A stretch of DNA of 64,000 bases, from NCBI RefSeq assembly GCF_003399645.1, contig NZ_NBXD01000007.1, positions 186,001 through 250,000 of the forward strand, read 5' to 3'. Each line of letters opens with the position of its first letter. Position 1 is the stretch's first letter. Position numbers and translations under genes: made by a program. Source of the stretch: Subtercola boreus (lineage in GTDB: Bacteria > Actinomycetota > Actinomycetes > Actinomycetales > Microbacteriaceae). The notes under the pieces were generated by a model that had not been told where the DNA came from, searched no databases, and saw only the letters and a list, made by a program, of their open reading frames with translations. Positions 1 through 64,000 of this stretch are shown piece after piece.

Positions 1-1
1 T

Positions 2-1576
2 TACCAGCCCGGCCGGTTCAACAACATCCTCTACAACCCGAACGCCTCCTGCGGTTCGAGCCCCGTCTTCATCCAGAACCAGGCCACGGCCAACCTGTAC
101 ATCTACACGCCGTACCAGCCCAATGCCGCTGCCCTGGCGAATCTCGGTGGGCAGGGCGACGGATGTTCGGCCTACGGCAACCGCAATTTCTGGGTCTACT
201 ACAACACCTGGTTCGGCGATCCGCTCGCGGGAGGGCTGCGCAACGCCTCGTTCGAGGGCGGCGACGCCTACTGGGGCGAAGGCAACGGGTTCGTGAACCA
301 CGTGGCCTACCGCGACCCGGGTGTGGCCAAGAGCGGTTCGTGGTACTTCGCCACGAACACCCCGGTCGCCGGCCGCTCGATCTCGCAGGATGTTGCCCAG
401 ACGACGAAGGTCGGCGACCAGCTCTCCGCCTCGGTCTGGGTGCGCTCCGAGAGCGGCAGACCCTTCGTCGGCAGTCTCGCCGTGTGGGGGCTCGGCGGCA
501 TCACCGAGCAGGCCGCCACCCCGTTCACCGCGAACGGCACGTGGCAGCAGATCAGTGTGACGCTTCCGCTGCGGGCATCCGCACACGACAGCGTGCGGTT
601 GGAGCTCTACGAGCTCTCGACCGACGGCACCCTCTTCGTCGACGCGGCGAGCCTCCGGTTCGGCCAGGCACCGCCCCTGCAGAACCAGCTCGTCGTGCCC
701 TCGTTCGAAGGCGCCCTCGGCCCCTGGGGTCCGGGCAACGGGTTCGTCAACCGCACGGTCTACAACAACGCGCAGAACGCGCACTCCGGCAGCTGGTACG
801 CAGCGATGAACACGGATGTCGCGGGGCGCTCCCTCGCCCAGGTGATCGATGTGACACCGGCGGCGGGCGACGAGTACTCCCTCTCGATCTGGCTCCGAAC
901 GGAAGACCCCGATCCCTCGCGCAAGATGTCGGGTCGCCTCGTGCTGTGGGGCCTCGGCGGCGCCACGCCGGTGCAGAACGGCACGAATTTCACGGTCGGC
1001 GCAACCTGGACGAAGGTGACGGTGACCACCGATATGACCCAGAGCGGCATCACCCAGCTCAAACCCGAGATCTACATGACGTCGACCAGCAATACGCTGT
1101 GGGCCGACGACGGATCGCTTGGTAAGAACATCCTGCAGTCCGGGTCGTTCGAGGGCGGCACCTTCGCCGGCTGGGGTGCGGGCAACGGCACCATCAACCA
1201 GGCCGTGTACGACTCACGCACGGCCGGGGTGCAGGCGCACGACGGTAACTTCTTCGCCGCCACGAACACGAAGGTCGCGGGCAATTCCCTCGCCCAGACC
1301 CTCGTCGTGACGACCGTGGTGGGCGACGTCTACAGCGCGAGCGTGTGGGTGCGATCTTCCGACCCGTCAGCCAAGTTCACGGGCGTTCTCGCGCTCTGGG
1401 CGCTCGGCGGCCAGACCGAGAGTTCCCAAAAGGCCTTCACGGTGGGCAGCACCTGGACGAAGGTCGGAGTCGATCTGCCAATCACTCGCGCGGGTCATTC
1501 CTCGGTGAAGTTCGAACTCTACGAGCAGACAACCGAACCCGTTACGCTGTATGTCGATGAGGCCCAGGTCTTCTAG
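2..1576 (+). CDS. Secreted hemagglutinin-like protein with three carbohydrate-binding-like repeats (5' partial)
   Basis: The reading frame is open from the first base, so the N-terminus lies outside the window. The first ~75 residues contain the motif ATANLYIYTPYQPNAA and then CSAYGNRNFW. This is a cysteine-bearing segment typical of actinobacterial secreted proteins annotated as hemagglutinins or cell-wall hydrolase-associated proteins. Three tandem copies of a ~145-residue beta-sandwich-like domain follow (about 236-675, 677-1122 and 1124-1573). Each starts with a variant of SFEGG-x-W-G-x-GNG and contains VAGRSL/ISQ plus a late LYVD/LFVD motif, resembling CBM4/9-type modules. It is probably exported and binds glycan. 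Its place at the head of a glycan locus fits, but no catalytic domain is visible in this fragment. The stop is followed 26 nt later by the next gene. Confidence 0.8.
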   Translation, partial: YQPGRFNNILYNPNASCGSSPVFIQNQATANLYIYTPYQPNAAALANLGGQGDGCSAYGNRNFWVYYNTWFGDPLAGGLRNASFEGGDAYWGEGNGFVNHVAYRDPGVAKSGSWYFATNTPVAGRSISQDVAQTTKVGDQLSASVWVRSESGRPFVGSLAVWGLGGITEQAATPFTANGTWQQISVTLPLRASAHDSVRLELYELSTDGTLFVDAASLRFGQAPPLQNQLVVPSFEGALGPWGPGNGFVNRTVYNNAQNAHSGSWYAAMNTDVAGRSLAQVIDVTPAAGDEYSLSIWLRTEDPDPSRKMSGRLVLWGLGGATPVQNGTNFTVGATWTKVTVTTDMTQSGITQLKPEIYMTSTSNTLWADDGSLGKNILQSGSFEGGTFAGWGAGNGTINQAVYDSRTAGVQAHDGNFFAATNTKVAGNSLAQTLVVTTVVGDVYSASVWVRSSDPSAKFTGVLALWALGGQTESSQKAFTVGSTWTKVGVDLPITRAGHSSVKFELYEQTTEPVTLYVDEAQVF

Positions 1577-1602
1577 GCCCGAGAGAGACGCACACACTGA
1601 AG

Positions 1603-2370
1603 ATGCTGAACATCGTCATTCCCATGGCCGGAGCGGGAAGCAGGTTCGCTGCGGCGGGCTTCGTCGATCCCAAGCCGCTGATCCGCGTGCGCGGGGTCGA
1701 GATGATCCGCGTCGTCATAGACAACCTGGCCCCGTCGTCCGAGCACAGGTTCATCTTCATCTGCCAGCGCGAGCACGTCGCCGCCTATGATCTCGAGGCC
1801 AAGCTCACCGCCTGGGCCCCCGGCTCGGTCGTGCTGAGCGTCGACGGTCTGACCGCGGGTGCCGCAGCCACCGTGCTCGTCGCCCGTGAGCTCATCGACA
1901 CCGACGACCAGCTGATGATCGCGAACAGCGACCAGTACGTGACGGTCGACATCGACGCCTACCTGGCGAAGATCGACGAGGAACACCTCGACGGGCTCAT
2001 CATGACGATGACGGCGGATGATCCCAAGTGGTCGTTCGTCGGGCTGGGCGAGGGCGGGCAGGTCACCAGCGTGGTCGAGAAGGTAGTCATCTCCGACGAG
2101 GCCACCGTGGGCATCTACAACTTCGCCCGCGGGTCGGACTTCGTACGCGCCGCGCAAGCGATGATCGAGCGCGACGAGCGGTCGAAGGGCGAGTTCTACG
2201 TCGCCCCCGCGTACAACGACCTGATTGCCGAGGGCGCCCGCATCGGTATCGACAACATCGGCTCCGAGGCCGATGGTATGTACGGACTCGGCATCCCCGC
2301 CGACCTCGAGCTGTTCGAGAGCCTGCCCGTGAGCGACGCGATCCTGCTGAAGACGCATGCGGGTTCTTAG
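1603..2370 (+). CDS. Nucleotidyltransferase, NDP-sugar pyrophosphorylase-like (capsule/LPS type)
   Basis: A 255-residue Rossmann-like nucleotidyltransferase. The N-terminal nucleotide-binding loop is VIPMAGAGSRF followed by DPKPLI at residues ~22-27. The metal-binding acid region is N-S-D at residues 108-110. Proteins of this type in capsule clusters activate a phosphorylated sugar or polyol with an NTP in the cytoplasm. The substrate cannot be read from sequence. The ATG start directly opens the conserved MAGAGSRF motif. Its 3' end overlaps the next gene by 14 bp, so the five genes 1603-4672 are probably one transcript. Confidence 0.85.
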   Translation: MLNIVIPMAGAGSRFAAAGFVDPKPLIRVRGVEMIRVVIDNLAPSSEHRFIFICQREHVAAYDLEAKLTAWAPGSVVLSVDGLTAGAAATVLVARELIDTDDQLMIANSDQYVTVDIDAYLAKIDEEHLDGLIMTMTADDPKWSFVGLGEGGQVTSVVEKVVISDEATVGIYNFARGSDFVRAAQAMIERDERSKGEFYVAPAYNDLIAEGARIGIDNIGSEADGMYGLGIPADLELFESLPVSDAILLKTHAGS

Positions 2371-2977
2371 TCACCGCGGTCACTGGCTCGAACAGGGGGA
2401 GAAGAACACCCTCGCCGCGTTCGAGCGATCCTTCGCCGGCGGTTTCGGCACCGAGACCGACCTCCGCGATGTGCTGGGCTCGATCGTCATCTCGCACGAC
2501 ATGCCCTCGGGTGCAGAGATGACCGCGGCGGAGTTCCTCGCTCTCGAGGGTGCTGCCGCGCTGCCGCTCGCCCTGAACATCAAGGCCGACGGGCAGGCCG
2601 TGGCCGTTCGCGACCTGATCGAGAAGGCCGGCGCCTCCCAGGCCTTCGTGTTCGACATGGCTGTGCCCGACACCCTGGCCTACTTCGCGGCGGGCGTACC
2701 GGTGTACACCCGCATGTCGGAGGTCGAGCAGCAGCCGGCCTGGCTCTCCCGTTCGGCGGGCGTCTGGCTCGACGCCTTCGAGGGCACCTGGTACGACCGT
2801 GACCTGGTCGAGAAGCTGCTCGACTCCGTCTCGGTGTGCGTCGTGTCGCCAGAACTGCACGGGCGCCCGCACCCCGAGACGTGGGAGCTGCTGGCGCCCC
2901 TGGCCGGGCATCCGCAGCTCTCGATCTGCACCGACCTGCCGCTTCATGCGGCGACCTTTTTTGGAGTGAACCCGTGA
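2357..2977 (+). CDS. Glycerophosphodiester phosphodiesterase-like protein of a polysaccharide locus
   Basis: A 206-residue TIM-barrel-like protein. SHRGHW (residues ~5-10), KNTLAAFE, FGTETD and ISHD match the HRG, N-T-x-A-F, E-x-D and H-D catalytic/metal signatures of the GDPD family. It is shorter than typical GDPDs (~240-300), and the usual E-x-K after the first strands reads LNIKADG, so the acid is replaced. Family members act on glycerophosphodiesters; here, between nucleotidyltransferases and a phosphatase, it may process a phosphodiester-linked glycan substituent (inference). It overlaps the gene before by 14 bp and the HAD gene after by the 4-base GTGA. Confidence 0.75.
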   Translation: MRVLSHRGHWLEQGEKNTLAAFERSFAGGFGTETDLRDVLGSIVISHDMPSGAEMTAAEFLALEGAAALPLALNIKADGQAVAVRDLIEKAGASQAFVFDMAVPDTLAYFAAGVPVYTRMSEVEQQPAWLSRSAGVWLDAFEGTWYDRDLVEKLLDSVSVCVVSPELHGRPHPETWELLAPLAGHPQLSICTDLPLHAATFFGVNP

Positions 2978-3627
2978 GTGAGATCAAGGCCGTCGTCTTC
3001 GACATGGACGGCGTACTCGTCGACGCCAAGGAGTGGCACTACGAGGCGCTGAACCTCGCCCTCGGGCTGTTCGGCTACACCATCCAGCGCACCGAGCACG
3101 TCGAGACCTTCGACGGCCTGCCCACCAAGCGCAAGCTCGAGATCCTCACCGCAGAGCGCGGGCTGCCCGCGGGCCTTCACCGTTTCATCAACGAGATGAA
3201 GCAGTCGTACACGATGGAGATGATCCACACCCGGTGTCGGCCGACCTTCGCCCACCAGTTCGCTCTGGCGCACCTCAAGCGCGAGGGCATGCTGATCGGC
3301 GTCGCATCGAACTCGATCCGCGAGAGCGTCGAGCTGATGATGCAGAAGACTGCCCTGTCGCAGTACCTCGACGTGCTGCTCGGAGCCACCGATGTGAAGC
3401 TGCCGAAGCCCGACCCCGACATCTACCTCGAGGCGGTAAGCCGGCTCGGCCTCACGTCGGCGGAGGTGCTCGTCGTCGAAGACAACCAGAACGGTATCGC
3501 TGCTGCGAAGGCTGCGGGATGCCACGTGCTCGAGGTCGAGGACACCCACGAGGTGAACCTCGAGAACATCCACAAGCGCATTGCAGAGATCGAAGCCGGG
3601 ATCGAGACCGAGGGAGTGCACGCATGA
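2974..3627 (+). CDS. HAD-superfamily hydrolase, probable sugar/polyol phosphatase
   Basis: A 217-residue HAD hydrolase with all core motifs: VFDMDGVLVD (motif I, residues ~7-16, two catalytic Asp), VASNS (motif II, ~110-114), a lysine in KLPKPDPD (motif III) and VVEDNQNG (motif IV, ~168). An insert between motifs I and II matches the cap of beta-phosphoglucomutase-like members. It probably dephosphorylates a small sugar or polyol phosphate. The start is GTG at 2974, overlapping the previous TGA. Longer upstream in-frame starts would run deep into the previous gene and lack similarity. The stop overlaps the next ATG (ATGA). Confidence 0.85.
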   Translation: MSEIKAVVFDMDGVLVDAKEWHYEALNLALGLFGYTIQRTEHVETFDGLPTKRKLEILTAERGLPAGLHRFINEMKQSYTMEMIHTRCRPTFAHQFALAHLKREGMLIGVASNSIRESVELMMQKTALSQYLDVLLGATDVKLPKPDPDIYLEAVSRLGLTSAEVLVVEDNQNGIAAAKAAGCHVLEVEDTHEVNLENIHKRIAEIEAGIETEGVHA

Positions 3628-4355
3628 AGGTCCTGATCCTCGCCGCCGGGCGGCGCGACCCGAACGTCACCGACTCCTACCCTGTCTGGCTCGCCGAGTT
3701 CGGCAGGCAGCCCCTGATCGAGAGCCTGCTCGAGCGCATGAAGTCGCTCGGCAACCCCTCCCTGCACGTCGCTCTGCGCTCGAGCGAACTGAGCAAGTTC
3801 CACCTCGACAACATCATCAGGCTGATCGACAACGAGGCCAAGATCATCCGGGTCGAGAACGACACGTTCGGCGCGACCTGCACCGCGCTGCTGGCGATCG
3901 ACCACATCGACGGCGACGAAGAGCTGCTCATCGTGAACGGCGACGAGCTGGTCGACGTTCCGCTCGGTCCGGTGCTCGACGGGTTCCGCGCCGCGGGCTA
4001 CGCGGCGGGTACGCTCACCTTTCCGTCGGTGCATCCGCGGTATTCCTACGTGCGTCTCGACAGCGACGGAATGGTCATCGAGGCCGCCGAGAAGCGTCCG
4101 ATCAGCCGCCACGCGACCGCGGGCGTCTACTGGTTCGAGCACGGCAGCGACTTCGTGGCCGCGGCGAAGAACCAGATCCGCAATCGCGATGCGGTCGAGG
4201 GCCTGTACTACATCTGCCCCTCGCTGAACGATCTGATCCTGCGCGGACTGCCGGTCGGGTCGTTCGCGTTCGCAGCGCGCGACTACCACCCGCTGAAGAC
4301 CGAACGCCAGGTCGACAGCTACAGCAACTCACTCGAGAGGCCGGCAGGCGAATGA
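3624..4355 (+). CDS. Second nucleotidyltransferase, atypical signature loop
   Basis: A 243-residue protein beginning MKVLILAAGRRDPN, the nucleotide-binding strand-loop of sugar-nucleotidyltransferases. The usual G-x-G-T-R-x-x-P-x-T stretch is replaced by RRDPNVTDSYPVW. VNGDEL (residues ~104-109) supplies the metal-binding Asp. The fold is clear; substrate and nucleotide are unknown. It is not closely related to the 1603 enzyme, so the module holds two different activating enzymes. The ATG overlaps the HAD gene stop, and its own TGA overlaps the cupin start. Confidence 0.8.
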   Translation: MKVLILAAGRRDPNVTDSYPVWLAEFGRQPLIESLLERMKSLGNPSLHVALRSSELSKFHLDNIIRLIDNEAKIIRVENDTFGATCTALLAIDHIDGDEELLIVNGDELVDVPLGPVLDGFRAAGYAAGTLTFPSVHPRYSYVRLDSDGMVIEAAEKRPISRHATAGVYWFEHGSDFVAAAKNQIRNRDAVEGLYYICPSLNDLILRGLPVGSFAFAARDYHPLKTERQVDSYSNSLERPAGE

Positions 4356-4672
4356 AGCACTCACGTTTGGAAGACATGACCGGCGGATGGTTCGTCGGCG
4401 GGTTCACGCCCACCGCGCTGTCGACCCAGAACGCCGAGGTCGCGGTGAAGTCGTACACGGCCGGAACCTACGAGGCCAAGCACCTGCACAGGGTGGCGAC
4501 CGAGGTGACCCTCGTGCTGTCGGGGCGGGTGCGGATGGCCGGGGCGGAGTTCGGCGCGGGCGACATCATCGTGCTGGAGCCCGGGGAGGCGACCGACTTC
4601 GAAGCGCTGACGGATGCGGTGAACGTCGTGGTGAAGACGCCGGGGGCGCTCGGGGACAAGTACCTGGTCTGA
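4352..4672 (+). CDS. Small single-domain cupin
   Basis: A 106-residue double-stranded beta-helix protein. Cupin motif 1 is seen as KHLHRVATE with H44 and H46, and motif 2 surrounds FGAGDIIVLEPGEATDF. One of the usual motif 2 histidines is not obvious, so metal binding may be incomplete. Stand-alone cupins in glycan clusters can be sugar epimerases/isomerases or binding proteins; which applies cannot be decided here. It is the last gene of the coupled plus-strand module, with an ATGA overlap upstream and a convergent neighbour 57 bp downstream. Confidence 0.75.
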   Translation: MKHSRLEDMTGGWFVGGFTPTALSTQNAEVAVKSYTAGTYEAKHLHRVATEVTLVLSGRVRMAGAEFGAGDIIVLEPGEATDFEALTDAVNVVVKTPGALGDKYLV

Positions 4673-4729
4673 GCAGAAGCCCGGCGCCACGGCCCGGCAT
4701 CGGCTCGGCACCTCGGTCCTGTCCGGCGC

Positions 4730-5911
4730 TCAGCGCGGGTCGAAGCCGCGGTTGGCGGCGAGGAACGTGCGGGTCAGGTCAGCGAGGGACTCGCCGCGCG
4801 TGACACGGGACTCGCCGGCGATGAACGCGGCCAGCACCCGGGCGATGTCGCCGGGGTCGCGTGGGTCGACGTACAGGGCGGGGTTCAGGTTGACCTCGCC
4901 GAGCGATGACCCGCTCGACGAGATGCACGGAGTGCCGAACGACTGGGCCTCGAGGATGGGGAGCCCGAGCCCTTCGTAGAGAGACGGGAAGAGCAGAACG
5001 TCAGAGCTCTGATAGAGCGCAGTGAGCAGATCATCGGGAGCGTTCTCGTGCCACGTCACCGTGGCTCCGCCCGACGCGAGCTGCTTCAGGAACTGCTTCG
5101 GTGAGAGCTCGGGGGGCAACCGGTTGCTGCCGACGATGTCGATCACGAGCGGCATGCGCGCACTGACCTCGGCCAGCGCCTTCGACACTTGGGCAATGTT
5201 CTTGCGCGGGTCGAGCACGTTGACGAGCAGCACACGGGTGACGTCGGTTCGGTCATCCGGAGCCGCGGGCGGTGCGCCGGCATCCGGAGACGTCTCGCCC
5301 TGCTCAGCCAGGTACCGATCGACGTCGAACGGGATGTCGACCACCACACTCGCCACGTCGTCGGGGGTGTAGTAGCGCAGAAAGTCGGAGCGCGTGCTCT
5401 GGCTGATGCAGAGAATGGTCTCGACGCTGTCGAGAAAGAACTGGAACCCGCGGTGGTGCGAGTGGGCGAACCCGGCGGCTACCCAGTTCGGTGTTCCGAA
5501 GTCGAGGGCCTGCGCGGCGAGGAGGTTCGGCACGAGGTCGTAGACCACCCCGTGCGTGAAGCGCAGGTGCGGCATCAGCTGGTCGCAGAGCCACGGGTTG
5601 GTCAGCATCGACACGTCGTACCCCGCGGTGTCGATGCGCAGCTCGAGCGCCTCCGCCAAGTCGAGCACGCCGGTGCGGGCCGTCTTCTCGCCGTGCCGCG
5701 TCGTGATCGCGGCGAGGGTCTCGTCGGCGGCCGGGCCGGAGACCCGGTGCAGGTGCCCGGCCGAGACGACGCCGAGGTCGACCGTGTAGCCGCGGGTGAG
5801 AAGTCTCTGCCAGTAGTCCGCGATCACCCGCCGCACGCCTACGTGCTCCACGGCGAAGCGCGGCTCGACGACAAGCAGTGCGCGCCGCGGGTCGGTGCCC
5901 TGCTCAGCCAC
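4730..5911 (-). CDS. Glycosyltransferase, GT4/GT1-type (GT-B fold)
   Basis: A 393-residue retaining GT-B glycosyltransferase. The C-terminal half has the nucleotide-sugar-binding E-x7-E motif in LYEGLGLPILEAQSFGTP (first Glu near residue 312), preceded by a VNVLDPRKN lysine motif. It acts at the cytoplasmic membrane face, adding a sugar to a lipid-linked acceptor. The GTG start at 5911 was chosen because it shares 8 bases with the upstream stop and places the conserved start of the domain (RRALLVVEPRF) near the N-terminus; a longer reading lies inside the upstream gene. It is the terminal gene of the minus-strand operon. Confidence 0.85.
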   Translation of the reverse strand: MAEQGTDPRRALLVVEPRFAVEHVGVRRVIADYWQRLLTRGYTVDLGVVSAGHLHRVSGPAADETLAAITTRHGEKTARTGVLDLAEALELRIDTAGYDVSMLTNPWLCDQLMPHLRFTHGVVYDLVPNLLAAQALDFGTPNWVAAGFAHSHHRGFQFFLDSVETILCISQSTRSDFLRYYTPDDVASVVVDIPFDVDRYLAEQGETSPDAGAPPAAPDDRTDVTRVLLVNVLDPRKNIAQVSKALAEVSARMPLVIDIVGSNRLPPELSPKQFLKQLASGGATVTWHENAPDDLLTALYQSSDVLLFPSLYEGLGLPILEAQSFGTPCISSSGSSLGEVNLNPALYVDPRDPGDIARVLAAFIAGESRVTRGESLADLTRTFLAANRGFDPR

Positions 5912-7913
5912 GGGCCTCCTTGATCGAGAGCGTACGGATGCCGACACCCAGGCGCCGGACATCTCCTTCTCCGGTCTCCTCGTGGGGGGAGGTCGGGAAG
6001 GCGACCTCGAAGGTGAGGTCGACCCAGTCGCGGGTGAGCCTCGCCGCCGGAATGCGCACCGAGTGCCACCGGAATTCGCCCGAGGTCATGCTCCAGATGT
6101 CGAGCGGGATGCCGGCGATCTTCACGATGACGCGCTGCTCGCCGGTGCGGAGCGGGATGTACGCCTGCAGATCGCACGAGACGACCAGGGTCGCGCCCGG
6201 ACGCCTGGCCCGGATGGGGATGTGGATGGAGCAGGAGCGGCCCGACGACCATCGTCCCCAGTTCTCCGGCTCGCCCCAGCCCGAGAAGGTCGCGTCGGTA
6301 CGTGACACCTCGGCGCCCAGATCGAGGGTGAGCGGCAGCTCGGGGGTCGGTGTGTCGACATCGAGCCGCAGCGACCGCAGGGCGACGCCGTGCGGCATCC
6401 CGCTCGCCAGCTGCACGGCGAAGTTGCGCCCGTCGATGCCGATGTCTTCGGGAACGTCGAAGGTGAGCTCGGCAAGCGAAGCGCCGCTGCTCGAGTCGAC
6501 GGCTGCCAGAGGGGCGCGGCGACCGTTCACGAGCACCTCGGCCCACCCCGAACCGGCGCCGCCGGGGCCGGCGCTGAACCCCAGCGTCAGCGTCCATCGG
6601 CGATTGCCGCGACTCTCGGGCACCTCCGGGCGGATGACGAACTCGGGGGCGTGGTCGGCCGACCAGACCAGGCCCGCACCGCTTCGCGACCAGTAGTGCG
6701 GAAACGCGACGCCGCGCCGGGCGAAGACGGCGGGGTCGGTCGACTGCCCGAACGCCAACCCCGAGCCCGGCGCGTACCGCGGCCCGCGCTCGGTCGGCGA
6801 GACGTACGACGACTCGAACGGCAGGCGCTGGAAGACCGAGACCTGGTCGCCCCGGGTCAGGTCGGTGATCACCACGACGTTCTGGGAGAACCGTGGCACG
6901 ACGCCGGCGGCCTCGAGTCGCCGCGTGAGCTCGACGTCTTCGGCCTCGGCCCAGAACAGCAGTTCGTTGTAGGGCGTGGCGCGTAGAACGTCGACGCTGG
7001 CGATCAGCACGCCGCCGTTGATGTACATGGTCGGGGTGTAGTCGCCCACCTCGAGTTCGCCGAGGCTCCGCAGGTCCCAGGTTCCGGATGTCGCGACCCT
7101 CGACGGATACGTGAAACCGTCGCTCGTCAGCTGGGTCGGTACGAGCACGTCGACGTCGGGCCCGTACTCGCGGAGCGCGGTGAGGAAGTCGGAGCGCACC
7201 GAGTACCGGTCGTGCGCGAGCAGGATGAGATCGCCCCGGGCTTCGGCCACGAGCAGGTTCTTCTTGCGGGTGATCCACCCCAGGGTGCTGAATCTGGCAT
7301 CCTGTTCGACGAGTCGGATGTTGGCGAGCCGGGTGTCGATGTGGTCGGTGCTGCCGGCGGGGCCGCAGACCAGGATCTCGTAGTCGATCGTGTCGAGCCC
7401 GTCGATGGCCAGCACGCTGTCGACGAACCGGGTCAGGCGCTCGGGAAAGCGGCCGTCGACGATGAGCCCGAACGTGAAGAGGTCGAGCGAGCGCCGCCTG
7501 GCCGGTGCCGACAGCGTCAGCCCGATCACCTTCGACGGATGCCCGGGCCACTGCCGGGCGAAGAGCACCTCGACCGCACCGCCCGTGAACGCCCGGATCG
7601 CGTTCATCAGTTCGTGGGTGCCGAAGTAAGGGAACGGGGTGTACCTGAGCACGAGGGTGCCGCTGCCGTTCAGCAGATGCAGCAGCTCGTCGAGCACCTG
7701 CCGCCACTGCTTCACGTCGCCGAGGTCGTGCTCGACGTAGAAGACGCCGTCGAAGGTGCCGTGCAGGTCGGAGTCGACGCGGAAGTCACGGTTCAGGTCG
7801 ACGACGTCGCGTGAGGTGACGAATCCGGGAAGGGGAGCGGTCTCGCCGACCCAGTAGTTGAGGTGGGCGGTGTCGATGAACGAGAGCTCGTCGGGGCTGA
7901 GGAAGTCGGTCAC
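5904..7913 (-). CDS. Large glycosyltransferase: methyltransferase-like N-terminus, GT2 core, beta-rich C-terminus
   Basis: A 669-residue protein. Residues ~1-140 look like part of a class I methyltransferase (FDGVFYVEHDL followed by LLHLLNGSGTLVLR), though no clear SAM-binding glycine loop is seen. Residues ~145-385 are a GT2-like GT-A domain with LLAHDRY in place of the usual DxD and AEAEDVELTRRL as the EDxD-like acceptor motif. Residues ~400-669 are predicted beta-rich, perhaps carbohydrate-binding. The GTG start overlaps the stop of the coiled-coil gene upstream (GTGA). Probable role: glycan assembly or modification; donor unknown. Confidence 0.7.
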   Translation of the reverse strand: MTDFLSPDELSFIDTAHLNYWVGETAPLPGFVTSRDVVDLNRDFRVDSDLHGTFDGVFYVEHDLGDVKQWRQVLDELLHLLNGSGTLVLRYTPFPYFGTHELMNAIRAFTGGAVEVLFARQWPGHPSKVIGLTLSAPARRRSLDLFTFGLIVDGRFPERLTRFVDSVLAIDGLDTIDYEILVCGPAGSTDHIDTRLANIRLVEQDARFSTLGWITRKKNLLVAEARGDLILLAHDRYSVRSDFLTALREYGPDVDVLVPTQLTSDGFTYPSRVATSGTWDLRSLGELEVGDYTPTMYINGGVLIASVDVLRATPYNELLFWAEAEDVELTRRLEAAGVVPRFSQNVVVITDLTRGDQVSVFQRLPFESSYVSPTERGPRYAPGSGLAFGQSTDPAVFARRGVAFPHYWSRSGAGLVWSADHAPEFVIRPEVPESRGNRRWTLTLGFSAGPGGAGSGWAEVLVNGRRAPLAAVDSSSGASLAELTFDVPEDIGIDGRNFAVQLASGMPHGVALRSLRLDVDTPTPELPLTLDLGAEVSRTDATFSGWGEPENWGRWSSGRSCSIHIPIRARRPGATLVVSCDLQAYIPLRTGEQRVIVKIAGIPLDIWSMTSGEFRWHSVRIPAARLTRDWVDLTFEVAFPTSPHEETGEGDVRRLGVGIRTLSIKEARG

Positions 7914-8164
7914 TCTGCGTGCTCCTCTGCGGCGGGTGTTTCGGGCGCCACCGGCGTCTCGGAGCTTTCGAGGCGCCCGCGGCGGCTGAGGGCGTCGAGG
8001 ATGCCCGACAGCTCCCGGTTGCGGAGCTCCAGCACCGCGAAGCGGCGGCGCAGCTCGGCGAGGGCCGCCTCGGCCGCCACCGCGCGCCTGTGCTCCCGCT
8101 GCAGTGCGGTATCGTCCGAAAGCCCGTGGGCCTTCGCGGCCGGGGAACCCGTCGGGTCAGTCAT
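7910..8164 (-). CDS. Small stand-alone coiled-coil protein in a glycosyltransferase operon
   Basis: An 84-residue hydrophilic protein. Residues ~20-65 form a heptad-like helix rich in Ala/Glu/Arg/Leu (AEAALAELRRRFAVLELRNR). There is no signal peptide or membrane segment. The ATG at 8164 shares an 8-base overlap with the upstream gene's stop, and the TGA overlaps the downstream GTG, so translation is coupled on both sides. Function is not recognised. The helix resembles coiled-coils fused to the glycosyltransferases next door (8157, 11526), so it may be a detached scaffold or chain-length element (inference). Confidence 0.65.
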   Translation of the reverse strand: MTDPTGSPAAKAHGLSDDTALQREHRRAVAAEAALAELRRRFAVLELRNRELSGILDALSRRGRLESSETPVAPETPAAEEHAE

Positions 8165-10052
8165 CCTCGCCTCTCGACAGCCACGCCCACACCGCATCCG
8201 CGTACGCGCTCCAGCTCGAGGGCACCACGCCCTCTGCCTCGCTCTTCAGCCGGGCGTACGCGGCGGTGTCGGTCAACACCGTGGAGAGCGCCGCGGCGAG
8301 GGCCTGATGATCGCGGGGAGCCACGAGCAGCGATCCGTTGCCGCGGGCGATCTCGGCCATGCTGCCGAAGTCGCTGGTGATCACGGGCGTTCCCACCGAG
8401 AGCGCCTCGGCGATCGGTAGCCCGTACCCCTCGACGTAGGAGGGCAGCACCACGACGTGCGCCGCACGGTAGAGCGCCCAGAGCTGCTCTTCGCTGATGC
8501 CGTTGACCGCCGAGACGGCCCGGCCGGCCTCCTGCTGCTCCCGGATGCCCAGGGCGAAGTCACCCGAGTCCCAGGAGTTGGGGGCGACGAAGATGACCTC
8601 GAACTCCGTTCCCGCATCCCAGAGCGCGGTGGCCGCGGCGAGGGTTGCGCGCTGGTTCTTGTGGGGGCCGATCGATCCGACCTGCAGCACGAGCGGAACA
8701 TCGGGACTGCGGCGGAGAGCCGTGATTCGGCCCGGGTCTGTCGCGGGCGGCGGCGGCACGAGGGGCAGCTGGTGGGCTCGCACGAGCGGGCCCCGGATGC
8801 CCTGGGCCTGGAAGACGGCATCCATCGCTTCGAATTCCACGGCCGCACTCTCGGAGATCGCCGAGACGCGGGTGGAGTACTTGATCATCGAGATGTAGGT
8901 GCCGAAGCTCGCCGTGACGCCCTCGGGGACGAACTCGCCCGCCGAGACCGGGATGAGGTCGTAGACGATGGCTGCGAGTTCATTGGCGCCGCTGGACGCC
9001 ATCGCGCGGAGGGATTCGAGGTCGCCCTTCGGCTTCAGCTCGGGAATGACGACCACGGTGCGCCACGGTACGAGCACTTCGCTCGGCAACGCGTCGTCAC
9101 CGGCCGGTTCGCGGCCGAGCAGGGAGTCGTCCCACTCGAGCAGACGGTGCCGTTCGGCGCCGGTGGGCGCACGCCAGGCCCGGGCGGCGGGGTCGAGAAC
9201 GGCAAGCGTCGCGTCACCCGCACGCTGCACCCAGACGGGGACGGTGTTGCGCACGACCCGCTGCACGCCGGTGTGGAGGGCTGTCGTGGCGGCGAAGGTC
9301 GCATCGATGAGGGGGCCTTCGACGAGCCGGAGCGGTGCAGTCACCTGCCACTGCCCGGTCGACTGCGCCCGCGCGGAGCGGAGCCGGGCGAATGCGAGCT
9401 CCAGCCGGCCGGCCTCCGCGTCGTCGAGCAGCAGTTCGAGCAGATCGTCGGAGGGGAGTGAGCCGAGGTAGCCCACCGCGATGAGCCACCACGCCGACCG
9501 CGTGCGTGGCGCCTCGGCCTCGAGGCGCTCCTCGGGGGTCACCGGGCTGGTGTCGTCGGAGTGCGCGACAGCGAGACCGAGCCCCGCGGCGACCACGCGC
9601 AGTCGGCTCTGCAGAAGGGCCTCGTCGGCCTCCCTCGAGAAGTAGTTGAAGGCGCCGCCCGTTCGGAGCCCCGCGGTCGGGGCGGGTGCGGGCGAGGCAT
9701 CCGTCGCGCCGGCGGCAGCGCCGTCCGAGCCCGCCGACAGGCGCCCGCGTGCCAGGCGTGCCGCGACCGGGCGGGCCCTGGCTGAGAGGGTCTTCGCTTC
9801 GCGCAGGTACTTCGCCACCCGCCAGGAGGTGCTGCTCTCGAGTTCGTCGATGCGGCGCTGCAGGGCGTCGGCACGGCCGTCTGAGGTGGGCGAACCGCCG
9901 CCGCCACCCGAACGACGGAGGTCGCGGGCTTCGTTCTCTGCCCGCTCGAGGCGCCGACCCAGCATGCGCACCCGGAGGATGAGCTGCTCGTTCGTCGCGG
10001 CGGCTTCGCTGGTCGCGTCGCTCGAACGGTCGTCGTGAAGGTTCGCAGGCAC
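8157..10052 (-). CDS. Glycosyltransferase GT4-type with N-terminal coiled-coil
   Basis: A ~631-residue protein. Residues ~20-90 are a coiled coil ending in STSWRVAKYLREA, a motif common before polysaccharide glycosyltransferase domains. A helical region follows, then the IDATF..TGVQRVVRNT motif, shared with the glycosyltransferases at 18641, 23452 and 25080. The C-terminal GT-B domain has QVGSIGPHKNQ and EGYGLPIAEALSVGTP (E-x7-E). The start is uncertain: GTG 10052 is used, but an in-frame TTG at 10079 overlapping the upstream gene is also possible; neither has a strong Shine-Dalgarno site. The stop overlaps the coiled-coil gene. Confidence 0.85.
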   Translation of the reverse strand: MPANLHDDRSSDATSEAAATNEQLILRVRMLGRRLERAENEARDLRRSGGGGGSPTSDGRADALQRRIDELESSTSWRVAKYLREAKTLSARARPVAARLARGRLSAGSDGAAAGATDASPAPAPTAGLRTGGAFNYFSREADEALLQSRLRVVAAGLGLAVAHSDDTSPVTPEERLEAEAPRTRSAWWLIAVGYLGSLPSDDLLELLLDDAEAGRLELAFARLRSARAQSTGQWQVTAPLRLVEGPLIDATFAATTALHTGVQRVVRNTVPVWVQRAGDATLAVLDPAARAWRAPTGAERHRLLEWDDSLLGREPAGDDALPSEVLVPWRTVVVIPELKPKGDLESLRAMASSGANELAAIVYDLIPVSAGEFVPEGVTASFGTYISMIKYSTRVSAISESAAVEFEAMDAVFQAQGIRGPLVRAHQLPLVPPPPATDPGRITALRRSPDVPLVLQVGSIGPHKNQRATLAAATALWDAGTEFEVIFVAPNSWDSGDFALGIREQQEAGRAVSAVNGISEEQLWALYRAAHVVVLPSYVEGYGLPIAEALSVGTPVITSDFGSMAEIARGNGSLLVAPRDHQALAAALSTVLTDTAAYARLKSEAEGVVPSSWSAYADAVWAWLSRGEDD

Positions 10053-10063
10053 GGAACCCAACG

Positions 10064-11539
10064 TTAGTACACCTGCCAACTGAGACCCTGAGGGTCGAAG
10101 GGTGCGTCGAAGGTGTACACGGCGTAGTAGTTCGCGACCTCTGTGCGGGTGTGGGCGGGCAGGGCCGCCTGGGCCTGCAGCATGGTGTCGTTTTCGTGCC
10201 CGAGAATGACGACGAAGGTGGTCTTCGAGGCTGCCGCGGCCGCCAGCTGGTAGGGCTCGAAGCGGGTCGGGGCGGAGTTCGGGATGGGCCCGGCAGTCAC
10301 CCGCTCGGCGGTGGCGGCCGCCAGCGAGAACGAGATCCAGTAGTCGGCGTAGGCAGCACTCACGTTCGCCGACTCGAGGTAGTCACCGAGGTCTTCGATC
10401 GGCCCGACGATGTAGCGGTCGCGGGTCTGGAATTCGAACGGGCCGGCGGGCTCGGTGACGATGGTCTGCGTGATCGTGGCCGTGGCCGCCAGCACCATGG
10501 CCGCCCAGCCGGCGAAACGCACCCGGGTCACGAGCCAGCCGAGCATCACGGCGAGGTAGGGAACGAGGAAGGCGGTGTAGCGCACGGAATCCGCCCGCAG
10601 CACGACTGCCGGGCCCACGACCGTCACCACGATGACGAACACCGAGCTGGCGGCGAGCGTACCCAGCCACCAGCTTCGGCGCGTCACCGCCGACACCACG
10701 AGCAGCACCAGGAGGGCGACGGCGAGCACTCCGATCGTCACCCGCAGCAGATGCGAAGTCACGCTGAACTCCGCCGGTACGACCTCGGTGAATACAGTGA
10801 CGAAGCTCTCCCAGTGGATGCCCGATCCCGTGCTCTGCGGCTTCAGTGGGCTGTCGGCCGTGGCGAACAGCCACAGCCACGGCAGAGCGCCGAGCGCCGC
10901 CGCGGCGACGCCCACGAGCCAGCGGAGCGGCCGGGCATCCCGTATCAGCAGGGCGATCACGCCCGGGGCCGCCAGAGCGATGCCGGCGGGCGACTGCCAG
11001 AGCGCGAGGCCCGCGACCAGGCCGATCAGCGCCCACTGCAGGTAGCTCTTCTGCCGCTCGCCGCGGAGCGCCAGCCAGATGGTACCGAGCCCGAGCGCCA
11101 GGCTCGGCCCGTAGAAGCCCAGCTCGCTGATGCTCAGAAGCATCACCCACACACCACTGAACCACGACAGGATGCCCGCCACATCGCCTGCGGGTCGGCC
11201 GAAAGCGTGCGTGGCGATGCTCCGCACCAGCAGCGTGACCACGGCGAAGAAGGCGATGCTGGTGATGGCCAGAACCTCCGGATGGTAGCCGAACGGCACC
11301 ATCAGGGCTCCGGCGACGAGAGACACCAGGGTGCCGCCGTAGTTCTGGCCCCAGAAGAACAGGCTGACCCGGCCCTCGGAGAACTGTTTCGCGATGAGCA
11401 GCACGACCGCGTTGTCGGAGTTGATCGCGTAGTCGGTGGTGAACAGCAGCAGCACCCGATAGGCGAACCCCAGGGCGAACAGGCCCCAGAACAGAACTGT
11501 CGAGATGTTCCAGCGCGGAGTGTCGTTATGCCTGCCCAT
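10064..11539 (-). CDS. GT-C family polytopic membrane glycosyltransferase
   Basis: A ~491-residue integral membrane protein with about 10-12 hydrophobic segments. Near the N-terminus is TDYAINSDNAVVLLIAKQ, the D-containing first luminal loop expected of GT-C (mannosyltransferase-like) enzymes, followed by FFWGQNYGGTL. Such enzymes use polyprenyl-phosphate sugars on the outer face of the membrane. It is paralogous to the protein at 12847: both share SDNAVV, FFWGQ-x-YGGTL, QWALIGL and a D-S-V-R-Y block. The ATG at 11539 is favoured because it precedes the first TM; longer forms would lie in the previous gene. It overlaps that gene by 14 bp. Confidence 0.85.
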   Translation of the reverse strand: MGRHNDTPRWNISTVLFWGLFALGFAYRVLLLFTTDYAINSDNAVVLLIAKQFSEGRVSLFFWGQNYGGTLVSLVAGALMVPFGYHPEVLAITSIAFFAVVTLLVRSIATHAFGRPAGDVAGILSWFSGVWVMLLSISELGFYGPSLALGLGTIWLALRGERQKSYLQWALIGLVAGLALWQSPAGIALAAPGVIALLIRDARPLRWLVGVAAAALGALPWLWLFATADSPLKPQSTGSGIHWESFVTVFTEVVPAEFSVTSHLLRVTIGVLAVALLVLLVVSAVTRRSWWLGTLAASSVFVIVVTVVGPAVVLRADSVRYTAFLVPYLAVMLGWLVTRVRFAGWAAMVLAATATITQTIVTEPAGPFEFQTRDRYIVGPIEDLGDYLESANVSAAYADYWISFSLAAATAERVTAGPIPNSAPTRFEPYQLAAAAASKTTFVVILGHENDTMLQAQAALPAHTRTEVANYYAVYTFDAPFDPQGLSWQVY

Positions 11540-12737
11540 GGCCGCGTTTCGCGAGGATCTTTCCCGCCTGCCATCGAGCGAGCCCGACCGGACCGCGGCT
11601 GTCGAGGTCGTGCAACCGCGCGTTGAGCCGGCCGGTCTCACCCTGCAGGGAGCCGAGCTCGGACTCGAGCTGCGCGACCCGGTTCACATGGGCAGTGAGG
11701 TGCCTGCTGAGTTCGGCGACCTGCTCGCCGTAACGGGCCTCTGTCGCGAGGTACAGCGCCTCGACCCGCTGGTAGTCGGCGATCAGTGTGTCGTAGCGGA
11801 GCCCGGTGTCTAAGCCGAAGCCGCGGGCGATCGCCAGGGCGGTGTCGGCCGCGCCGCTCCTGATCTGCTCGGCGGTGGGCAGGGTACGGCCGCCGTTCGC
11901 CAGAGCGGCGTCGAGGGGTATGGGGCAGAGCGCCTCGAGGGGGGCATCCTCGGCCGGTGCATTGGCCAGCACGGTCGACCACCGGGAGACGAAGACCGGC
12001 AGTGCGTGCGCGTAGGCCCAGTCGCGAAAGGCATGCGAGGCGGAGGTGGACGCTCCCGAGAGGTGCGTCACGCGAGCGGCGGGCTCGAACACCACGTCGA
12101 GGCCGGCCGCCCTGAGACGGAACTGCAGGTCGACGTCTTCGAAGTAGGCCGGTTCGAAGGCGGGGTCGAAACCGGCGGCCGCCCTGAAGGCGTCGGCCGG
12201 AACCAGCAGTGCGGCGGCCGACCCGTAGTCGACGGAGCGCTGCTCGAGCAGGCCCGTGTCGCGGGCCTCGACGAGTGGGAGGTCGCGGCCGAGCTGCACG
12301 GTGACGGCGTCGCTGAGCACCCGTGAGCCGGCCTCCTGCACGGTTCCGTCGACGTTCAGGAGCAGACTCGCAACGGCGCGAGGCGCTTCACCCGCCGCCC
12401 CGTGCAGGCGCGCGAGCCAGTGCGGGTCGACCACGGTGTCGTCGTTGAGAAAGACGAGGGACTCTCCCCGGGCATCTGCTGCCCCGGCGTTGCACCCGCC
12501 ACCGAAGCCGACGTTGTGGGGCAGGTCGACGATGACCGCTCCCGACACTTCCCGGGCGACGGTGTCGCGCACAGCCGGGTCGGCGCCGTTCAGCACGATG
12601 ACCACCTCGTAGGAGGGCGCCCCCTCAGAGGCCCGGATGGAGGCGAGGCAGTCGAGCAGGATGTCGGTCAGACGCCACGCGAGGATGACGATGCTGCAGG
12701 TCGGCTGGTCGACGGCCTCGAAGTCGATGCGGGTCAT
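11526..12737 (-). CDS. GT2 glycosyltransferase with C-terminal coiled-coil (rhamnosyltransferase-like)
   Basis: A 403-residue GT-A enzyme. SIVILAWRLTDILLDCL opens the fold, LNDDTVV (~96-102) is the DxD equivalent, and YFEDVDLQFRLRAAG is the acceptor-side motif of WbbL-type transferases. Residues ~310-390 form a coiled coil (VAQLESELGSLQGETGRL) that ends in RGPVGLARWQAGK. It probably adds a deoxyhexose or hexose to a lipid-linked intermediate in the cytoplasm. The ATG overlaps the TGA of a tiny Pro/Ala-rich ORF immediately upstream. Confidence 0.88.
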   Translation of the reverse strand: MTRIDFEAVDQPTCSIVILAWRLTDILLDCLASIRASEGAPSYEVVIVLNGADPAVRDTVAREVSGAVIVDLPHNVGFGGGCNAGAADARGESLVFLNDDTVVDPHWLARLHGAAGEAPRAVASLLLNVDGTVQEAGSRVLSDAVTVQLGRDLPLVEARDTGLLEQRSVDYGSAAALLVPADAFRAAAGFDPAFEPAYFEDVDLQFRLRAAGLDVVFEPAARVTHLSGASTSASHAFRDWAYAHALPVFVSRWSTVLANAPAEDAPLEALCPIPLDAALANGGRTLPTAEQIRSGAADTALAIARGFGLDTGLRYDTLIADYQRVEALYLATEARYGEQVAELSRHLTAHVNRVAQLESELGSLQGETGRLNARLHDLDSRGPVGLARWQAGKILAKRGHGQA

Positions 12738-12832
12738 TCGCGGGATCCTCTCGGTGCGGCGGATGCTGCGGGGGGCGGTGCTGCTGCGGGCGGCGGTGCG
12801 GCTGCGGGCGGCGGTGCGGCTGCGGTGCCCAT
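12734..12832 (-). CDS. Possible tiny Pro/Ala repeat ORF coupled to the GT2 gene (doubtful)
   Basis: A 32-codon frame starting with ATG at 12832 and ending in a TGA that overlaps the GT2 ATG (ATGA). It encodes little except Ala and Pro repeats (AAAPPPAAAPPPAAA). The only support is the exact stop-start overlap and an intact frame through the repeat. It may be a leader-type ORF aiding translation of the next gene, or simply a repeat expansion in a spacer. Confidence 0.25.
   Translation of the reverse strand: MGTAAAPPPAAAPPPAAAPPPAASAAPRGSRE
12785..12820. repeat. 18-bp tandem repeat between glycosyltransferase genes
   Basis: Two full copies of an 18-bp unit (TGCGGGCGGCGGTGCGGC) with partial copies on both sides, in the 109-bp gap between two minus-strand genes. 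This is the longest gap in that operon. Confidence 0.8.
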
Positions 12833-12846
12833 CACCGCTTGGGCGC

Positions 12847-14379
12847 TCAGTACAGCGCCCATGCGTAACTGTAGGCGTCGAAGGGCTGGGCGAACGAGTA
12901 GACGGCGTAGTCGCCGACCTCGGTGCGAACGCTGGGCGGCAGCGACGCGTCGGTCTGCAGCATCCGGTCGTTGTCGTTGTCGCGCAGCACGATCACCGTC
13001 GCCCTGGGAGCGGCCTGGGCGGTGTCTTCGTAGGGTGCGTACCGGCGCGGCCCCGACAGCGCGGCGACCTCGGCCCGCTCGCCGGTCTCGGCGGTCACCG
13101 AGTACGACACCCAGTAGTCGGCATACGCACCCGTGATGTCGTTCGCCTCGAGGTAGTCGCCGAGCACCGAGATGTTGCCCACGATGAACGATTCGGCACG
13201 GCTGACCCTGAGGTCGGGAAAGATGATCAGCACCTGTGCGACCGTGAACGCGACGGCGACCGCCATCGCCCCGAGGCCCGCCAGAGGCACGAGAGTGACG
13301 ACGTACGCGATGCCGATGGTGATCGCCGGCAGCACGAAGATCGCGTATCGCACGGAGTCGACCTCGAGGATGAGCCCGGTGCCGAGCACGACCACGACCA
13401 CCACGGTGACGGTCGAGGCGACCAGTGTGCCGAGCCACCAACTGCGCTTCGTGATAGCCAGCACAAGGAGCATCACGATGAGCGCGACCGCGATGATCGC
13501 CACGGGGTACCGCACGATCGCGCTCGACGTCGAGCCCGGGCCGGGCGCCGACGGGGTGTGCGTGAACGACAGCACCCCGGGCAGCATGCGCGAGAAGAAG
13601 GCGACGAAGTTCACCAGCGCGATGGGGGTGTCCCGCTGCGGCTTGACCGCGGTCGCCGTGGTGAGGAAGACGATGATCCAGGGCAGGGCGCCGAGCACGG
13701 CAGCGGCGATTCCGACCAGGTACCTCGTGGGGGAGAACTGCCGGATCACCGCGACGAGCGCGGCCGGGGCGGCGATCGCGATACCCATCGGCGACTGCCA
13801 GAGGGCGAGGCCCGCGGCGAGGCCGATCAGCGCCCACTGCAGATGGCTCTTCCGCCGGTCGCCCCGCAGTACCAGCCAGATCGTCAGGAGGCCGAGCATC
13901 AGGCTGGGGCCGTAGAAACCGGGCTCGCTGGTGCCGACCCGCTGCATCCAGTAGCCGGGAAACCAGAACAGTACGCCGGCCACGTTGCCCACGAGCCGAC
14001 GGCCGAACGCCTCCGTCGCGATCTGCCGCACCAGCAGGGTGGCGACGACGAAGAAGAGGGCTCCGACGATCGAGAGCACCTCGACGTGGGTGCCGAAGAC
14101 GACCATCGCGGCGCCCGCGACCATTTCGAGCAGGGTTCCGCCGTAGGTCTGGCCCCAGAAGAACCATGCGACGTCACCCTCGGAGAAGTGCTTCGCAATG
14201 AGATAGACGACCGCATTGTCGGAGTCGACGCGAAAGCTGTTCGTGAACAGCAGCACGATACGAAGCGCCAGCCCGACCGCGAGCAGTACCCAGAAGGCGA
14301 AGGTGGATGCCCGGTGTTCGACGGCCCGCAGGCGGCTCGTCTGGCGCGGTGCGACACTCGTCGTCGGGGCAGCGGTCAT
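12847..14379 (-). CDS. GT-C family polytopic membrane glycosyltransferase (paralogue)
   Basis: A 510-residue membrane protein with about 11 hydrophobic segments. An N-terminal loop contains FRVDSDNAVVYLIAKHF with the conserved acidic residues of GT-C enzymes, then FFWGQTYGGTL. It aligns along its length with the protein at 10064, including QWALIGLAAGLALWQSP and a C-terminal Y-x-V-Y/ALY ending. It probably transfers a sugar from a polyprenyl-phosphate donor outside the membrane. The ATG overlaps the stop of the GT2 gene upstream (TCATGA). Confidence 0.85.
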   Translation of the reverse strand: MTAAPTTSVAPRQTSRLRAVEHRASTFAFWVLLAVGLALRIVLLFTNSFRVDSDNAVVYLIAKHFSEGDVAWFFWGQTYGGTLLEMVAGAAMVVFGTHVEVLSIVGALFFVVATLLVRQIATEAFGRRLVGNVAGVLFWFPGYWMQRVGTSEPGFYGPSLMLGLLTIWLVLRGDRRKSHLQWALIGLAAGLALWQSPMGIAIAAPAALVAVIRQFSPTRYLVGIAAAVLGALPWIIVFLTTATAVKPQRDTPIALVNFVAFFSRMLPGVLSFTHTPSAPGPGSTSSAIVRYPVAIIAVALIVMLLVLAITKRSWWLGTLVASTVTVVVVVVLGTGLILEVDSVRYAIFVLPAITIGIAYVVTLVPLAGLGAMAVAVAFTVAQVLIIFPDLRVSRAESFIVGNISVLGDYLEANDITGAYADYWVSYSVTAETGERAEVAALSGPRRYAPYEDTAQAAPRATVIVLRDNDNDRMLQTDASLPPSVRTEVGDYAVYSFAQPFDAYSYAWALY

Positions 14380-15233
14380 GATGCCCTCAGGCTAGCGGCG
14401 GCCCGGGCCGCGAGGCCAACCCGCAGTGCCACCCGAACCGGGAGGTAGTACCACTGGTGGTAGCGCTTGGCGAGGTACTGGTAGGCGCTGCGGTGGTGCG
14501 CGCGCTGCATGGCAGCGGAGTGGTCGCGGGTCGACGTTCCGCCGGCGTGGTGCACGCTCGCGCTCGGCACGTAGAGCACCCTCCACCCGGCGTTGCCGAG
14601 GCGCTCGCCGAGGTCGACGTCTTCGAAGTACATGAAGAAGCGGTCGTCGAAGCCGCCGACCTGCTCGAAGGCCGTGCGCCGCACGAGCAGGCAGGCACCC
14701 GAGAGCCAGCCCGAGGCGAGCGGCTGGGTGCCGGGAGTCTTCGACTTGTCGGCCCGCAGGTACCTCTTCGACCACGGGTTCTCGGGCCAGACCCGGTGAA
14801 GCGCCGCGTGGCCGGCGCCGACGGTGAGCGAGGGCAGGTCTCGGGCCGAGGGGTAGATCGTGCCGTCGTCGTTCGTGATGCGCGGGCCGACGACTCCGAT
14901 GCGATCATCGCTCTGCGCGACGGCCAGCAGTTCGTCGATGCTGCCGGCGCTGAACTCCACGTCGGGGTTCGTGACGAGAATCCACTCGGTGTCATCGGTC
15001 AGCCGGGCGGCGGCATAATTGACCGCCCCGCCGTAACCGAGGTTCGCGCCGGGCTCCAGCAGAGTCGTGTCACCGAACGGTTCGAGAACGCCCTGCAGGT
15101 CATCCGTCGCTGCGTTGTTCACAACGAGCACCTGCGGGGGCCGGATGCTCGCGAAGGGCACCGAACGGAGGCAGGCGACCACATCGTGGCGGGAGAAATA
15201 GCTCACCACGACCAGTGTTGCGGTGCCGTTCAC
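14376..15233 (-). CDS. GT2 rhamnosyltransferase, WbbL-like
   Basis: A 285-residue GT-A glycosyltransferase: LVVVSYFSRHDV at the start, GANLGYGGAVN (UDP/TDP-sugar binding), TNPDVEF (~90-96, DxD equivalent) and FFMYFEDVDLGERL. These match N-acetylglucosaminyl-diphospho-decaprenol L-rhamnosyltransferases and related polysaccharide transferases. The product is cytoplasmic with a basic amphipathic C-terminus (RVALRVGLAARAAASL) that may contact the membrane. The GTG start at 15233 overlaps the stop of the upstream GT4 gene (GTGA). Confidence 0.88.
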   Translation of the reverse strand: MNGTATLVVVSYFSRHDVVACLRSVPFASIRPPQVLVVNNAATDDLQGVLEPFGDTTLLEPGANLGYGGAVNYAAARLTDDTEWILVTNPDVEFSAGSIDELLAVAQSDDRIGVVGPRITNDDGTIYPSARDLPSLTVGAGHAALHRVWPENPWSKRYLRADKSKTPGTQPLASGWLSGACLLVRRTAFEQVGGFDDRFFMYFEDVDLGERLGNAGWRVLYVPSASVHHAGGTSTRDHSAAMQRAHHRSAYQYLAKRYHQWYYLPVRVALRVGLAARAAASLRAS

Positions 15234-16576
15234 GCTGTCTCCTCTCGGCTGTCGCCGGCCATCCCGGGGGTATCGCTCGCGGTTGCGGAACCGGGCAGCC
15301 CCAGCGCGCTGCGGTAGGCGAGCACGTGCCGGGCAGCGCAGGCGGCCCAGGTGAACCGTGCGGCCCGCGACCGGCCGGCGAGGCCCAGCTCCGCCCGCTC
15401 CGACGGGCTGTCGAGAAGCCGCGCCAGAGCCTCGGCAATGCTAGCCGAGTCGACATCGGTGTAGCTGACAGCCGCCCCGCCCACCTCGGGCAGCGAGAGG
15501 CGCCGTGTGGTGAGCACGCACGATCCGCAGGCCATCGCCTCCAGCACGGGCAGGCCAAAGCCCTCGCCGAGACTCGGATAGGCGGTGAGCAGCGAGCCGC
15601 CGAGCAGGGAGCGCACCTTCTCGAGGGGAAGGTACCCGAGCATCCGGATGTCGAAGCCGGCCTCGAGCGCCTCGGAGACCGTGCCGGCCACCGTCTCGTC
15701 CCACCCCGCGCCGCCCGCGATCAACAGGGCCGGGCGTTCGGCGGGCGGACGGGCTTTCGTCGCCCCGACGTAACCGCGAACCAGCGCGGAGACGTTTTTC
15801 CGGGGTTCGAGGGTGCCGAGGAACGCGATCCAGCCCGCCGGAACCGGGCGCTCGAGAGAGGCCTCGAACCTCTCGACCTCGGCCGGGGTCGGCGGGTGGA
15901 AGACGCTGGAGTCGTAGCCGAGCGGCGCGGCGAACACCCGGGTCGCGGGCGCACCGGTCACCCGCACGTATTCGTCTGCTGTGGTCTGGCTCGGGGTGAC
16001 GACGGTGGCGCGGGCGAGCTTCGCCGCGCGGATCCAGCTGCGGAAGAAGACCCGCTTCATCAGGCCGTGCACCTCGGGTGCGCTGAAGAAGGTGAGGTCG
16101 TGCACGGTCACGATGCGCGCGCGGCGGGTGAAGACGGGAAAGGTGTAGTGGGGCGAATGGATGGCGCGGGCCCCGGCGCGGCGGGCGATTCCGGGCAGCG
16201 CGAGCTGTTCCCAGAGCAGGCGACCGGATGCCCGGCCACCCCAGCCCGCGATCTCGATCACCCGCGTGACCCCCGCGGCCTCGAACCAGGCGCGGTCGCG
16301 CGGCTGGCAGACGACGGCCAGCGGAACCCCGGCGAGCACCAGCTCGGCGACGACACTCTCGACGTAGCGCCCCACCCCGCCGCGGTCGGCGGGAATGGCG
16401 GTCGCGTCGAAGAGCACCCTGAGGTGCTCGCCCGTCGGGGTCGGCACCCTGAGGTGCTCGCCCGTCGGGGTCGGCACCCTGAGGTGCTCGCCCGTCGGGG
16501 TCGGCACCCGGAGGTGCTCGCCCGTCGGGGTCGGCACCCTGAGGTGCTCGCCCGGTGCCACGCGGCCCGCGCTCAC
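15230..16576 (-). CDS. Glycosyltransferase GT4 (mannosyltransferase-like) with repeat-expanded N-terminus
   Basis: A 448-residue GT-B enzyme. The core starts at LFDATAIPADRGGVGRYV, the usual start of this actinobacterial family, and has GTLEPRKN and SLGEGFGLPVLEAMACG (E-x7-E). In front of it sits an unusual ~48-residue extension made of GEHLRVPTPT repeats, encoded by the 30-bp tandem array at 16415-16554. The GTG at 16576 overlaps the upstream TGA and gives the full repeat version. Each repeat also holds an in-frame GTG, so a shorter product starting just before LFDATA is possible. Activity is expected in the cytoplasm on lipid-linked glycan. Confidence 0.85.
   Translation of the reverse strand: MSAGRVAPGEHLRVPTPTGEHLRVPTPTGEHLRVPTPTGEHLRVPTPTGEHLRVLFDATAIPADRGGVGRYVESVVAELVLAGVPLAVVCQPRDRAWFEAAGVTRVIEIAGWGGRASGRLLWEQLALPGIARRAGARAIHSPHYTFPVFTRRARIVTVHDLTFFSAPEVHGLMKRVFFRSWIRAAKLARATVVTPSQTTADEYVRVTGAPATRVFAAPLGYDSSVFHPPTPAEVERFEASLERPVPAGWIAFLGTLEPRKNVSALVRGYVGATKARPPAERPALLIAGGAGWDETVAGTVSEALEAGFDIRMLGYLPLEKVRSLLGGSLLTAYPSLGEGFGLPVLEAMACGSCVLTTRRLSLPEVGGAAVSYTDVDSASIAEALARLLDSPSERAELGLAGRSRAARFTWAACAARHVLAYRSALGLPGSATASDTPGMAGDSREETA
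16415..16554. repeat. 30-bp in-frame tandem repeat (VNTR-like) at a glycosyltransferase 5' end
   Basis: Four full 30-bp units begin at 16415, 16445, 16475 and 16505, followed by a 20-bp partial unit at 16535-16554. The copies are identical apart from one T-to-G change in the fourth. The unit length is a multiple of three, so copy-number change keeps the frame and alters only the length of the GEHLRVPTPT array. Confidence 0.95.
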
Positions 16577-17538
16577 CCGCCCAGCAGCTCGAGGTCGTGC
16601 TCGACCATGCGCGCCACCAGGGTCTCGAAGTCGACCGTCGGCTGCCAGCCGAGCTCCCGGCGGGCCTTCGACGCATCGCCCAGCTGTTCGGCGGGGTCGA
16701 CCGGCCTGACGAACTCGGGGTTCACGCTCACAAGGCCCTCCCAGTCGGTGATGCCGACATGTCCGAAGGCGGCGGCGAGAAAGTCGGAGATCGTGTGCGA
16801 GACCCCGCTGGCCACGATGAAGTCACCAGCCTCGGGCGCCGCCACCGCCAGTCGCATGGCGTTCACGTAGTCGGGCGCCCAGCCCCAGTCGCGCCGAGCG
16901 TCGAGGTTTCCGAGCTCGATGCCGTGCTGCAGCCCGCGGCTGATGCGCGCCACGCTGGCGGTGATCTTGCGGGTGACGAAGTTCTCGGGCCGACGCGGCG
17001 ACTCGTGGTTGTACAGGACCGTGTTCGAGGCGTGCAGCCCGCGCTGGCGGAAGACGCCGACGGAGAGGTGCGCGTAGGCCTTCGAAGCGCCGTACGGCGA
17101 TGAGGGGCTGATCGCCGTGGTCTCGACCTGCGGGGTCTCGGCGGCCTGGCCGAAGATCTCGGCGCTGGAGGCGTGCAGCACGCGCACCGGATGCCCGTCC
17201 TCCTGCAGGCGGAATGCTGCGTCGAGCAGCCGCACGACGACCTGCCCGTTGATGGCCCCGGTCTCGACGGGCGAACTCCACGAGGCAGCGACCGACGAAA
17301 CGGCCGCGAGGGAGTACAGCTCGTCGGGCCTCACCTCACGCACGAGGTTCTCCAGAGCATCCGGAGCGAGCAGCTCGGTGCTGTGGAGCGTGAGGTTCGA
17401 CGGGTCGCCGAGCGTGCGCAGGTTCTCTTCGGTGGCGTTCCTAACGACACCGTGCACCTCGTAGCCGTCAGCGAGGAGCGATTCGGCGAGGTAGGAGCCG
17501 TCTTGCCCGGAGATACCGGTGACGAGGGCGACTGGCAC
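16573..17538 (-). CDS. SDR-family GDP-mannose 4,6-dehydratase paralogue
   Basis: A 321-residue extended short-chain dehydrogenase. NAD(P)-binding loop TGISGQDGSYLAE at residues ~6-18; catalytic ASSAEIFG and SSPYGASKAYAH (Y-x3-K). It follows true GMD closely (NHESPRRPENFVTRK, RRDWGWAPDYVNAM) but diverges in the N-terminal substrate/cofactor loop. It may be a second dehydratase or work on a related NDP-sugar; no separate reductase for GDP-4-keto-6-deoxymannose is seen here, so a reductase role is worth testing. The GTG start at 17538 lies 5 nt after the gmd stop; longer frames have no homology. Confidence 0.82.
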   Translation of the reverse strand: MPVALVTGISGQDGSYLAESLLADGYEVHGVVRNATEENLRTLGDPSNLTLHSTELLAPDALENLVREVRPDELYSLAAVSSVAASWSSPVETGAINGQVVVRLLDAAFRLQEDGHPVRVLHASSAEIFGQAAETPQVETTAISPSSPYGASKAYAHLSVGVFRQRGLHASNTVLYNHESPRRPENFVTRKITASVARISRGLQHGIELGNLDARRDWGWAPDYVNAMRLAVAAPEAGDFIVASGVSHTISDFLAAAFGHVGITDWEGLVSVNPEFVRPVDPAEQLGDASKARRELGWQPTVDFETLVARMVEHDLELLGG

Positions 17539-17543
17539 GGGCT

Positions 17544-18530
<987 letters not shown>

Positions 18531-18628
18531 GGTTTCCTTATCGTCGAAGCTGACCTCGGTGTCGAAGCGGGGTCGGGCCGGAGCCCGGGCGCCAACGACA
18601 GCCCATGATAGCGCGGGGGTCGATCAAC

Positions 18629-18634
18629 TAGTAT
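18629..18634 (+). promoter_or_regulatory. Putative -10 box for a leaderless transcript
   Basis: TAGTAT ends 6 nt before the GTG at 18641, so transcription would begin at or next to that start codon. No clear -35 is seen. Confidence 0.5.
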
Positions 18635-18640
18635 TCCATG

Positions 18641-20569
18641 GTGGATGCTCCGACCGAGGCCGACAGGCCCGCCAGCACTGGCCGATCGGTGCCCCGAAGC
18701 GCCCAGACGGTAGGGCTCGAAGCCCGTCTGCGACAGATCGCCCCGCACCTCGGGGTCGCCGTCGAGAGTGCCGGCTCCGAGGGGTCGGCGGGCGGTTCCC
18801 GGGGGTCGGCGGGCGGTTCCGGGGGGTCCCCGGCGCACCCTCCGGCGGCCGGCGGGCTCGCTGCCCACATCGCCTCGACGGTGCGCCAGTCGAGGCGCGA
18901 CGCCGACCTCTGGCTCGCCATCGTGGGCTTCACCGCGGTGTTCCCGACGATCGACGAACACGCCGCCGTGCGCCGCAGCCTCTCCCGGTCCGACCCGGCA
19001 GACACCCTCGGTGTGCTCGCTGCCCTGCTGGAGGGCCTGGCTCCGATCATCCGCCGGTCACCGGCTCCGGAGGCCCGTATCGAGGTCGTGGCGAACGCCG
19101 TCGTCATCGATGCCACCTTCAGCGGTCGCTCGGATCACAACACCGGGGTGCAACGGGTGCTGCGTGAGACCGCATCGCGCTGGAACGCCGACCGGGAGCT
19201 CACTCTGGTCTGCTGGAACGAGGAGGGCACCGCGATGCGTCGCCTGGCCGGCCGGGAGGTCGACCGGGTCGTCGACTGGGCGAACTACTCGAGCCTCAGC
19301 GGCGCCGAGCGCGTGGAGCGGGCGTTCCACGGCGACGTGCGCGAGGTCGTCGTGGTTCCGGTGTCGAGCGTGGTCGTCGAGATCGAGGTCGCCCAGCTGG
19401 CGACGGCCGCCCCGCTCGCCGCGCTCGCGGCGGTGTCGGGAAACGGGGTCGCGATCGTGGGGCACGACGCCATTCCCATCGTGAGCGCCCAGAGCCAGGA
19501 TCCGGGGGAGATCGAGCGCTTCGCCCGTTTCCTCACCGTGGTGAAGCACTCCGCCCGCGTCGCCGGCGTCAGCGCATCGGCGGCGACCGAGTACGCCGGG
19601 TTCGTCGATGCCGTGCGCGCCCAGGGCCTGCCCGGCCCCGCCGTCACGGCCGTTCCGCTGGCGATGAACCCGCCCACCGCGCTTCCGGCGCGTCCGGCGG
19701 TGCGTGCGGCGGTGCGTTCGTCTGTCGGCACGGCCACAGAGGGATGGCCTCTCGTGCTGGTGGTCGGCAGCCAGGAGCCGCGCAAGAACCACAGCGCCAT
19801 CGTGTTCGCTGCCGGGCAGCTGTGGGAAGCCGGCATCCGGTTTCGCCTGCGGTTCATCGGAGGCGGCAGTGGCCCGGGCATCGCGGCGTTCGATGCCGAG
19901 CTGCGACCACTGCAGAAGAAGGGTGTCGCCATCGAGGTGCTGCGCGGGACGAGCGATGCCGTTCTGCTCGACTCGTACCGCGAGGCTCGCTTCACCGTCT
20001 TTCCGTCACTGCACGAGGGTTTCGGCCTTCCGGTCGCCGAGTCGCTCGCCCTCGGCGTGCCCGTCATCACGTCGAACCACGGCAGTCTCCAGGAGGCGGC
20101 GGAGGGCGGCGGCTGTCTCACGGTCGATGCCCGTGACGACGAGGCGGTGCGTTTCGCGATGGAGCGGTTGCTCACCGACGACGAGCTGTACTCCCGGCTG
20201 CGGGCGGAGGCCGAGAGGCGATCGTTCCGCACCTGGAACGACTACGCGGCCGAGCTCTGGAGCGATCTGGTGGTGCCGGTGCAGCAGGCGCTGGGGGCGG
20301 ATGCTGCGGCCGCCGCCGAGCATCCGGAGCCCCCTGCACCAGCCGAGCCCGTACCCTCCGCCACCCTGCAGCTCGCGCTCGACACCTGGTTCCAGGCCGC
20401 CCGTGCCGACATCGCCACCGCCTACGCGAAAGAGAACTCCCGAATCAGCCAGGCGAAGAAGGTCGTGCCCCTCGCACGCTTCTTCGTCGCCCGCTCGCGT
20501 GAGATGGGCGTCGGCCCGGCCTCGCAGGCGGCATGGAAAGTCGTCAGACGCCGACTGGTTGGAAGCTGA
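18641..20569 (+). CDS. Glycosyltransferase GT4-type, TGVQRV family
   Basis: A ~642-residue protein. Residues 1-150 include a helical segment and a Gly/Ser linker (GSAGGSRGSAGGSGGS) built from a 21-bp DNA repeat. The family motif VVIDATF..NTGVQRVLRE is near residue 160. The GT-B C-terminal domain has VVGSQEPRKNHSA and LHEGFGLPVAESLALGVP (E-x7-E). After the domain lies an Ala/Pro linker and a C-terminal helix. The GTG at 18641 is preferred because it sits where a transcript from the TAGTAT box would start; an ATG one codon upstream (18638) is also possible. Divergent from gmd. Confidence 0.85.
   Translation: MDAPTEADRPASTGRSVPRSAQTVGLEARLRQIAPHLGVAVESAGSEGSAGGSRGSAGGSGGSPAHPPAAGGLAAHIASTVRQSRRDADLWLAIVGFTAVFPTIDEHAAVRRSLSRSDPADTLGVLAALLEGLAPIIRRSPAPEARIEVVANAVVIDATFSGRSDHNTGVQRVLRETASRWNADRELTLVCWNEEGTAMRRLAGREVDRVVDWANYSSLSGAERVERAFHGDVREVVVVPVSSVVVEIEVAQLATAAPLAALAAVSGNGVAIVGHDAIPIVSAQSQDPGEIERFARFLTVVKHSARVAGVSASAATEYAGFVDAVRAQGLPGPAVTAVPLAMNPPTALPARPAVRAAVRSSVGTATEGWPLVLVVGSQEPRKNHSAIVFAAGQLWEAGIRFRLRFIGGGSGPGIAAFDAELRPLQKKGVAIEVLRGTSDAVLLDSYREARFTVFPSLHEGFGLPVAESLALGVPVITSNHGSLQEAAEGGGCLTVDARDDEAVRFAMERLLTDDELYSRLRAEAERRSFRTWNDYAAELWSDLVVPVQQALGADAAAAAEHPEPPAPAEPVPSATLQLALDTWFQAARADIATAYAKENSRISQAKKVVPLARFFVARSREMGVGPASQAAWKVVRRRLVGS
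18781..18822. repeat. 21-bp tandem repeat encoding a Gly/Ser linker
   Basis: Two near-perfect 21-bp copies (starting GGGGTCGGCGGGCGGTTCC) and the start of a third, in frame within the glycosyltransferase gene. Confidence 0.8.
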
Positions 20570-20656
20570 TTCCCGGTTTCGGGTTGCTACAGTGATGATC
20601 TTCGAAAACCGAGCACCAGGAGTGACCACATCGACGCCTCACTGACTCCCACTGAG

Positions 20657-22480
20657 GTGCGCCCGCGCCGACGACGGAAGCCCTGGTCGACCCGTCGTCG
20701 CGTCGTCGCCATCGTCATCATCGTCGTCATCAGCCTGCTGGTGGCTCTGGCCTGCATCATCGGCTGGGTCGCCTACCAGGCCGTACAGGCGAAGGACTCC
20801 CTGGAGAAGGCCCAGGGCTCGGTCAGCGACATCCAGGCCAATCTGACCTCCCTCGATGTGCGCGCGCTCACGGCCTCGGCGAACGCCTTCGCGGCGAATG
20901 TCAGCGATGCGCGCAGCCATACGAACGACCCGCTCTACAAGCTCGCCGAGAACGTGCCCTCGGTGGGGCCGAACCTCACCGCGGTGAGGCAGCTCACCGA
21001 CTCGCTCGACGACCTCAGCACCCAGGCCCTGCTGCCGGTGGTCGACTTCTCGAAGACGCTGACTCCGGATGCTCTCAAGCCCGTCGACGGAAAGCTGAAC
21101 GTCGAGCTGCTGCGCACCGGCGACGCCACCCTGCAGGCCGCTGACACCGCCATCGTCGTCACGACCGGCAGCCTGCAGACGATCGACACGGCCGACACGA
21201 TCGGCCAGGTCGGATCGGCGAAGACCACGATGGTGAACGCGCTTGCCAAGGCGCACGACCAGATCGTGAAGGTGCGCGGCACGGTCGCCACCGTCGAAGG
21301 CATCGTGGGCATGAACGGCCCGAGGCACTACCTGCTGGCGTTCCTCAACAACGCCGAGACCACAGCGCTGGGCGGTGGGCCGGCCTCGATCTCGATGCTC
21401 ACCGTCGACAACGGCTCGTTCGCCATCACCGACCAGGCCTCGAGCCAGGACTTCCCGATCACCGACGGACCGGTCAGGGACATCGACCAGAACATCAAGA
21501 ACATCTTCGCCCCGGGTGTGGTGTCGACGCTGAACTGGTCGACCAGCCGCCCCGACTTTCCCACGGCCGCACTCACGATCAAGGCCTTCTGGAACACGTA
21601 CAAGACCCCCGACACGATCGACGGCGTCATCTCGGTCGATCCGCTCGCGCTCGCCGACGTGCTCGGGGCGACCGGTCCGATCACCATCCCGGGAACAGAC
21701 GGGATGCCCGACGATCAGATCTCGGCCGACAACGCCGTGGCGCTGCTGCTGCACGACGTCTACCTGCGCTACCCGAACAGCCAGATCGGCGATGAGACCG
21801 ACCTCTTCTTCGCCAGCGCCGCGAAGAGCATCTTCACCGGACTGGTCACCACCAACACCGACCCGACGAAGCTCTTGGCCGCGGTCGAGAAGAGCATCAA
21901 CACCGGCAATCTGATGGCCTGGAGTGCCAACGCCGACGAGGAGGCGCTGCTCAAGGGAACGAAGCTCGAGGGAGTGCTGCCGACCGACAACGCGAAGCAG
22001 ACGCTGGTGGGCGCCTATTTCAGGGACGTCACCGTCTCGAAGACCGACTTCTACCTCGAGACGAAGGTGAATCTCTCGACCGACGTCTGCACGAACCCGA
22101 ACAACCCGACCTTCACCGAGACCATCATCCTGCACTCGACGATCACCCAGGAAGAGGCCCAGAACCTGCCCCTCTACGTGGTCGGCCAGAACTTCAAGGG
22201 CCGAAAGTTCAGCACTGAGGTCTACGGTTACGGGCCGGTCGGCGCGAGCATCACGTCGACCACGGTGGGGGATTCGAGCGTGGGAGGTTCGAGCCGTTCC
22301 TCTGCAGAAGATCTCGGTCGCCCCGTCGGCCGGGCCATTGTCGATCTGGCGCCCGGCGAGACGAACACCGTCACCTTCACATACAGCGGAGCGGCCGGCA
22401 GCTACGGCACGCCGGTGCTGCAGACCACGCCCATGATCAACCAGACGGCGGTCGCCGTCGATGCCGCCGGGTGCAAGTGA
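20657..22480 (+). CDS. DUF4012 membrane-anchored extracytoplasmic protein
   Basis: A 607-residue protein: basic N-terminus (RPRRRRKPW), one TM segment at residues ~15-38, then a large extracytoplasmic region. LLAFLNNAETTALGG and the W-N-T-x-K-T-P-x-T-I-D-G-V segment match the DUF4012 family, found in polysaccharide loci of actinobacteria and other Gram-positives; its biochemical role is unknown. The start is uncertain: GTG 20657 lacks a Shine-Dalgarno site, whereas AGGAG at 20618-20622 sits 7 nt before an in-frame ATC at 20630. It precedes a GtrA flippase, which supports a role in glycan assembly outside the membrane. Confidence 0.85.
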   Translation: MRPRRRRKPWSTRRRVVAIVIIVVISLLVALACIIGWVAYQAVQAKDSLEKAQGSVSDIQANLTSLDVRALTASANAFAANVSDARSHTNDPLYKLAENVPSVGPNLTAVRQLTDSLDDLSTQALLPVVDFSKTLTPDALKPVDGKLNVELLRTGDATLQAADTAIVVTTGSLQTIDTADTIGQVGSAKTTMVNALAKAHDQIVKVRGTVATVEGIVGMNGPRHYLLAFLNNAETTALGGGPASISMLTVDNGSFAITDQASSQDFPITDGPVRDIDQNIKNIFAPGVVSTLNWSTSRPDFPTAALTIKAFWNTYKTPDTIDGVISVDPLALADVLGATGPITIPGTDGMPDDQISADNAVALLLHDVYLRYPNSQIGDETDLFFASAAKSIFTGLVTTNTDPTKLLAAVEKSINTGNLMAWSANADEEALLKGTKLEGVLPTDNAKQTLVGAYFRDVTVSKTDFYLETKVNLSTDVCTNPNNPTFTETIILHSTITQEEAQNLPLYVVGQNFKGRKFSTEVYGYGPVGASITSTTVGDSSVGGSSRSSAEDLGRPVGRAIVDLAPGETNTVTFTYSGAAGSYGTPVLQTTPMINQTAVAVDAAGCK

Positions 22481-22590
22481 GCGCATCCGCCGACCCCTCT
22501 CTTTTCGCCGGCTGCGCCGGTCGGCGGCTAACATGACTACAGCCCGCCGGGTCGACGGTGGGCAGAAGACCGAGAGGCAGGAGCGGAGCC

Positions 22591-23178
22591 ATGGCTGATC
22601 GCACCTCCGAACCCTCCCGGCTCTCGAACCTCGCGTCGGCCTTCTGGGACAAGCTGTTGCGCTACGCGCTGAAGTTCGGGGTCGTCGGCGGCGTCGGCTT
22701 CGTCGTCGACTTCGCGATCTTCAACTGGCTCCGGGTGGGCGGACTGGGCGAGGCGCACCTGCTCTCGGGCCCGATCGGGGCGAAGGTCGCAGCCGTGGCG
22801 GTCGCGACCATCGTCACCTGGTTCGGCAACCGCTACTGGACGTTCAGGGAGCACCGGCGCAAGAACTACCTCCGCGAACTGTTCGAGTTCGCGGTCGTCG
22901 CCGTTTCCGGCCTGCTCATCAATCTGCTCTGCCTGTGGATCTCGCACTACGTGCTGGGCTTCACGTCGCTGCTCGCCGACAACATCTCGGGCCAGTTCAT
23001 CGGCACGGCGCTCGCGACCCTCTTCCGCTTTCTGCTCTACCGCTACTGGGTCTTCGGACACCACCGTTCGAACACCGTGGTCGGTGCCGAAGAGCAGGCC
23101 GAGGCCGGCGCCGCAGCGATTTTCGAAGACGACGACTACGCTGCGGCCGACGTGGCGGCGAAGAAGCGCCGCCTATAA
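22591..23178 (+). CDS. GtrA family membrane protein (polyprenyl-phosphate sugar flippase)
   Basis: A 195-residue protein with four predicted TM helices. YALKFGVVGGVGFVVDFAIF opens the GtrA domain, and TWFGNRYWTF plus RFLLYRYWVF are the two family signatures. GtrA proteins move undecaprenyl-phosphate-linked sugars across the membrane for GT-C enzymes, which fits the two GT-C proteins in this locus. The ATG at 22591 follows a purine-rich GGAGCGGAG; a longer in-frame start at 22558 adds only residues without homology. The acidic C-terminal tail is unusual but tolerated in the family. Confidence 0.9.
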   Translation: MADRTSEPSRLSNLASAFWDKLLRYALKFGVVGGVGFVVDFAIFNWLRVGGLGEAHLLSGPIGAKVAAVAVATIVTWFGNRYWTFREHRRKNYLRELFEFAVVAVSGLLINLLCLWISHYVLGFTSLLADNISGQFIGTALATLFRFLLYRYWVFGHHRSNTVVGAEEQAEAGAAAIFEDDDYAAADVAAKKRRL

Positions 23179-23179
23179 T
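23174..23179 (+). promoter_or_regulatory. Perfect TATAAT -10 box, leaderless spacing
   Basis: TATAAT lies over the gtrA stop codon and ends 6 nt before the GTG at 23186. The spacing puts the transcription start on the start codon. No good -35 is seen. A second promoter inside the cluster is likely. Confidence 0.6.
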
Positions 23180-23185
23180 TGTGCG

Positions 23186-23455
23186 GTGCCAGAAGATCCC
23201 GCTGAATCGTTCCCGACCGACCTGACGAACCGCATCGGCGCGCTCGAGGCCGAACGCCTCAGGCTCCAGAAAGAACTCGACCAGATCGCGAACCGCGCGC
23301 TGGATCGCTGGCTCTCCGTCGAGGTGTACGAGTCGCACGCCGTCGAGTCGATGCAGCAGACGCTGTCGTGGAAGGTGACGAAGCCCCTCCGTGCGGTGCG
23401 CGAGGCGCAGCTCAACCGGCCCGGATCGAGCGGGCGTCGGGGCAGCACTCCGTGA
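23186..23455 (+). CDS. Small stand-alone coiled-coil protein with SWKVTKPLR motif
   Basis: An 89-residue protein. Residues ~12-35 form a heptad helix (IGALEAERLRLQKELDQI), and near residue 66 is TLSWKVTKPLRAVRE, a motif usually found where a coiled coil joins a polysaccharide glycosyltransferase. There is no TM or signal peptide. The GTG at 23186 is placed at the predicted transcription start, and the TGA overlaps the next GTG (GTGA). Function unknown; it looks like a detached piece of a glycosyltransferase, comparable to the small protein at 7910. Confidence 0.65.
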   Translation: MPEDPAESFPTDLTNRIGALEAERLRLQKELDQIANRALDRWLSVEVYESHAVESMQQTLSWKVTKPLRAVREAQLNRPGSSGRRGSTP

Positions 23456-25083
23456 CGGAGCTCTTCTCGCCGGTGGTGCCGGAACGGGCATCCGAAGCCC
23501 TGCGGGAGGCACTCGGGCGCCGACTGGGCGTGGTGGCCGAGGTGCTGCTCGGCGACAGCGCGCGCGCGGCACCGGGTGCACACAAGGCGTCGGACGCGAC
23601 CGCCGCGCTCATCGCCCGCGGCTCGGGCGTCGTCGCCGATGTGCTCGCGCGCCGAGTGCGGCAGAACCGCTGTGAAGACGAGCTGTGGCTGCTGCTCGTG
23701 GCCCTCACCGCCTCGTTTCCCCACACCGACCTCGTGCTGCGGGCCCGCCGCGCACTCGGGGTGGCCTCGCCCGAGTTCGCCCTCGCGGCCGTCCTCGAGG
23801 CCGTGTACCAGTCTCCCGAGCGCCTCGAGTCGCTCGGCTACGACCTCACCGTCGAGAGCGTGTCGGCGGTGGCCGATGTGGACTTCTGCGCCCGCTACGA
23901 CCACAACACGGGCATCCAGCGCGTCGTGCGTGAGACCATGTCGCGCTGGAACGGTGTGCACGATGTGCGGTTCGCCTGCTGGAGCGAGGGCGACGACGCG
24001 TTCCGGGAACTGACCCCGCTTGAGCGACGCCGTGTGGTCGACTGGAACGCCTATCGCGCAGAGGGTCCTTCCGCCCGACGCTCACCGAGCCCCGATGCTC
24101 CGACCGGCACCCCGCCCGCCCGCCCGACGCTCGTCGTGCCCTGGCACACGACCGTCATCCTGCCGGAGGTCGCTCACGCAGGGCTCTGGGCGCCGCTCGC
24201 CTCACTCGCCCGGTTCTCGGGCTCGAGGGTCGCGATGATCGGTTACGACACCATTCCGATCGGCAGTGCCGACGCGATCATGCCGATCGAGAGCGAGAAG
24301 TTCGCGAAATACCTGACGGTGGTCAAGAACGCCACGCGCATCGCCGCGATCAGTGCATCGGCGGCAGACGAATTCCGGGGCTTCGTCGGTGCGGTGTCGG
24401 CGCAGGGCGTGACCGGGCCGCACGTGGGCTGCGTCACGCTCGCGGTCGAGAGCCCGGGGCAGAGGCTGCCCGCGCCCGGGGCGGCACGCGACCCGGCCGC
24501 CGGCTCCGCGGGTGCTGACGACGCGCATCCGGCCCCCCTCGTGCTCATCGTCGGCAACCAGGAGCCGCGCAAGAACCTGCTCGCCGTGCTCTTCGCCGCC
24601 GAGACCCTCTGGCGTGAGGGCGTCTCCTTCCGGCTCCGGATGATCGGCGGCGGCCGCCCCGACTACACCCGCATCATCGACCGGGAGTGCCGCCGCCTAC
24701 GGCGGGCGGGCTTCGCGGTCGAGGTGCTGCGCGGCGCCGGTGACGAGGTGCTCGCCCGGTCGTACCGCGACGCGTACTTCACCGTCTTCCCCTCCACCCA
24801 CGAAGGCTTCGGCCTGCCGGTCGCCGAGTCCCTCGCCATGGGCGTTCCGTCGATCACCTCCGACTTCGGCAGCACCCAGCAGATCGCCGACGGCGGGGGA
24901 TGCCTCACCGTCGATCCGCGAGACGACCAGTCCATCATCAGGGGCATGCGCCGGCTGCTCGGCGACCCCGCCGAGCGGGAACGACTCGCCGCCGAAGCCC
25001 GCGCCCGCGTGCCGCGCAGCTGGGACGACTACGCCAGCGACCTCTGGAACGAACTCCTCGAGCCTTTGAAAGAGACATCATGA
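23452..25083 (+). CDS. Glycosyltransferase GT4-type, TGIQRV family
   Basis: A 543-residue enzyme. An N-terminal helical domain (LWLLLVALTASFPHTDLVLR) is followed by FCARYDHNTGIQRVVRETMSR, the motif shared with its three paralogues here. The GT-B C-terminal half shows IVGNQEPRKNLLA and THEGFGLPVAESLAMGVP (E-x7-E). The cytoplasmic transferase adds a sugar of unknown identity. The GTG start is inside a GTGA overlap with the coiled-coil gene. The stop overlaps the ATG of the next glycosyltransferase. Confidence 0.88.
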   Translation: MTELFSPVVPERASEALREALGRRLGVVAEVLLGDSARAAPGAHKASDATAALIARGSGVVADVLARRVRQNRCEDELWLLLVALTASFPHTDLVLRARRALGVASPEFALAAVLEAVYQSPERLESLGYDLTVESVSAVADVDFCARYDHNTGIQRVVRETMSRWNGVHDVRFACWSEGDDAFRELTPLERRRVVDWNAYRAEGPSARRSPSPDAPTGTPPARPTLVVPWHTTVILPEVAHAGLWAPLASLARFSGSRVAMIGYDTIPIGSADAIMPIESEKFAKYLTVVKNATRIAAISASAADEFRGFVGAVSAQGVTGPHVGCVTLAVESPGQRLPAPGAARDPAAGSAGADDAHPAPLVLIVGNQEPRKNLLAVLFAAETLWREGVSFRLRMIGGGRPDYTRIIDRECRRLRRAGFAVEVLRGAGDEVLARSYRDAYFTVFPSTHEGFGLPVAESLAMGVPSITSDFGSTQQIADGGGCLTVDPRDDQSIIRGMRRLLGDPAERERLAAEARARVPRSWDDYASDLWNELLEPLKETS

Positions 25084-26528
25084 GCACATCCGCTCTTCTG
25101 GCACGACTCGCCACCCTGGCCGACACCCTCGGGCTGGAGGGGGCATCGGGCATCACCGAACATCTCGACCGTCTCGCGCCGGCACTCGGTACCGACACCG
25201 CCCTGCTGTGGCTCGCGCAGGCGACGATCGCGGCCGAGCTCCCCGAGTCGACGTCGTTCGAACAGTTCCGGCGGGCGGCGAGGCTGATCGGCACCCGGGC
25301 GGCGCTCGACGAGGTGGTCGCGCGCGCGAAGCGGCCGCTCGCGCCGAACCGCAACGTCACCGTGCGCATCGTGCGCGACAGCGTGATTGTCGACGTTCAC
25401 CACACCGCGCGAACGGGGCTCGCCACGGGCATCCAGCGCGTCGTGCGGCAGACCATCGTCGAGTGGTCCAAGGGCCGCGAGATCGAACTCGTGGGCTGGG
25501 ACCCGCGCTTCCTGGGCCTCCGCCGGCTCTCGGCCCCCGAGCGCCAGAACGCGCTCTACGGCTCGGTGCCGAACATTCCCCGCTCGAAGAACCGGGTACT
25601 GACGATCCCGTTCCAGAGCACGTACATCCTTCCCGAACTCGCGATCGAGAGTGAACGCACGGGCCGCATCTCGTGCCTGGCCGAGTTCTCGGGCAACAAG
25701 ACCTGCGTCATCGGCTTCGACTGCGTGCCGCTCACCTCCTCTGAGACGGTCGGCGACGGCATGTCGGCAGCTTTTGCCCGCAACCTCGCCGCCATCGCCC
25801 ATTTCGACCGGGTCTCGACGATCTCCGGCGCCGCAGCGACCGAATACCGGGGCTGGCGCAGGATGCTCAGCGGCGCCGGTCTCGAAGGCCCGGAGATCGA
25901 GCCGCTCCTGTTGCCGAGCGTCGCCGAGGAGGTGGCGCCGGCCGACTTCGACCTCGCTCGCGCCGAGCTGGTTCGAGGCGATGCGCCGCTCGTCGTCTGC
26001 GTCGGAAGCCACGAGCCGCGAAAGAACCATCTCGCGGTGCTCTACGCCGCGGAGCGGCTCTGGCGGGAGGGCGTCGTGTTCCAGCTGGTCTTCATCGGAG
26101 GCAACGGGTGGCACGGCGACGAGTTCCGGGCGGAGCTCGATCGCCTGGTGGCGGAGGGGCGGCCGGTGCGCGCGATCTCGGCCATCTCCGATCCGCTGCT
26201 CTGGAGCGCCTACCGGCTCGCCCGGGTCACCGTGTTCCCGTCGCTGAACGAGGGCTTCGGGTTGCCGGTGGGGGAGTCGCTCTCGGCCGGAACCCCGGTG
26301 GTGACCTCGAACTTCGGCAGCATGAAGGAGATCGCCGGCTTCGGCGGGGCGATCTTCGTCGACCCGCGTGACGACGACGACCTGTACCGGGGGCTTCGCG
26401 CCGGCCTCACCGACGACGAGCTGCACGCCCGGCTCGTCGCCGAGGCGGCGCACCTCCCGGCCCGCGGCTGGGCCGACTATGCGGCCGAACTCTGGGACTA
26501 CTTCGAGAAGGCCCCCACGCGAGCGTAG
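25080..26528 (+). CDS. Glycosyltransferase GT4-type, TGIQRV family
   Basis: A 482-residue paralogue of the preceding enzyme. Helical N-terminus, then VIVDVHHTARTGLATGIQRV near residue 105, and a GT-B domain with CVGSHEPRKNHLA and LNEGFGLPVGESLSAGTP (E-x7-E). The order of blocks and spacing match the proteins at 18641 and 23452, so the set arose by duplication. The ATG overlaps the upstream TGA (ATGA). A probable new promoter lies in the 81-bp gap after it. Confidence 0.88.
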   Translation: MSTSALLARLATLADTLGLEGASGITEHLDRLAPALGTDTALLWLAQATIAAELPESTSFEQFRRAARLIGTRAALDEVVARAKRPLAPNRNVTVRIVRDSVIVDVHHTARTGLATGIQRVVRQTIVEWSKGREIELVGWDPRFLGLRRLSAPERQNALYGSVPNIPRSKNRVLTIPFQSTYILPELAIESERTGRISCLAEFSGNKTCVIGFDCVPLTSSETVGDGMSAAFARNLAAIAHFDRVSTISGAAATEYRGWRRMLSGAGLEGPEIEPLLLPSVAEEVAPADFDLARAELVRGDAPLVVCVGSHEPRKNHLAVLYAAERLWREGVVFQLVFIGGNGWHGDEFRAELDRLVAEGRPVRAISAISDPLLWSAYRLARVTVFPSLNEGFGLPVGESLSAGTPVVTSNFGSMKEIAGFGGAIFVDPRDDDDLYRGLRAGLTDDELHARLVAEAAHLPARGWADYAAELWDYFEKAPTRA

Positions 26529-26553
26529 AGGCTGACGCACAGCCCCGACCGCG

Positions 26554-26559
26554 TAGTAT
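26554..26559 (+). promoter_or_regulatory. Putative -10 box for the ABC exporter genes
   Basis: TAGTAT 51 nt before the wzm-like ATG; predicted start near 26566, giving a ~44-nt leader that contains the AGGAG site at 26601-26605. Confidence 0.45.
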
Positions 26560-26609
26560 TTAGCGTTGGACGCGCCCTGGCGTCCTGTGGTTTGGTATCG
26601 AGGAGATGT

Positions 26610-27554
26610 ATGGCGACTCAAGCCGAGGTGAGGGCTGCGCGTCTGGCCGAGCTTCCCTTTGAAGCGTCGGCGAGTGCTGGCCCCAGGTCTGTCGGCGGGT
26701 TCGTCACCTCCGTCAGGGAGATCTTCTCCCACCGGGAACTGCTCGACCTGCTCATCAGGCGGGAGCTGAAGTCACGCTACAAAGACTCGGCCCTGGGATT
26801 CCTGTGGAGCCTGATCAAGCCGCTCGTGCAGCTGATCATCTACTACGTGTTCATCGGCCAGGTGCTGGGCGCCGCACGGAACGTCGCCGACTTCGCCATC
26901 TTCGTCTTCGCCGGCCTCACGCTCTGGGGTCTCTACAGCGAGACCATCTCGACGGGAACCGCCTCGATCGTGTCGAACGGCGGGCTGATCAAGAAGGTCT
27001 ACCTGCCGCGGGAGATCTTCCCGCTCGCGGCCACCGGCTCGGCGATCTTCAACTTCCTCGTGCAGATGCTGGTGCTGATCGCCGCCATCCTGGTGCTCGG
27101 CCAGTTCCCGGTCTCGCTGAACCTGCTGTACGTGCCCGCCTCGATCGCGGTCGTGCTCATCTGGGGCGTGGCATTCGCCGTGCTGCTCTCGGCGCTCAAC
27201 GTGTACCTCCGCGACATCCAGTACCTCGTCGAGGTCGTCATGCTGCTGCTGTTCTGGGCCTCGCCGATCGTCTACTCGTGGAGCTTCGTCGTGACCGCGG
27301 TGAAACAGCACACCTGGCTGCTTGACGTGTACCTGCTCAACCCGATCTCCCTCGCCATGCTCGCCTTCCAGCGGGGCCTCTGGCAGGCGGGCAACCAGAC
27401 CCGGGTCATCGACGGCAAGACGATCCCCCCGCAGGACTGGCCCGCCTCCATGGAGCTGCGGCTCGTGGTGGCCGCCGTCGTCGGGCTCGTCGTTATGTTC
27501 ATCGCCCAGCGCATCTTCGCGCGCCTGCAGGGCAACTTCGCCCAGGAGATCTGA
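26610..27554 (+). CDS. ABC-2 type polysaccharide exporter permease (Wzm/TagG-like)
   Basis: A 314-residue ABC-2 permease with about six TM helices. LIRRELKSRYKDSALGFLWSL near residues 48-68 is the amphipathic coupling segment typical of Wzm/TagG. It moves a lipid-linked glycan across the membrane with the ATPase encoded 1 base downstream. The ATG at 26610 is preceded by AGGAG; an upstream in-frame start at 26592 would add six residues only. The C-terminal hydrophilic loop (KTIPPQDWPASME) before the last TM is slightly longer than usual. Confidence 0.93.
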   Translation: MATQAEVRAARLAELPFEASASAGPRSVGGFVTSVREIFSHRELLDLLIRRELKSRYKDSALGFLWSLIKPLVQLIIYYVFIGQVLGAARNVADFAIFVFAGLTLWGLYSETISTGTASIVSNGGLIKKVYLPREIFPLAATGSAIFNFLVQMLVLIAAILVLGQFPVSLNLLYVPASIAVVLIWGVAFAVLLSALNVYLRDIQYLVEVVMLLLFWASPIVYSWSFVVTAVKQHTWLLDVYLLNPISLAMLAFQRGLWQAGNQTRVIDGKTIPPQDWPASMELRLVVAAVVGLVVMFIAQRIFARLQGNFAQEI

Positions 27555-28303
27555 TGCCGGCCCTTCACAACGCACCCACGGTGGTGCGAGCGACGAACGT
27601 GTCGAAGCGCTTCGTCATCCGCAAGGAGAAGTCGCTCAAGGAGCGCATCGTCAACTTCGGGCGCTCGCAGAAGCACAAAGACGACTTCTGGGCGCTTCGC
27701 GATGTGTCGTTCGACATCACCGCCGGCACCACGATCGGCCTGGTCGGGGCGAACGGGTCAGGCAAGAGCACCCTGCTGAAGGTGCTCGGCGGCATCATTC
27801 AGCCCAATGACGGAAAGGTCGAGCGGCGCGGCCGGCTCGCGGCCCTGCTCGAGCTCGGCGCGGGCTTCCACCCCGACCTCACGGGGCGCGAGAACGTGTA
27901 CCTGAACTCCTCGATCCTCGGGCTCAGCCGCAAGCAGACCGACGAGTACTTCCAGTCGATCGTCGACTTCAGCGAGATCGAGGAGTTCATCGACACGCAG
28001 GTGAAGTTCTACTCCTCGGGCATGTACGTGCGGCTCGCGTTCGCGATCGCGGTGCACGTCGACCCCGACATCCTCCTGGTCGACGAGGTTCTCGCCGTGG
28101 GCGACGAGCCGTTCCAGGAGAAGTGCATGGCGAAGATCCGGGAATTCCAGCAGGAGGGGCGAACGATCATCCTCGTCAGCCACTCGGCGAGCCAGGTCGA
28201 AGATCTGTGCGACCGGGTCGTGGTGCTCTCCCACGGGCATGTGGTGTTCGACGGGGCCGCTGCAGAGGGCATCCTCGCGCTCCGCGAGTCGTTCGAACAC
28301 TGA
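27554..28303 (+). CDS. ABC exporter ATPase (Wzt/TagH-like, short form)
   Basis: A 249-residue ATPase with Walker A GANGSGKST (~57-65), Q-loop region ELGAGFHPDLTGREN, signature YSSGMYVRLAFA, Walker B ILLVDEVLAVGD and switch His in VSHSA. It energises export of the glycan with the Wzm-like permease; the ATG overlaps the permease stop (TGATG). It lacks the C-terminal carbohydrate-recognition domain of O-antigen-specific Wzt proteins, so recognition of a terminal cap is unlikely. The stop is 16 bp from the convergent ligase-like gene. Confidence 0.95.
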   Translation: MPALHNAPTVVRATNVSKRFVIRKEKSLKERIVNFGRSQKHKDDFWALRDVSFDITAGTTIGLVGANGSGKSTLLKVLGGIIQPNDGKVERRGRLAALLELGAGFHPDLTGRENVYLNSSILGLSRKQTDEYFQSIVDFSEIEEFIDTQVKFYSSGMYVRLAFAIAVHVDPDILLVDEVLAVGDEPFQEKCMAKIREFQQEGRTIILVSHSASQVEDLCDRVVVLSHGHVVFDGAAAEGILALRESFEH

Positions 28304-28319
28304 CCGGGGGCAGCTGCGC

Positions 28320-29753
28320 TCAGCGCTCGGGCAGCGGCTCGGGCAGCGGGTCGAACTTGACCTTCGTCGCCAGCAGCACAAGCAGCAGGAAGTTGCCCTC
28401 GATGAGCAACCGGCTCTCGGTGAGACTCTGGATGACGAGCGCCGTCAGCAGCAGCAGTGGCAGCAGGGCGATCGCCCGGTAGTGCAGGCGGCCGCCGGCC
28501 GTCGGCCCGGGCGTGGGTGTCGGGTCGACGGCCATCCACCAGCTGCGCACCGCCGTCGCGGCGATCAGGCAGCCGAACACGAACACGCCGACCACGCCGA
28601 GCTGCAGGAAGATGTCGATCCAGGCGTTGTGCGCCTGCAGATAGACCGTGCCGTCGATGACGATCAGGCTCTTGAAGGGCTCGACCCACGGCGCCCAGTA
28701 GCTGATCCAGCCCCAGCCGAGAAACGGATGCTGCCAGGCCAGGTCGATGACCGTGTTCCAGATCGCGAGACGGCCGGTGAGGTCATCGCTCCTCCCGAGC
28801 AGCGGAAAGAACCGGTCGGCGAGCTCCACGCTCAGCACGGCAAGCCCCACGACACCGGCGATGCCGAACGGATAGATCGACAGTCGGCGCGCGACGGGAA
28901 CGCGCCTGATCGCCAGCGCGACGACCAGCACGAAACCCACCGCCATGGTCGCCATCAGCACGGTGGCCGACCGGGTGAGGCCGTGCTCGAGCAGCGCAAG
29001 ACCGATCCACGCTCCGCTCGAGATCGGCCCACGCGTCTTCGAAGCCCACTCGACAGCGAAGACGATGAGCGCCAGCAGCACCAGGAACGCCAGCAGGTTG
29101 CGGTTGCCCACGATGCCCTCGATCGGACCGCCGTCGAGCAGCGACGCCGTGCTCCACTGGTAGTCGGGCGGCACACCCTGCCCGCCTGAGAACAGCCAGA
29201 CGGCGCCGACCGGATGCCCGACGAAGACGGCCGTGAACAGCTCGAACACGAGGGAGAGGCCGAGCAGCCAGCGGAGCGCCGTACCGAGGGCGGTGAGGAT
29301 CTCAGACCAGGTGAGCGTGAGGGCGATGAAGACCCCGGCGACGCTCGCCAGCAGCTGCGCACCCACCCCGAGCAGGGTCGCACTGTTGTACTGCGACCAC
29401 ACGAAGCTGCCGGCACACAGCACGACGAAGGCGGCGAGCGGTTTGGAGTAGCGCATCCAGGGCAGCCGCAGGCGCCTCACGTTCTGAACGAGAACGACGC
29501 CCGCGGCGACCGACAGGCCGGTGACCAGCACGATGAACGCCGGCCAGCCGAGAAGGCTCTGCCAGGCATCCGCCCCGAGCGCCGTGAACAGCACGAACCC
29601 CGCCAGACGGATGCGGCCCGCCGGTCGATGCTCAGCTGGGCCCACGCCGGCCAGAGGCTCCGCACGCCCGCGGCGCGTGGAGGGGCCGGTGGGGACCTGA
29701 ACCGGCACACTCCGTGTCGGGGTCGTGAGCAGGGGGTCGTCGGGGGTGGTCAT
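28320..29753 (-). CDS. O-antigen ligase/polymerase family membrane protein
   Basis: A 477-residue integral membrane protein with ~11 TM helices. In the large extracytoplasmic loop RLAIWNTVIDLAWQHPFLGWGW is the Wzy_C/WaaL signature (R-x3-W, H-P-x-x-G-x-G). It joins or polymerises lipid-linked glycan on the outer face of the membrane. Co-occurrence with an ABC exporter suggests ligation to an acceptor, while actinobacteria lack LPS, so the acceptor is unknown. The ATG follows a TAGCCT box by 8 nt, suggesting a very short leader. Confidence 0.88.
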   Translation of the reverse strand: MTTPDDPLLTTPTRSVPVQVPTGPSTRRGRAEPLAGVGPAEHRPAGRIRLAGFVLFTALGADAWQSLLGWPAFIVLVTGLSVAAGVVLVQNVRRLRLPWMRYSKPLAAFVVLCAGSFVWSQYNSATLLGVGAQLLASVAGVFIALTLTWSEILTALGTALRWLLGLSLVFELFTAVFVGHPVGAVWLFSGGQGVPPDYQWSTASLLDGGPIEGIVGNRNLLAFLVLLALIVFAVEWASKTRGPISSGAWIGLALLEHGLTRSATVLMATMAVGFVLVVALAIRRVPVARRLSIYPFGIAGVVGLAVLSVELADRFFPLLGRSDDLTGRLAIWNTVIDLAWQHPFLGWGWISYWAPWVEPFKSLIVIDGTVYLQAHNAWIDIFLQLGVVGVFVFGCLIAATAVRSWWMAVDPTPTPGPTAGGRLHYRAIALLPLLLLTALVIQSLTESRLLIEGNFLLLVLLATKVKFDPLPEPLPER

Positions 29754-29761
29754 CAGGGCTT

Positions 29762-29767
29762 CAGGCT
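29762..29767 (-). promoter_or_regulatory. Putative -10 box of the ligase-like gene
   Basis: TAGCCT on the minus strand, 8 nt before the ATG at 29753; the predicted transcript would have a leader of about 2 nt. Confidence 0.4.
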
Positions 29768-29842
29768 ACGCAGGGCGTCGCCGACAAACTCCTGAAAATG
29801 ACCGCCCGGTTCGCCAATCGTTACCGACCAGCGTACGAATCG

Positions 29843-31042
29843 TTATACGAAGGCCGCGAACCCCGTGATGCTGCGGCCGACGATGAGCGTGTTCATCTCG
29901 CGCGTGCCCTCGTAGGAGTAGAGCGCCTCGGCGTCGGCGAAATGCCGCGCGACGTCGTACTCGAGCACGATGCCGTTGCCGCCCAGCGCCTCGCGGCACC
30001 ACGCCACGGTCTCGCGCATGCGCGCTGTGGCATACGCCTTCGTGAGAGCGGAGTGCTCATCGCGCTGCGTTCCCGCGTCGAGCATCTTCGACACCTGCAC
30101 CACCATGCCCAGGCTCGCGGTGATGTTGCCGAGGCTCTTCACGAGCAGGTCCTGAACGAGCTGATGTGAGGCGATCGGCTTGCCGAACTGCACGCGCTGC
30201 TTCGTGTAGCGCACGGCGGCGTCGTAGGCGCCGATCGAGTTGCCGACCGCAGCCCACGCCACCTCGGCCCGGGTCAGTCGCAGCACCTTCGCCGTGTCGC
30301 GGAAGCTGTTGGCGTTGTGCAGGCGCATCGACTCCGGCACCCGCACGTTCTCGAGCGTGATGTCGGCGTTCTGCACGATGCGCAAGGACTGCTTGCCCTC
30401 GATCTTCGTCGCGGTGTAGCCGGGGCTGGAGGTCTCGACGATGAAGCCCTTCACCTGCCCGTCTTCGGCCGACTTCGCCCAGATGATGGTGATGTCGCTG
30501 AAGGTCGCGTTGCCGATCCAGCGCTTGGAGCCGTTCAGGATCCAGTCGCCGGTCGCCTCGTCGCGCGTGGCGACCGTTCGGAGGCCCTGGGCCGAGTCCG
30601 ACCCCGAATCGGGTTCGGTGAGGCCGAAGGCACCCACCACGTCTCCGGTCGCCATCTTCGGCAGCCACTCGGCCTTCTGCGCTTCAGACCCGCCCACGCT
30701 GATCGAACCCATGGCGAGCCCGTTGTGCACGCCGACGTGGGTGGCGACCGAGGCATCGATGCGCGCCAGCTCTAGGGCGACGAAACCGCGGAACACGGCC
30801 GAGTTCTCGAAGGTCTTCGTCTCCTTCCAGGCGAACTCGTAGAGACCGAGCTCGGCGAGCTTCTTGATCACCTGGTGCGGGAACTCCGCTTTCTCCCAGA
30901 GGTCGTTCACGATCGGCTTGACCTCTGCCTCGAGGTACTCGCGGAGCGCGGCGAGGCGTTCCTTCTCCTCGCCGGTGAGGAGGTCGGAGTAGCCGAAGAA
31001 GTCGCTGGCCAGAGGCTCGAAAGTCATCGTGTGATCATCCAT
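29843..31042 (-). CDS. Acyl-CoA dehydrogenase, glutaryl-CoA dehydrogenase-like
   Basis: A ~399-residue flavoenzyme. Signatures: AFGLTEPDSGSD (FAD/substrate loop), WILNGSKRWIGNA, R-V-Q-F-G-K-P-I and YSYEGTREMNTLIVGR near the C-terminus, where the Glu matches the catalytic base of glutaryl-CoA dehydrogenases. It oxidises an acyl-CoA, passing electrons to ETF in the cytoplasm. No pathway partners are adjacent, so the substrate is unassigned. The ATG at 31042 is used; an in-frame ATG at 31027 (after GGATGA) is an equally plausible start. It is divergent from manA. Confidence 0.88.
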   Translation of the reverse strand: MDDHTMTFEPLASDFFGYSDLLTGEEKERLAALREYLEAEVKPIVNDLWEKAEFPHQVIKKLAELGLYEFAWKETKTFENSAVFRGFVALELARIDASVATHVGVHNGLAMGSISVGGSEAQKAEWLPKMATGDVVGAFGLTEPDSGSDSAQGLRTVATRDEATGDWILNGSKRWIGNATFSDITIIWAKSAEDGQVKGFIVETSSPGYTATKIEGKQSLRIVQNADITLENVRVPESMRLHNANSFRDTAKVLRLTRAEVAWAAVGNSIGAYDAAVRYTKQRVQFGKPIASHQLVQDLLVKSLGNITASLGMVVQVSKMLDAGTQRDEHSALTKAYATARMRETVAWCREALGGNGIVLEYDVARHFADAEALYSYEGTREMNTLIVGRSITGFAAFV

Positions 31043-31239
31043 TCGTGTTCGACGTGCAGCGTCACGGCTGCGTGAAATCCGCCGCCAGCCTACGTCTCCC
31101 GCCCGGGTCTTCACACCCAGTTGGTAGTTTGGTCCAAGAGGGTGCGAACTGTGGTTCGACCCGTTGTAGAACGCTCATAACCCCCGCGCCCCTGCGCCCG
31201 CTCCGCCGCCCACCCGGGCCCGATCGTCAGGACACCGCC

Positions 31240-32478
31240 ATGTTCGTCCCCATCTCCAACGCCCCCCGCGACTATGCGTGGGGTTCTGAGAGCGACATCA
31301 GCGACCTGCTCGGAACCGCCCCGACCGGCCGGCCGCAGGCCGAGCTCTGGCTGGGTGCGCACCCGTCGTCCCCCAGCGTGATCGACGACCCCGCCGAGGT
31401 GGGCGGTGCCGCGAACCTGGCCGAATGGATCGCCGCTGACCCGAGCGGGGCATCCGGAGCCCACGGCCAATTGCCCTACCTGCTGAAGATCCTCAGCGCC
31501 GGCGCCCCGCTCTCGCTGCAGGCCCACCCCACGCTCGCGATGGCGAAGGAGGGGTTCGCGCGAGAGAACGCCGCGGGCCTCGCGGCCGACGCGCCGAACC
31601 GCAACTACAAAGACCCGCTGCACAAGCCCGAGGTGATCTACGCGCTCAGCGACACGTTCGACGCGCTCTGCGGCTTTCGTTCGCTCCGTGAGATCCGCAG
31701 CATCCTTTCCGTGCTCAGGGCTGCGGATGACCGGCAGAGCGCTCCCGCACCCGAACTCTTCGACGCGTTGGCCTCACGGCTCGACGGCACCACCGAGGAG
31801 GCACTGTCGACGAGTGTGGAGTGGCTCCTCTCGGGTGCCGACGAGGTCACGGAACTCGTCGGGCGGGTCACGTCGCTCGTGACCGGGAGCGAGGCCGCTG
31901 CCGACCTGCTGGGCGGGGAGTACGGTCTCGCCCTCACGACGGTGCGCGACCTCGCCGCGGTGTACCCGGGCGACCCCGGGGTGGTGATCTCCCTGCTGCT
32001 GAACAGGGTGACGCTGAAGCGGGGGGAGGCGCTGTTCCTCCCGGCCGGCAACATCCACGCCTACCTGAAGGGTCTGGGCGTCGAGCTGATGGCGGCCTCC
32101 GACAACGTTCTGCGGGGCGGGCTCACGCCGAAGTACATCGACGTTCCCGAGCTCCTGCACGTTCTGCAGTTCGAGTCGCTCCCCGTGCCGTATCTCGAAC
32201 CCGGGCATCCGTCTGTCGGCGTCGAGGAGTTCCAGCCCGACGTCACCGACTTCGTGCTGGTGCGGGTGGCCGTCGATGATGGGGCTCCGGATGCCCGCTA
32301 CCTGCCCCTGGGGCCGGCCATCGTCATCACCACCGCCGGCAGCGTCACGGTCTCGTCGGCGGTGGGCAGCGCCGTCGTGCCGCGCGGCGCGTCGCTCTAC
32401 ATCACGCCGGACGAGGGTGAGCTGACGTTCAGCGGGGCCGGCGAGCTGTTCCTCGCGGCGCCGGGCGCCAGCGCCTGA
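31240..32478 (+). CDS. manA: Mannose-6-phosphate isomerase (type I)
   Basis: A 412-residue zinc cupin enzyme interconverting fructose-6-phosphate and mannose-6-phosphate, the entry to GDP-mannose and therefore to the gmd step upstream in this window. Visible motifs: LSLQAHPT (zinc-binding Gln and His), DPLHKPE (zinc-binding His/Glu), FLPAGNIHAYLKG (zinc-binding His) and LRGGLTPKYID (catalytic Arg region). The ATG at 31240 starts just before FVPISNAPRDYAWGS, the usual N-terminus; an AGGA lies about 10 nt upstream. The longer open frame upstream is non-homologous. Confidence 0.95.
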   Translation: MFVPISNAPRDYAWGSESDISDLLGTAPTGRPQAELWLGAHPSSPSVIDDPAEVGGAANLAEWIAADPSGASGAHGQLPYLLKILSAGAPLSLQAHPTLAMAKEGFARENAAGLAADAPNRNYKDPLHKPEVIYALSDTFDALCGFRSLREIRSILSVLRAADDRQSAPAPELFDALASRLDGTTEEALSTSVEWLLSGADEVTELVGRVTSLVTGSEAAADLLGGEYGLALTTVRDLAAVYPGDPGVVISLLLNRVTLKRGEALFLPAGNIHAYLKGLGVELMAASDNVLRGGLTPKYIDVPELLHVLQFESLPVPYLEPGHPSVGVEEFQPDVTDFVLVRVAVDDGAPDARYLPLGPAIVITTAGSVTVSSAVGSAVVPRGASLYITPDEGELTFSGAGELFLAAPGASA

Positions 32479-32585
32479 CGCAGAACGGGAAGGGGACGGG
32501 GGCCGGGTTGCCTCCCCAACTGGGGTCAGACACGCCGGGCGCGCCAAGACTCTTAATCAGCGGTTGAGGGTTTACCATCTGCGAC

Positions 32586-32614
32586 TTGACGTGGGCGAAC
32601 TACACCGGTGTAAT
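32586..32614 (+). promoter_or_regulatory. Sigma-70-type promoter of the whiB2-like gene
   Basis: TTGACG (32586-32591), a 17-bp spacer, then TGTAAT (32609-32614), one mismatch from TATAAT. The predicted start near 32621 gives a ~57-nt leader with an AAAGGAG ribosome site at 32663-32669. Confidence 0.65.
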
Positions 32615-32677
32615 TATGGCTAGGGGTTTTTCGGCTAGGCCCGGCAGGTCGGGGTCTGTCAGAAAGGAGAGCGTGAT

Positions 32678-33046
32678 ATGGCGCAAGCAGAGTTCCGCTC
32701 AGATCGTACGGGGGCAGACCCCTTCGCAGGGTTGAAGCGCCCGAGTGGGGTGCCCGACGACTGGTTCGTCGATCCGGTGCTGCTCGGTGTTCCCGGCGTT
32801 CCCGGGGTTCGCCCGGCTGACGACAATCCGCTCTCGTGGCAGACAGACTCGCTCTGCGCGCAGACCGACCCCGAAGCCTTCTTCCCGGAGAAGGGCGGCT
32901 CGACCCGCGACGCGAAGCGCATCTGCCAGACCTGCGAGGTCAAGGCACAGTGCCTCGAGTACGCGCTCCAGAACGACGAGCGCTTCGGTATCTGGGGCGG
33001 TCTGTCAGAGCGTGAGCGCCGCAAACTGCGCAAGCAGGCCGGCTGA
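32678..33046 (+). CDS. WhiB-family iron-sulfur transcription regulator (WhiB2-like)
   Basis: A 122-residue Wbl protein. Cys60, Cys83, Cys86 and Cys92 give C-x22-C-x2-C-x5-C for a [4Fe-4S] cluster; FGIWGGLSERERRKLRK is the conserved turn plus basic tail. The extended N-terminus (~50 residues) and its place near DUF3499 and the metallopeptidase gene match actinobacterial WhiB2/WhmD, tied to septation and development. It has its own good promoter and an AAAGGAG site 8 nt before the ATG. Confidence 0.92.
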   Translation: MAQAEFRSDRTGADPFAGLKRPSGVPDDWFVDPVLLGVPGVPGVRPADDNPLSWQTDSLCAQTDPEAFFPEKGGSTRDAKRICQTCEVKAQCLEYALQNDERFGIWGGLSERERRKLRKQAG

Positions 33047-33139
33047 GGGCCTGTCAGCCCTCTCGCAGAGCCCGTTCAGGCTCACCCCCCTATTTCGAGG
33101 CGCGCCGATGGTGCAGCCGGTTTGGCCGGGAGCTGTCCC

Positions 33140-33145
33140 TAGTGT
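33140..33145 (+). promoter_or_regulatory. Putative -10 box, near-leaderless
   Basis: TAGTGT ends 7 nt before the ATG at 33153. Confidence 0.4.
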
Positions 33146-33152
33146 CTAAGGG

Positions 33153-36100
33153 ATGCAAGCCCGAGTAACTGCCGTTCTCGTCGTCCACAACGGAGGCGAC
33201 AGGCTTCCGCGCACCCTTGATGCGCTGCGAGGCCAGATTCGGCAGCCCGATTCGCTGATCGTGGTCGACGTGGCGTCGACGGATGATTCGGCGGGCCGTC
33301 TCACGGCGATGCAGCCGAACGGCTTTCTGTCGGCATCCACCCGTCTCTCCTTCGGAACGGCCGTTTCGCACGCCCTGGGCGTCGTGAGCCCGCCGCAGTC
33401 CGAAGACGAGTGGCTCTGGCTGCTCGCCCACGACAGCGCTCCCGAGCCCGACGCGCTCGCCGCCCTGCTCGGCGCAGTCGAGGTCAACCCCTCCGTCGCG
33501 ATGGCGGCACCCAAGCAGACGGAGTGGGACGAGCCCGGCTTCATCGCCGGTTTCGGCGAATCGATCACCCGCTTCGGCGCCAGCGTGCAGCTCGTCGAAC
33601 GAGAGCTCGACCAGGCTCAGCACGACCGCATGAGCGACGTTCTCGGTGTGGGCGCGGCCGGGCTGCTGGTGCGCCACACGGTCTTCAACGAACTCGGCGG
33701 CTTCGACCCCGCGCTGCCGACCGCCGACAATGCTCTCGACTTCTCGATTCGGGTGCGTCTCGCCGGTCACCGGGTCATCGCCGTTCCCTCTGCCCGGGTT
33801 CAGACGAGCGGCGACGGGTATGCCGGGCCCGGCACCTCGATCAAGGGTGGCGACCGTCGTCGCCGGCAGTCCGTTCGCCGGGCTGCGCAGTTGCACCGCC
33901 GACTCGTCTACGCGCCGGCGATCGCCGTCCTGTTCCACTGGCTCTCGCTCGTTCCGCTCGCGGTCGCCCGCACCTTCTTCCAGGTGCTGCGCAAGCAGCC
34001 CGGCGCGGTAGCGGGCGAGTTCGCCGCAGCGTTCCGCACCGCCTTCAGCGGCCACATCGGCGATGCGCGGCGCAAGATCCGAACGACGAAGAAGGTCGGT
34101 TGGGGAGCGATCGCCCCGCTTCGGGTGCCCAGCGCCGAGGTGCGCCGACGCAATGCCCTCCTGCGCGAACTCGCGCTCTCCCGGGCCCGAGGTGCGCGGG
34201 GCGCCCACGAGGAGCTGCAGTTCTTCTCCGGCGGCGGTCTCGCCCTCGTCGCGACCGCCGCCGTCGTGAGCGCCGTGCTCTTCTTCCCGCTGGTGCGCTC
34301 GCAGGCCCTGGTCGGGGGTTCCTTCCTGCCCCTGTCGAACACCCCGGGCGGGCTCTGGGCGAACGTCGGCTACGGCTGGCGTGACCTCGGCCTCGGCTTC
34401 GTGGGAGCATCCGACCCCTTCACCTACGTGCTCTCGATTCTCGGCTCGGTCACCTTCTGGTCGCCCAGCATCGCCCTCGTCGCGCTCTACCTGCTCGCTT
34501 TGCCTCTGGCCGCTCTTGCGGCGTGGTTCTGCGCCGCAAAGCTCACCACGCGTGCCGGCCTCCGAGTGTTCGCCGTCGTGCTCTGGACCATCGCACCGCC
34601 CTTCCTCGGCTCGCTCGACGCCGGCCAGCTCGGCGCCATCCTGGCCCACCTGCTGCTGCCCTGGTTGCTGCTCGCCGCCCTCTCGGCCGCGCGCTCGTGG
34701 TCGGCCTCGGCCATCGCCTCGCTGGTCTTCGCCGCTCTGGTCTCGGTCTCGCCGTCGCTCTGGCCGGCCCTGCTGGTGATGTGGCTCGGGGCCGTGGTCT
34801 TCTCGCGCCGGGCTGTGGCCCGGTACATCGGAATTCCGCTGCCGGCCCTCGTGCTCGCCCTGCCGCTCGCCTACGGGCAGTTCGTTCGCGGTACCCCGTT
34901 CGCGTTCTTCGCCGATCCCGGGTTGCCGAACGCCCACGGACCAGTCAGCCTCGTCGATCTGCTGCTGGGCATGCCCGAGTCGGGCTTCGCCGGCTGGTCG
35001 ACGCTCGGTTCGTCGGTGGGCATCGACCCCTCGATGATCGAGCTCGTGTCGGTCATCCTGATTCTGCCGCTCGGCCTCATCGCGCTCGTCGCGCTTTTCC
35101 TGCCCCGCCCGGGTCGGGCGGCGGTGGCCGGCGCGATCGCCGTGCTCGGCTTCGCTACCGCCTTCGCCGCGACTCTCTTCACCGTCTCCTCCACCGGGGC
35201 AGAGGCCGTGTCGATCTGGCCCGCGCCCGGCCAGAGCCTCTACTGGCTCGGCCTCGTCGGGGCTGCCACGGTGGGGCTCTCGACCTTCACCCGGCTGGCG
35301 AGCATCCCGGCCCTGGTTGCGACCCTGGCCATCGCCGTGCTCGCCGTGCCCGTCGCCACCTCGACGCTCGCGGGTACGAGCGAGGTGCGGCCGTCGACCG
35401 GTGCGTCGCTCCCCGCCTTCGTGACGGCTGAAGCAGCGGGCAACCCCCGCGTCGGAACGCTGGTACTGACCCCGCTTGCGACAGGAGCCCTGCAGGCCGC
35501 CGTCGTGCACGGAACAGGGGCCACGCTCGACACGCAGTCGACACTCGACGCGACCCTGCCCACCCTGAGCCCCAGCGACGCGCAACTGGCCGACCTGGTG
35601 GGCAACCTCGCCTCGCGGAGCGGCACCGATGCCAGCGTCGAGCTGAGCCAGCTCGGCGTCGAGTTCATCGTGCTCTCGCCGCCCACGGGCACCAACGCCT
35701 CGGGGGATGCGAACGCGGTTGTCGCACGCGCCGCCAGTTCGCTCGATGCCAACGCGTCGCTGACACCGATCGGTGAGACCTTCGCGGGTGGGCTCTGGCA
35801 GATCACCGGCTCCGACGGGTTCTCGGCCCTGCCAGCGCCGAATCCGACCAACACGGGAACGTCGCTCGGGCTGCTCATCCTCATCGTGCAGGCGATCGTC
35901 TTCGGCCTGGCACTGCTGCTCGCGCTCCCCGCGGGCCGGCTCGAGGCTCACGGGCCCAAGGCCGCCACCGCCGTCGACGAGGTTCCTGAGCCGGTGTTCG
36001 TCGACGAGGAGGAGCTTGCGAGGCTCGAGGAGCGTAATGCCCGGGAGCGCGCCGAGCGTGAGGCCGACAGGCTCGGGGCCGATGGGCCGGGAGGTGCCGG

Positions 36101-36233
36101 CGCCAGCTCCGAGTCCGGCTCCGAGGCCGAATCCGGCGGCAGTTCCGCGTCCGGCCTCGACGACACGCGCCGCGGAGACCTCGTGACCACGCCCGTCGAT
36201 CGAAGCAGCGAGGGGTCTACCCGTGCCGAGTAG
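33153..36233 (+). CDS. GT2 glycosyltransferase fused to a large membrane domain
   Basis: A 1026-residue protein. Residues 1-240 form a GT-A domain (VTAVLVVHNGGDRLPRTL; LAHDSAP as the DxD equivalent; DNALDFSIRVRLAGH). Residues ~250-960 hold about 14 TM segments and an extracytoplasmic loop with DAGQLG and PESGFAGW. The last ~80 residues are charged and Ser/Glu-rich (EELARLEERNARERAERE). GT2/membrane fusions of this type are conserved next to whiB2 in actinobacteria and are thought to act on cell-envelope glycans; the substrate is unknown. The stop overlaps the next GTG by 11 bp. Confidence 0.88.
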   Translation: MQARVTAVLVVHNGGDRLPRTLDALRGQIRQPDSLIVVDVASTDDSAGRLTAMQPNGFLSASTRLSFGTAVSHALGVVSPPQSEDEWLWLLAHDSAPEPDALAALLGAVEVNPSVAMAAPKQTEWDEPGFIAGFGESITRFGASVQLVERELDQAQHDRMSDVLGVGAAGLLVRHTVFNELGGFDPALPTADNALDFSIRVRLAGHRVIAVPSARVQTSGDGYAGPGTSIKGGDRRRRQSVRRAAQLHRRLVYAPAIAVLFHWLSLVPLAVARTFFQVLRKQPGAVAGEFAAAFRTAFSGHIGDARRKIRTTKKVGWGAIAPLRVPSAEVRRRNALLRELALSRARGARGAHEELQFFSGGGLALVATAAVVSAVLFFPLVRSQALVGGSFLPLSNTPGGLWANVGYGWRDLGLGFVGASDPFTYVLSILGSVTFWSPSIALVALYLLALPLAALAAWFCAAKLTTRAGLRVFAVVLWTIAPPFLGSLDAGQLGAILAHLLLPWLLLAALSAARSWSASAIASLVFAALVSVSPSLWPALLVMWLGAVVFSRRAVARYIGIPLPALVLALPLAYGQFVRGTPFAFFADPGLPNAHGPVSLVDLLLGMPESGFAGWSTLGSSVGIDPSMIELVSVILILPLGLIALVALFLPRPGRAAVAGAIAVLGFATAFAATLFTVSSTGAEAVSIWPAPGQSLYWLGLVGAATVGLSTFTRLASIPALVATLAIAVLAVPVATSTLAGTSEVRPSTGASLPAFVTAEAAGNPRVGTLVLTPLATGALQAAVVHGTGATLDTQSTLDATLPTLSPSDAQLADLVGNLASRSGTDASVELSQLGVEFIVLSPPTGTNASGDANAVVARAASSLDANASLTPIGETFAGGLWQITGSDGFSALPAPNPTNTGTSLGLLILIVQAIVFGLALLLALPAGRLEAHGPKAATAVDEVPEPVFVDEEELARLEERNARERAEREADRLGADGPGGAGASSESGSEAESGGSSASGLDDTRRGDLVTTPVDRSSEGSTRAE

Positions 36234-37650
36234 GACCTCCATCGCCCGCACGGGTGTTCGCATCCTGACGAGCGTCGTCGTGCTGGCCGCCGGTGTGGTG
36301 GCTGTCACGGCGGCAGCATCCGTGCCGTGGCCGTCTGTCACCTCGGGTGTGCCCAGCGTGCTCGTCACGCCGGTCGCGTCGGATCAGACGCGGGTCTGCT
36401 CCGGCCCGCTGCTCGCCGTCGCAACCGACGGATCGACCTCCACCCCGACCCTCGCGTCGATCGGTGGCACGGCAGGCATCTCGGCGGCTTCGCCGACCGG
36501 TACGGCCCTCCTCAGCGGTGAGCTCGCGACACCCGATACCCCCGACTCCACCGAGAAGCCGCAGAAGATCACGGCGACGGGCGCCGACGGCGTGCTGATC
36601 GCGGGCAGCCAGTCTCAGCAGCTCGACGAAGCCGACCTCACCGGTCTCGCCTCCTCAGCGTGCGCCGAGGCCACCGCGGAGAGCTGGCTCGTCAGCGGAT
36701 CGACCACCACCGGCCGCTCGAGCACCGTGGTGCTGAGCAACCCCACCGCGGTCAGCACCACCGTCTCCCTCACGATCTACACCGAGGCCGGGTTGGTGCA
36801 GGCGCCGGGCGCCAATGGCATCATCGTTCCCGCGAACAGTCAGAAGGTGCTCACGCTCGCGGGTCTTGCTCCGGATGCCGTGTCGCCGGTCATCCACGTC
36901 ACCGCGACGGGCGGGCGGGTGCTGGCCACCCTGCAGCAGAGCGTCATCCGAAGCCTCGACCCGGGCGGGGTGGATGTCGCGGGCCCCACTGAGGGCCCGG
37001 CGCTCACGCACACCATCCCGGGAGTGCAGATCGTGAGCACCAGCGCGATCGCCGAGCGCGCCACCGACGCGGCGTCGAGCGACCTGCCCGCCGCGCTGCG
37101 GGTCTACGTGCCCGGGGCCGCCGGCGCGACCCTGTCGGTCACGCTGAAGAGCGAGACCCTCGGCGTGCCCGATGTCACTGCGAGCTACAGCGCCCTGGCG
37201 GGGGTCGTCACCGACTTTCCGTTCCCCTCGCTGCCCGACGACGACTACAGCATCACGGTCGCGTCCGATCAGCCGGTCGTGGTGGGTGCGCGGTCGTCGG
37301 TGGTCAGCGGCGGCACCGACTTCGCGTGGTACCAGGCGAGCCCGGCGATCGGCGGAACGTTTCTGTTCACGACCCCGATCGGCCCGAGTCCGCGGTTGAT
37401 GCTCGCCAACTCACAGGGCTCCGATGCGGCGGTCACGCTGACACCGGCCGCCGGGGAGCCGATCACGGCAACCGTTGCGGGCAACTCGGCGGCGGGCATC
37501 CCGATCTCGGCGACGATGGTGTACACCGTCACCACCAGCCAGCCCCTGTCGGCCGCGGTCGGGTTTCTGGGCGACGGGTTGATCTCGGCGTACAGCATCA
37601 GCCCGCCGAGCCCGCTGGCCGCGCCGGTGACGGTGTACCCCGGGGGATAG
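36223..37650 (+). CDS. DUF5719 secreted/anchored protein
   Basis: A 475-residue protein with an N-terminal hydrophobic segment (ILTSVVVLAAGVVAVTAAA, residues ~14-32) acting as signal peptide or anchor. The rest is Ala/Thr/Ser/Val-rich and predicted beta-rich. Repeated V-V-L-S-N-P/A-N-S-Q-G and V-G-A-R-S-S-V motifs match DUF5719. Function unknown; it is conserved just after the GT2/membrane gene, with an 11-bp overlap here, so the two probably work together in the envelope. The GTG start was chosen from the overlap. Confidence 0.82.
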   Translation: MPSRTSIARTGVRILTSVVVLAAGVVAVTAAASVPWPSVTSGVPSVLVTPVASDQTRVCSGPLLAVATDGSTSTPTLASIGGTAGISAASPTGTALLSGELATPDTPDSTEKPQKITATGADGVLIAGSQSQQLDEADLTGLASSACAEATAESWLVSGSTTTGRSSTVVLSNPTAVSTTVSLTIYTEAGLVQAPGANGIIVPANSQKVLTLAGLAPDAVSPVIHVTATGGRVLATLQQSVIRSLDPGGVDVAGPTEGPALTHTIPGVQIVSTSAIAERATDAASSDLPAALRVYVPGAAGATLSVTLKSETLGVPDVTASYSALAGVVTDFPFPSLPDDDYSITVASDQPVVVGARSSVVSGGTDFAWYQASPAIGGTFLFTTPIGPSPRLMLANSQGSDAAVTLTPAAGEPITATVAGNSAAGIPISATMVYTVTTSQPLSAAVGFLGDGLISAYSISPPSPLAAPVTVYPGG

Positions 37651-37744
37651 CGGCGGGTTCGTGCGCCTGAGCGCTGCGTGTCGGGCGCCGCAGTGTCGGG
37701 CGGCGAATGTCGTGCGTGGCTCGTCTGTCGCGCGTCGTTCGTCT

Positions 37745-38185
37745 CTAGAAGTGCCGGAACCTGTCGGGCGACAGATCCCACGGGTCTTTGCCCAGCAGCT
37801 CCGCGACCGCGCGGAAGACGCAGCTCTCGATGACCATGCGCTTGTGCAGCTCGTCATCGCGGTGCAGCTTCGACATGCGCTGGATGGGCAGCCGAAAGAG
37901 GATGATGCGTCGCCCGATCACACTCCAGCGCGCCACGGCGGCACCCTCGACGGGCATCCCGAGCGGAATCGCGCCGATCTCGAACCGCACGTCTGCCAAC
38001 TCCTCCGGCCAGACACCCTTGAGGTAGTCGGCCGTTGACGCGACCGTCATCTCGAACAGGTCGATACGAGTGCGGAGGGGAGGCAGATGCGGGCCGGTCA
38101 CCGACGAGCGCAGGGTTCGACCGTGGCGGTTGCGGAATCGTGCCGAGGAGGTCTTCGCTGAGCCGGAGCGCCGTGAACGTGGCAT
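37745..38185 (-). CDS. Metallopeptidase-fold protein with degenerate zinc site (Rv3259-like)
   Basis: A 146-residue member of the zincin-like family common near whiB2 in actinobacteria. A basic N-terminus precedes LPPLRTRIDLFEM, and WSVIGRRIILFRLPIQRMS is the family core. Where classic members carry H-E-x-x-H, this one reads LHKRMVIESCVFRAVAELLG, so the catalytic Glu and second His are missing and peptidase activity is doubtful. The ATG at 38185 gives the usual length. It is divergent from DUF3499 and convergent with DUF5719. Confidence 0.8.
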   Translation of the reverse strand: MPRSRRSGSAKTSSARFRNRHGRTLRSSVTGPHLPPLRTRIDLFEMTVASTADYLKGVWPEELADVRFEIGAIPLGMPVEGAAVARWSVIGRRIILFRLPIQRMSKLHRDDELHKRMVIESCVFRAVAELLGKDPWDLSPDRFRHF

Positions 38186-38246
38186 GCCTCCAGCTTACGG
38201 CGCGGCACCCGGGGTGTGGGCCGTGCTTCGGCTTACCCTGACAGGG

Positions 38247-38459
38247 ATGAACACCAGAACCTGCTCGCGTGCGACCTGCGAGAGCGAACCCGTCTCCACC
38301 CTCACCTATGTCTACGCCGATTCGATGGCGGTGCTCGGACCGTTGAGCCTGGAGCATGAGCCCGGCAGCTACGACCTCTGCCCGCGCCACACGCAGTCGA
38401 TGTCGGCGCCGCGCGGCTGGCAGGTCGTACGCTACGTCTCGGTGGGCTCCGAGTACTGA
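38247..38459 (+). CDS. DUF3499 small zinc-ribbon-like protein
   Basis: A 70-residue protein with CSRATC near the N-terminus and YDLCPRHTQ later, a C-x4-C...C-x2-H pattern suggesting metal binding. ATLTYVYADS-type and SAPRGWQVVR segments match DUF3499 (Rv3258c). Function unknown; conserved next to the metallopeptidase-fold gene. A TACCCT box at 38234-38239 ends 7 nt before the ATG, so the mRNA may be leaderless. Confidence 0.88.
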   Translation: MNTRTCSRATCESEPVSTLTYVYADSMAVLGPLSLEHEPGSYDLCPRHTQSMSAPRGWQVVRYVSVGSEY

Positions 38460-38556
38460 GGTCGGGTACCCCCCGGCCCGTGTCGTCGCGGTGTCAAGCC
38501 GTCCCTGGCCGCCTGGGACTTGAGGCCGATTTCGGGTCGGGGCGCCGTCGGCAGGC

Positions 38557-38562
38557 GATAAT
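38557..38562 (+). promoter_or_regulatory. Putative -10 box of ahcY
   Basis: GATAAT ends 6 nt before the ATG at 38569. The intervening GGAGG could be a ribosome site if transcription starts further upstream. Confidence 0.4.
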
Positions 38563-38568
38563 GGAGGC

Positions 38569-40071
<1,503 letters not shown>

Positions 40072-40148
40072 TCCGCCCGGCTCATCCGGGGCGGCGGTCG
40101 CCGCCTCGGCTGCAGCCTCCGCGACACCGCACGCAGCGTGCCACCAGT

Positions 40149-40219
40149 GCGTAAAAGAGGATGTCGGGCCCCGCAGTACTCACCAGTACCGTGTCGGGGC
40201 CCGACATCCTCTTTTGCGC
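40149..40219. repeat. Large inverted repeat, 25-bp arms (possible bidirectional terminator)
   Basis: Arms 40149-40173 and 40195-40219 pair at 24 of 25 positions (one T-G wobble) around a 21-nt loop that has its own GTAC...GTAC mini-stem. The core is AAAAGAGGATGTCGGGCCCC and its complement. It sits between ahcY (plus) and the surface-protein gene (minus), so it could stop transcription from both sides; the T-run lies inside the arm rather than after it. A degenerate extra copy of the right arm lies at 40254-40274 (17 of 21 matching). Confidence 0.85.
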
Positions 40220-40374
40220 TACCGCCCCGCGGTCCTTGCCGGTACGTGTCCCGCCCGATGTCCTCGTTTACGCTGTGGTCTGGCGGGCTGAGCGGCGATC
40301 GTGCGGGCCGATTGCCAGGGTCTCGGAGCTGAGGAAGGACTTGGGTGAGGCCCGTGGAAGCAGCGGGCCAAGGC

Positions 40375-40440
40375 CCTGGAGCCTGGAGCCTGGAGCCTGG
40401 AGCCTGGAGCCTGGAGCCTGGAGCCTGGAGCCTGGAGCCT
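40375..40440. repeat. 7-bp tandem repeat (GCCTGGA), about nine copies
   Basis: Eight perfect GCCTGGA units at 40381-40436 with partial units on both sides. It lies in the 436-bp gap 40072-40507, which otherwise holds only the inverted repeat and no credible gene; the frames through the repeat encode low-complexity peptide only. Confidence 0.95.
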
Positions 40441-40507
40441 CGAGACACCAGAGCCTCGGAGCTGCGGGCGCGGGGAGACGTGAACCCAGACGGAGGAGCG
40501 CACCGGG

Positions 40508-42097
40508 CTAGGAGCGTTTGCGGGCTCCTCGCGTGCTGCGGTTGGCAGCGACGCCGGCGCCGATCGCTATCAGGAGCAACCCCGCTAGACCAAACGGCGC
40601 AACAGCCTCAAGCGATTGACCGGTGTGCGCAAGGGAGCTGCTGCTGCTGCTGCTGCCGCCGCTGCCCCCACCTGTGCTGGCTGAGCCGCCGCTGCCACTG
40701 CCGCTCCCCCCGCTGCCGCCCGATCCGCTCCCGGTGGTCCCGCCGGTGGTGGTACCCGGGGTCGCGGTCGAGGTCGGTGCGGTGGTGGTCGTGGTGGCCG
40801 GGGTCGGTGTGGGTGTCGGAGTGGGCGCCGCATCGACCCGGATGGTGACGGTCTGCGTTGCGGTGAACGGGTCGACACCGTTCCGTGCGGTGAGTGTGAA
40901 CGTGACGGGACCGGGTGCCGTAGGGGTGCCGCTGATCGTTCCGTCGTCGGTGAAGGAGAACTGCCCACCCGCGGGGAGGGAGGCGGCGAAGATGGGTGCC
41001 GGATGGCCGGTGGCCGTGAAGGTGAACGAGTACGGTACACCGACGGTGGCGGCGGGCGGCGCGCCGGAGGTGATCACCGGTGCCGCGGGCAGAACCCCGT
41101 TGACACGACTGACGGAACTCGACCCGCGGTTGGCGACGTAGACCGTTCGGCTCGCCAGAGATGTGTCGATGGCCAGTCCGATGGGGTTCGTTCCCACGGG
41201 CTGAGAGGTCGTCACGGGCGCACCGGGGCGGGTGACGTCGAGGACCACGACCTTCATATCCGCTTTCGTCGTGACGTACACCTCGCCGGTCGTGGAATCG
41301 GCGAGAACGGCAGACGGCGTGCCCGGAACGCTGATGGCACTGAGAGTCGGAGCGGCGATACTGGTGCTGAAATGGTGGAGGAGGTTGTCGTCGAGATCGA
41401 CGGAGTAGGCCGTGTGGGTGCGGCTGTCGACCGAAAGAGAACCTGCGTGCGGCACGCCGCTGATGGTCGTGGCGGCCGGCGTCGCATCGTTCCCGATGAA
41501 CCGCGCGATGGTGCCGGTCGTCTGGCTTGCGACGAAGACGGCGTGGTTGACCGTATCGACAGCGATCCCCTCGGGTCGAGATCCGACGCCGATCGTCGAG
41601 ACGGTCGGTGTGACATCGTCGCCCGCAAAGCGCGACACACTCGCAGACCCGATGTTCGCCACGTAGACGTTGTGCAGAATCGGATCGACTGCCACCGAGG
41701 TGGGCAGGGTGCCGACGGCGACCGTGCGGAGCAGCACCGGCGTCGCGGCACCGAGGTCGATGACCGCCACTTTGTCGAGAGCGGGCAGGGTCACATAGGC
41801 CAATTGCGTGCCTGTGTCGACGGCGACACCCGATGGATACGCCCCCACGTTGACCGACTTCTTTGCGGGCGCCGCCTCGGAGCCGTCGAAGATGGTGACG
41901 AAGAACGAGAGACCGTCGGCAACGATCACCCGGTGGTTGCTCTCGTTCACGGCGATGCCGATCGGGAGACCGCCGGTGATGACAGGTGTGGTGGCCGCCT
42001 CGGCCGCGACCGCAGGGAGGAGGGCGATGAGCCCCACCGCGCCGATCACAAGGCCGCATTTGACGGTGAAAATGACTTTTCTTCGAGATATGAGCAC
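40508..42097 (-). CDS. Sortase-anchored surface protein with beta-propeller and Ig-like domains
   Basis: A 529-residue exported protein. The signal peptide spans residues 1-~33 (ISRRK basic start, hydrophobic core, AEA before ATT). Residues ~35-340 carry YVTN-type beta-propeller repeats (VAVDTGTQLAYVT, VAVDPILHNVYVAN). About 345-435 is a putative Ig domain (PFTATQTVTIRV). A Thr/Pro then Gly/Ser stalk follows. LAHTG at 489-493, a TM and a basic tail form a sortase signal. The GTG at 42097 is chosen for the signal peptide length and because TATCCT ends 5 nt before it; upstream in-frame starts also exist. Confidence 0.85.
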   Translation of the reverse strand: MLISRRKVIFTVKCGLVIGAVGLIALLPAVAAEAATTPVITGGLPIGIAVNESNHRVIVADGLSFFVTIFDGSEAAPAKKSVNVGAYPSGVAVDTGTQLAYVTLPALDKVAVIDLGAATPVLLRTVAVGTLPTSVAVDPILHNVYVANIGSASVSRFAGDDVTPTVSTIGVGSRPEGIAVDTVNHAVFVASQTTGTIARFIGNDATPAATTISGVPHAGSLSVDSRTHTAYSVDLDDNLLHHFSTSIAAPTLSAISVPGTPSAVLADSTTGEVYVTTKADMKVVVLDVTRPGAPVTTSQPVGTNPIGLAIDTSLASRTVYVANRGSSSVSRVNGVLPAAPVITSGAPPAATVGVPYSFTFTATGHPAPIFAASLPAGGQFSFTDDGTISGTPTAPGPVTFTLTARNGVDPFTATQTVTIRVDAAPTPTPTPTPATTTTTAPTSTATPGTTTGGTTGSGSGGSGGSGSGSGGSASTGGGSGGSSSSSSSLAHTGQSLEAVAPFGLAGLLLIAIGAGVAANRSTRGARKRS

Positions 42098-42102
42098 GCT
42101 CG

Positions 42103-42108
42103 AGGATA
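42103..42108 (-). promoter_or_regulatory. Putative -10 box of the surface-protein gene
   Basis: TATCCT on the minus strand, 5 nt before the GTG at 42097; suggests a leaderless mRNA. Confidence 0.45.
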
Positions 42109-42176
42109 CCCCGACTCGCCTTGCCTGAGCAAGTCTCACTATCAGGTCGTGCCTGAATGCGCCAGGCAACCCGGTC

Positions 42177-43040
42177 TCAGCGCTCGGGGAAGCCGTGGGG
42201 GAGGCCCGTCAGGGCCGGGGCAAGACGGGCGAGCCGCGATGCCTCCAGCGCGAGGGCGCGGGCCTCGCGATCCCTCCGCAGTGCCGCGATGCCGAGCAAC
42301 AACAGCTCCGGATGAACCGGCGGCACGGGCGACACGTAGGGAGCTGCCTCGGCGGCGAGGTGCGCGGAGTGGCGGGCGCGAGCATCCGGTGTCATGGTCG
42401 GTGCCTCCGCAAGGAACTGCGCGATGCGCCGGGACAGTCGGTCGGGCAGCCGCGCCACGTCGGCGACCGCCGCCCACGACTCGAGCCCGTAGGGCAGCGG
42501 CTGCGCGGTCGACACGATGCGCGGCACCCGCTCGTGCTGGCTGTACGTTCCCGCAAGGAGGTCGCCGAGGCGTTTCGCCCGCGGATTCAGCAGCGACACG
42601 AGGATCGCGAGCCCGCCGAACGTGGTGTAGATCTCGAGCACCGCCGTCAGCGAGCGGATGAGGGCGTGACGCAGCGAAATCGATCCGCCGTCGTCGCGCA
42701 CCACGCGGGCTCCGATCGCGAGCTTTCCGAGGGAACGACCGTGCGTCAGGGTCTCGACCGTTGTCGGCACGATCACGATGCAGAAGACGATGCTGCCCAG
42801 GATGATCGCCTGCGAGATCGCGGCATCCGCGCCCGACGCTCCCTGCCAGAGGTTGACGAGCGTCACGGCCAGCAGAATGAGCAGCGCCGTCGCCGCCACA
42901 TCGATCAGCGCACCGGCAGCGCGCAGGATGAAGCTCGCCGGCCTCACATCGAGCGCCACGGCCTCGCCGGTGACCAGGAGCTCGTCGTTGTACTCCAGGG
43001 AGTGCGGCTGGGCACTGGGTGCGATAATCGGCGCGGCCAT
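42177..43040 (-). CDS. RDD family membrane protein
   Basis: A ~287-residue protein. The RDD domain spans residues ~35-165 with three TM helices: RPASFILRAAGALIDV holds the family Arg and Asp, and NPRAKRLGDLLAGTY the second Asp. The C-terminal ~110 residues are soluble. RDD proteins are poorly understood, some affecting ion transport. It is divergent from the SpoIIM-like gene, a pairing conserved beside MoxR/DUF58 operons in actinobacteria. The ATG at 43040 is used; an ATG three codons upstream (43049) is possible. Confidence 0.87.
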   Translation of the reverse strand: MAAPIIAPSAQPHSLEYNDELLVTGEAVALDVRPASFILRAAGALIDVAATALLILLAVTLVNLWQGASGADAAISQAIILGSIVFCIVIVPTTVETLTHGRSLGKLAIGARVVRDDGGSISLRHALIRSLTAVLEIYTTFGGLAILVSLLNPRAKRLGDLLAGTYSQHERVPRIVSTAQPLPYGLESWAAVADVARLPDRLSRRIAQFLAEAPTMTPDARARHSAHLAAEAAPYVSPVPPVHPELLLLGIAALRRDREARALALEASRLARLAPALTGLPHGFPER

Positions 43041-43057
43041 GGCTATCATCTAAGCAG

Positions 43058-44053
43058 ATGGACCTCGACGCCTACACTGCCGCCCATCGAGCCGAATGGG
43101 ATCGCCTCGATGACCTCGGTCGACGCCGCAACTTCACTGGAGCCGAGGCCGACGAGCTGATCGAGCGGTACCAGTCGGGCGCCAGTGAGCTGTCGGCGAT
43201 CAAGACGGCCGCCGGATCCACGGTCGCGGGCGACCGGCTCTCGGTCGGGCTCTCCCGCGCGAGGCTCCGTTTCACCGGGTCGAGCGGCAATGCGCTCCGC
43301 CAGATTCCGGCGTTCTTCGCCTTACAGCTGCCCGCTGCCCTGTATCGACTGCGGTGGATCGTGCTTGTAGTGGCCCTGGCGACCATCGTGGTGAGCGCGC
43401 TCTATGCGATCTGGGCGCTGAACGACCCGCGCGTGCTGGCCAACTTCGGTACCGACGCCGACCTGAAGAAGATCGCAGAGCAGGACTTCGTCGGCTACTA
43501 CTCCGAGAACCCCTCGGCGTCGTTCACGGGCCAGGTCTGGACGAACAACGCCTGGCTCGCTGCCCAGTGCGTGGCATTCGGCATCGTGGGAATCTACGTG
43601 CCCTACCTCCTGCTGCAGAACGCTCTCAACCTGGGGGTGAATGCGGCGGTGCTCTTTCACTTCGGGCATGCCGACGTGTTCTTCCAGTACATCCTGCCGC
43701 ACGGGATGCTCGAACTGACGGCGATCTTCGTCGCTGCGGCCGCGGGGATGCGCATCTTCTGGGCCTGGATCGCGCCCGGTGCGCGAACCCGCTCGCAAGC
43801 GCTCGCCGAGGACGGCCGCGCGCTGTTCACCGTCGCGATCGGGCTCGTGTTCGTGCTGCTGGCCTCCGGCATCATCGAGGGGTTTGTGACGCCGTCGCCG
43901 CTGCCCTGGCCCGTGAAGATCGGCATCGGAGCCGTGGCGCTCGGGGCGTTCGTGTTCTACATGCTGTTCGTGGGCGGCCGGGCGTACCGCGCGGGGGAGA
44001 CCGGCGACCTCGCGGAGTTCGACGCGGGCGCCCGCCGGCTCGTCGCCACCTGA
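43058..44053 (+). CDS. Stage II sporulation protein M (SpoIIM) family membrane protein
   Basis: A 331-residue protein with a soluble helical N-terminus (~100 residues) and about six TM helices. The motif FGIVGIYVPYLLLQNALNLG and GMLELTAIFVAAAAGMRI are SpoIIM hallmarks. Spore formation is not implied; in actinobacteria these sit with RDD, DUF58 and MoxR genes and probably have an envelope role. A TATCAT box at 43044-43049 ends 8 nt before the ATG. The gene converges with DUF58 across a 277-bp repeat-rich gap. Confidence 0.88.
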   Translation: MDLDAYTAAHRAEWDRLDDLGRRRNFTGAEADELIERYQSGASELSAIKTAAGSTVAGDRLSVGLSRARLRFTGSSGNALRQIPAFFALQLPAALYRLRWIVLVVALATIVVSALYAIWALNDPRVLANFGTDADLKKIAEQDFVGYYSENPSASFTGQVWTNNAWLAAQCVAFGIVGIYVPYLLLQNALNLGVNAAVLFHFGHADVFFQYILPHGMLELTAIFVAAAAGMRIFWAWIAPGARTRSQALAEDGRALFTVAIGLVFVLLASGIIEGFVTPSPLPWPVKIGIGAVALGAFVFYMLFVGGRAYRAGETGDLAEFDAGARRLVAT

Positions 44054-44130
44054 CTGGCGCTGCCCTCCCCCGGTCCCCGGTGCCTCGCGCGTCGGCGCCG
44101 CTTACGCCGTTCGCACCGCTCGCGCCACCC

Positions 44131-44186
44131 AGCGCTCGTGCCGCCGCGAGCTCGGGCCAGCGCTCGTGCCGCCGCGAGCTCGGACC
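44131..44186. repeat. 28-bp direct repeat in the gap between convergent genes
   Basis: Two 28-bp copies (44131-44158 and 44159-44186) differing at one base. Further along the same gap (about 44280-44307) is a 9-bp GCAGCACCG repeat. The 44054-44330 gap contains no credible gene. Confidence 0.85.
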
Positions 44187-44330
44187 GGCGGTCAGGGCAA
44201 TGGAGGGCGACCGAGTCGACACGATTTCGGCGATCCGCGCCGTATACCGCGCCGGAACCCCGAACTGGTGTCGGTTGCGCCCGCAGCACCGCAGCACCGC
44301 AGCACCGGGCGCCGGGCGGGGGCGGGCGCG

Positions 44331-45638
44331 CTACAGCCGGCCGGCGGCCTTCAGCGCGAGGTAGCGGTCCGCGACCGCGGGCGGGAGATCGGCCGGTGAC
44401 CCTGTCACGACCTCTGCGCCCTGTTGCCGGGCCGCCGCCGACACGCGCGCCACGTCGAGGAGGGCACGCTCGGCCGCGGCCGCCGTGTAGGTCTGCTCCC
44501 GATCATCCCGAAGCCCCACGGCGGCGAACGTCGCCGGATCGGTCACCGACGCGATCATCACCGTGTGCCGCTGGGTCAGCTGCGGCAGCACCGCGAGCAG
44601 CCCCCGCGAGGCTCCGGGGGTCTCGAGCGAGGTCAGCAGCACCACGAGCGCGCGCTGGTTCGTGACCCGGCGCACCTCCGCGGGCACGGCTGACCAGTCC
44701 GTCTCGAGCAGCTCCGGATCCACGGGCGCCAGCACATCGACCATGCGCGACAGCAGTTCGGGCCCCGTCGTTCCCTGCACACGGGCGCGCACCCGCCGAT
44801 CGTAGGCGATCAGATCGATGCGGTCACCGGCCCGGGAGGCGAGCGCCGAGAGAAGCAGCGCCGACTCGAAGGCGGTGTCGAGGCGCGGTTCGTTGTCGAT
44901 GCGGGCCGCGCTCGTTCGCCCCGTGTCGATCACGATCACCACACGACGATCCCGCTCGGGACGCCAGGTGCGCACCACGACCTCGTCGCGCCGTGCCGTC
45001 GCGCGCCAGTCGATCGAGCGCACATCGTCGCCCCGCACGTACTCGCGGAGCGAATCGAACTCCGTTCCCTGCCCGCGGATCATCACGCTCGTCCGCCCGT
45101 CGAGCTCCCGCAGCCGCGCCAGCCGCGAGGGCAGATGCCGACGCGAGTTGAACGGCGGCAGCACGCGAAGACGGCCGGGCGCGACGAGGCTGGCCTGCCG
45201 CGCCCAGAGTCCGAGGGGCCCGAACGAACGGATGGCCACCTCCTCCACCCGCCGTTCGCCCCGTCTGAAGGGGCACAGCTCGACACTCACCCGGCGCCGT
45301 TCGCCGGCCGGGATGCGCACCGGGAACCGCGTGCTGGCCGCGCCCGCCGACGGCTGCCAGGCATCCCGCACCACGCCGTTCAGCGCGCGCCGCCCCCCGT
45401 TCGTCAGGTAGAGGTCGCCGCGAACGGGCTCACCGAGCCGCACCCGCAGCGGCAGATCGCGCTCGATGCTGACCCGCCGCGGTGACCCGGCGAGCAGCAG
45501 GTCCAGGATGCCCAGCAGTACCGCAAACGCCAGCCACCCCCCGAGTGTCTCGAACGCGAGCCCGTAGGCCTGGCCGAACAGGATGACCGGCAGCGCCCCG
45601 AGCGCCACGAGCAGTACGAACCGCCCCGACACCGCCAT
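44331..45638 (-). CDS. DUF58 domain protein (vWA-like, MoxR partner)
   Basis: A 435-residue protein with two N-terminal TM helices (residues ~5-45), a beta-rich region, then DUF58 proper: GTEFDSLREYVRGDDVRSIDW and a vWA-like segment VVIVIDTGRTS. It pairs with MoxR-type ATPases, which are thought to act as chaperones for vWA proteins at the membrane. The ATG at 45638 overlaps the TGA of the small gene upstream by one base. The larger open frame upstream is low-complexity and not homologous. Confidence 0.9.
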   Translation of the reverse strand: MAVSGRFVLLVALGALPVILFGQAYGLAFETLGGWLAFAVLLGILDLLLAGSPRRVSIERDLPLRVRLGEPVRGDLYLTNGGRRALNGVVRDAWQPSAGAASTRFPVRIPAGERRRVSVELCPFRRGERRVEEVAIRSFGPLGLWARQASLVAPGRLRVLPPFNSRRHLPSRLARLRELDGRTSVMIRGQGTEFDSLREYVRGDDVRSIDWRATARRDEVVVRTWRPERDRRVVIVIDTGRTSAARIDNEPRLDTAFESALLLSALASRAGDRIDLIAYDRRVRARVQGTTGPELLSRMVDVLAPVDPELLETDWSAVPAEVRRVTNQRALVVLLTSLETPGASRGLLAVLPQLTQRHTVMIASVTDPATFAAVGLRDDREQTYTAAAAERALLDVARVSAAARQQGAEVVTGSPADLPPAVADRYLALKAAGRL

Positions 45639-45919
45639 CAGCGCACCCCGTCCCGCCAGCCGGCACGCGCGCCGAGACCCGTGCCCAGGTTGCGAGCCAC
45701 GACGCGCGCGATCCGAGCGCCGGCGCGTCCTGCCCGTGTGCGCACCGCCTCGGTACGCACCGCCTCGGTACGCACCGCCTCTGCACGCACCGCCTCTGCA
45801 CGCACCGCCTCGGCACGGCGCGTCCTCGCCGGCCGTGCAAGCGCGCCTGTTGGGAGCATCCGCACCGGTTCGAACAGGCCCGGATGCTCCACAACGGCGC
45901 CGACAGCAGCAGCCGCCAT
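45638..45919 (-). CDS. Small repeat-containing protein coupled between moxR and the DUF58 gene
   Basis: A 93-codon frame. The ATG at 45919 overlaps the MoxR stop by one base (TGATG) and the TGA overlaps the DUF58 ATG in the same way, so it fills the junction exactly. The product is very basic, with five A-V-R-[TA]-E units in the middle (encoded by a 15-bp tandem repeat) and a C-terminal amphipathic helix (ARIARVVARNLG). No homologue is recognised. The exact coupling on both sides favours a real gene; the repeat and composition argue for caution. Confidence 0.5.
   Translation of the reverse strand: MAAAAVGAVVEHPGLFEPVRMLPTGALARPARTRRAEAVRAEAVRAEAVRTEAVRTEAVRTRAGRAGARIARVVARNLGTGLGARAGWRDGVR
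45741..45815. repeat. 15-bp tandem repeat, five copies
   Basis: Five units of CGCACCGCCTCGGTA type at 45741, 45756, 45771, 45786 and 45801, with 1-3 changes between copies. The unit is a multiple of three, so the frame of the small coupled gene is kept. Confidence 0.92.
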
Positions 45920-46986
45920 CAGATCGGCACCTGCACCTGCGACAGGATGCCACGCAGGATCGAGTCGACCGACACCCCCTCGAGTTCCGCTTCCGGACGC
46001 AGCTGGATGCGATGCCGCAGCACCGGCAGCACCATCGCCTGCACGTGATCGGGGGTGATCGAGGTGAATCCGTTCAGCCAGGCCCACGCCTTCGCCGAGG
46101 CGAGCAGCGCCGTGCTGCCACGCGGGCTCACCCCGAGCTTGACCGAGGGGCTCTGCCGCGTCGCACGGGCGAGGTCGACGGCGTAGGCCAGAACATCCGG
46201 AGCCGCACCGACCGCCGCGACCGCGGCCTGCGCCTGGTGCAGTTCGGTCGCACCGAGCACCGCCCTCACGCCCGCCGCCTCCAGGTCGCGCGGGTTGAAC
46301 CCTGCCGCGTGCCGGGCGAGCACCGCGATCTCGACATCGCGCTCCGGCACGTCGAGGGTCAGCTTCAGCAGGAAGCGGTCGAGCTGCGCCTCGGGCAGCA
46401 TGTAGGTGCCCTCGTACTCGATCGGGTTCATCGTCGCCGCGACGAGGAACGGATCGGGCAGCGGCCGGCTCAGCCCGTCGACACTGACCTGCCGCTCCTC
46501 CATCGCTTCGAGCAGCGCCGACTGGGTCTTCGGGGGAGTGCGGTTGATCTCGTCGGCGAGCAGGATGTTCGTGAACACCGGACCCTCCCGAAACTGGAAC
46601 TCGCCCGATCGTCCGTCGTAGATCAGCGAACCGGTGACGTCTCCCGGCATCAGGTCGGGCGTGAACTGCACCCGCTTCGTGTCGAGGCTGAGGGCGGCGG
46701 CGAGGCTTCGCACGAGCAGCGTCTTCGCCACCCCCGGCACCCCCTCGAGCAGCACGTGCCCGCGGGCGAGCAGCGCGACCATCATCCCGGTGACGGCGCC
46801 GTCCTGCCCGACGACGGCCTTGCCCACCTCGGTGCGCACCCGCGACAGGGCGAGCCGCAGCTCGTCGTCTGACGGGCGGGGGGCGGATGCACGGGGCTCA
46901 GCCGCGCGCAGGTCGCCACCGTGCGCATCGGTGCCGACGCCTGCGGTTGCGTGCGGATCGTGGTTCGGCGGGGAGGTGTCGCTCAT
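45919..46986 (-). CDS. MoxR family AAA+ ATPase
   Basis: A 355-residue ATPase. Walker A GVPGVAKT (~83-90), Walker B LLADEINR, sensor 1 ATMNPIEYEGTY and arginine-finger region EAQLDRFLLKL are all present, followed by the MoxR lid domain. It likely works as a chaperone with the DUF58 protein downstream. The N-terminal ~40 residues are a variable hydrophilic extension. The ATG at 46986 follows a 75-bp gap after the DUF4350 gene. Confidence 0.94.
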   Translation of the reverse strand: MSDTSPPNHDPHATAGVGTDAHGGDLRAAEPRASAPRPSDDELRLALSRVRTEVGKAVVGQDGAVTGMMVALLARGHVLLEGVPGVAKTLLVRSLAAALSLDTKRVQFTPDLMPGDVTGSLIYDGRSGEFQFREGPVFTNILLADEINRTPPKTQSALLEAMEERQVSVDGLSRPLPDPFLVAATMNPIEYEGTYMLPEAQLDRFLLKLTLDVPERDVEIAVLARHAAGFNPRDLEAAGVRAVLGATELHQAQAAVAAVGAAPDVLAYAVDLARATRQSPSVKLGVSPRGSTALLASAKAWAWLNGFTSITPDHVQAMVLPVLRHRIQLRPEAELEGVSVDSILRGILSQVQVPI

Positions 46987-47061
46987 GGCCGGCTCTCTGG
47001 GTCGTGGGTCGTAGGTCGTGGTGCGGGGGATTAGGGGTGAAGTGGTCGGGGTGCAGCGGGG

Positions 47062-48384
47062 TCACCGGGGCAGGCCCGTCGAGGGGGGATCGGGGTCTGC
47101 CGACGGTGGCGCCGGGTGTGCGGGGCGAGGGCCAGCACGCCCGACGGCGATCTGCACGCGCCGTTCGATGGCGGCGAGCTGTTGCGACAGCGCCAGCAGG
47201 TCGGCCTCGGAGCGCGGCTCCCGGTTCACCAGAACCGCTGCGACCTCGACCGCCGGCACCCCGGTGACGGCGGTGACCGCTGCAATCACCTCGGGCAGTG
47301 CTGCCGACCGGGGCAGGCCGAGCAGCCCCGCGACGCGGGTGACGGTACCGATCCGCAGTGCATCGAGGGCCCGGGCCCTCGCACTCGACCGGGCGTAGAG
47401 CCGCGCACGCCCGGCGACGGTCTCGCTGCCCCGTACGATCACCGGCAGATTCTCGACCACGACAGGTCCGAGGCGCCGCCCGCGCCAGACGGCCGCCGCG
47501 AGGAACACCACTGCGAGCAACACCAGCAGCGGAGTCACCCAGCCCGGCGTCAACGCGGCCAGGCTCGGCGGGCCTGAAGCCGTCACATCCGCCTCGCTCG
47601 GGGTATACCAGACCAGGGTGTCGTGCGCGCCCAACAGCCCCAGGGCCAGCGCCGCGTTACCCGCTTCGATGGTGTGCTCGTTCGTCAGGATTGCGGATGC
47701 TCCCAGCACCGTCACTGCAGACCCGTCGCCCTGAATGCGCACGAGTGAGAACCCATCGGCGGTGGCCCCGAAGCATTCGGTCGATCCGGCTCCCGCCTCC
47801 GTCGCGCGGTAGGCGGAGCCGGAGGTCGAGATGGATCCGGCGCGCGCTGCACTCGGCTCCGAGCATCCGGCGTCGACGACGTGGGGCTGCTCGACCTGGC
47901 CGGTGACGGCGACACCGGGCGCGAGGGCGTCGAGGGTGAAGATGTCGGGCTCGACCAGCACGAGGTCGTCCCCGAGTGCTGCGAGGTCGCTGGCGCGATC
48001 GATCGGAAGGAATGCCGACGGGTCGTACACCAGCACGGTCGCTCCGCCCGTACCGCCCCCACCTGTACGCGGCCCGCCTGCCGAGCGAACGGCCTCCATG
48101 GCGGCGTCGAGCGAGTCGACGGCCGTGACCGTCACGCCCTGCTGCCTCAGCACCTCGGCGATCGCCTTCGCGCCGTTGGGCGCCGCACTGGTGGTCGACA
48201 GCTCAGACCCACCGGTGGAGCCGGCCCCACGGATGAGCAGCAGCACCAGGCTCGCGAGCAAAACGAAGACTCCCGCACCCACCCAGAACGACCAACGCCG
48301 AAAGAACGCGCGCACGGTCGGCGTGCTCGAGACCGCGCCCGCCCGCACCGCCCCCGCGCTGCCCGGCGCCCGCACCCCGCTCAC
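47062..48384 (-). CDS. DUF4350 domain membrane protein
   Basis: A 440-residue protein with a TM at ~33-52, an extracytoplasmic domain (GAKAIAEVLRQQGVTV and VLVYDPS match DUF4350), a second TM at ~285-310, and a cytoplasmic C-terminal region (LPVIVRGSETVAGRARLYAR). Typical member of the MoxR-DUF58-DUF4350-DUF4129 envelope operon; exact function unknown. The GTG start lies in a GTGA overlap with DUF4129. The C-terminus is Pro-rich. Confidence 0.88.
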   Translation of the reverse strand: MSGVRAPGSAGAVRAGAVSSTPTVRAFFRRWSFWVGAGVFVLLASLVLLLIRGAGSTGGSELSTTSAAPNGAKAIAEVLRQQGVTVTAVDSLDAAMEAVRSAGGPRTGGGGTGGATVLVYDPSAFLPIDRASDLAALGDDLVLVEPDIFTLDALAPGVAVTGQVEQPHVVDAGCSEPSAARAGSISTSGSAYRATEAGAGSTECFGATADGFSLVRIQGDGSAVTVLGASAILTNEHTIEAGNAALALGLLGAHDTLVWYTPSEADVTASGPPSLAALTPGWVTPLLVLLAVVFLAAAVWRGRRLGPVVVENLPVIVRGSETVAGRARLYARSSARARALDALRIGTVTRVAGLLGLPRSAALPEVIAAVTAVTGVPAVEVAAVLVNREPRSEADLLALSQQLAAIERRVQIAVGRAGPRPAHPAPPSADPDPPSTGLPR

Positions 48385-49040
48385 CGGGACCCCGCCGCCG
48401 CCACGGGCTCGCGCCGGGCCGGCGCTGCATCGCGGATCGCCGCTTCGAGGCCCTCGAGCGCGTCGTACTGCTCCCGGCTGCCGGGGGCACCCAGGTATCG
48501 CACCTCATCGAACACCCGCGCCGCCGCTGCCAGCCGGCCGCTCTCCGGCGGGTACGACTGCGCGGCCCGCACGGCGAACTCCTGCGCGGTCGTGCCGGGG
48601 TCGACCCTCAGCACCGTGCGTTCGGACTGCCGCCGCGCCAGCGCCCGGTACAGCTCCTCGATCGCGGTGCGGTAGTCGCCCGAGCGCGCGGCCGCCGCAG
48701 CGGACGACCGCAGTTGCGCCGAGCTCCGCCGGTCATCCGACCCGAAGAGAGCGTCGAGTCGGGCGACCGCCGACCGGTTGCGCCGCGGTCGCCCGAACAG
48801 GATGAACGCCACGATGATCAGCGCGACGACCACCACGGCCGCCAGCACCGGGAGCACGCCGCCGAAGTCACCGCCCGAGGGCAGCACCAGTCCGGCGAGC
48901 CAGTTCTGAACAGCCTCGGCCGCCAGGTCGAGCCAGGTGGGCTTCGCGGCCTGGTATTCGGGCTTGCTGAGTTCGTCGATCACCCATTGCCGGGCTTCCG
49001 GCGCCGTGGGATCGACGGGAACGTCGAGAAGGAGGCGCAT
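48381..49040 (-). CDS. DUF4129 domain membrane protein
   Basis: A 219-residue protein: extracytoplasmic N-terminus (YQAAKPTWLDLAAEAVQNWL), a TM at ~62-85, and a cytoplasmic DUF4129 domain (GDYRTAIEELYRALARR, TAQEFAVRAAQ). The domain also occurs at the C-terminus of transglutaminase-like proteins. The ATG at 49040 (MRLLLDVPVD) is chosen; the frame extends upstream into the previous gene without homology. The stop overlaps the DUF4350 GTG. Confidence 0.87.
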   Translation of the reverse strand: MRLLLDVPVDPTAPEARQWVIDELSKPEYQAAKPTWLDLAAEAVQNWLAGLVLPSGGDFGGVLPVLAAVVVVALIIVAFILFGRPRRNRSAVARLDALFGSDDRRSSAQLRSSAAAAARSGDYRTAIEELYRALARRQSERTVLRVDPGTTAQEFAVRAAQSYPPESGRLAAAARVFDEVRYLGAPGSREQYDALEGLEAAIRDAAPARREPVAAAGSR

Positions 49041-49056
49041 CGCGGTCGGCCGCTCG

Positions 49057-50256
49057 TCACACCCGGCCGGTGACCCGGAACGGGTCGTCGTCGGGCGTCG
49101 TCCGGCCGCTCTCACGGTCTTCGACGAAGCGGATCAGCTCGAGGTCGAGCCCCTCCTTGCGAATGCGCAGGTCGACGTAGATGACCGACACCGTCGCCGC
49201 CTGCACGACCGAACTGATCGCACCGAACACCAGCTGAATCGCACCGACCAGCAGGTATACGCCGCCGAAGAGCAGCCATTCCGTCGGTGAGCCTGACGAA
49301 TTCGTGCCATTCGGCGCGAAGACCCCCATGCCGAGCCCGAACAGGAAGCTGATCGGCTGAACGACCACCTGCGCGGCGACCGAGACGATGGTCGCGACCA
49401 GCCACTCGGTGCCCAGCGTGCGCCAGAACGACCGGTCGGTGAGGCGCCACGACCGTACGATGGCGGCTCGCACGCCAGCGCGTTCAAGTACGATGACACA
49501 CGGCACCAGCGACAGTTTCGTCGTCAGCCACGCGCTCGCGACCACGAGCCCGAGGAACGCCAGGATGCCGACGATCACCGCGAACACGACGCCGGTGGTT
49601 CCGAGCGTGGCGAGCAGGGCGACGATACCGACGACCACGCCGAGAACGACGACCGCCACAGCAGCCTGCAGCAGCGTCCACAGCGCGAGCGGCCAGATGC
49701 GCTTGCCGGCGGCTAGCCACAGTTCACCGAGCCGCCGTTTCTCACCGAGGATTTCGCGCGAGACCTCGATGACCAGGATGGCCTGCAGGAGCGCGCTCGT
49801 GACGAGCGCCACCGCGAGCGGGATCAGCGTGCTGAGCAGGATGATCGCGACCGACCCGGCCTGGATCGAGTCACGGTCGGCGGCCGACGCCGAGTCGAGC
49901 CGGGTGACCGCGAGCAGAACGGCGGCGCCCACGATCAGAGCGGTGACGATGCCGATGGCGAACTGGATGATCAGGGCGCTGCCGAGCGTCGGGCCCGGGT
50001 TTCGGCGCAGAACCTGGAACGGTGCCCCGAGCAGCGTTCCGAACCCCAGCGGCCGCAGCGGGATCAGCCCCGGCTTGACCGGAGGCGTCCACGGCTGTTG
50101 CCCCGCCCCGGGCGGCGGCGGAGCGTACTGCCCGTACTGCGGCGCGGGCGGGCCGACGGGCGGCGGCGGCGGCGGAACGTACTGCGGTGCGTCCCCACCG
50201 GCATGCGGCACCACCGGCGGCACCCCCGCACCCCTGAACTTGTGGTCGTCCGTCAC
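49057..50256 (-). CDS. Proline-rich polytopic membrane protein, first gene of the MoxR operon
   Basis: A 399-residue protein: the first ~60 residues are Pro/Gly/Tyr-rich (QYVPPPPPPVGPP), then about six TM helices with the motif GTLLGAPFQVLRRNPGPTLG, resembling actinobacterial glycerophosphoryl diester phosphodiesterase membrane-domain proteins (DUF7544/7847-like). No catalytic domain is present. It is the first gene of the operon, divergent from mtrA with 201 bp between them. The GTG start at 50256 is supported by the TDDHKF N-terminus seen before Pro-rich tails. Confidence 0.75.
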   Translation of the reverse strand: MTDDHKFRGAGVPPVVPHAGGDAPQYVPPPPPPVGPPAPQYGQYAPPPPGAGQQPWTPPVKPGLIPLRPLGFGTLLGAPFQVLRRNPGPTLGSALIIQFAIGIVTALIVGAAVLLAVTRLDSASAADRDSIQAGSVAIILLSTLIPLAVALVTSALLQAILVIEVSREILGEKRRLGELWLAAGKRIWPLALWTLLQAAVAVVVLGVVVGIVALLATLGTTGVVFAVIVGILAFLGLVVASAWLTTKLSLVPCVIVLERAGVRAAIVRSWRLTDRSFWRTLGTEWLVATIVSVAAQVVVQPISFLFGLGMGVFAPNGTNSSGSPTEWLLFGGVYLLVGAIQLVFGAISSVVQAATVSVIYVDLRIRKEGLDLELIRFVEDRESGRTTPDDDPFRVTGRV

Positions 50257-50444
50257 CGGTGTTCCTCTATTCCGTGTAACTCAGCCTGCGACACGCGGCC
50301 GATCGTCGAAGCGCCCCACCTCGCCCTGCCTGACGGCAGTTGAACGTCACCATGCTCGCACACCCCGCCGACACTCACATGAACCCCGGGCATCCCGCCT
50401 GATTCCACAGGCGGACACGCAGCCTCAGGGCAGGGCCGGGCAAG

Positions 50445-50450
50445 TACGCT
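50445..50450 (+). promoter_or_regulatory. Putative -10 box of mtrA
   Basis: TACGCT ends 7 nt before the mtrA ATG; suggests an mRNA starting at or next to the start codon. It lies in the 201-bp divergent region (50257-50457). Confidence 0.45.
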
Positions 50451-50457
50451 GAGGGCT

Positions 50458-51144
50458 ATGGATGCTCGCATACTGGTGGTCGACGACGATCCCGCGCTCG
50501 CCGAGATGATCGGTATCGTGCTGCGGGCCGAGGGTTTCGAGCCGATCTTCTGCGCTGACGGCTCGGAGGCGCTCGGGGCCTTCCAGGAGGCGAACCCCGA
50601 CCTGGTGCTGCTCGACCTGATGCTGCCGGGGCTCGACGGCATCGAGGTGTGTGCGCAGATCCGCGCCGAATCCGGCACCCCGATCATCATGCTGACCGCG
50701 AAGTCCGACACGACGGATGTCGTCAAAGGGCTCGAGTCGGGCGCCGACGACTACATCGTCAAGCCGTTCAATCCGAAGGAGCTGGTGGCGCGCATCCGCA
50801 CCCGCCTGCGCCCGACGCCCGTCGTCGCATCCAGCAGCGGACTGTTGCGCATCGGCGACCTCGAACTCGACGTCGAGGGCCACGAGGTGCGGCGCGGAAC
50901 CGCCCGCATCAACCTCACTCCGCTGGAGTTCGACCTGCTCCAGGCCCTCTCCTCGAAGCCGCAGCAGGTCTTCACCCGCGAGATGCTGCTCGAGCAGGTC
51001 TGGGGCTACCACTACAAGGCCGACACCCGGCTGGTCAACGTGCACGTGCAGCGCCTGCGCGCCAAGGTCGAGGAAGACCCCGACAACCCGCGCATCGTGA
51101 TGACCGTGCGGGGCGTCGGTTATCGGGCCGGCGCCGTCGTCTGA
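50458..51144 (+). CDS. mtrA: Response regulator MtrA (OmpR family)
   Basis: A 228-residue two-domain regulator. The receiver domain has D10/D11, phosphoacceptor D53 (LLDLMLPG), T80 and K102 (VKPF). The winged-helix domain follows: LTPLEFDLLQALSSKPQQVF and VWGYHYKADTRLVNVHVQRLR. MtrA controls cell-wall and division genes in actinobacteria. It is followed 17 bp later by its kinase gene mtrB and then lpqB, the usual operon. Confidence 0.97.
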   Translation: MDARILVVDDDPALAEMIGIVLRAEGFEPIFCADGSEALGAFQEANPDLVLLDLMLPGLDGIEVCAQIRAESGTPIIMLTAKSDTTDVVKGLESGADDYIVKPFNPKELVARIRTRLRPTPVVASSSGLLRIGDLELDVEGHEVRRGTARINLTPLEFDLLQALSSKPQQVFTREMLLEQVWGYHYKADTRLVNVHVQRLRAKVEEDPDNPRIVMTVRGVGYRAGAVV

Positions 51145-51161
51145 GGGCCGGAGCGACAGAC

Positions 51162-53003
51162 GTGGCAGCAGCCTCAGCGACCCCCTCCCGGCCCGGTGTG
51201 CCCGACCGCACCCCGGCGCGAGGCACTCCTGCCCGCACGCCCGCCCGCACCTCTGCCCGCAACGCCCCGACCCGCACCCTTCCGGCCCGCACCCCCAACC
51301 GCACCCCGCCCCGCCCCGGCCGCAGCCACATCGGCCCCTTCCTCGCCCGCGAGTGGCGCGCCTGGCCACGGCAGCTGCGCGGCTGGTGGCGCCTCTCTCT
51401 GCAGTTCCGCACCATCGTCATCACCATCGCCCTCACGACGATCGCCCTGCTGGGCGCCGGAATCTACACCTCGGTCAGCATCGGCAACGACCTCTTCCAC
51501 TCCCGCCTCAACCAGGTTCTCGCCGACTCGAACCAGGCGGCGACCGCCGCACAGACGATCTTCGACGCCTCCGACTCCACCAGCGAGACATCCGTCAGCA
51601 CCCTCCTCAACTCCGCGCAGACCAAGATCACGTCGTCATCGTCGTCGCGGCTCATCGCCATCTATGCCGCCCCCGGCAACGACCAAGGCACCACCTCGTT
51701 CCTCCCTTTCGCCAGCCCCGCGCTCACCACGAAGAACCTCATCACCGTCCAACTGAAGGACGAGGTGACGGGCGGCGCCGGCTCGTCGAACCAGTACTGG
51801 CAGTCCGTCGCGCTGCCCAATGGCAACGGGGGAACCGATCCGGGCATCATCGTGGGCACCCCGCTCACCATCCCGAGCGCCGGCCAATACCAGCTCTACC
51901 TCGGCTACAACCTCGCCGACTCCGGCCAGACCCTGAGCTTCGTGCAACAGACGCTCTGGATCGCCGGCCTCCTCCTCACCCTCCTCATCGCCGTGGTGGC
52001 CTGGGTGATCGTGCGCCTGGTGATCGAGCCCATCAGGGTCACCGCAGAAACGAGCGAGAAACTCGCCGCAGGGCAGCTCGAAGTGCGCATTCCCGAGAAG
52101 GGCGACGACATCATCGCAACGCTGGCGCGCTCGTTCAACGGCATGGCCGACAGCATGCAGGGCCAGATCACGCAGCTCGCCGAGCTCTCCCAGTTGCAGC
52201 AACGCTTCGTGTCGGATGTCTCGCACGAGTTGCGCACACCCCTCACCACGATCCGGCTGGCCGGCGACGTTCTCTACGACCAACGCGACACGTTCGAACC
52301 GGCGATCGGCCGTACCGCCGAGTTGCTGCACACGCAGACCGTTCGGTTCGAATCCCTTCTGAACGATCTCCTCGAGATCAGCCGGTTCGACGCCGGTTCT
52401 GCCGATCTCAACGTCGAGGCGACGAACCTCGTGCGGCTCACCGAGGTGGCGGTCGACCAGATGCAGCCGCTCGCCGCATCGGCCGGATCTGAGATCCGTG
52501 TGTTCGCACCCGGCGGGTATGTGGAGGTGGAGGTGGACGCCCGCCGCATCCGTCGCATCCTGACCAACCTTCTCGGCAATGCGATCGAGCACGGTGAGGG
52601 CCGTCCGATCGTGGTCTCGGTCGACAGCAACGTCTCCTCCATCGCCGTGGCCGTTCGCGACTACGGCATCGGAATGAGCGAGGTCGATGCCGAGCGCGTG
52701 TTCGAGCGTTTCTGGCGCGCCGACCCGTCGCGCAAGCGCACCATCGGAGGCACTGGCCTGGGCCTGGCCATCTCGCTCGAAGACGCGACCCTGCACAGGG
52801 GCGTGCTCGAGGTGTGGTCGGCCAGCGGTGCGGGCAGTTGCTTCCGGCTCACCCTTCCCCGCATCCACGGCCACTCCGCCGGCACCTCGCCACTGCCGCT
52901 GCCGCCGGATGACGCGGGGCTGCCGTTCGCCGAGGTCGACGGGGATGCGGCTTTGCCAGCGCTCGAGCCGGGTGGGGTTCCCCGCCGCGAGGTGGACCGG
53001 TGA
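51162..53003 (+). CDS. mtrB: Sensor histidine kinase MtrB
   Basis: A 613-residue kinase. The basic N-terminal ~65 residues carry Pro/Ala/Arg/Thr repeats (TPARGTPARTPARTSARN). TM1 is near 80-102, then an extracytoplasmic sensor (~100-260), TM2 near 265-290, HAMP, H-box FVSDVSHELRTPLTT, N-box LTNLLGNAIEHGEG, and G-boxes RDYGIGM and GGTGLGLAI. It phosphorylates MtrA. The GTG at 51162 follows a GGAG site; longer frames enter mtrA. The TGA overlaps the lpqB GTG. Confidence 0.95.
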   Translation: MAAASATPSRPGVPDRTPARGTPARTPARTSARNAPTRTLPARTPNRTPPRPGRSHIGPFLAREWRAWPRQLRGWWRLSLQFRTIVITIALTTIALLGAGIYTSVSIGNDLFHSRLNQVLADSNQAATAAQTIFDASDSTSETSVSTLLNSAQTKITSSSSSRLIAIYAAPGNDQGTTSFLPFASPALTTKNLITVQLKDEVTGGAGSSNQYWQSVALPNGNGGTDPGIIVGTPLTIPSAGQYQLYLGYNLADSGQTLSFVQQTLWIAGLLLTLLIAVVAWVIVRLVIEPIRVTAETSEKLAAGQLEVRIPEKGDDIIATLARSFNGMADSMQGQITQLAELSQLQQRFVSDVSHELRTPLTTIRLAGDVLYDQRDTFEPAIGRTAELLHTQTVRFESLLNDLLEISRFDAGSADLNVEATNLVRLTEVAVDQMQPLAASAGSEIRVFAPGGYVEVEVDARRIRRILTNLLGNAIEHGEGRPIVVSVDSNVSSIAVAVRDYGIGMSEVDAERVFERFWRADPSRKRTIGGTGLGLAISLEDATLHRGVLEVWSASGAGSCFRLTLPRIHGHSAGTSPLPLPPDDAGLPFAEVDGDAALPALEPGGVPRREVDR

Positions 53004-54676
53004 ACCGGCGCTCCAGCCGCCGTGCGGGTTCCCTGCTGACGGCGGCCGTCGCCGCGCTTCTCGCGATCACCGGATGCACGGGCATCCCGAGCTCGGGCAG
53101 TGTGAACTCGCAACCGGCCAGCTCGACGCCCGACGACATCGACGTGATCCTGCTGCCGCCCGGGCCGGTGCAGGATGCGAACCAGACCCAGATCCTGAAC
53201 GGCTTCCTGCAGGCCGCAGCGAGCCCGCAGAACGACTACGAGGTCGCGCGCAGCTTTCTCTCGAAAGGCTTCCAGAAGCAGTGGGACCCGAACGCCGGCG
53301 TGCTCATCGACGCCGGCCAGCTGCAGTTCAACATTGTCTCGCCCACCGCCATGAGCGTGAGCGTGACTCCCCAGGCCGAAGTGGATGCGACGGGGGAGTA
53401 CCAGGAGAACGATTCGACGACCTCACTCACCATTCCCTTCCAGTTCACGCAGGAGGATGGCCAGTGGCGCATCAACGCCGCAAACCCCGGCATCATTCTC
53501 GAGCAACTGCGTTTCAGCCAGGTCTTCAGCTCGCACTCGCTGTACTTCTTCGATCCGACTTACACCTACCTGGTTCCGGATGTGCGGTGGTTCCCTCGTG
53601 ACGAGACGACCAGTACGCGCGTGGTGAAGGCCCTGCTCGCGGGGCCGACGCCGTGGCTCGGGCAGGGCGCGGTCGTGACGGCATTCCCGGATGGCACAGA
53701 CACCTCGTCGGTGGTGGTCGATTCGGGCACGGCGAACGTCGATCTCTCGAACCAGGTGCTGACGCAGACGCCCGAGGCTCTGCAGCGCATGCAGGCGCAG
53801 CTCGACACCTCGCTCGGATCTGTGGCGTCTGTGGCGGCCGTCGCCATCACGGTGAATCAGAATCCGGTCTCGATTCCGGCGGGGGCGAACAGCTACACAC
53901 CGCCTCGTGTGGATTCGCGGCCGCTCGTCGACCAGTCGGGTGCCTTCGGCTATCTGACCAGCAACTCCCTCGTGCCCGTGCCGTCGGTGAGCGACAGGGT
54001 GCAGGCCCTCGGGCCTCTGTCGGTGACCGCGTCGCCGAACGTGCTGGCGGTCGGTACGGCGACGGGTGTCTCGGTGGTGCAACCCGCGGCGGATGCCCCG
54101 GTGCTGGTCGACAGTCGTGCGGGGCTCGTGGCACCCACGCTCGACCCCTCGGGGTACGTATGGACGGTGCCGGCCAGCTCGCCCTCGGCGATCCAGGCCT
54201 ACGGGAGCGACGGAACCGTGCATCCGGTTGCCGCCGACTGGGAAGGCGCTTCAGGAATCGTGTCTTTCGATGTGTCTCGGGATGGAACGCGTGCACTCGC
54301 CTTCACCGTGGCCGACGGGGTGCCACGACTCATCGTGGCGGCGATCATCCGCGACAAAGACGGCGCGCCCGAGCGGCTCGGCGACCCGGTGACGCTGGCA
54401 TCGGGAACGGGAACACCTCTGGATGCGACCTGGGTCGACGCGTCGAACGTCGCCTCGCTCACGGTGACGGCGGGCGGCGACAACCGGGTCATCGTGCAGG
54501 AGATCGGCGGGGTGAGCACGACGCTCGGGGTGCCGACGAATGCGATCGCGCTGTCGGGCTCGAACGACATCAGCGGACTCTGGCTGCTCACTTCGACGGG
54601 GGAGCTGCAGCAGCAGCGCGGCAGCGGGTGGCAGACGACCGCGAAGGCGATCTCGCTGCTGGCCACGCAGACGTAA
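53000..54676 (+). CDS. lpqB: Lipoprotein LpqB
   Basis: A 558-residue lipoprotein. Lipobox ITGC with Cys26 after a hydrophobic segment; a GerMN-like sporulation/germination domain at ~55-270 (FLQAAASPQNDYEVARSFLS; VVKALLAGPTPWL) and a beta-propeller-like C-terminal half (ALAFTVADGVPRLIVA). It modulates MtrAB signalling and envelope integrity. The GTG overlaps the mtrB stop (GTGA). Confidence 0.96.
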   Translation: MNRRSSRRAGSLLTAAVAALLAITGCTGIPSSGSVNSQPASSTPDDIDVILLPPGPVQDANQTQILNGFLQAAASPQNDYEVARSFLSKGFQKQWDPNAGVLIDAGQLQFNIVSPTAMSVSVTPQAEVDATGEYQENDSTTSLTIPFQFTQEDGQWRINAANPGIILEQLRFSQVFSSHSLYFFDPTYTYLVPDVRWFPRDETTSTRVVKALLAGPTPWLGQGAVVTAFPDGTDTSSVVVDSGTANVDLSNQVLTQTPEALQRMQAQLDTSLGSVASVAAVAITVNQNPVSIPAGANSYTPPRVDSRPLVDQSGAFGYLTSNSLVPVPSVSDRVQALGPLSVTASPNVLAVGTATGVSVVQPAADAPVLVDSRAGLVAPTLDPSGYVWTVPASSPSAIQAYGSDGTVHPVAADWEGASGIVSFDVSRDGTRALAFTVADGVPRLIVAAIIRDKDGAPERLGDPVTLASGTGTPLDATWVDASNVASLTVTAGGDNRVIVQEIGGVSTTLGVPTNAIALSGSNDISGLWLLTSTGELQQQRGSGWQTTAKAISLLATQT

Positions 54677-54776
54677 GGCCCTGCTCGGCTCCTCCACAGC
54701 CGGCCTGTGAAGCGTGTTCTCCACAGATGCGGTTCCGCAGGCGATGCCCCGCCCGGGCGGGCGGCAGGGTGGGGAC

Positions 54777-55733
54777 ATGACCTCTTTTCCCTCCTCCACT
54801 CGGTCGCTCGTCGAGGCACTCATCCGGTCGCTTCTGGCTGCGCTCGCGGTCGTACTACCGACCGAGTGCGTGGGCTGCGGCCAGCGCGACGTGCCGCTCT
54901 GTGCGACGTGCGCGAGCTCGATCGGGCCATCCACCGTGCCACCCACCGTGCCGTCCGTCCGGCCGTCAGCCGGCGTTCCGGGTGCTCCCGCCGGCCTTTC
55001 TGGTTCTCCCGCCGGTTCGTCCACCGGCCCTCCCGGCCCTCCCCGCCCTCCCGGCCCTCCCGGCGGGGCGCCCGGTGCCCGTGCTGTGGCTCTGGTCATC
55101 GAGACCGGGCGAGACCCGCCGCTGCCCGTCTGGGCCGCCGCGGTGTACGGCCCGGTTCTGACGTCGGCCCTGTCGGCGTTCAAGGAGGCCGGCCGCACAG
55201 ACGTCGCGGGCGCGCTCGCGTCGGTGCTCGGGATCGCGGTACAGGATGCGCATGACGCAATCGTGCCCGCCCTGCCCGCGGGTGCCGTACTGGAGCACAC
55301 CGTCGCTCCCTCGTCGGCGCGGGCCTTCCGCACGCGCGGCTATGACCCCGTCGCGTTGCTGGCCCGGCGGGTCCGGGCCCGCAATACCGTGGTGCCCACG
55401 CTGCGCTTCGCGCGGCGCGCCAAGGACCAGGCCGGCCTCGGTGTCGTGGAGCGCCGGGCGAACCTCAGCGGCTCGCTCGCCGTTCATCCCCACCTCCGTT
55501 CGCGACTGAGTGGCCGGCATTTCCTGCTGATCGATGATGTCGTGACGACTGGTTCGACGCTGATTGAGTGCCGGAGGGCACTGGAGAGCGCTGGTGCAAC
55601 GGTTTGGGGTGCGGCAACCCTCTCCTTCGCCATGAAGCACATCGGAACGTCGTCCGTCCATCCGAGCAGTGAACCCCCAGTGCACATCCGGGCAACAGAT
55701 GACACGACAGCAGCAGCGGACTACGGTGGGTGA
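54777..55733 (+). CDS. ComF-like phosphoribosyltransferase-family protein
   Basis: A 318-residue protein. The N-terminal zinc finger is TECVGCGQRDVPLCATC, and the C-terminal phosphoribosyltransferase motif is FLLIDDVVTTGSTL (~255-268). Between them is an unusual ~60-residue Pro/Gly/Ala linker (GPPGPPRPPGPPGG) from a 9-bp DNA repeat. ComF proteins are linked to DNA uptake or stress; family-level assignment only. The ATG at 54777 opens just before the hydrophobic N-terminal helix. Confidence 0.88.
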   Translation: MTSFPSSTRSLVEALIRSLLAALAVVLPTECVGCGQRDVPLCATCASSIGPSTVPPTVPSVRPSAGVPGAPAGLSGSPAGSSTGPPGPPRPPGPPGGAPGARAVALVIETGRDPPLPVWAAAVYGPVLTSALSAFKEAGRTDVAGALASVLGIAVQDAHDAIVPALPAGAVLEHTVAPSSARAFRTRGYDPVALLARRVRARNTVVPTLRFARRAKDQAGLGVVERRANLSGSLAVHPHLRSRLSGRHFLLIDDVVTTGSTLIECRRALESAGATVWGAATLSFAMKHIGTSSVHPSSEPPVHIRATDDTTAAADYGG

Positions 55734-55797
55734 AAAGGCGTGGAAGAACTCGCCCTGGTCCCAAGGCGGCTCGTCTTTTTGAGACTAGGAGATTGCC

Positions 55798-56526
55798 ATG
55801 GAGATCAACATCACGGGCCGAAACCTAGGAATCACTGACCGATTCCGGAGCTACGCCACCGAGAAGGCCGAGAAGGTGTCGCACCTCGCCGATCGTGCGC
55901 TCGCCCTCGAGGTCAAGGTCTGCAGGCACAGTTCCGCGAACACGTCGGGTGGTGACGACCGCGTCGAGCTGACCCTGATCGGGCCCGGCCCGATCGTGCG
56001 GGCGGAGAGTGCGGGCAGCGACAAGTACGTCGCCTTCGATCTCGCCATCGCCAAGCTGCTCGAGCGCATCCGGCGCGCCAAAGACCGCAAGAAGGTGCAT
56101 CGTGGGCAGCACCGCCCGGTCTCCCTGCGGGAAGCGGCAGCCGCCGACTTCACGGTGACCGACCTCAAGCCCGCCGAGTCCGAGGTGCTGGAACGTGCCA
56201 CGGCGGGCGGGCCGGCGCCTGAGACCGCCGAGGCGGGGCTCGCCGCGGCCGGCTCCGGGGTCGACGAGATCGAGGAGGCCTGGTCGCCGGTCGTCATCCG
56301 CAAGAAGGTGTTCGCCGCGGCTCCGATGACGGTCGACGACGCGCTCTACCTGATGGAGCTGGTGGGGCATGACTTCTACCTCTTCATCGACGCCGAGACC
56401 CACCGGCCGAGTGTGGTCTACCGGCGCAAGGGCTGGGACTACGGCGTCATCGGTCTCGACGACAGCGCTTCGCCGCTCGTCGACGAGGCGCGGGAGGCAG
56501 AGCGGGTTCTCTCCCCGGCGTCGTAG
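55798..56526 (+). CDS. hpf: Ribosome hibernation-promoting factor, long form
   Basis: A 242-residue protein: N-terminal S30AE domain (INITGRNLGITDRFRSYATEKAEKVSHL) and C-terminal dimerisation domain (PMTVDDALYLMELVGHDFYLFID), with the two-domain architecture of the long HPF that dimerises 70S ribosomes into 100S. The linker between domains is extended. An AGGAG site lies 7 nt before the ATG. Position between comF and secA is conserved in actinobacteria. Confidence 0.96.
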   Translation: MEINITGRNLGITDRFRSYATEKAEKVSHLADRALALEVKVCRHSSANTSGGDDRVELTLIGPGPIVRAESAGSDKYVAFDLAIAKLLERIRRAKDRKKVHRGQHRPVSLREAAAADFTVTDLKPAESEVLERATAGGPAPETAEAGLAAAGSGVDEIEEAWSPVVIRKKVFAAAPMTVDDALYLMELVGHDFYLFIDAETHRPSVVYRRKGWDYGVIGLDDSASPLVDEAREAERVLSPAS

Positions 56527-56607
56527 ATGAAAAACGTGATGCTGGGGGCGTGGCGCGTGAGCGCCGCGTCCTCAGCGTCCATTTGGAAGACCCTCAGCTA
56601 GGGCAAC

Positions 56608-56613
56608 TAGTAT
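56608..56613 (+). promoter_or_regulatory. Putative -10 box of secA
   Basis: TAGTAT with a TTGGAA 19 bp upstream (56583-56588); predicted start near 56620 gives a ~42-nt leader with a TAGGAGA ribosome site before the GTG. Confidence 0.45.
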
Positions 56614-56661
56614 TTGTAGGATCACCGGCTGGATCATGGCTGGTTCGGTAGGAGATTCACT

Positions 56662-59526
56662 GTGGCTTCAGTTCTGGAAAAGGTTCTTCGTGTCGGCGAG
56701 GGCCGCGTGCTTCGCCGCCTCGAAAACTATGCGAAGGCGATCAACGCGCTCGAGGAGGACTTCACTCACCTCTCCGACGATGAGCTGAAAGAGGAGACGC
56801 CCAGGCTCCGCGAGCGGTTCGAAGACGGCGAGAGCCTCGACCACCTGCTCCCCGAAGCCTTCGCCGCCGTGCGGGAAGCTTCCCGCCGCACCCTCGGCCT
56901 CCGGCACTTCGATGTTCAGCTCATGGGTGGTGCCGCGCTTCACCTCGGCAACATCGCCGAGATGAAGACCGGTGAGGGCAAGACTCTGGTGGCCACCCTG
57001 CCCGCCTACCTCAACGCCATCGCCGGCCGTGGTGTGCACATCGTCACGGTGAACGACTATCTCGCGAACTACCAGAGCGAGCTCATGGGCCGGGTGTTCC
57101 GCGCCCTCGGCATGACGACGGGTGTCATCCTGTCGGGCCAGGCCCCGCCCGAGCGCCGCGAACAGTACGCCGCCGACATCACCTACGGCACGAACAACGA
57201 GTTCGGGTTCGACTACCTGCGCGACAACATGGCCTGGCAGGCGAGCGACATGGTGCAGCGCGGCCACAACTTCGCCATCGTCGACGAGGTCGACAGCATC
57301 CTGATCGACGAGGCTCGCACCCCGCTGATCATCTCGGGTCCCGCCTCGGGAGAGGCCAACCGGTGGTTCACCGAGTTCGCCTCGATAGCCACCCGGCTCG
57401 TCGCTGACGAAGACTACGAGATCGACGAGAAGAAGCGCACGGTCGGCATCCTCGAACCCGGAATCGAGAAGGTCGAAGACTACCTCGGCATCGACAACCT
57501 CTACGAGTCGGCCAACACCCCGCTCATCTCGTTCCTGAACAATTCGCTCAAGGCTTCAGCGCTGTTCAAGAAAGACAAGGACTACGTCGTCATGAACGGC
57601 GAGGTGCTCATCGTCGACGAGCACACCGGTCGCATCCTCGCCGGCCGCCGCTACAACGAGGGAATCCACCAGGCCATCGAGGCCAAGGAGGGTGTGGTCG
57701 TCAAGGCCGAGAACCAGACCCTCGCGACGGTCACCCTGCAGAACTACTTCCGGCTCTACGAGAAGCTCGCGGGCATGACCGGTACGGCCGAGACCGAGGC
57801 CGCCGAGTTCATGAGCACGTACAAGCTCGGCGTGGTCGCCATCCCGACGAACCGCCCCATGCAGCGCAAAGACCAATCCGACCTCGTCTACAAGAACGAG
57901 CAGGCGAAGTTCGAGCAGGTCGTCGAAGACATCGTCGAGCGCCATGCCACCGGGCAGCCGGTTCTGGTCGGTACGACGAGCGTCGAGAAGAGCGAGTACC
58001 TCTCGCGCATGCTCGCCAAGAAGGGCGTGCGCCATGAGGTGCTGAACGCGAAGAACCATGCGCGTGAAGCCGCGATCATCGCGCAGGCCGGCCGTCTCGG
58101 CGCCGTGACCGTGGCCACCAACATGGCCGGTCGAGGAACCGACATCATGCTCGGCGGCAACTCCGAGTTCCTCGCCGTCTCCGAGATGAACACCCGCGGT
58201 CTCAGCCCCGTCGACACTCCCGACGAGTACGAGGAGGCCTGGGACGACGTGTTCGCCGAGGTCAAGTCGGGCGTCGAGGAGGAGGCCGAGAAGGTCGTGG
58301 ATGCCGGTGGTCTCTACGTTCTCGGCACCGAGCGACACGAGTCACGCCGCATCGACAATCAGCTGCGCGGTCGGAGCGGTCGCCAGGGCGACCCCGGCGA
58401 GAGCCGCTTCTACCTGTCGCTGACCGACGACCTCATGCGCCTGTTCAATGCCGGAGCCGCTGAGAGCCTGATGGGCCGCGGCAACGTTCCCGACGACCTG
58501 GCGATCGAGTCGAAGGTCGTCTCCCGCGCCATCCGTAGTGCGCAGTCGCAGGTCGAGGGCCGCAACGCCGAGATCCGTAAGAACGTGCTGAAGTACGACG
58601 ACGTACTGAATCGCCAGCGTGAGGCGATCTACGGCGACCGCCGCCACATCCTCGAGGGAGACGACCTCCACGAGCGCGCCCAGAAGTTCCTGAAAGACGT
58701 CGTCGAAGACGTGCTCGAGACCCACGCGGGTGAGGGCAACGGCGACGACTGGGACTTCGACGCCATGTGGACGGAGCTGAAGACGCTCTACCCGGTGTCG
58801 ATCTCCATCGACGAAGTCATCGCCGAGGCGGGAAGCCGCGGCAAGATCAGTCGCGAGTTCGTGGCGCGCGAGGTTCTCTCCGATGCGCAGATCGCGTACC
58901 AGAAGCGCGAGGAGACACTCGGCGAGCCCGCTATGCGCGAGCTCGAGCGCCGCGTCGTGCTGACGGTCATCGACCGGCGCTGGCGTGACCACCTCTACGA
59001 GATGGACTACCTCAAAGACGGCATCGGCCTGCGGGCGATGGCGCAGCGCGACCCGCTCGTCGAGTACCAGCGCGAGGGTTTCGCCCTCTTCCAGCAGATG
59101 ATGGGCCAGATCCGCGAAGAGGCGGTGGGCTTCCTGTTCAATCTCGAGGTGGAGGTCAACACTCCGGCGGGCTCCGTGGACGCACCGAGCGTGCAGGCCA
59201 AGGGCCTCGAGAGCGGCAGCGCCGGTGTCGAGCAGCTCAGCTACACCGCCCCGAGCGACTCGGGTGGCGTGGAGGTGCGCAACCAGCGCGGCCAGCTCGA
59301 GCAGGCTGCGACGGCCCTGGCGCAGCAGGCGCAGAACGAGAGCGACCCGAGCGTGGCAGCAGCACCGCCCGTTCCGCCCGCGGCACGGAACACGGCCCGC
59401 AACCCCTCTGCCCCGGCCGGCCGCAACGCGCCGGTCACGACGGGCGCCTTCGGCCAGAAGACCCCGGCAGGCGCGCCGCCCGCCGTGAACCGCGCCGACC
59501 GCCGCAACCAGGCCAAGAAGAAGTAG
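56662..59526 (+). CDS. secA: Preprotein translocase ATPase SecA
   Basis: A 954-residue motor driving Sec-dependent export through SecYEG. NBD1: [11 protein letters not shown] (Walker A, ~106-116) and [17 protein letters not shown] (DEAD region). NBD2: [13 protein letters not shown] and [22 protein letters not shown] (helicase VI). PPXD and the scaffold domain ([18 protein letters not shown]) are intact. The C-terminus is Pro/Ala-rich without the cysteine zinc finger, as in actinobacterial SecA1. GTG start after TAGGAGA. Confidence 0.98.
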
Positions 59527-59589
59527 CCCACCCGAACCTGGCCAGGAAGACGTAGCCCGCCGCAGCCCGGCAGAGCGGAAGCCACCCGC

Positions 59590-59632
59590 CGAAGGCCCCC
59601 GCCCCCCATCCACAGTGTTGCGGGGGCCTTCG
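59590..59632. terminator. Bidirectional rho-independent-type hairpin after secA
   Basis: 13-bp arms (59590-59602 and 59620-59632: CGAAGGCCCCCGC and its complement) around a 17-nt loop. It lies between the secA stop and the convergent gene at 59702, serving both. Only a short T stretch follows. Confidence 0.85.
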
Positions 59633-59701
59633 TTCGCGGCTGGGCCGCCGGGCTCGTGGCGGGGTGTCGCTGCGGGCAGCGCCCCAGGTGTGCCGAGCGG
59701 G

Positions 59702-60109
59702 TCAGAGCACGTTGATCGCGCTGGCCCGCCACCTCGTCTCGAGCCGTTCGAGGCGGAGCGCCACGGCGCGGGTACGCGCCTTACCGTGCACGATCACCAC
59801 ACCCTCGACCACCCCGGGCAACGGTTCGCTGTGCAGCGTTCGCCCGATGGTGAACGTCGGCCTGATGGAGCGTTCGCCCGTCACCTGGCGGGCCCTCGCC
59901 GACAGCACCACGCGCTGGGAGAGTACCCGGTACACATCGTCGGAGACCCAGCGGGCGAGCTGGTCGAGATCGCGCACCCCGGCGAGCACCTCCAGCACGC
60001 AGAGTGTCAGGCTCTCGAGAAAGCTCTCGGTCGAATCCCCGGGTTCGGTGGGGCCGACGAGGCGGAGTGTCGGTCGGGGACACTCGGTGACAGGGAGGGG
60101 AAAGCTCAT
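59702..60109 (-). CDS. Rv3235-family protein
   Basis: A ~135-residue protein without TM. FLESLTLCVLEVLAGVRDLDQLARWVSDDVYRVL and the C-terminal block RAVALRLERLETRWRASAINVL match the Rv3235 family, always close to secA in actinobacteria; function unknown. The ATG at 60109 is preceded by GGAGAT about 8 nt upstream; an in-frame GTG at 60145 is a less supported alternative. Confidence 0.88.
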   Translation of the reverse strand: MSFPLPVTECPRPTLRLVGPTEPGDSTESFLESLTLCVLEVLAGVRDLDQLARWVSDDVYRVLSQRVVLSARARQVTGERSIRPTFTIGRTLHSEPLPGVVEGVVIVHGKARTRAVALRLERLETRWRASAINVL

Positions 60110-60324
60110 GGTGCTGATCTCCGGTGATGGGGCCGGTTCGCCCACGGTCGCCGGGTCTGCGGCCGTGCACGAACAGAACTGAACAGATTCTCAGGTTCGG
60201 GTGCTGCCATGAAAGCAGGTGGCGTTGCGGGTGTCCAGAGCGGGTTCGTCCTGTGGAGAGAAAGCTCGACGCTGCCGCACTGTGGGGGAGGGGGGGCTGC
60301 CACAGGGCACCCGGTCGGGGGTCG

Positions 60325-60330
60325 TAGGCT
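60325..60330 (+). promoter_or_regulatory. Putative -10 box of the PdtaS-type kinase gene
   Basis: TAGGCT ends 7 nt before the GTG at 60338. Confidence 0.42.
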
Positions 60331-60337
60331 AGAGGTC

Positions 60338-61831
60338 GTGTCAACATTGAGCGATCTGGTCCTGGCGCAGGGCAATTCCACCGAAGCCGACATCGAATGG
60401 CTTCACCTGCTGGTCGGCGACTGGCAACTCCTCGCCGACCTGGCGTTCGCCGACATCGTGTTGTGGGTGCCGTCGAACGATGGCAGCTTCGTCGCGGTGG
60501 CGCACGCCCGGCCCTCCAGTTCTGCCACGCTGTTCTACCGTGACTTCGTCGGGCAGGCGGTGAAGGCCGAGTGGCGCAAGCAGGTCACCGACGCCTACGA
60601 GAGTGCGCAGATCGTCGATACGGCCGCGCCCGACTGGTACGAAGAGACACCGACCCGTGTGCGGGCGGTGCCGGTGCTTCGCCGGCTCTCCCAGACCGAC
60701 ATGAAGACCACCGACAGGCCCATCGCGGTCGTCACCCGGCACACCAACCTCAGTGAGGCACGCACCCCGAGCCGCCAGGAGCTCACGTTCAACGAGTGTG
60801 CAAACGATCTCTTCGCCATGATCGCGGCGGGCGACTTTCCCGACCTGGGAGCCCCCACGGGGCCGCGCAGGGGCGCTCCGCGAGCGAACGACGGGCTCAT
60901 TCGCCTCGATGCCGACGGAACGGTCACCTTTGCCAGCCCGAACGGCCTCTCTGCCTTCAACCGGATGGGGTACAGCGAGGAACTCGAGGGCCAGTCACTC
61001 GCTGAGGTCACGACGCAGTTGCTCAACGGGACACTCGTCGTCGACGAGTCATTGCCGCTGGTCGTCACAGGCCGTGCGCCCTGGCGCACCGACATCGATG
61101 CGAAGGGCGTCACGGTGTCGCTTCGGGCTATTCCACTCCGCACCCGTGGACAGCGCTTCGGCGCGATCGTGCTCTGCCGCGACGTCACCGAGCTGCGTCA
61201 CGACGAGCGCGAACTGATCACCAAAGACGCGACCATCCGCGAGATCCACCACCGCGTCAAGAACAACCTCCAGACGGTGGCGTCGCTGCTTCGCATCCAG
61301 GCCCGCCGAACACACTCCGACGACGCGAAGGATGCGCTCTCCCAGGCCATGCGCCGGGTCGCCGCCATCGCGGTCGTGCACGACACGCTCTCGGAGGGTC
61401 TCAGCCAGAAGGTCGACTTCGATGTGGTGTTCGAGCGGGTTCTGATGCTCGTCACCGAGGTTGCCTCTGCCCACAACACGACCGTGCATCCGAAGTTCAG
61501 CGGCAGCTTCGGCGTGCTGCCGAGCGAATACGCCACGCCGCTCGCCCTGGCTCTCACCGAACTCGTGACGAACGCGGTGGAGCACGGACTTGCCGGCCAG
61601 GAGGGTCAGGTCGAGATCGTCGCCTCGCACTCCGAGGAGACGCTCACGGTCGAGGTGCGGGACACCGGATCGGGTTTGCCGGAAGGCAAGGTCGGCTCGG
61701 GGCTCGGCACTCAGATCGTGCGGACGCTCATCCAGGGCGAACTGGGTGGCATCATCGACTGGCACACGATGGTGGGCAGCGGAACCGTCGTGACGATCGA
61801 GATTCCGTTCCGCTGGCTGAAGAAGCGCTAG
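60338..61831 (+). CDS. Soluble sensor histidine kinase, PdtaS type
   Basis: A 497-residue cytoplasmic kinase: an N-terminal GAF-like domain (~1-150), a PAS domain (DGLIRLDADGTVTFASPNG, ~175-290), then a HisKA_2 dimerisation helix with IREIHHRVKNNLQTVASLL (phosphoacceptor His in HHRVKNN) and an HATPase with TELVTNAVEHGL and GSGLPEGKVGSGLG. This matches M. tuberculosis PdtaS (Rv3220c), which signals to an ANTAR-domain response regulator (not seen here). The GTG at 60338 is chosen; the longer frame is non-homologous. The stop shares CTAG with whiB1. Confidence 0.93.
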   Translation: MSTLSDLVLAQGNSTEADIEWLHLLVGDWQLLADLAFADIVLWVPSNDGSFVAVAHARPSSSATLFYRDFVGQAVKAEWRKQVTDAYESAQIVDTAAPDWYEETPTRVRAVPVLRRLSQTDMKTTDRPIAVVTRHTNLSEARTPSRQELTFNECANDLFAMIAAGDFPDLGAPTGPRRGAPRANDGLIRLDADGTVTFASPNGLSAFNRMGYSEELEGQSLAEVTTQLLNGTLVVDESLPLVVTGRAPWRTDIDAKGVTVSLRAIPLRTRGQRFGAIVLCRDVTELRHDERELITKDATIREIHHRVKNNLQTVASLLRIQARRTHSDDAKDALSQAMRRVAAIAVVHDTLSEGLSQKVDFDVVFERVLMLVTEVASAHNTTVHPKFSGSFGVLPSEYATPLALALTELVTNAVEHGLAGQEGQVEIVASHSEETLTVEVRDTGSGLPEGKVGSGLGTQIVRTLIQGELGGIIDWHTMVGSGTVVTIEIPFRWLKKR

Positions 61832-62076
61832 GAGGCGCGGCGTGCGCGGGCGGCGCGGCGCTTCAGGGCGCGGCGCTCGTCTTCGCTGAGGCCACCCCAG
61901 ACGCCGGAGTCCTGGCCGGTCTCGAGCGCGTACTGCAGGCAGACCTCGGTGACCGTGCATCGTGCGCAGACGGTCTTCGCCTTGTCGATCTGGTCTACTG
62001 CGGGACCAGTGTTGCCGACCGGGAAGAAGAGCTCGGGGTCTGCAGTCAGGCAGGCGGCCTTGTCGCGCCAATCCAT
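61828..62076 (-). CDS. whiB1: WhiB1-like iron-sulfur transcription regulator
   Basis: An 82-residue Wbl protein. Cys9, Cys37, Cys40 and Cys46 coordinate a [4Fe-4S] cluster (C-x27-C-x2-C-x5-C); SGVWGGLSEDERRALKRR is the conserved turn and DNA-binding tail. WhiB1 is essential in mycobacteria and nitric-oxide sensitive. AAAGGAG lies before the ATG. Placement convergent with the PdtaS-type kinase is as in M. tuberculosis (Rv3219/Rv3220c). Confidence 0.95.
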   Translation of the reverse strand: MDWRDKAACLTADPELFFPVGNTGPAVDQIDKAKTVCARCTVTEVCLQYALETGQDSGVWGGLSEDERRALKRRAARARRAS

Positions 62077-62236
62077 GCGGGGTACTCCTTTGGGTATTGC
62101 GTATGCCTCGGTCGAACGACCTAAGATTCGGGTTCAGGCGACGATCAGCTGAGACCGACGCGCGACTGCAGTACAGCGCACATCAAGACCAGCATCGGGT
62201 GCATAGGGATTACTCTCACGTCGCACCCCCACGACA

Positions 62237-62266
62237 TTGTGAGCAACAATCGACCTCAAGTATGGT
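62237..62266 (+). promoter_or_regulatory. Putative promoter of the small membrane protein gene
   Basis: TTGTGA (62237-62242), 18-bp spacer, TATGGT (62261-62266); predicted start ~62273, ~40 nt before the ATG at 62313. It lies in the 236-bp divergent region shared with whiB1. Confidence 0.45.
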
Positions 62267-62312
62267 CGCATACTGGTACTGGCAAATCAAGGTTTTTCTG
62301 GTGTGTGGAGAT

Positions 62313-62750
62313 ATGGACGATCAGGCTGGCACGCACGAAACGGGCTCCCCCGAGCGTTCTGACGGTCCTCTCCGGAGGCCTGTTCTGCTTGTTCTCCTCG
62401 CCCTGCTGCTGCTCGTGGAGGCGCTGGCCGTGCTGGCCATCGGGGTCGCCCTGGTCGCCGAACTGGTGCTCACGACGCCCGAGTCGTACGCTACCGCGAT
62501 CGCCCTCATCGTGCTCGTACTCGCCGCCGGTGTCTGGGTGCTGTTCATCGCGGTGGGCACCTATCGCCTGCGGCCGTGGACGCGCGGAGCGGCCCTGACG
62601 TGGCAGGTTCTGCAGGTCATTGTGGCGATCTGCATCTTCCAGGGGCTGTTCGCCGACGCGGTCGACGGCTGGCCGCTCCTGCTGGTCTCGCTGCTCGGCA
62701 TCGTGCTGCTGCTCGCGCCGTCGGTGGTCGCCGTCACCCGACGCATCTGA
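62313..62750 (+). CDS. Small membrane protein of unknown function
   Basis: A 145-residue protein with four predicted TM helices (LLVLLALLLLVEALAVLAIG, ALIVLVLAAGVWVLFIAVG and two more), with no domain that I recognise. The ATG at 62313 follows GGAG at close spacing. Similar small proteins are common in this neighbourhood in related genomes (inference). It is convergent with bcp, 11 bp apart. Confidence 0.7.
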   Translation: MDDQAGTHETGSPERSDGPLRRPVLLVLLALLLLVEALAVLAIGVALVAELVLTTPESYATAIALIVLVLAAGVWVLFIAVGTYRLRPWTRGAALTWQVLQVIVAICIFQGLFADAVDGWPLLLVSLLGIVLLLAPSVVAVTRRI

Positions 62751-62761
62751 ACCACCCAGCC

Positions 62762-63253
62762 CTACGCGTCGATCTTCAGCTTCTTGCGCAGCGACGCCAC
62801 GTGGCCCGTTGCCTTCACGTTGTAGAGCGCCTGGCTGATCATGCCACCCTCATCGACCACGAAGGTCGAGCGCAGCACCCCGGTGACGGTCTTTCCGTAG
62901 AGCGATTTCTCGCCGTAGGCCCCGTACGCCCGGTGTACGGCGAAGTCAGGGTCGGAGAGCAGCGGGAAGTTGAGCCCCTGCGCCTCGGCAAAGCCCTTCA
63001 GAACATCCGGAGTATCTTTCGACACGCCGAGCACCTGGTAGCCGGCGCCCTTCAATGAGTTGATGTTGTCGCGAAAGTCGCAGGCCTCCGTGGTGCAGCC
63101 CGGGGTGTTCGCGGCCGGGTAGAAGTACACGACGACCTTCTGCCCGAGGTAGTCCGAGAGCGAGACGTCTCTGTCGTTCTCGTCGCGCATGGTGAATCCG
63201 GGTGCCTGCTGGCCGACGGTCAATCGTTCTGCGGTGTCGCTCACGCGCTGCAC
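62762..63253 (-). CDS. bcp: Thioredoxin-dependent peroxiredoxin, BCP/PrxQ type
   Basis: A 163-residue peroxiredoxin. YPAANTPGCTTEACDFRDN holds the peroxidatic Cys and a resolving Cys five residues later, as in atypical 2-Cys PrxQ enzymes; the conserved Arg region (VLRSTFVVD) is present. It reduces hydrogen and organic peroxides using thioredoxin. GTG starts at 63253 and 63244 are both possible; the shorter begins VSDTAERLTVGQ. Confidence 0.95.
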   Translation of the reverse strand: MQRVSDTAERLTVGQQAPGFTMRDENDRDVSLSDYLGQKVVVYFYPAANTPGCTTEACDFRDNINSLKGAGYQVLGVSKDTPDVLKGFAEAQGLNFPLLSDPDFAVHRAYGAYGEKSLYGKTVTGVLRSTFVVDEGGMISQALYNVKATGHVASLRKKLKIDA

Positions 63254-63268
63254 TCTCTTCTGCTTCGG

Positions 63269-63286
63269 GGGCTCGTTCGCGAGCCC
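63269..63286. other. Short hairpin with UUCG-type tetraloop in the bcp leader
   Basis: A 7-bp stem GGGCTCG/CGAGCCC closed by TTCG, between bcp and tRNA-Lys. It could stabilise the bcp leader or end transcription; there is no T-run. Confidence 0.45.
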
Positions 63287-63340
63287 GTCAGACTCATGCT
63301 AATGTTTATCCTCGGCTCGGGTTACGCATCCTGAAGCTTC

Positions 63341-63416
<76 letters not shown>

Positions 63417-63558
63417 CCTCTCAACACCCCTGAACCCGTATTTCCGGCAGATAACGATTTTCTGCTACACGGCCCGTCCCCCGATCGGGGGCGTATTCTG
63501 CTGATGCTGCTCCCGGGCTCGGCGGCTCACATCACCGGCCGGATCGAAGAGGTTTCTC

Positions 63559-63813
63559 ATGGGGTACATCACGTACGACGGCACTGACATCGAGATGGAT
63601 GATCGCATCCTCACGCACCTCCATATCGTGATCGTGCAGAAGCTCCGGCGAACGGAGTGCTTCACGATGTCGTGGGCCTACTCGGCAGAGGTCGGCAGCG
63701 GGCGGGCCTCCATCTGGCTGCACCCCTCGATTCCCATCCGCTTCCGGTTCGACGGCAGCCGGGTGCCTTCCCTCAATCCTGTCTGGCTCGCCGAACTCAC
63801 CGAGTCGGCCTAA
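63559..63813 (+). CDS. DUF7882-like small protein (Microbacteriaceae-type)
   Basis: An 84-residue protein: MGYITYDGTDIEMDDRILTH, SGRASIWLHPSIPIRFRFDG and LNPVWLAELTESA match a small actinobacterial family often mislabelled as ATP-dependent DNA ligase (now DUF7882). It is shorter than usual (~100-115), ending soon after the LAELTESA helix, so the C-terminal tail is missing. Function unknown. It starts 143 bp after the tRNA; a weak GGAT/GAGG region precedes the ATG. Confidence 0.75.
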   Translation: MGYITYDGTDIEMDDRILTHLHIVIVQKLRRTECFTMSWAYSAEVGSGRASIWLHPSIPIRFRFDGSRVPSLNPVWLAELTESA

Positions 63814-63940
63814 CTTGCCACGATGGGATGCTGCGGGGTCCGCGCTCGCCGAAACGGTCGTAGACTCAGCCCCAGTTGCCCCAGACTTCGGCCGCTGGCG
63901 CATCCATCTCACGAGTGATGATCTGAATCGACCGAACCCC

Positions 63941-64000
63941 ATGAGTGTTGAGCAGCAGACTGCGCAGATCCTCCGTGAGATCCACGACACCCGTGCGGGC
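63941..64000 (+). CDS. Start of an open frame running off the window (doubtful)
   Basis: An ATG at 63941 with 20 open codons (MSVEQQTAQILREIHDTRAG) to the window end, predicted helical. A TAGACT box lies ~85 nt upstream. There is too little sequence to assign. Confidence 0.4.
   Translation, partial: MSVEQQTAQILREIHDTRAG

Follow-up and report, generated by a model that had tools for sequence, protein, structure and literature searches.

The genes at the locus

The analysed window is a 64,000-nt stretch of the Subtercola boreus genome (assembly GCF_003399645.1, contig NZ_NBXD01000007.1, positions 186,001-250,000 of the forward strand). It contains five overlapping genes, encoding a nucleotidyltransferase (NT1), a GDPD-like protein, a HAD protein, a second nucleotidyltransferase (NT2) and a small cupin, together with several surface-glycan genes (Table 1). 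In agreement with the original prediction, successive genes of the five overlap by 14, 4, 4 and 4 bp.

Table 1. Features of the window, with positions counted from its first nucleotide; percentages are amino acid identities to genes in loci of relatives that carry the module.
Feature	Position	Strand	Details
NT1, catalytic nucleotidyltransferase	1603..2370	+	255 aa; PF00483, 41.2 bits (cut-off 21.2)
GDPD-like phosphodiesterase	2357..2977	+	206 aa
HAD-IA phosphatase or mutase, beta-phosphoglucomutase-like	2974..3627	+	217 aa, GTG start; PF13419
NT2, NT1 paralogue, probably accessory in this lineage	3624..4355	+	243 aa; passes PF00483 at 23.8 bits (reference with one extra leading codon)
Small cupin	4352..4672	+	106 aa; weak PF07883, below cut-off
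GT4 glycosyltransferase, possible partner	4730..5962	-	PF00534; best matches adjoin the module in L060 (35%) and L026 (38%)
P592-group protein, inferred transferase	5904..7913	-	669 aa; top matches adjoin the module in L060 (36% over 523 aa) and L026 (30% over 683 aa)
GDP-mannose 4,6-dehydratase, same surface-glycan locus	17544..18530	-	PF16363; 50% to module neighbours in L026 and L031
ABC-2 permease and ABC ATPase	26592..27554 and 27554..28303	+	PF01061, PF00005; ATPase 48-51% to counterparts adjoining the module in L030, L053, L037 and L046

Linkage and surface-glycan context

With the GDPD-like gene as anchor, linkage was analysed in the best 80 of its 341 genome relatives. The HAD gene is present in 78 of these loci, NT1 in 76, NT2 in 75 (a count without the fused proteins, as the script assigned these to NT1) and the cupin in 74. 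All five genes occur together on a single strand in about 69 of the 80 loci, spanning 2.3-4.3 kb; the scripted count was 70, and it includes L062, whose one nucleotidyltransferase domain had scored as both NT1 and NT2. Loci L108-L120 and L137-L138 duplicate places that had been counted before. Because about 69 of 80 loci hold all five genes on one strand within 4.3 kb, the genes constitute a real module. Further, among 149 Pseudomonas genomes (including the centre of the sample, G968, which was picked for having the module), the HAD, GDPD-like, NT1, cupin and WavE (PF07507) searches each match the same 4 genomes, at 5 common loci, and at the thresholds used none of them matches any of the other 145. 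The original prediction had treated the five genes as one unit and had proposed conserved neighbourhood co-occurrence as its check; the genes indeed travel jointly across relatives, both in the anchored loci and in Pseudomonas, the opposite of the scattered arrangement it had named as contrary evidence.

Several loci carry fused genes: HAD-cupin in L080 and L094, HAD-NT1 in L062, and NT2-NT1 in six alphaproteobacterial plasmid loci and L081. NT2 is absent from L062, L070, L080 and L094, and is thus dispensable in some loci. In the 13 plasmid matches that were read, out of 24, the module genes are mostly named glycosyltransferase family 2, hypothetical protein, HAD family phosphatase and cupin. 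Some rhizobial copies adjoin erythritol-type or mtnA-type genes. A phage search gave no match, and a blastn-only comparison of Scandinavium GDPD-HAD DNA with E. coli genomes also gave none, which is weak evidence of absence.

The neighbours of the module were counted in the 75 loci where the GDPD-like ORF had been called (all but L033, L036, L050, L055 and L070), using single-linkage BLAST clusters with one representative of each tested in Pfam. A WavE-cluster gene is found in 52 of these loci, ABC exporter genes in 38 and a P592-group gene in 28. Homology between the WavE and P592 groups was considered and rejected (hhalign probability of 0.3%). The window's own genome has no match to the WavE model, which is also silent in 14 control genomes and finds WavE in Pseudomonas. 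Here, the most likely user of the donor is predicted to be the 669-aa protein, which is linked to module neighbours at 24-36% identity; besides its best matches, it has weaker ones (24-30%) to further module neighbours, many of them in Pseudomonas, and its sole Pfam match, DUF7024, lies below the cut-off.

On balance, the slightly favoured reading is of a self-contained cassette that spreads horizontally: its five genes would supply a surface polysaccharide with one nucleotide-activated residue, used by a linked transferase. The earlier idea that the genes are dedicated to making a glycan building block gains support from the strict co-inheritance, the surface-polysaccharide context and the linked WavE genes. 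Its statement that the set matches no recognised named pathway also held, as no published description of the five genes was found in the open-licence literature (where WavE queries were blurred by the word 'wave').

Conserved residues and competing readings

NT1 retains the features of an active nucleotidyltransferase. The Lys of its GxGxR...PK signature is present in 87 of 89 alignment rows (the other 2 have gaps) and its metal-binding Asp in all 89. Its AlphaFold model (pLDDT of 94.7) has 4evw as the nearest solved structure, which also ranks first among PDB matches to the NT1 profile (E = 3.4e-31), and chains of GMPPA/GMPPB (7d72) are among its fold and profile matches. The PF00483 match, the signature motifs and the nearest fold exclude the glycosyltransferase family 2 annotation for NT1 and NT2.

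The HAD protein is closest in structure to 3e58, 3kbb, 1te2, 3nas and beta-phosphoglucomutase (beta-PGM). It shares HAD-IA motifs with the beta-PGM and hexose-phosphate phosphatase HADs, but has its own invariant set (W21 H22, D47-T51, K54, K76 Q77 and C88 in 90 of 90 rows) and falls below their curated cut-offs (beta-PGM, 90.6 versus 189.4 bits; PGMB-YQAB, 119 versus 153.35 bits). Within this set, His22 and Lys76 occupy the positions of the EYH and RK residues, which have known roles in beta-PGM. Each of 12 module genomes has one HAD copy at 54-60% identity, and their remaining HADs are at 26-33%, with one at 46% over 83 residues. In the cupin, His44, His46 and Glu51 are present in 79 of 79 rows.

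NT2 is paralogous to NT1 (profile E = 1.2e-71), and its residues bear on whether the module performs one activation or two. In the window, Val21 replaces its signature Lys and the metal-binding Asp107 is retained; across 79 rows, the Lys is present in 30 and the Asp in 36. These losses follow gene order. In NT1-first loci, which include the window, the Lys is gone in 47 of 50 and both Lys and Asp in 38 of 50, although many of these rows come from related Pseudomonas, so that the 47 losses are not 47 separate events. In NT1-last loci, Lys or Arg is retained in 27 of 27, with the Asp in 23 of these, and NT2 may therefore be active there. The original prediction had read the two nucleotidyltransferases as two activities, which the residue losses in window-type loci speak against, notwithstanding the Asp kept in the window itself. 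Because the Lys is lost in 47 of the 50 NT1-first loci, NT1 and NT2 are probably a catalytic and an accessory subunit. GMPPA/GMPPB likewise combines a catalytic nucleotidyltransferase with a paralogous partner, and the paralogy, the NT2-NT1 fusions and the residue loss are indirect hints of a possible heteromer of this kind; the GMPPs have an additional C-terminal domain, unlike the single-domain NT1 and NT2. That both proteins are instead active, on two substrates or in successive steps, with two donors or an intermediate activated twice as the outcome, would suit the intact NT1-last residues, the FPKPLIE-type signatures in the NT2 halves of the fused alphaproteobacterial proteins and the retained Asp107; it is unlikely, given the losses in NT1-first loci and at least three of the 80 loci (L062, L080 and L094) that have the other four functions but no second nucleotidyltransferase domain.

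The GDPD-like protein raises a different alternative, in which it would scavenge by cleaving a glycerophosphodiester or a similar phosphodiester of the cytosol. NT1 would activate the phosphorylated alcohol so released, with which the glycan would then be decorated, and the HAD and cupin would be accessories. No Pfam or NCBIfam family matched the protein at E = 0.1. In favour of such scavenging, it has the TIM-barrel GDPD fold and the HR...E-x-D...HD catalytic core (His6, Arg7, Glu33, Asp35 and His47 in 94 of 94 rows). Moreover, two of the 80 loci (L082 and L085) hold its gene beside WavE with the other four absent, so it is more than a helper of the HAD. However, all 94 rows have Asn74 at the position of the Glu in the GDPD IEIK motif, a metal ligand, in a register that relies on marginal alignments of the second domain with 2pz0 and 1o1z; N74, K76, D78 and G79 are invariant in all rows. 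The insertion between His47 and Asn74 is also about 30 residues shorter than in 2pz0, and scavenging leaves the strictly conserved HAD and cupin without explanation, all of which makes it rather improbable. Far less probable still is the absence of any shared pathway, whether because unrelated surface-polysaccharide genes have come together by chance or because the genes are an assembly contaminant. The narrow local distribution would fit such an origin: at E = 1e-6, the GDPD-like gene matches 1 of 396 genomes in the order sample and 1 of 396 in the phylum sample, in each case its own genome, and at E = 1e-3 it matches 4 of 199 in the family sample, where the three besides its own genome are weak (the three samples overlap). 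Yet the unit of five families is found again in Pseudomonadota, Bacteroidota, Melainabacteria and further groups, and the linkage in the 80 loci and the all-or-none inheritance in Pseudomonas contradict a chance cluster; an artefact or contaminant is made very unlikely by the module's internal position on a 417-kb contig and by the third-codon-position GC of NT1, the GDPD-like gene and the HAD gene, which resembles that of adjoining genes.

Proposed pathway and a parallel set in Vibrio

For the favoured cassette, we infer an order of steps and a role for each protein. The beta-PGM-like HAD would produce or trim a phosphorylated substrate, and the cupin would probably isomerise that substrate or its precursor. 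NT1 would be the catalytic pyrophosphorylase that couples an NTP with the sugar phosphate or polyol phosphate; its paralogue NT2, which in this lineage no longer has the full catalytic set, would probably bind NT1 in an accessory or regulatory role, as GMPPA does for GMPPB. The GDPD-like protein would be a phosphodiesterase that depends on metal, with an intermediate or off-path phosphodiesters as its substrate, and a linked enzyme would transfer the activated residue, putatively WavE in most relatives and most likely the 669-aa protein here.

A related set occurs in two Vibrio LPS-core loci (L140 and L142), which hold an EcbF/BcbF-type phosphatase, a kinase-like protein, a nucleotidyltransferase and WavE, and where no GDPD-like, module-type HAD or cupin gene was found. 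The nucleotidyltransferase is near-identical to 4evw, which we take to be the protein named BcbE, and is followed by WavE, beside the phosphatase. The BcbE/EcbE and EcbF/BcbF system of capsule and LPS-core loci, of which the Vibrio cluster is an example, resembles the module in its related nucleotidyltransferase, in having WavE and a phosphatase of the HAD superfamily, and in its small, overlapping genes. The Vibrio set differs in that its EcbF/BcbF phosphatase is of the HAD-III type and one of its proteins weakly matches APH kinases. In particular, the 126-aa Vibrio phosphatase passes TIGR01689 at 228.7 bits (cut-off 162), whereas the top NCBIfam score of the module HAD, among the best 25 of 46 families, is 119 bits, which excludes an EcbF/BcbF identity for it. 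WavE lies within 1.5-kb flanks at 10 of the 14 loci L123-L136, and one Vibrio genome (G1199, L141) carries both sets, adjacent and divergent. The N-terminal half of the kinase-like protein aligns end to end with NT2 at E = 0.058 and a probability of 0.9%; as this alignment is not significant, it gives only a hint of a second pseudo-nucleotidyltransferase in the Vibrio set.

It is possible, though doubtful, that the cassette and the Vibrio set both make an undescribed nucleotide-activated residue and are the dedicated source of donor for the WavE family; the pyrophosphorylase of this route would consist of two subunits, the second of which would have degenerated to a pseudoenzyme across one large lineage. 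An activated ketose is a concrete candidate for such a residue: the LPS core of Vibrio cholerae contains fructose, and we know of no explanation for its activated form.

Overall, the all-or-none inheritance with WavE in Pseudomonas offers a testable source of donor for a poorly described family, and the Vibrio parallel links the cassette to LPS-core synthesis. The generic annotation of the module genes in plasmid regions means that a whole donor pathway is hidden there. The GDPD-like protein would carry the GDPD superfamily into glycan-precursor metabolism, and NT2 provides a natural series from an intact to a decayed nucleotidyltransferase partner.

Linkage and co-inheritance of the module

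The five genes form a conserved unit: the same set recurs across the best 80 of 341 loci from a genome-collection scan anchored on the GDPD-like gene, and in plasmid regions. Among these 80 loci, the HAD gene is found in 78, NT1 in 76, NT2 in 75 and the cupin in 74, and about 69 carry all five genes together (the scripted count is 70, lowered because the NT2 credit of L062 rests on a single NT domain); the complete loci lie on one strand and span 2.3–4.3 kb. Within the same 80, a separate NT2 is absent from L062, L070, L080 and L094, no cupin was detected in L077, L081 and L105, NT1 is missing from L086, and NT1 and the cupin are missing from L099; part of the incomplete loci are at contig ends. 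In L082 and L085, the GDPD-like gene adjoins WavE-like genes and the other four module genes are absent from the locus, which hints at a direct GDPD-WavE link.

A tblastn search of plasmids with the GDPD-like protein yielded 24 records; in all 13 regions read, the next module gene after the GDPD-like gene is the HAD gene, and WavE is annotated in 6 of the 13. Across 94 loci (80 genomic, 13 plasmid and the window), the gene order is NT1-GDPD-HAD-NT2-cupin in 50, GDPD-HAD-NT2-cupin-NT1 in 17 and GDPD-HAD-NT2-NT1-cupin in 7. Further, gene fusions directly connect four of the five module genes: HAD-cupin (L080, L094), HAD-NT1 (L062) and NT2-NT1 (six alphaproteobacterial plasmid loci and L081).

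Additional domains were also observed. Proteins of L061 and L094 carry an NT domain with a C-terminal addition that looks NTF2-like, which the 368-aa NT2 of L141 may share, and a separate gene annotated NTF2 lies 3′ of the rhizobial-type module of L025. In plasmid copies L015, L018, L019, L021, L023 and L025, the fused NT2-NT1 is followed by a further protein (HYPa) with an NTase-like start and, in L021, no Pfam match; no cupin was detected in these six copies, and erythritol-type or mtnA-type genes lie beside some of them.

Co-inheritance was examined in 149 Pseudomonas genomes centred on G968, a genome chosen because it carries the module, with separate searches for HAD (E 1e-40), GDPD-like (1e-20), NT1 (1e-20) and cupin (1e-15). 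Each protein matches the same four genomes (G968, G1035, G1052 and G1073) at five common loci, and none matches the remaining 145 at these thresholds. The WavE Pfam model (PF07507) matches the same four, 0.3–4.4 kb from the module at all five loci. In each of 12 module-bearing genomes, the module HAD subfamily is single-copy, with 54–60% identity to the window HAD; their other HADs share 26–33%, and one shares 46% over 83 residues.

Proposed partner transferases and a parallel in Vibrio

When all positions in loci of up to 20 kb are counted, 52 of the 75 genome loci of the GDPD cluster have a WavE-cluster gene, 28 a P592-group gene (the group of the window's 669-aa protein), 56 at least one of the two, and 38 ABC exporter genes. 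A P592 representative has no Pfam family, so the group's transferase role is inferred. No WavE was found in the window's own genome. Around the window module are glycosyltransferases, GDP-mannose dehydratase, phosphomannose isomerase, Wzy_C and an ABC exporter pair. The same surface-polysaccharide locus, having both the Wzy_C protein and the exporter pair, contains a DUF4012 protein. A long open frame with CBM_4_9 domains in its window part ends 27 bp before NT1; no relative of it was found among the other module loci.

Features of the window and of compared loci
Feature	Location	Observation
Open frame	-1282..1576	begins before window (L011 and window); 952 aa from first start
GT4	4730-5962	best matches at L060 and L026, as for the 669-aa protein
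669-aa protein	5904-7913	best matches adjoin the module: Ca. Aquabacterium L060 36%, Paraburkholderia L026 30%
DUF4012 protein	20657-22480	
Vibrio G1188 gene set	L140:4925-8560	EcbF/BcbF phosphatase, kinase-like, NTase, WavE; four overlapping genes; same place as L124
Vibrio G1199 gene set	L141:5935-12373	phosphatase/kinase-like/NTase set divergent beside complete five-gene module
NT domain plus C-terminal addition	L061:11249-12334	
NT domain plus C-terminal addition	L094:5461-6549	

An NT1-like gene is present in 16 of 118 Vibrio genomes (E 1e-9), two module-type (58–64%) and 14 distant, and 10 of the 14 Vibrio loci L123–L136 have a WavE-like sequence within 1.5-kb flanks. L124 encodes an NTase near-identical to PDB 4evw (E 5.2e-168), whose gene directly precedes WavE (PF07507, E 9.4e-125) with a 4 bp overlap. 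In L140, the phosphatase is a 126-aa EcbF/BcbF protein (TIGR01689), the kinase-like protein has a weak APH match, and the neighbours, judged from their translations, are heptosyltransferase-like and WaaA-like genes; the locus appears to be an LPS-core locus with a donor route parallel to the module. L142 has the same gene order, its phosphatase being assigned by eye. Thus, the L140 and L142 gene sets suggest that phosphatase, NTase and WavE recur with a different route to the phosphorylated substrate. No WavE was found in the 19.5 kb of L141 that were read.

Predicted activities of the module proteins

In the GDPD-like protein, H6, R7, E33, D35, H47, N74, K76 and D78 are each conserved in 94 of 94 rows. 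Profile alignments (marginal, second-domain) place Asn74 at the Glu of the IEIK motif in 2pz0 and 1o1z, which we take to be a metal ligand in GDPDs, and the segment preceding Asn74 lacks about 30 residues relative to 2pz0. From this replacement and shortening, we infer that the substrate is probably not a standard glycerophosphodiester. The HAD's nearest relatives are beta-phosphoglucomutase and sugar phosphatases, and it reached no equivalog cut-off among the 25 listed of 46 NCBIfam families. Cupin His44, His46 and Glu51 are conserved in 79 of 79 rows.

NT1 and NT2 are profile paralogues (E 1.2e-71). NT1 retains its catalytic set: of 89 rows, 87 have the signature Lys (the other 2 being gaps) and all have the metal Asp; NT2 has the Lys in 30 and the Asp in 36 of 79. 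This residue loss tracks gene order: the NT2 Lys/Arg is retained in 27 of 27 NT1-last loci and gone in 47 of 50 NT1-first loci, including the window, although the 47 losses are not independent events because many NT1-first rows are related Pseudomonas. An alignment intended for the fused NT2-NT1 protein had its conserved columns within a single half and was discarded. Most simply, NT1 and NT2 would be the two subunits of a pyrophosphorylase, the second of which has decayed in one lineage; the fold matches include an analogue of such a putative pair, GMPPA/GMPPB (7d72).

Distribution and novelty

At E 1e-6, the GDPD-like protein matches only its own genome among 396 sampled order genomes and among 396 sampled phylum genomes; at E 1e-3, it matches 4 of 199 family genomes, the three besides its own weakly and over residues 2–83 only. 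In the NT1 tree, the window lies among mostly proteobacterial rows with no supported sister, and its top identity is 67%, to Paraburkholderia L034. Horizontal acquisition of the module is the natural reading.

As originally noted, the five-gene set was not recognised as a named pathway, and searches of open-licence literature found no paper on it. We place it among the NTase-phosphatase donor routes for capsule or LPS, with two added components that, to our knowledge, occur in no named pathway: the GDPD-like protein and the decayed NTase partner. In the 13 plasmid regions read, most copies of NT1 and NT2 bear the annotation "glycosyltransferase family 2 protein", a label that conceals their nucleotidyltransferase nature.
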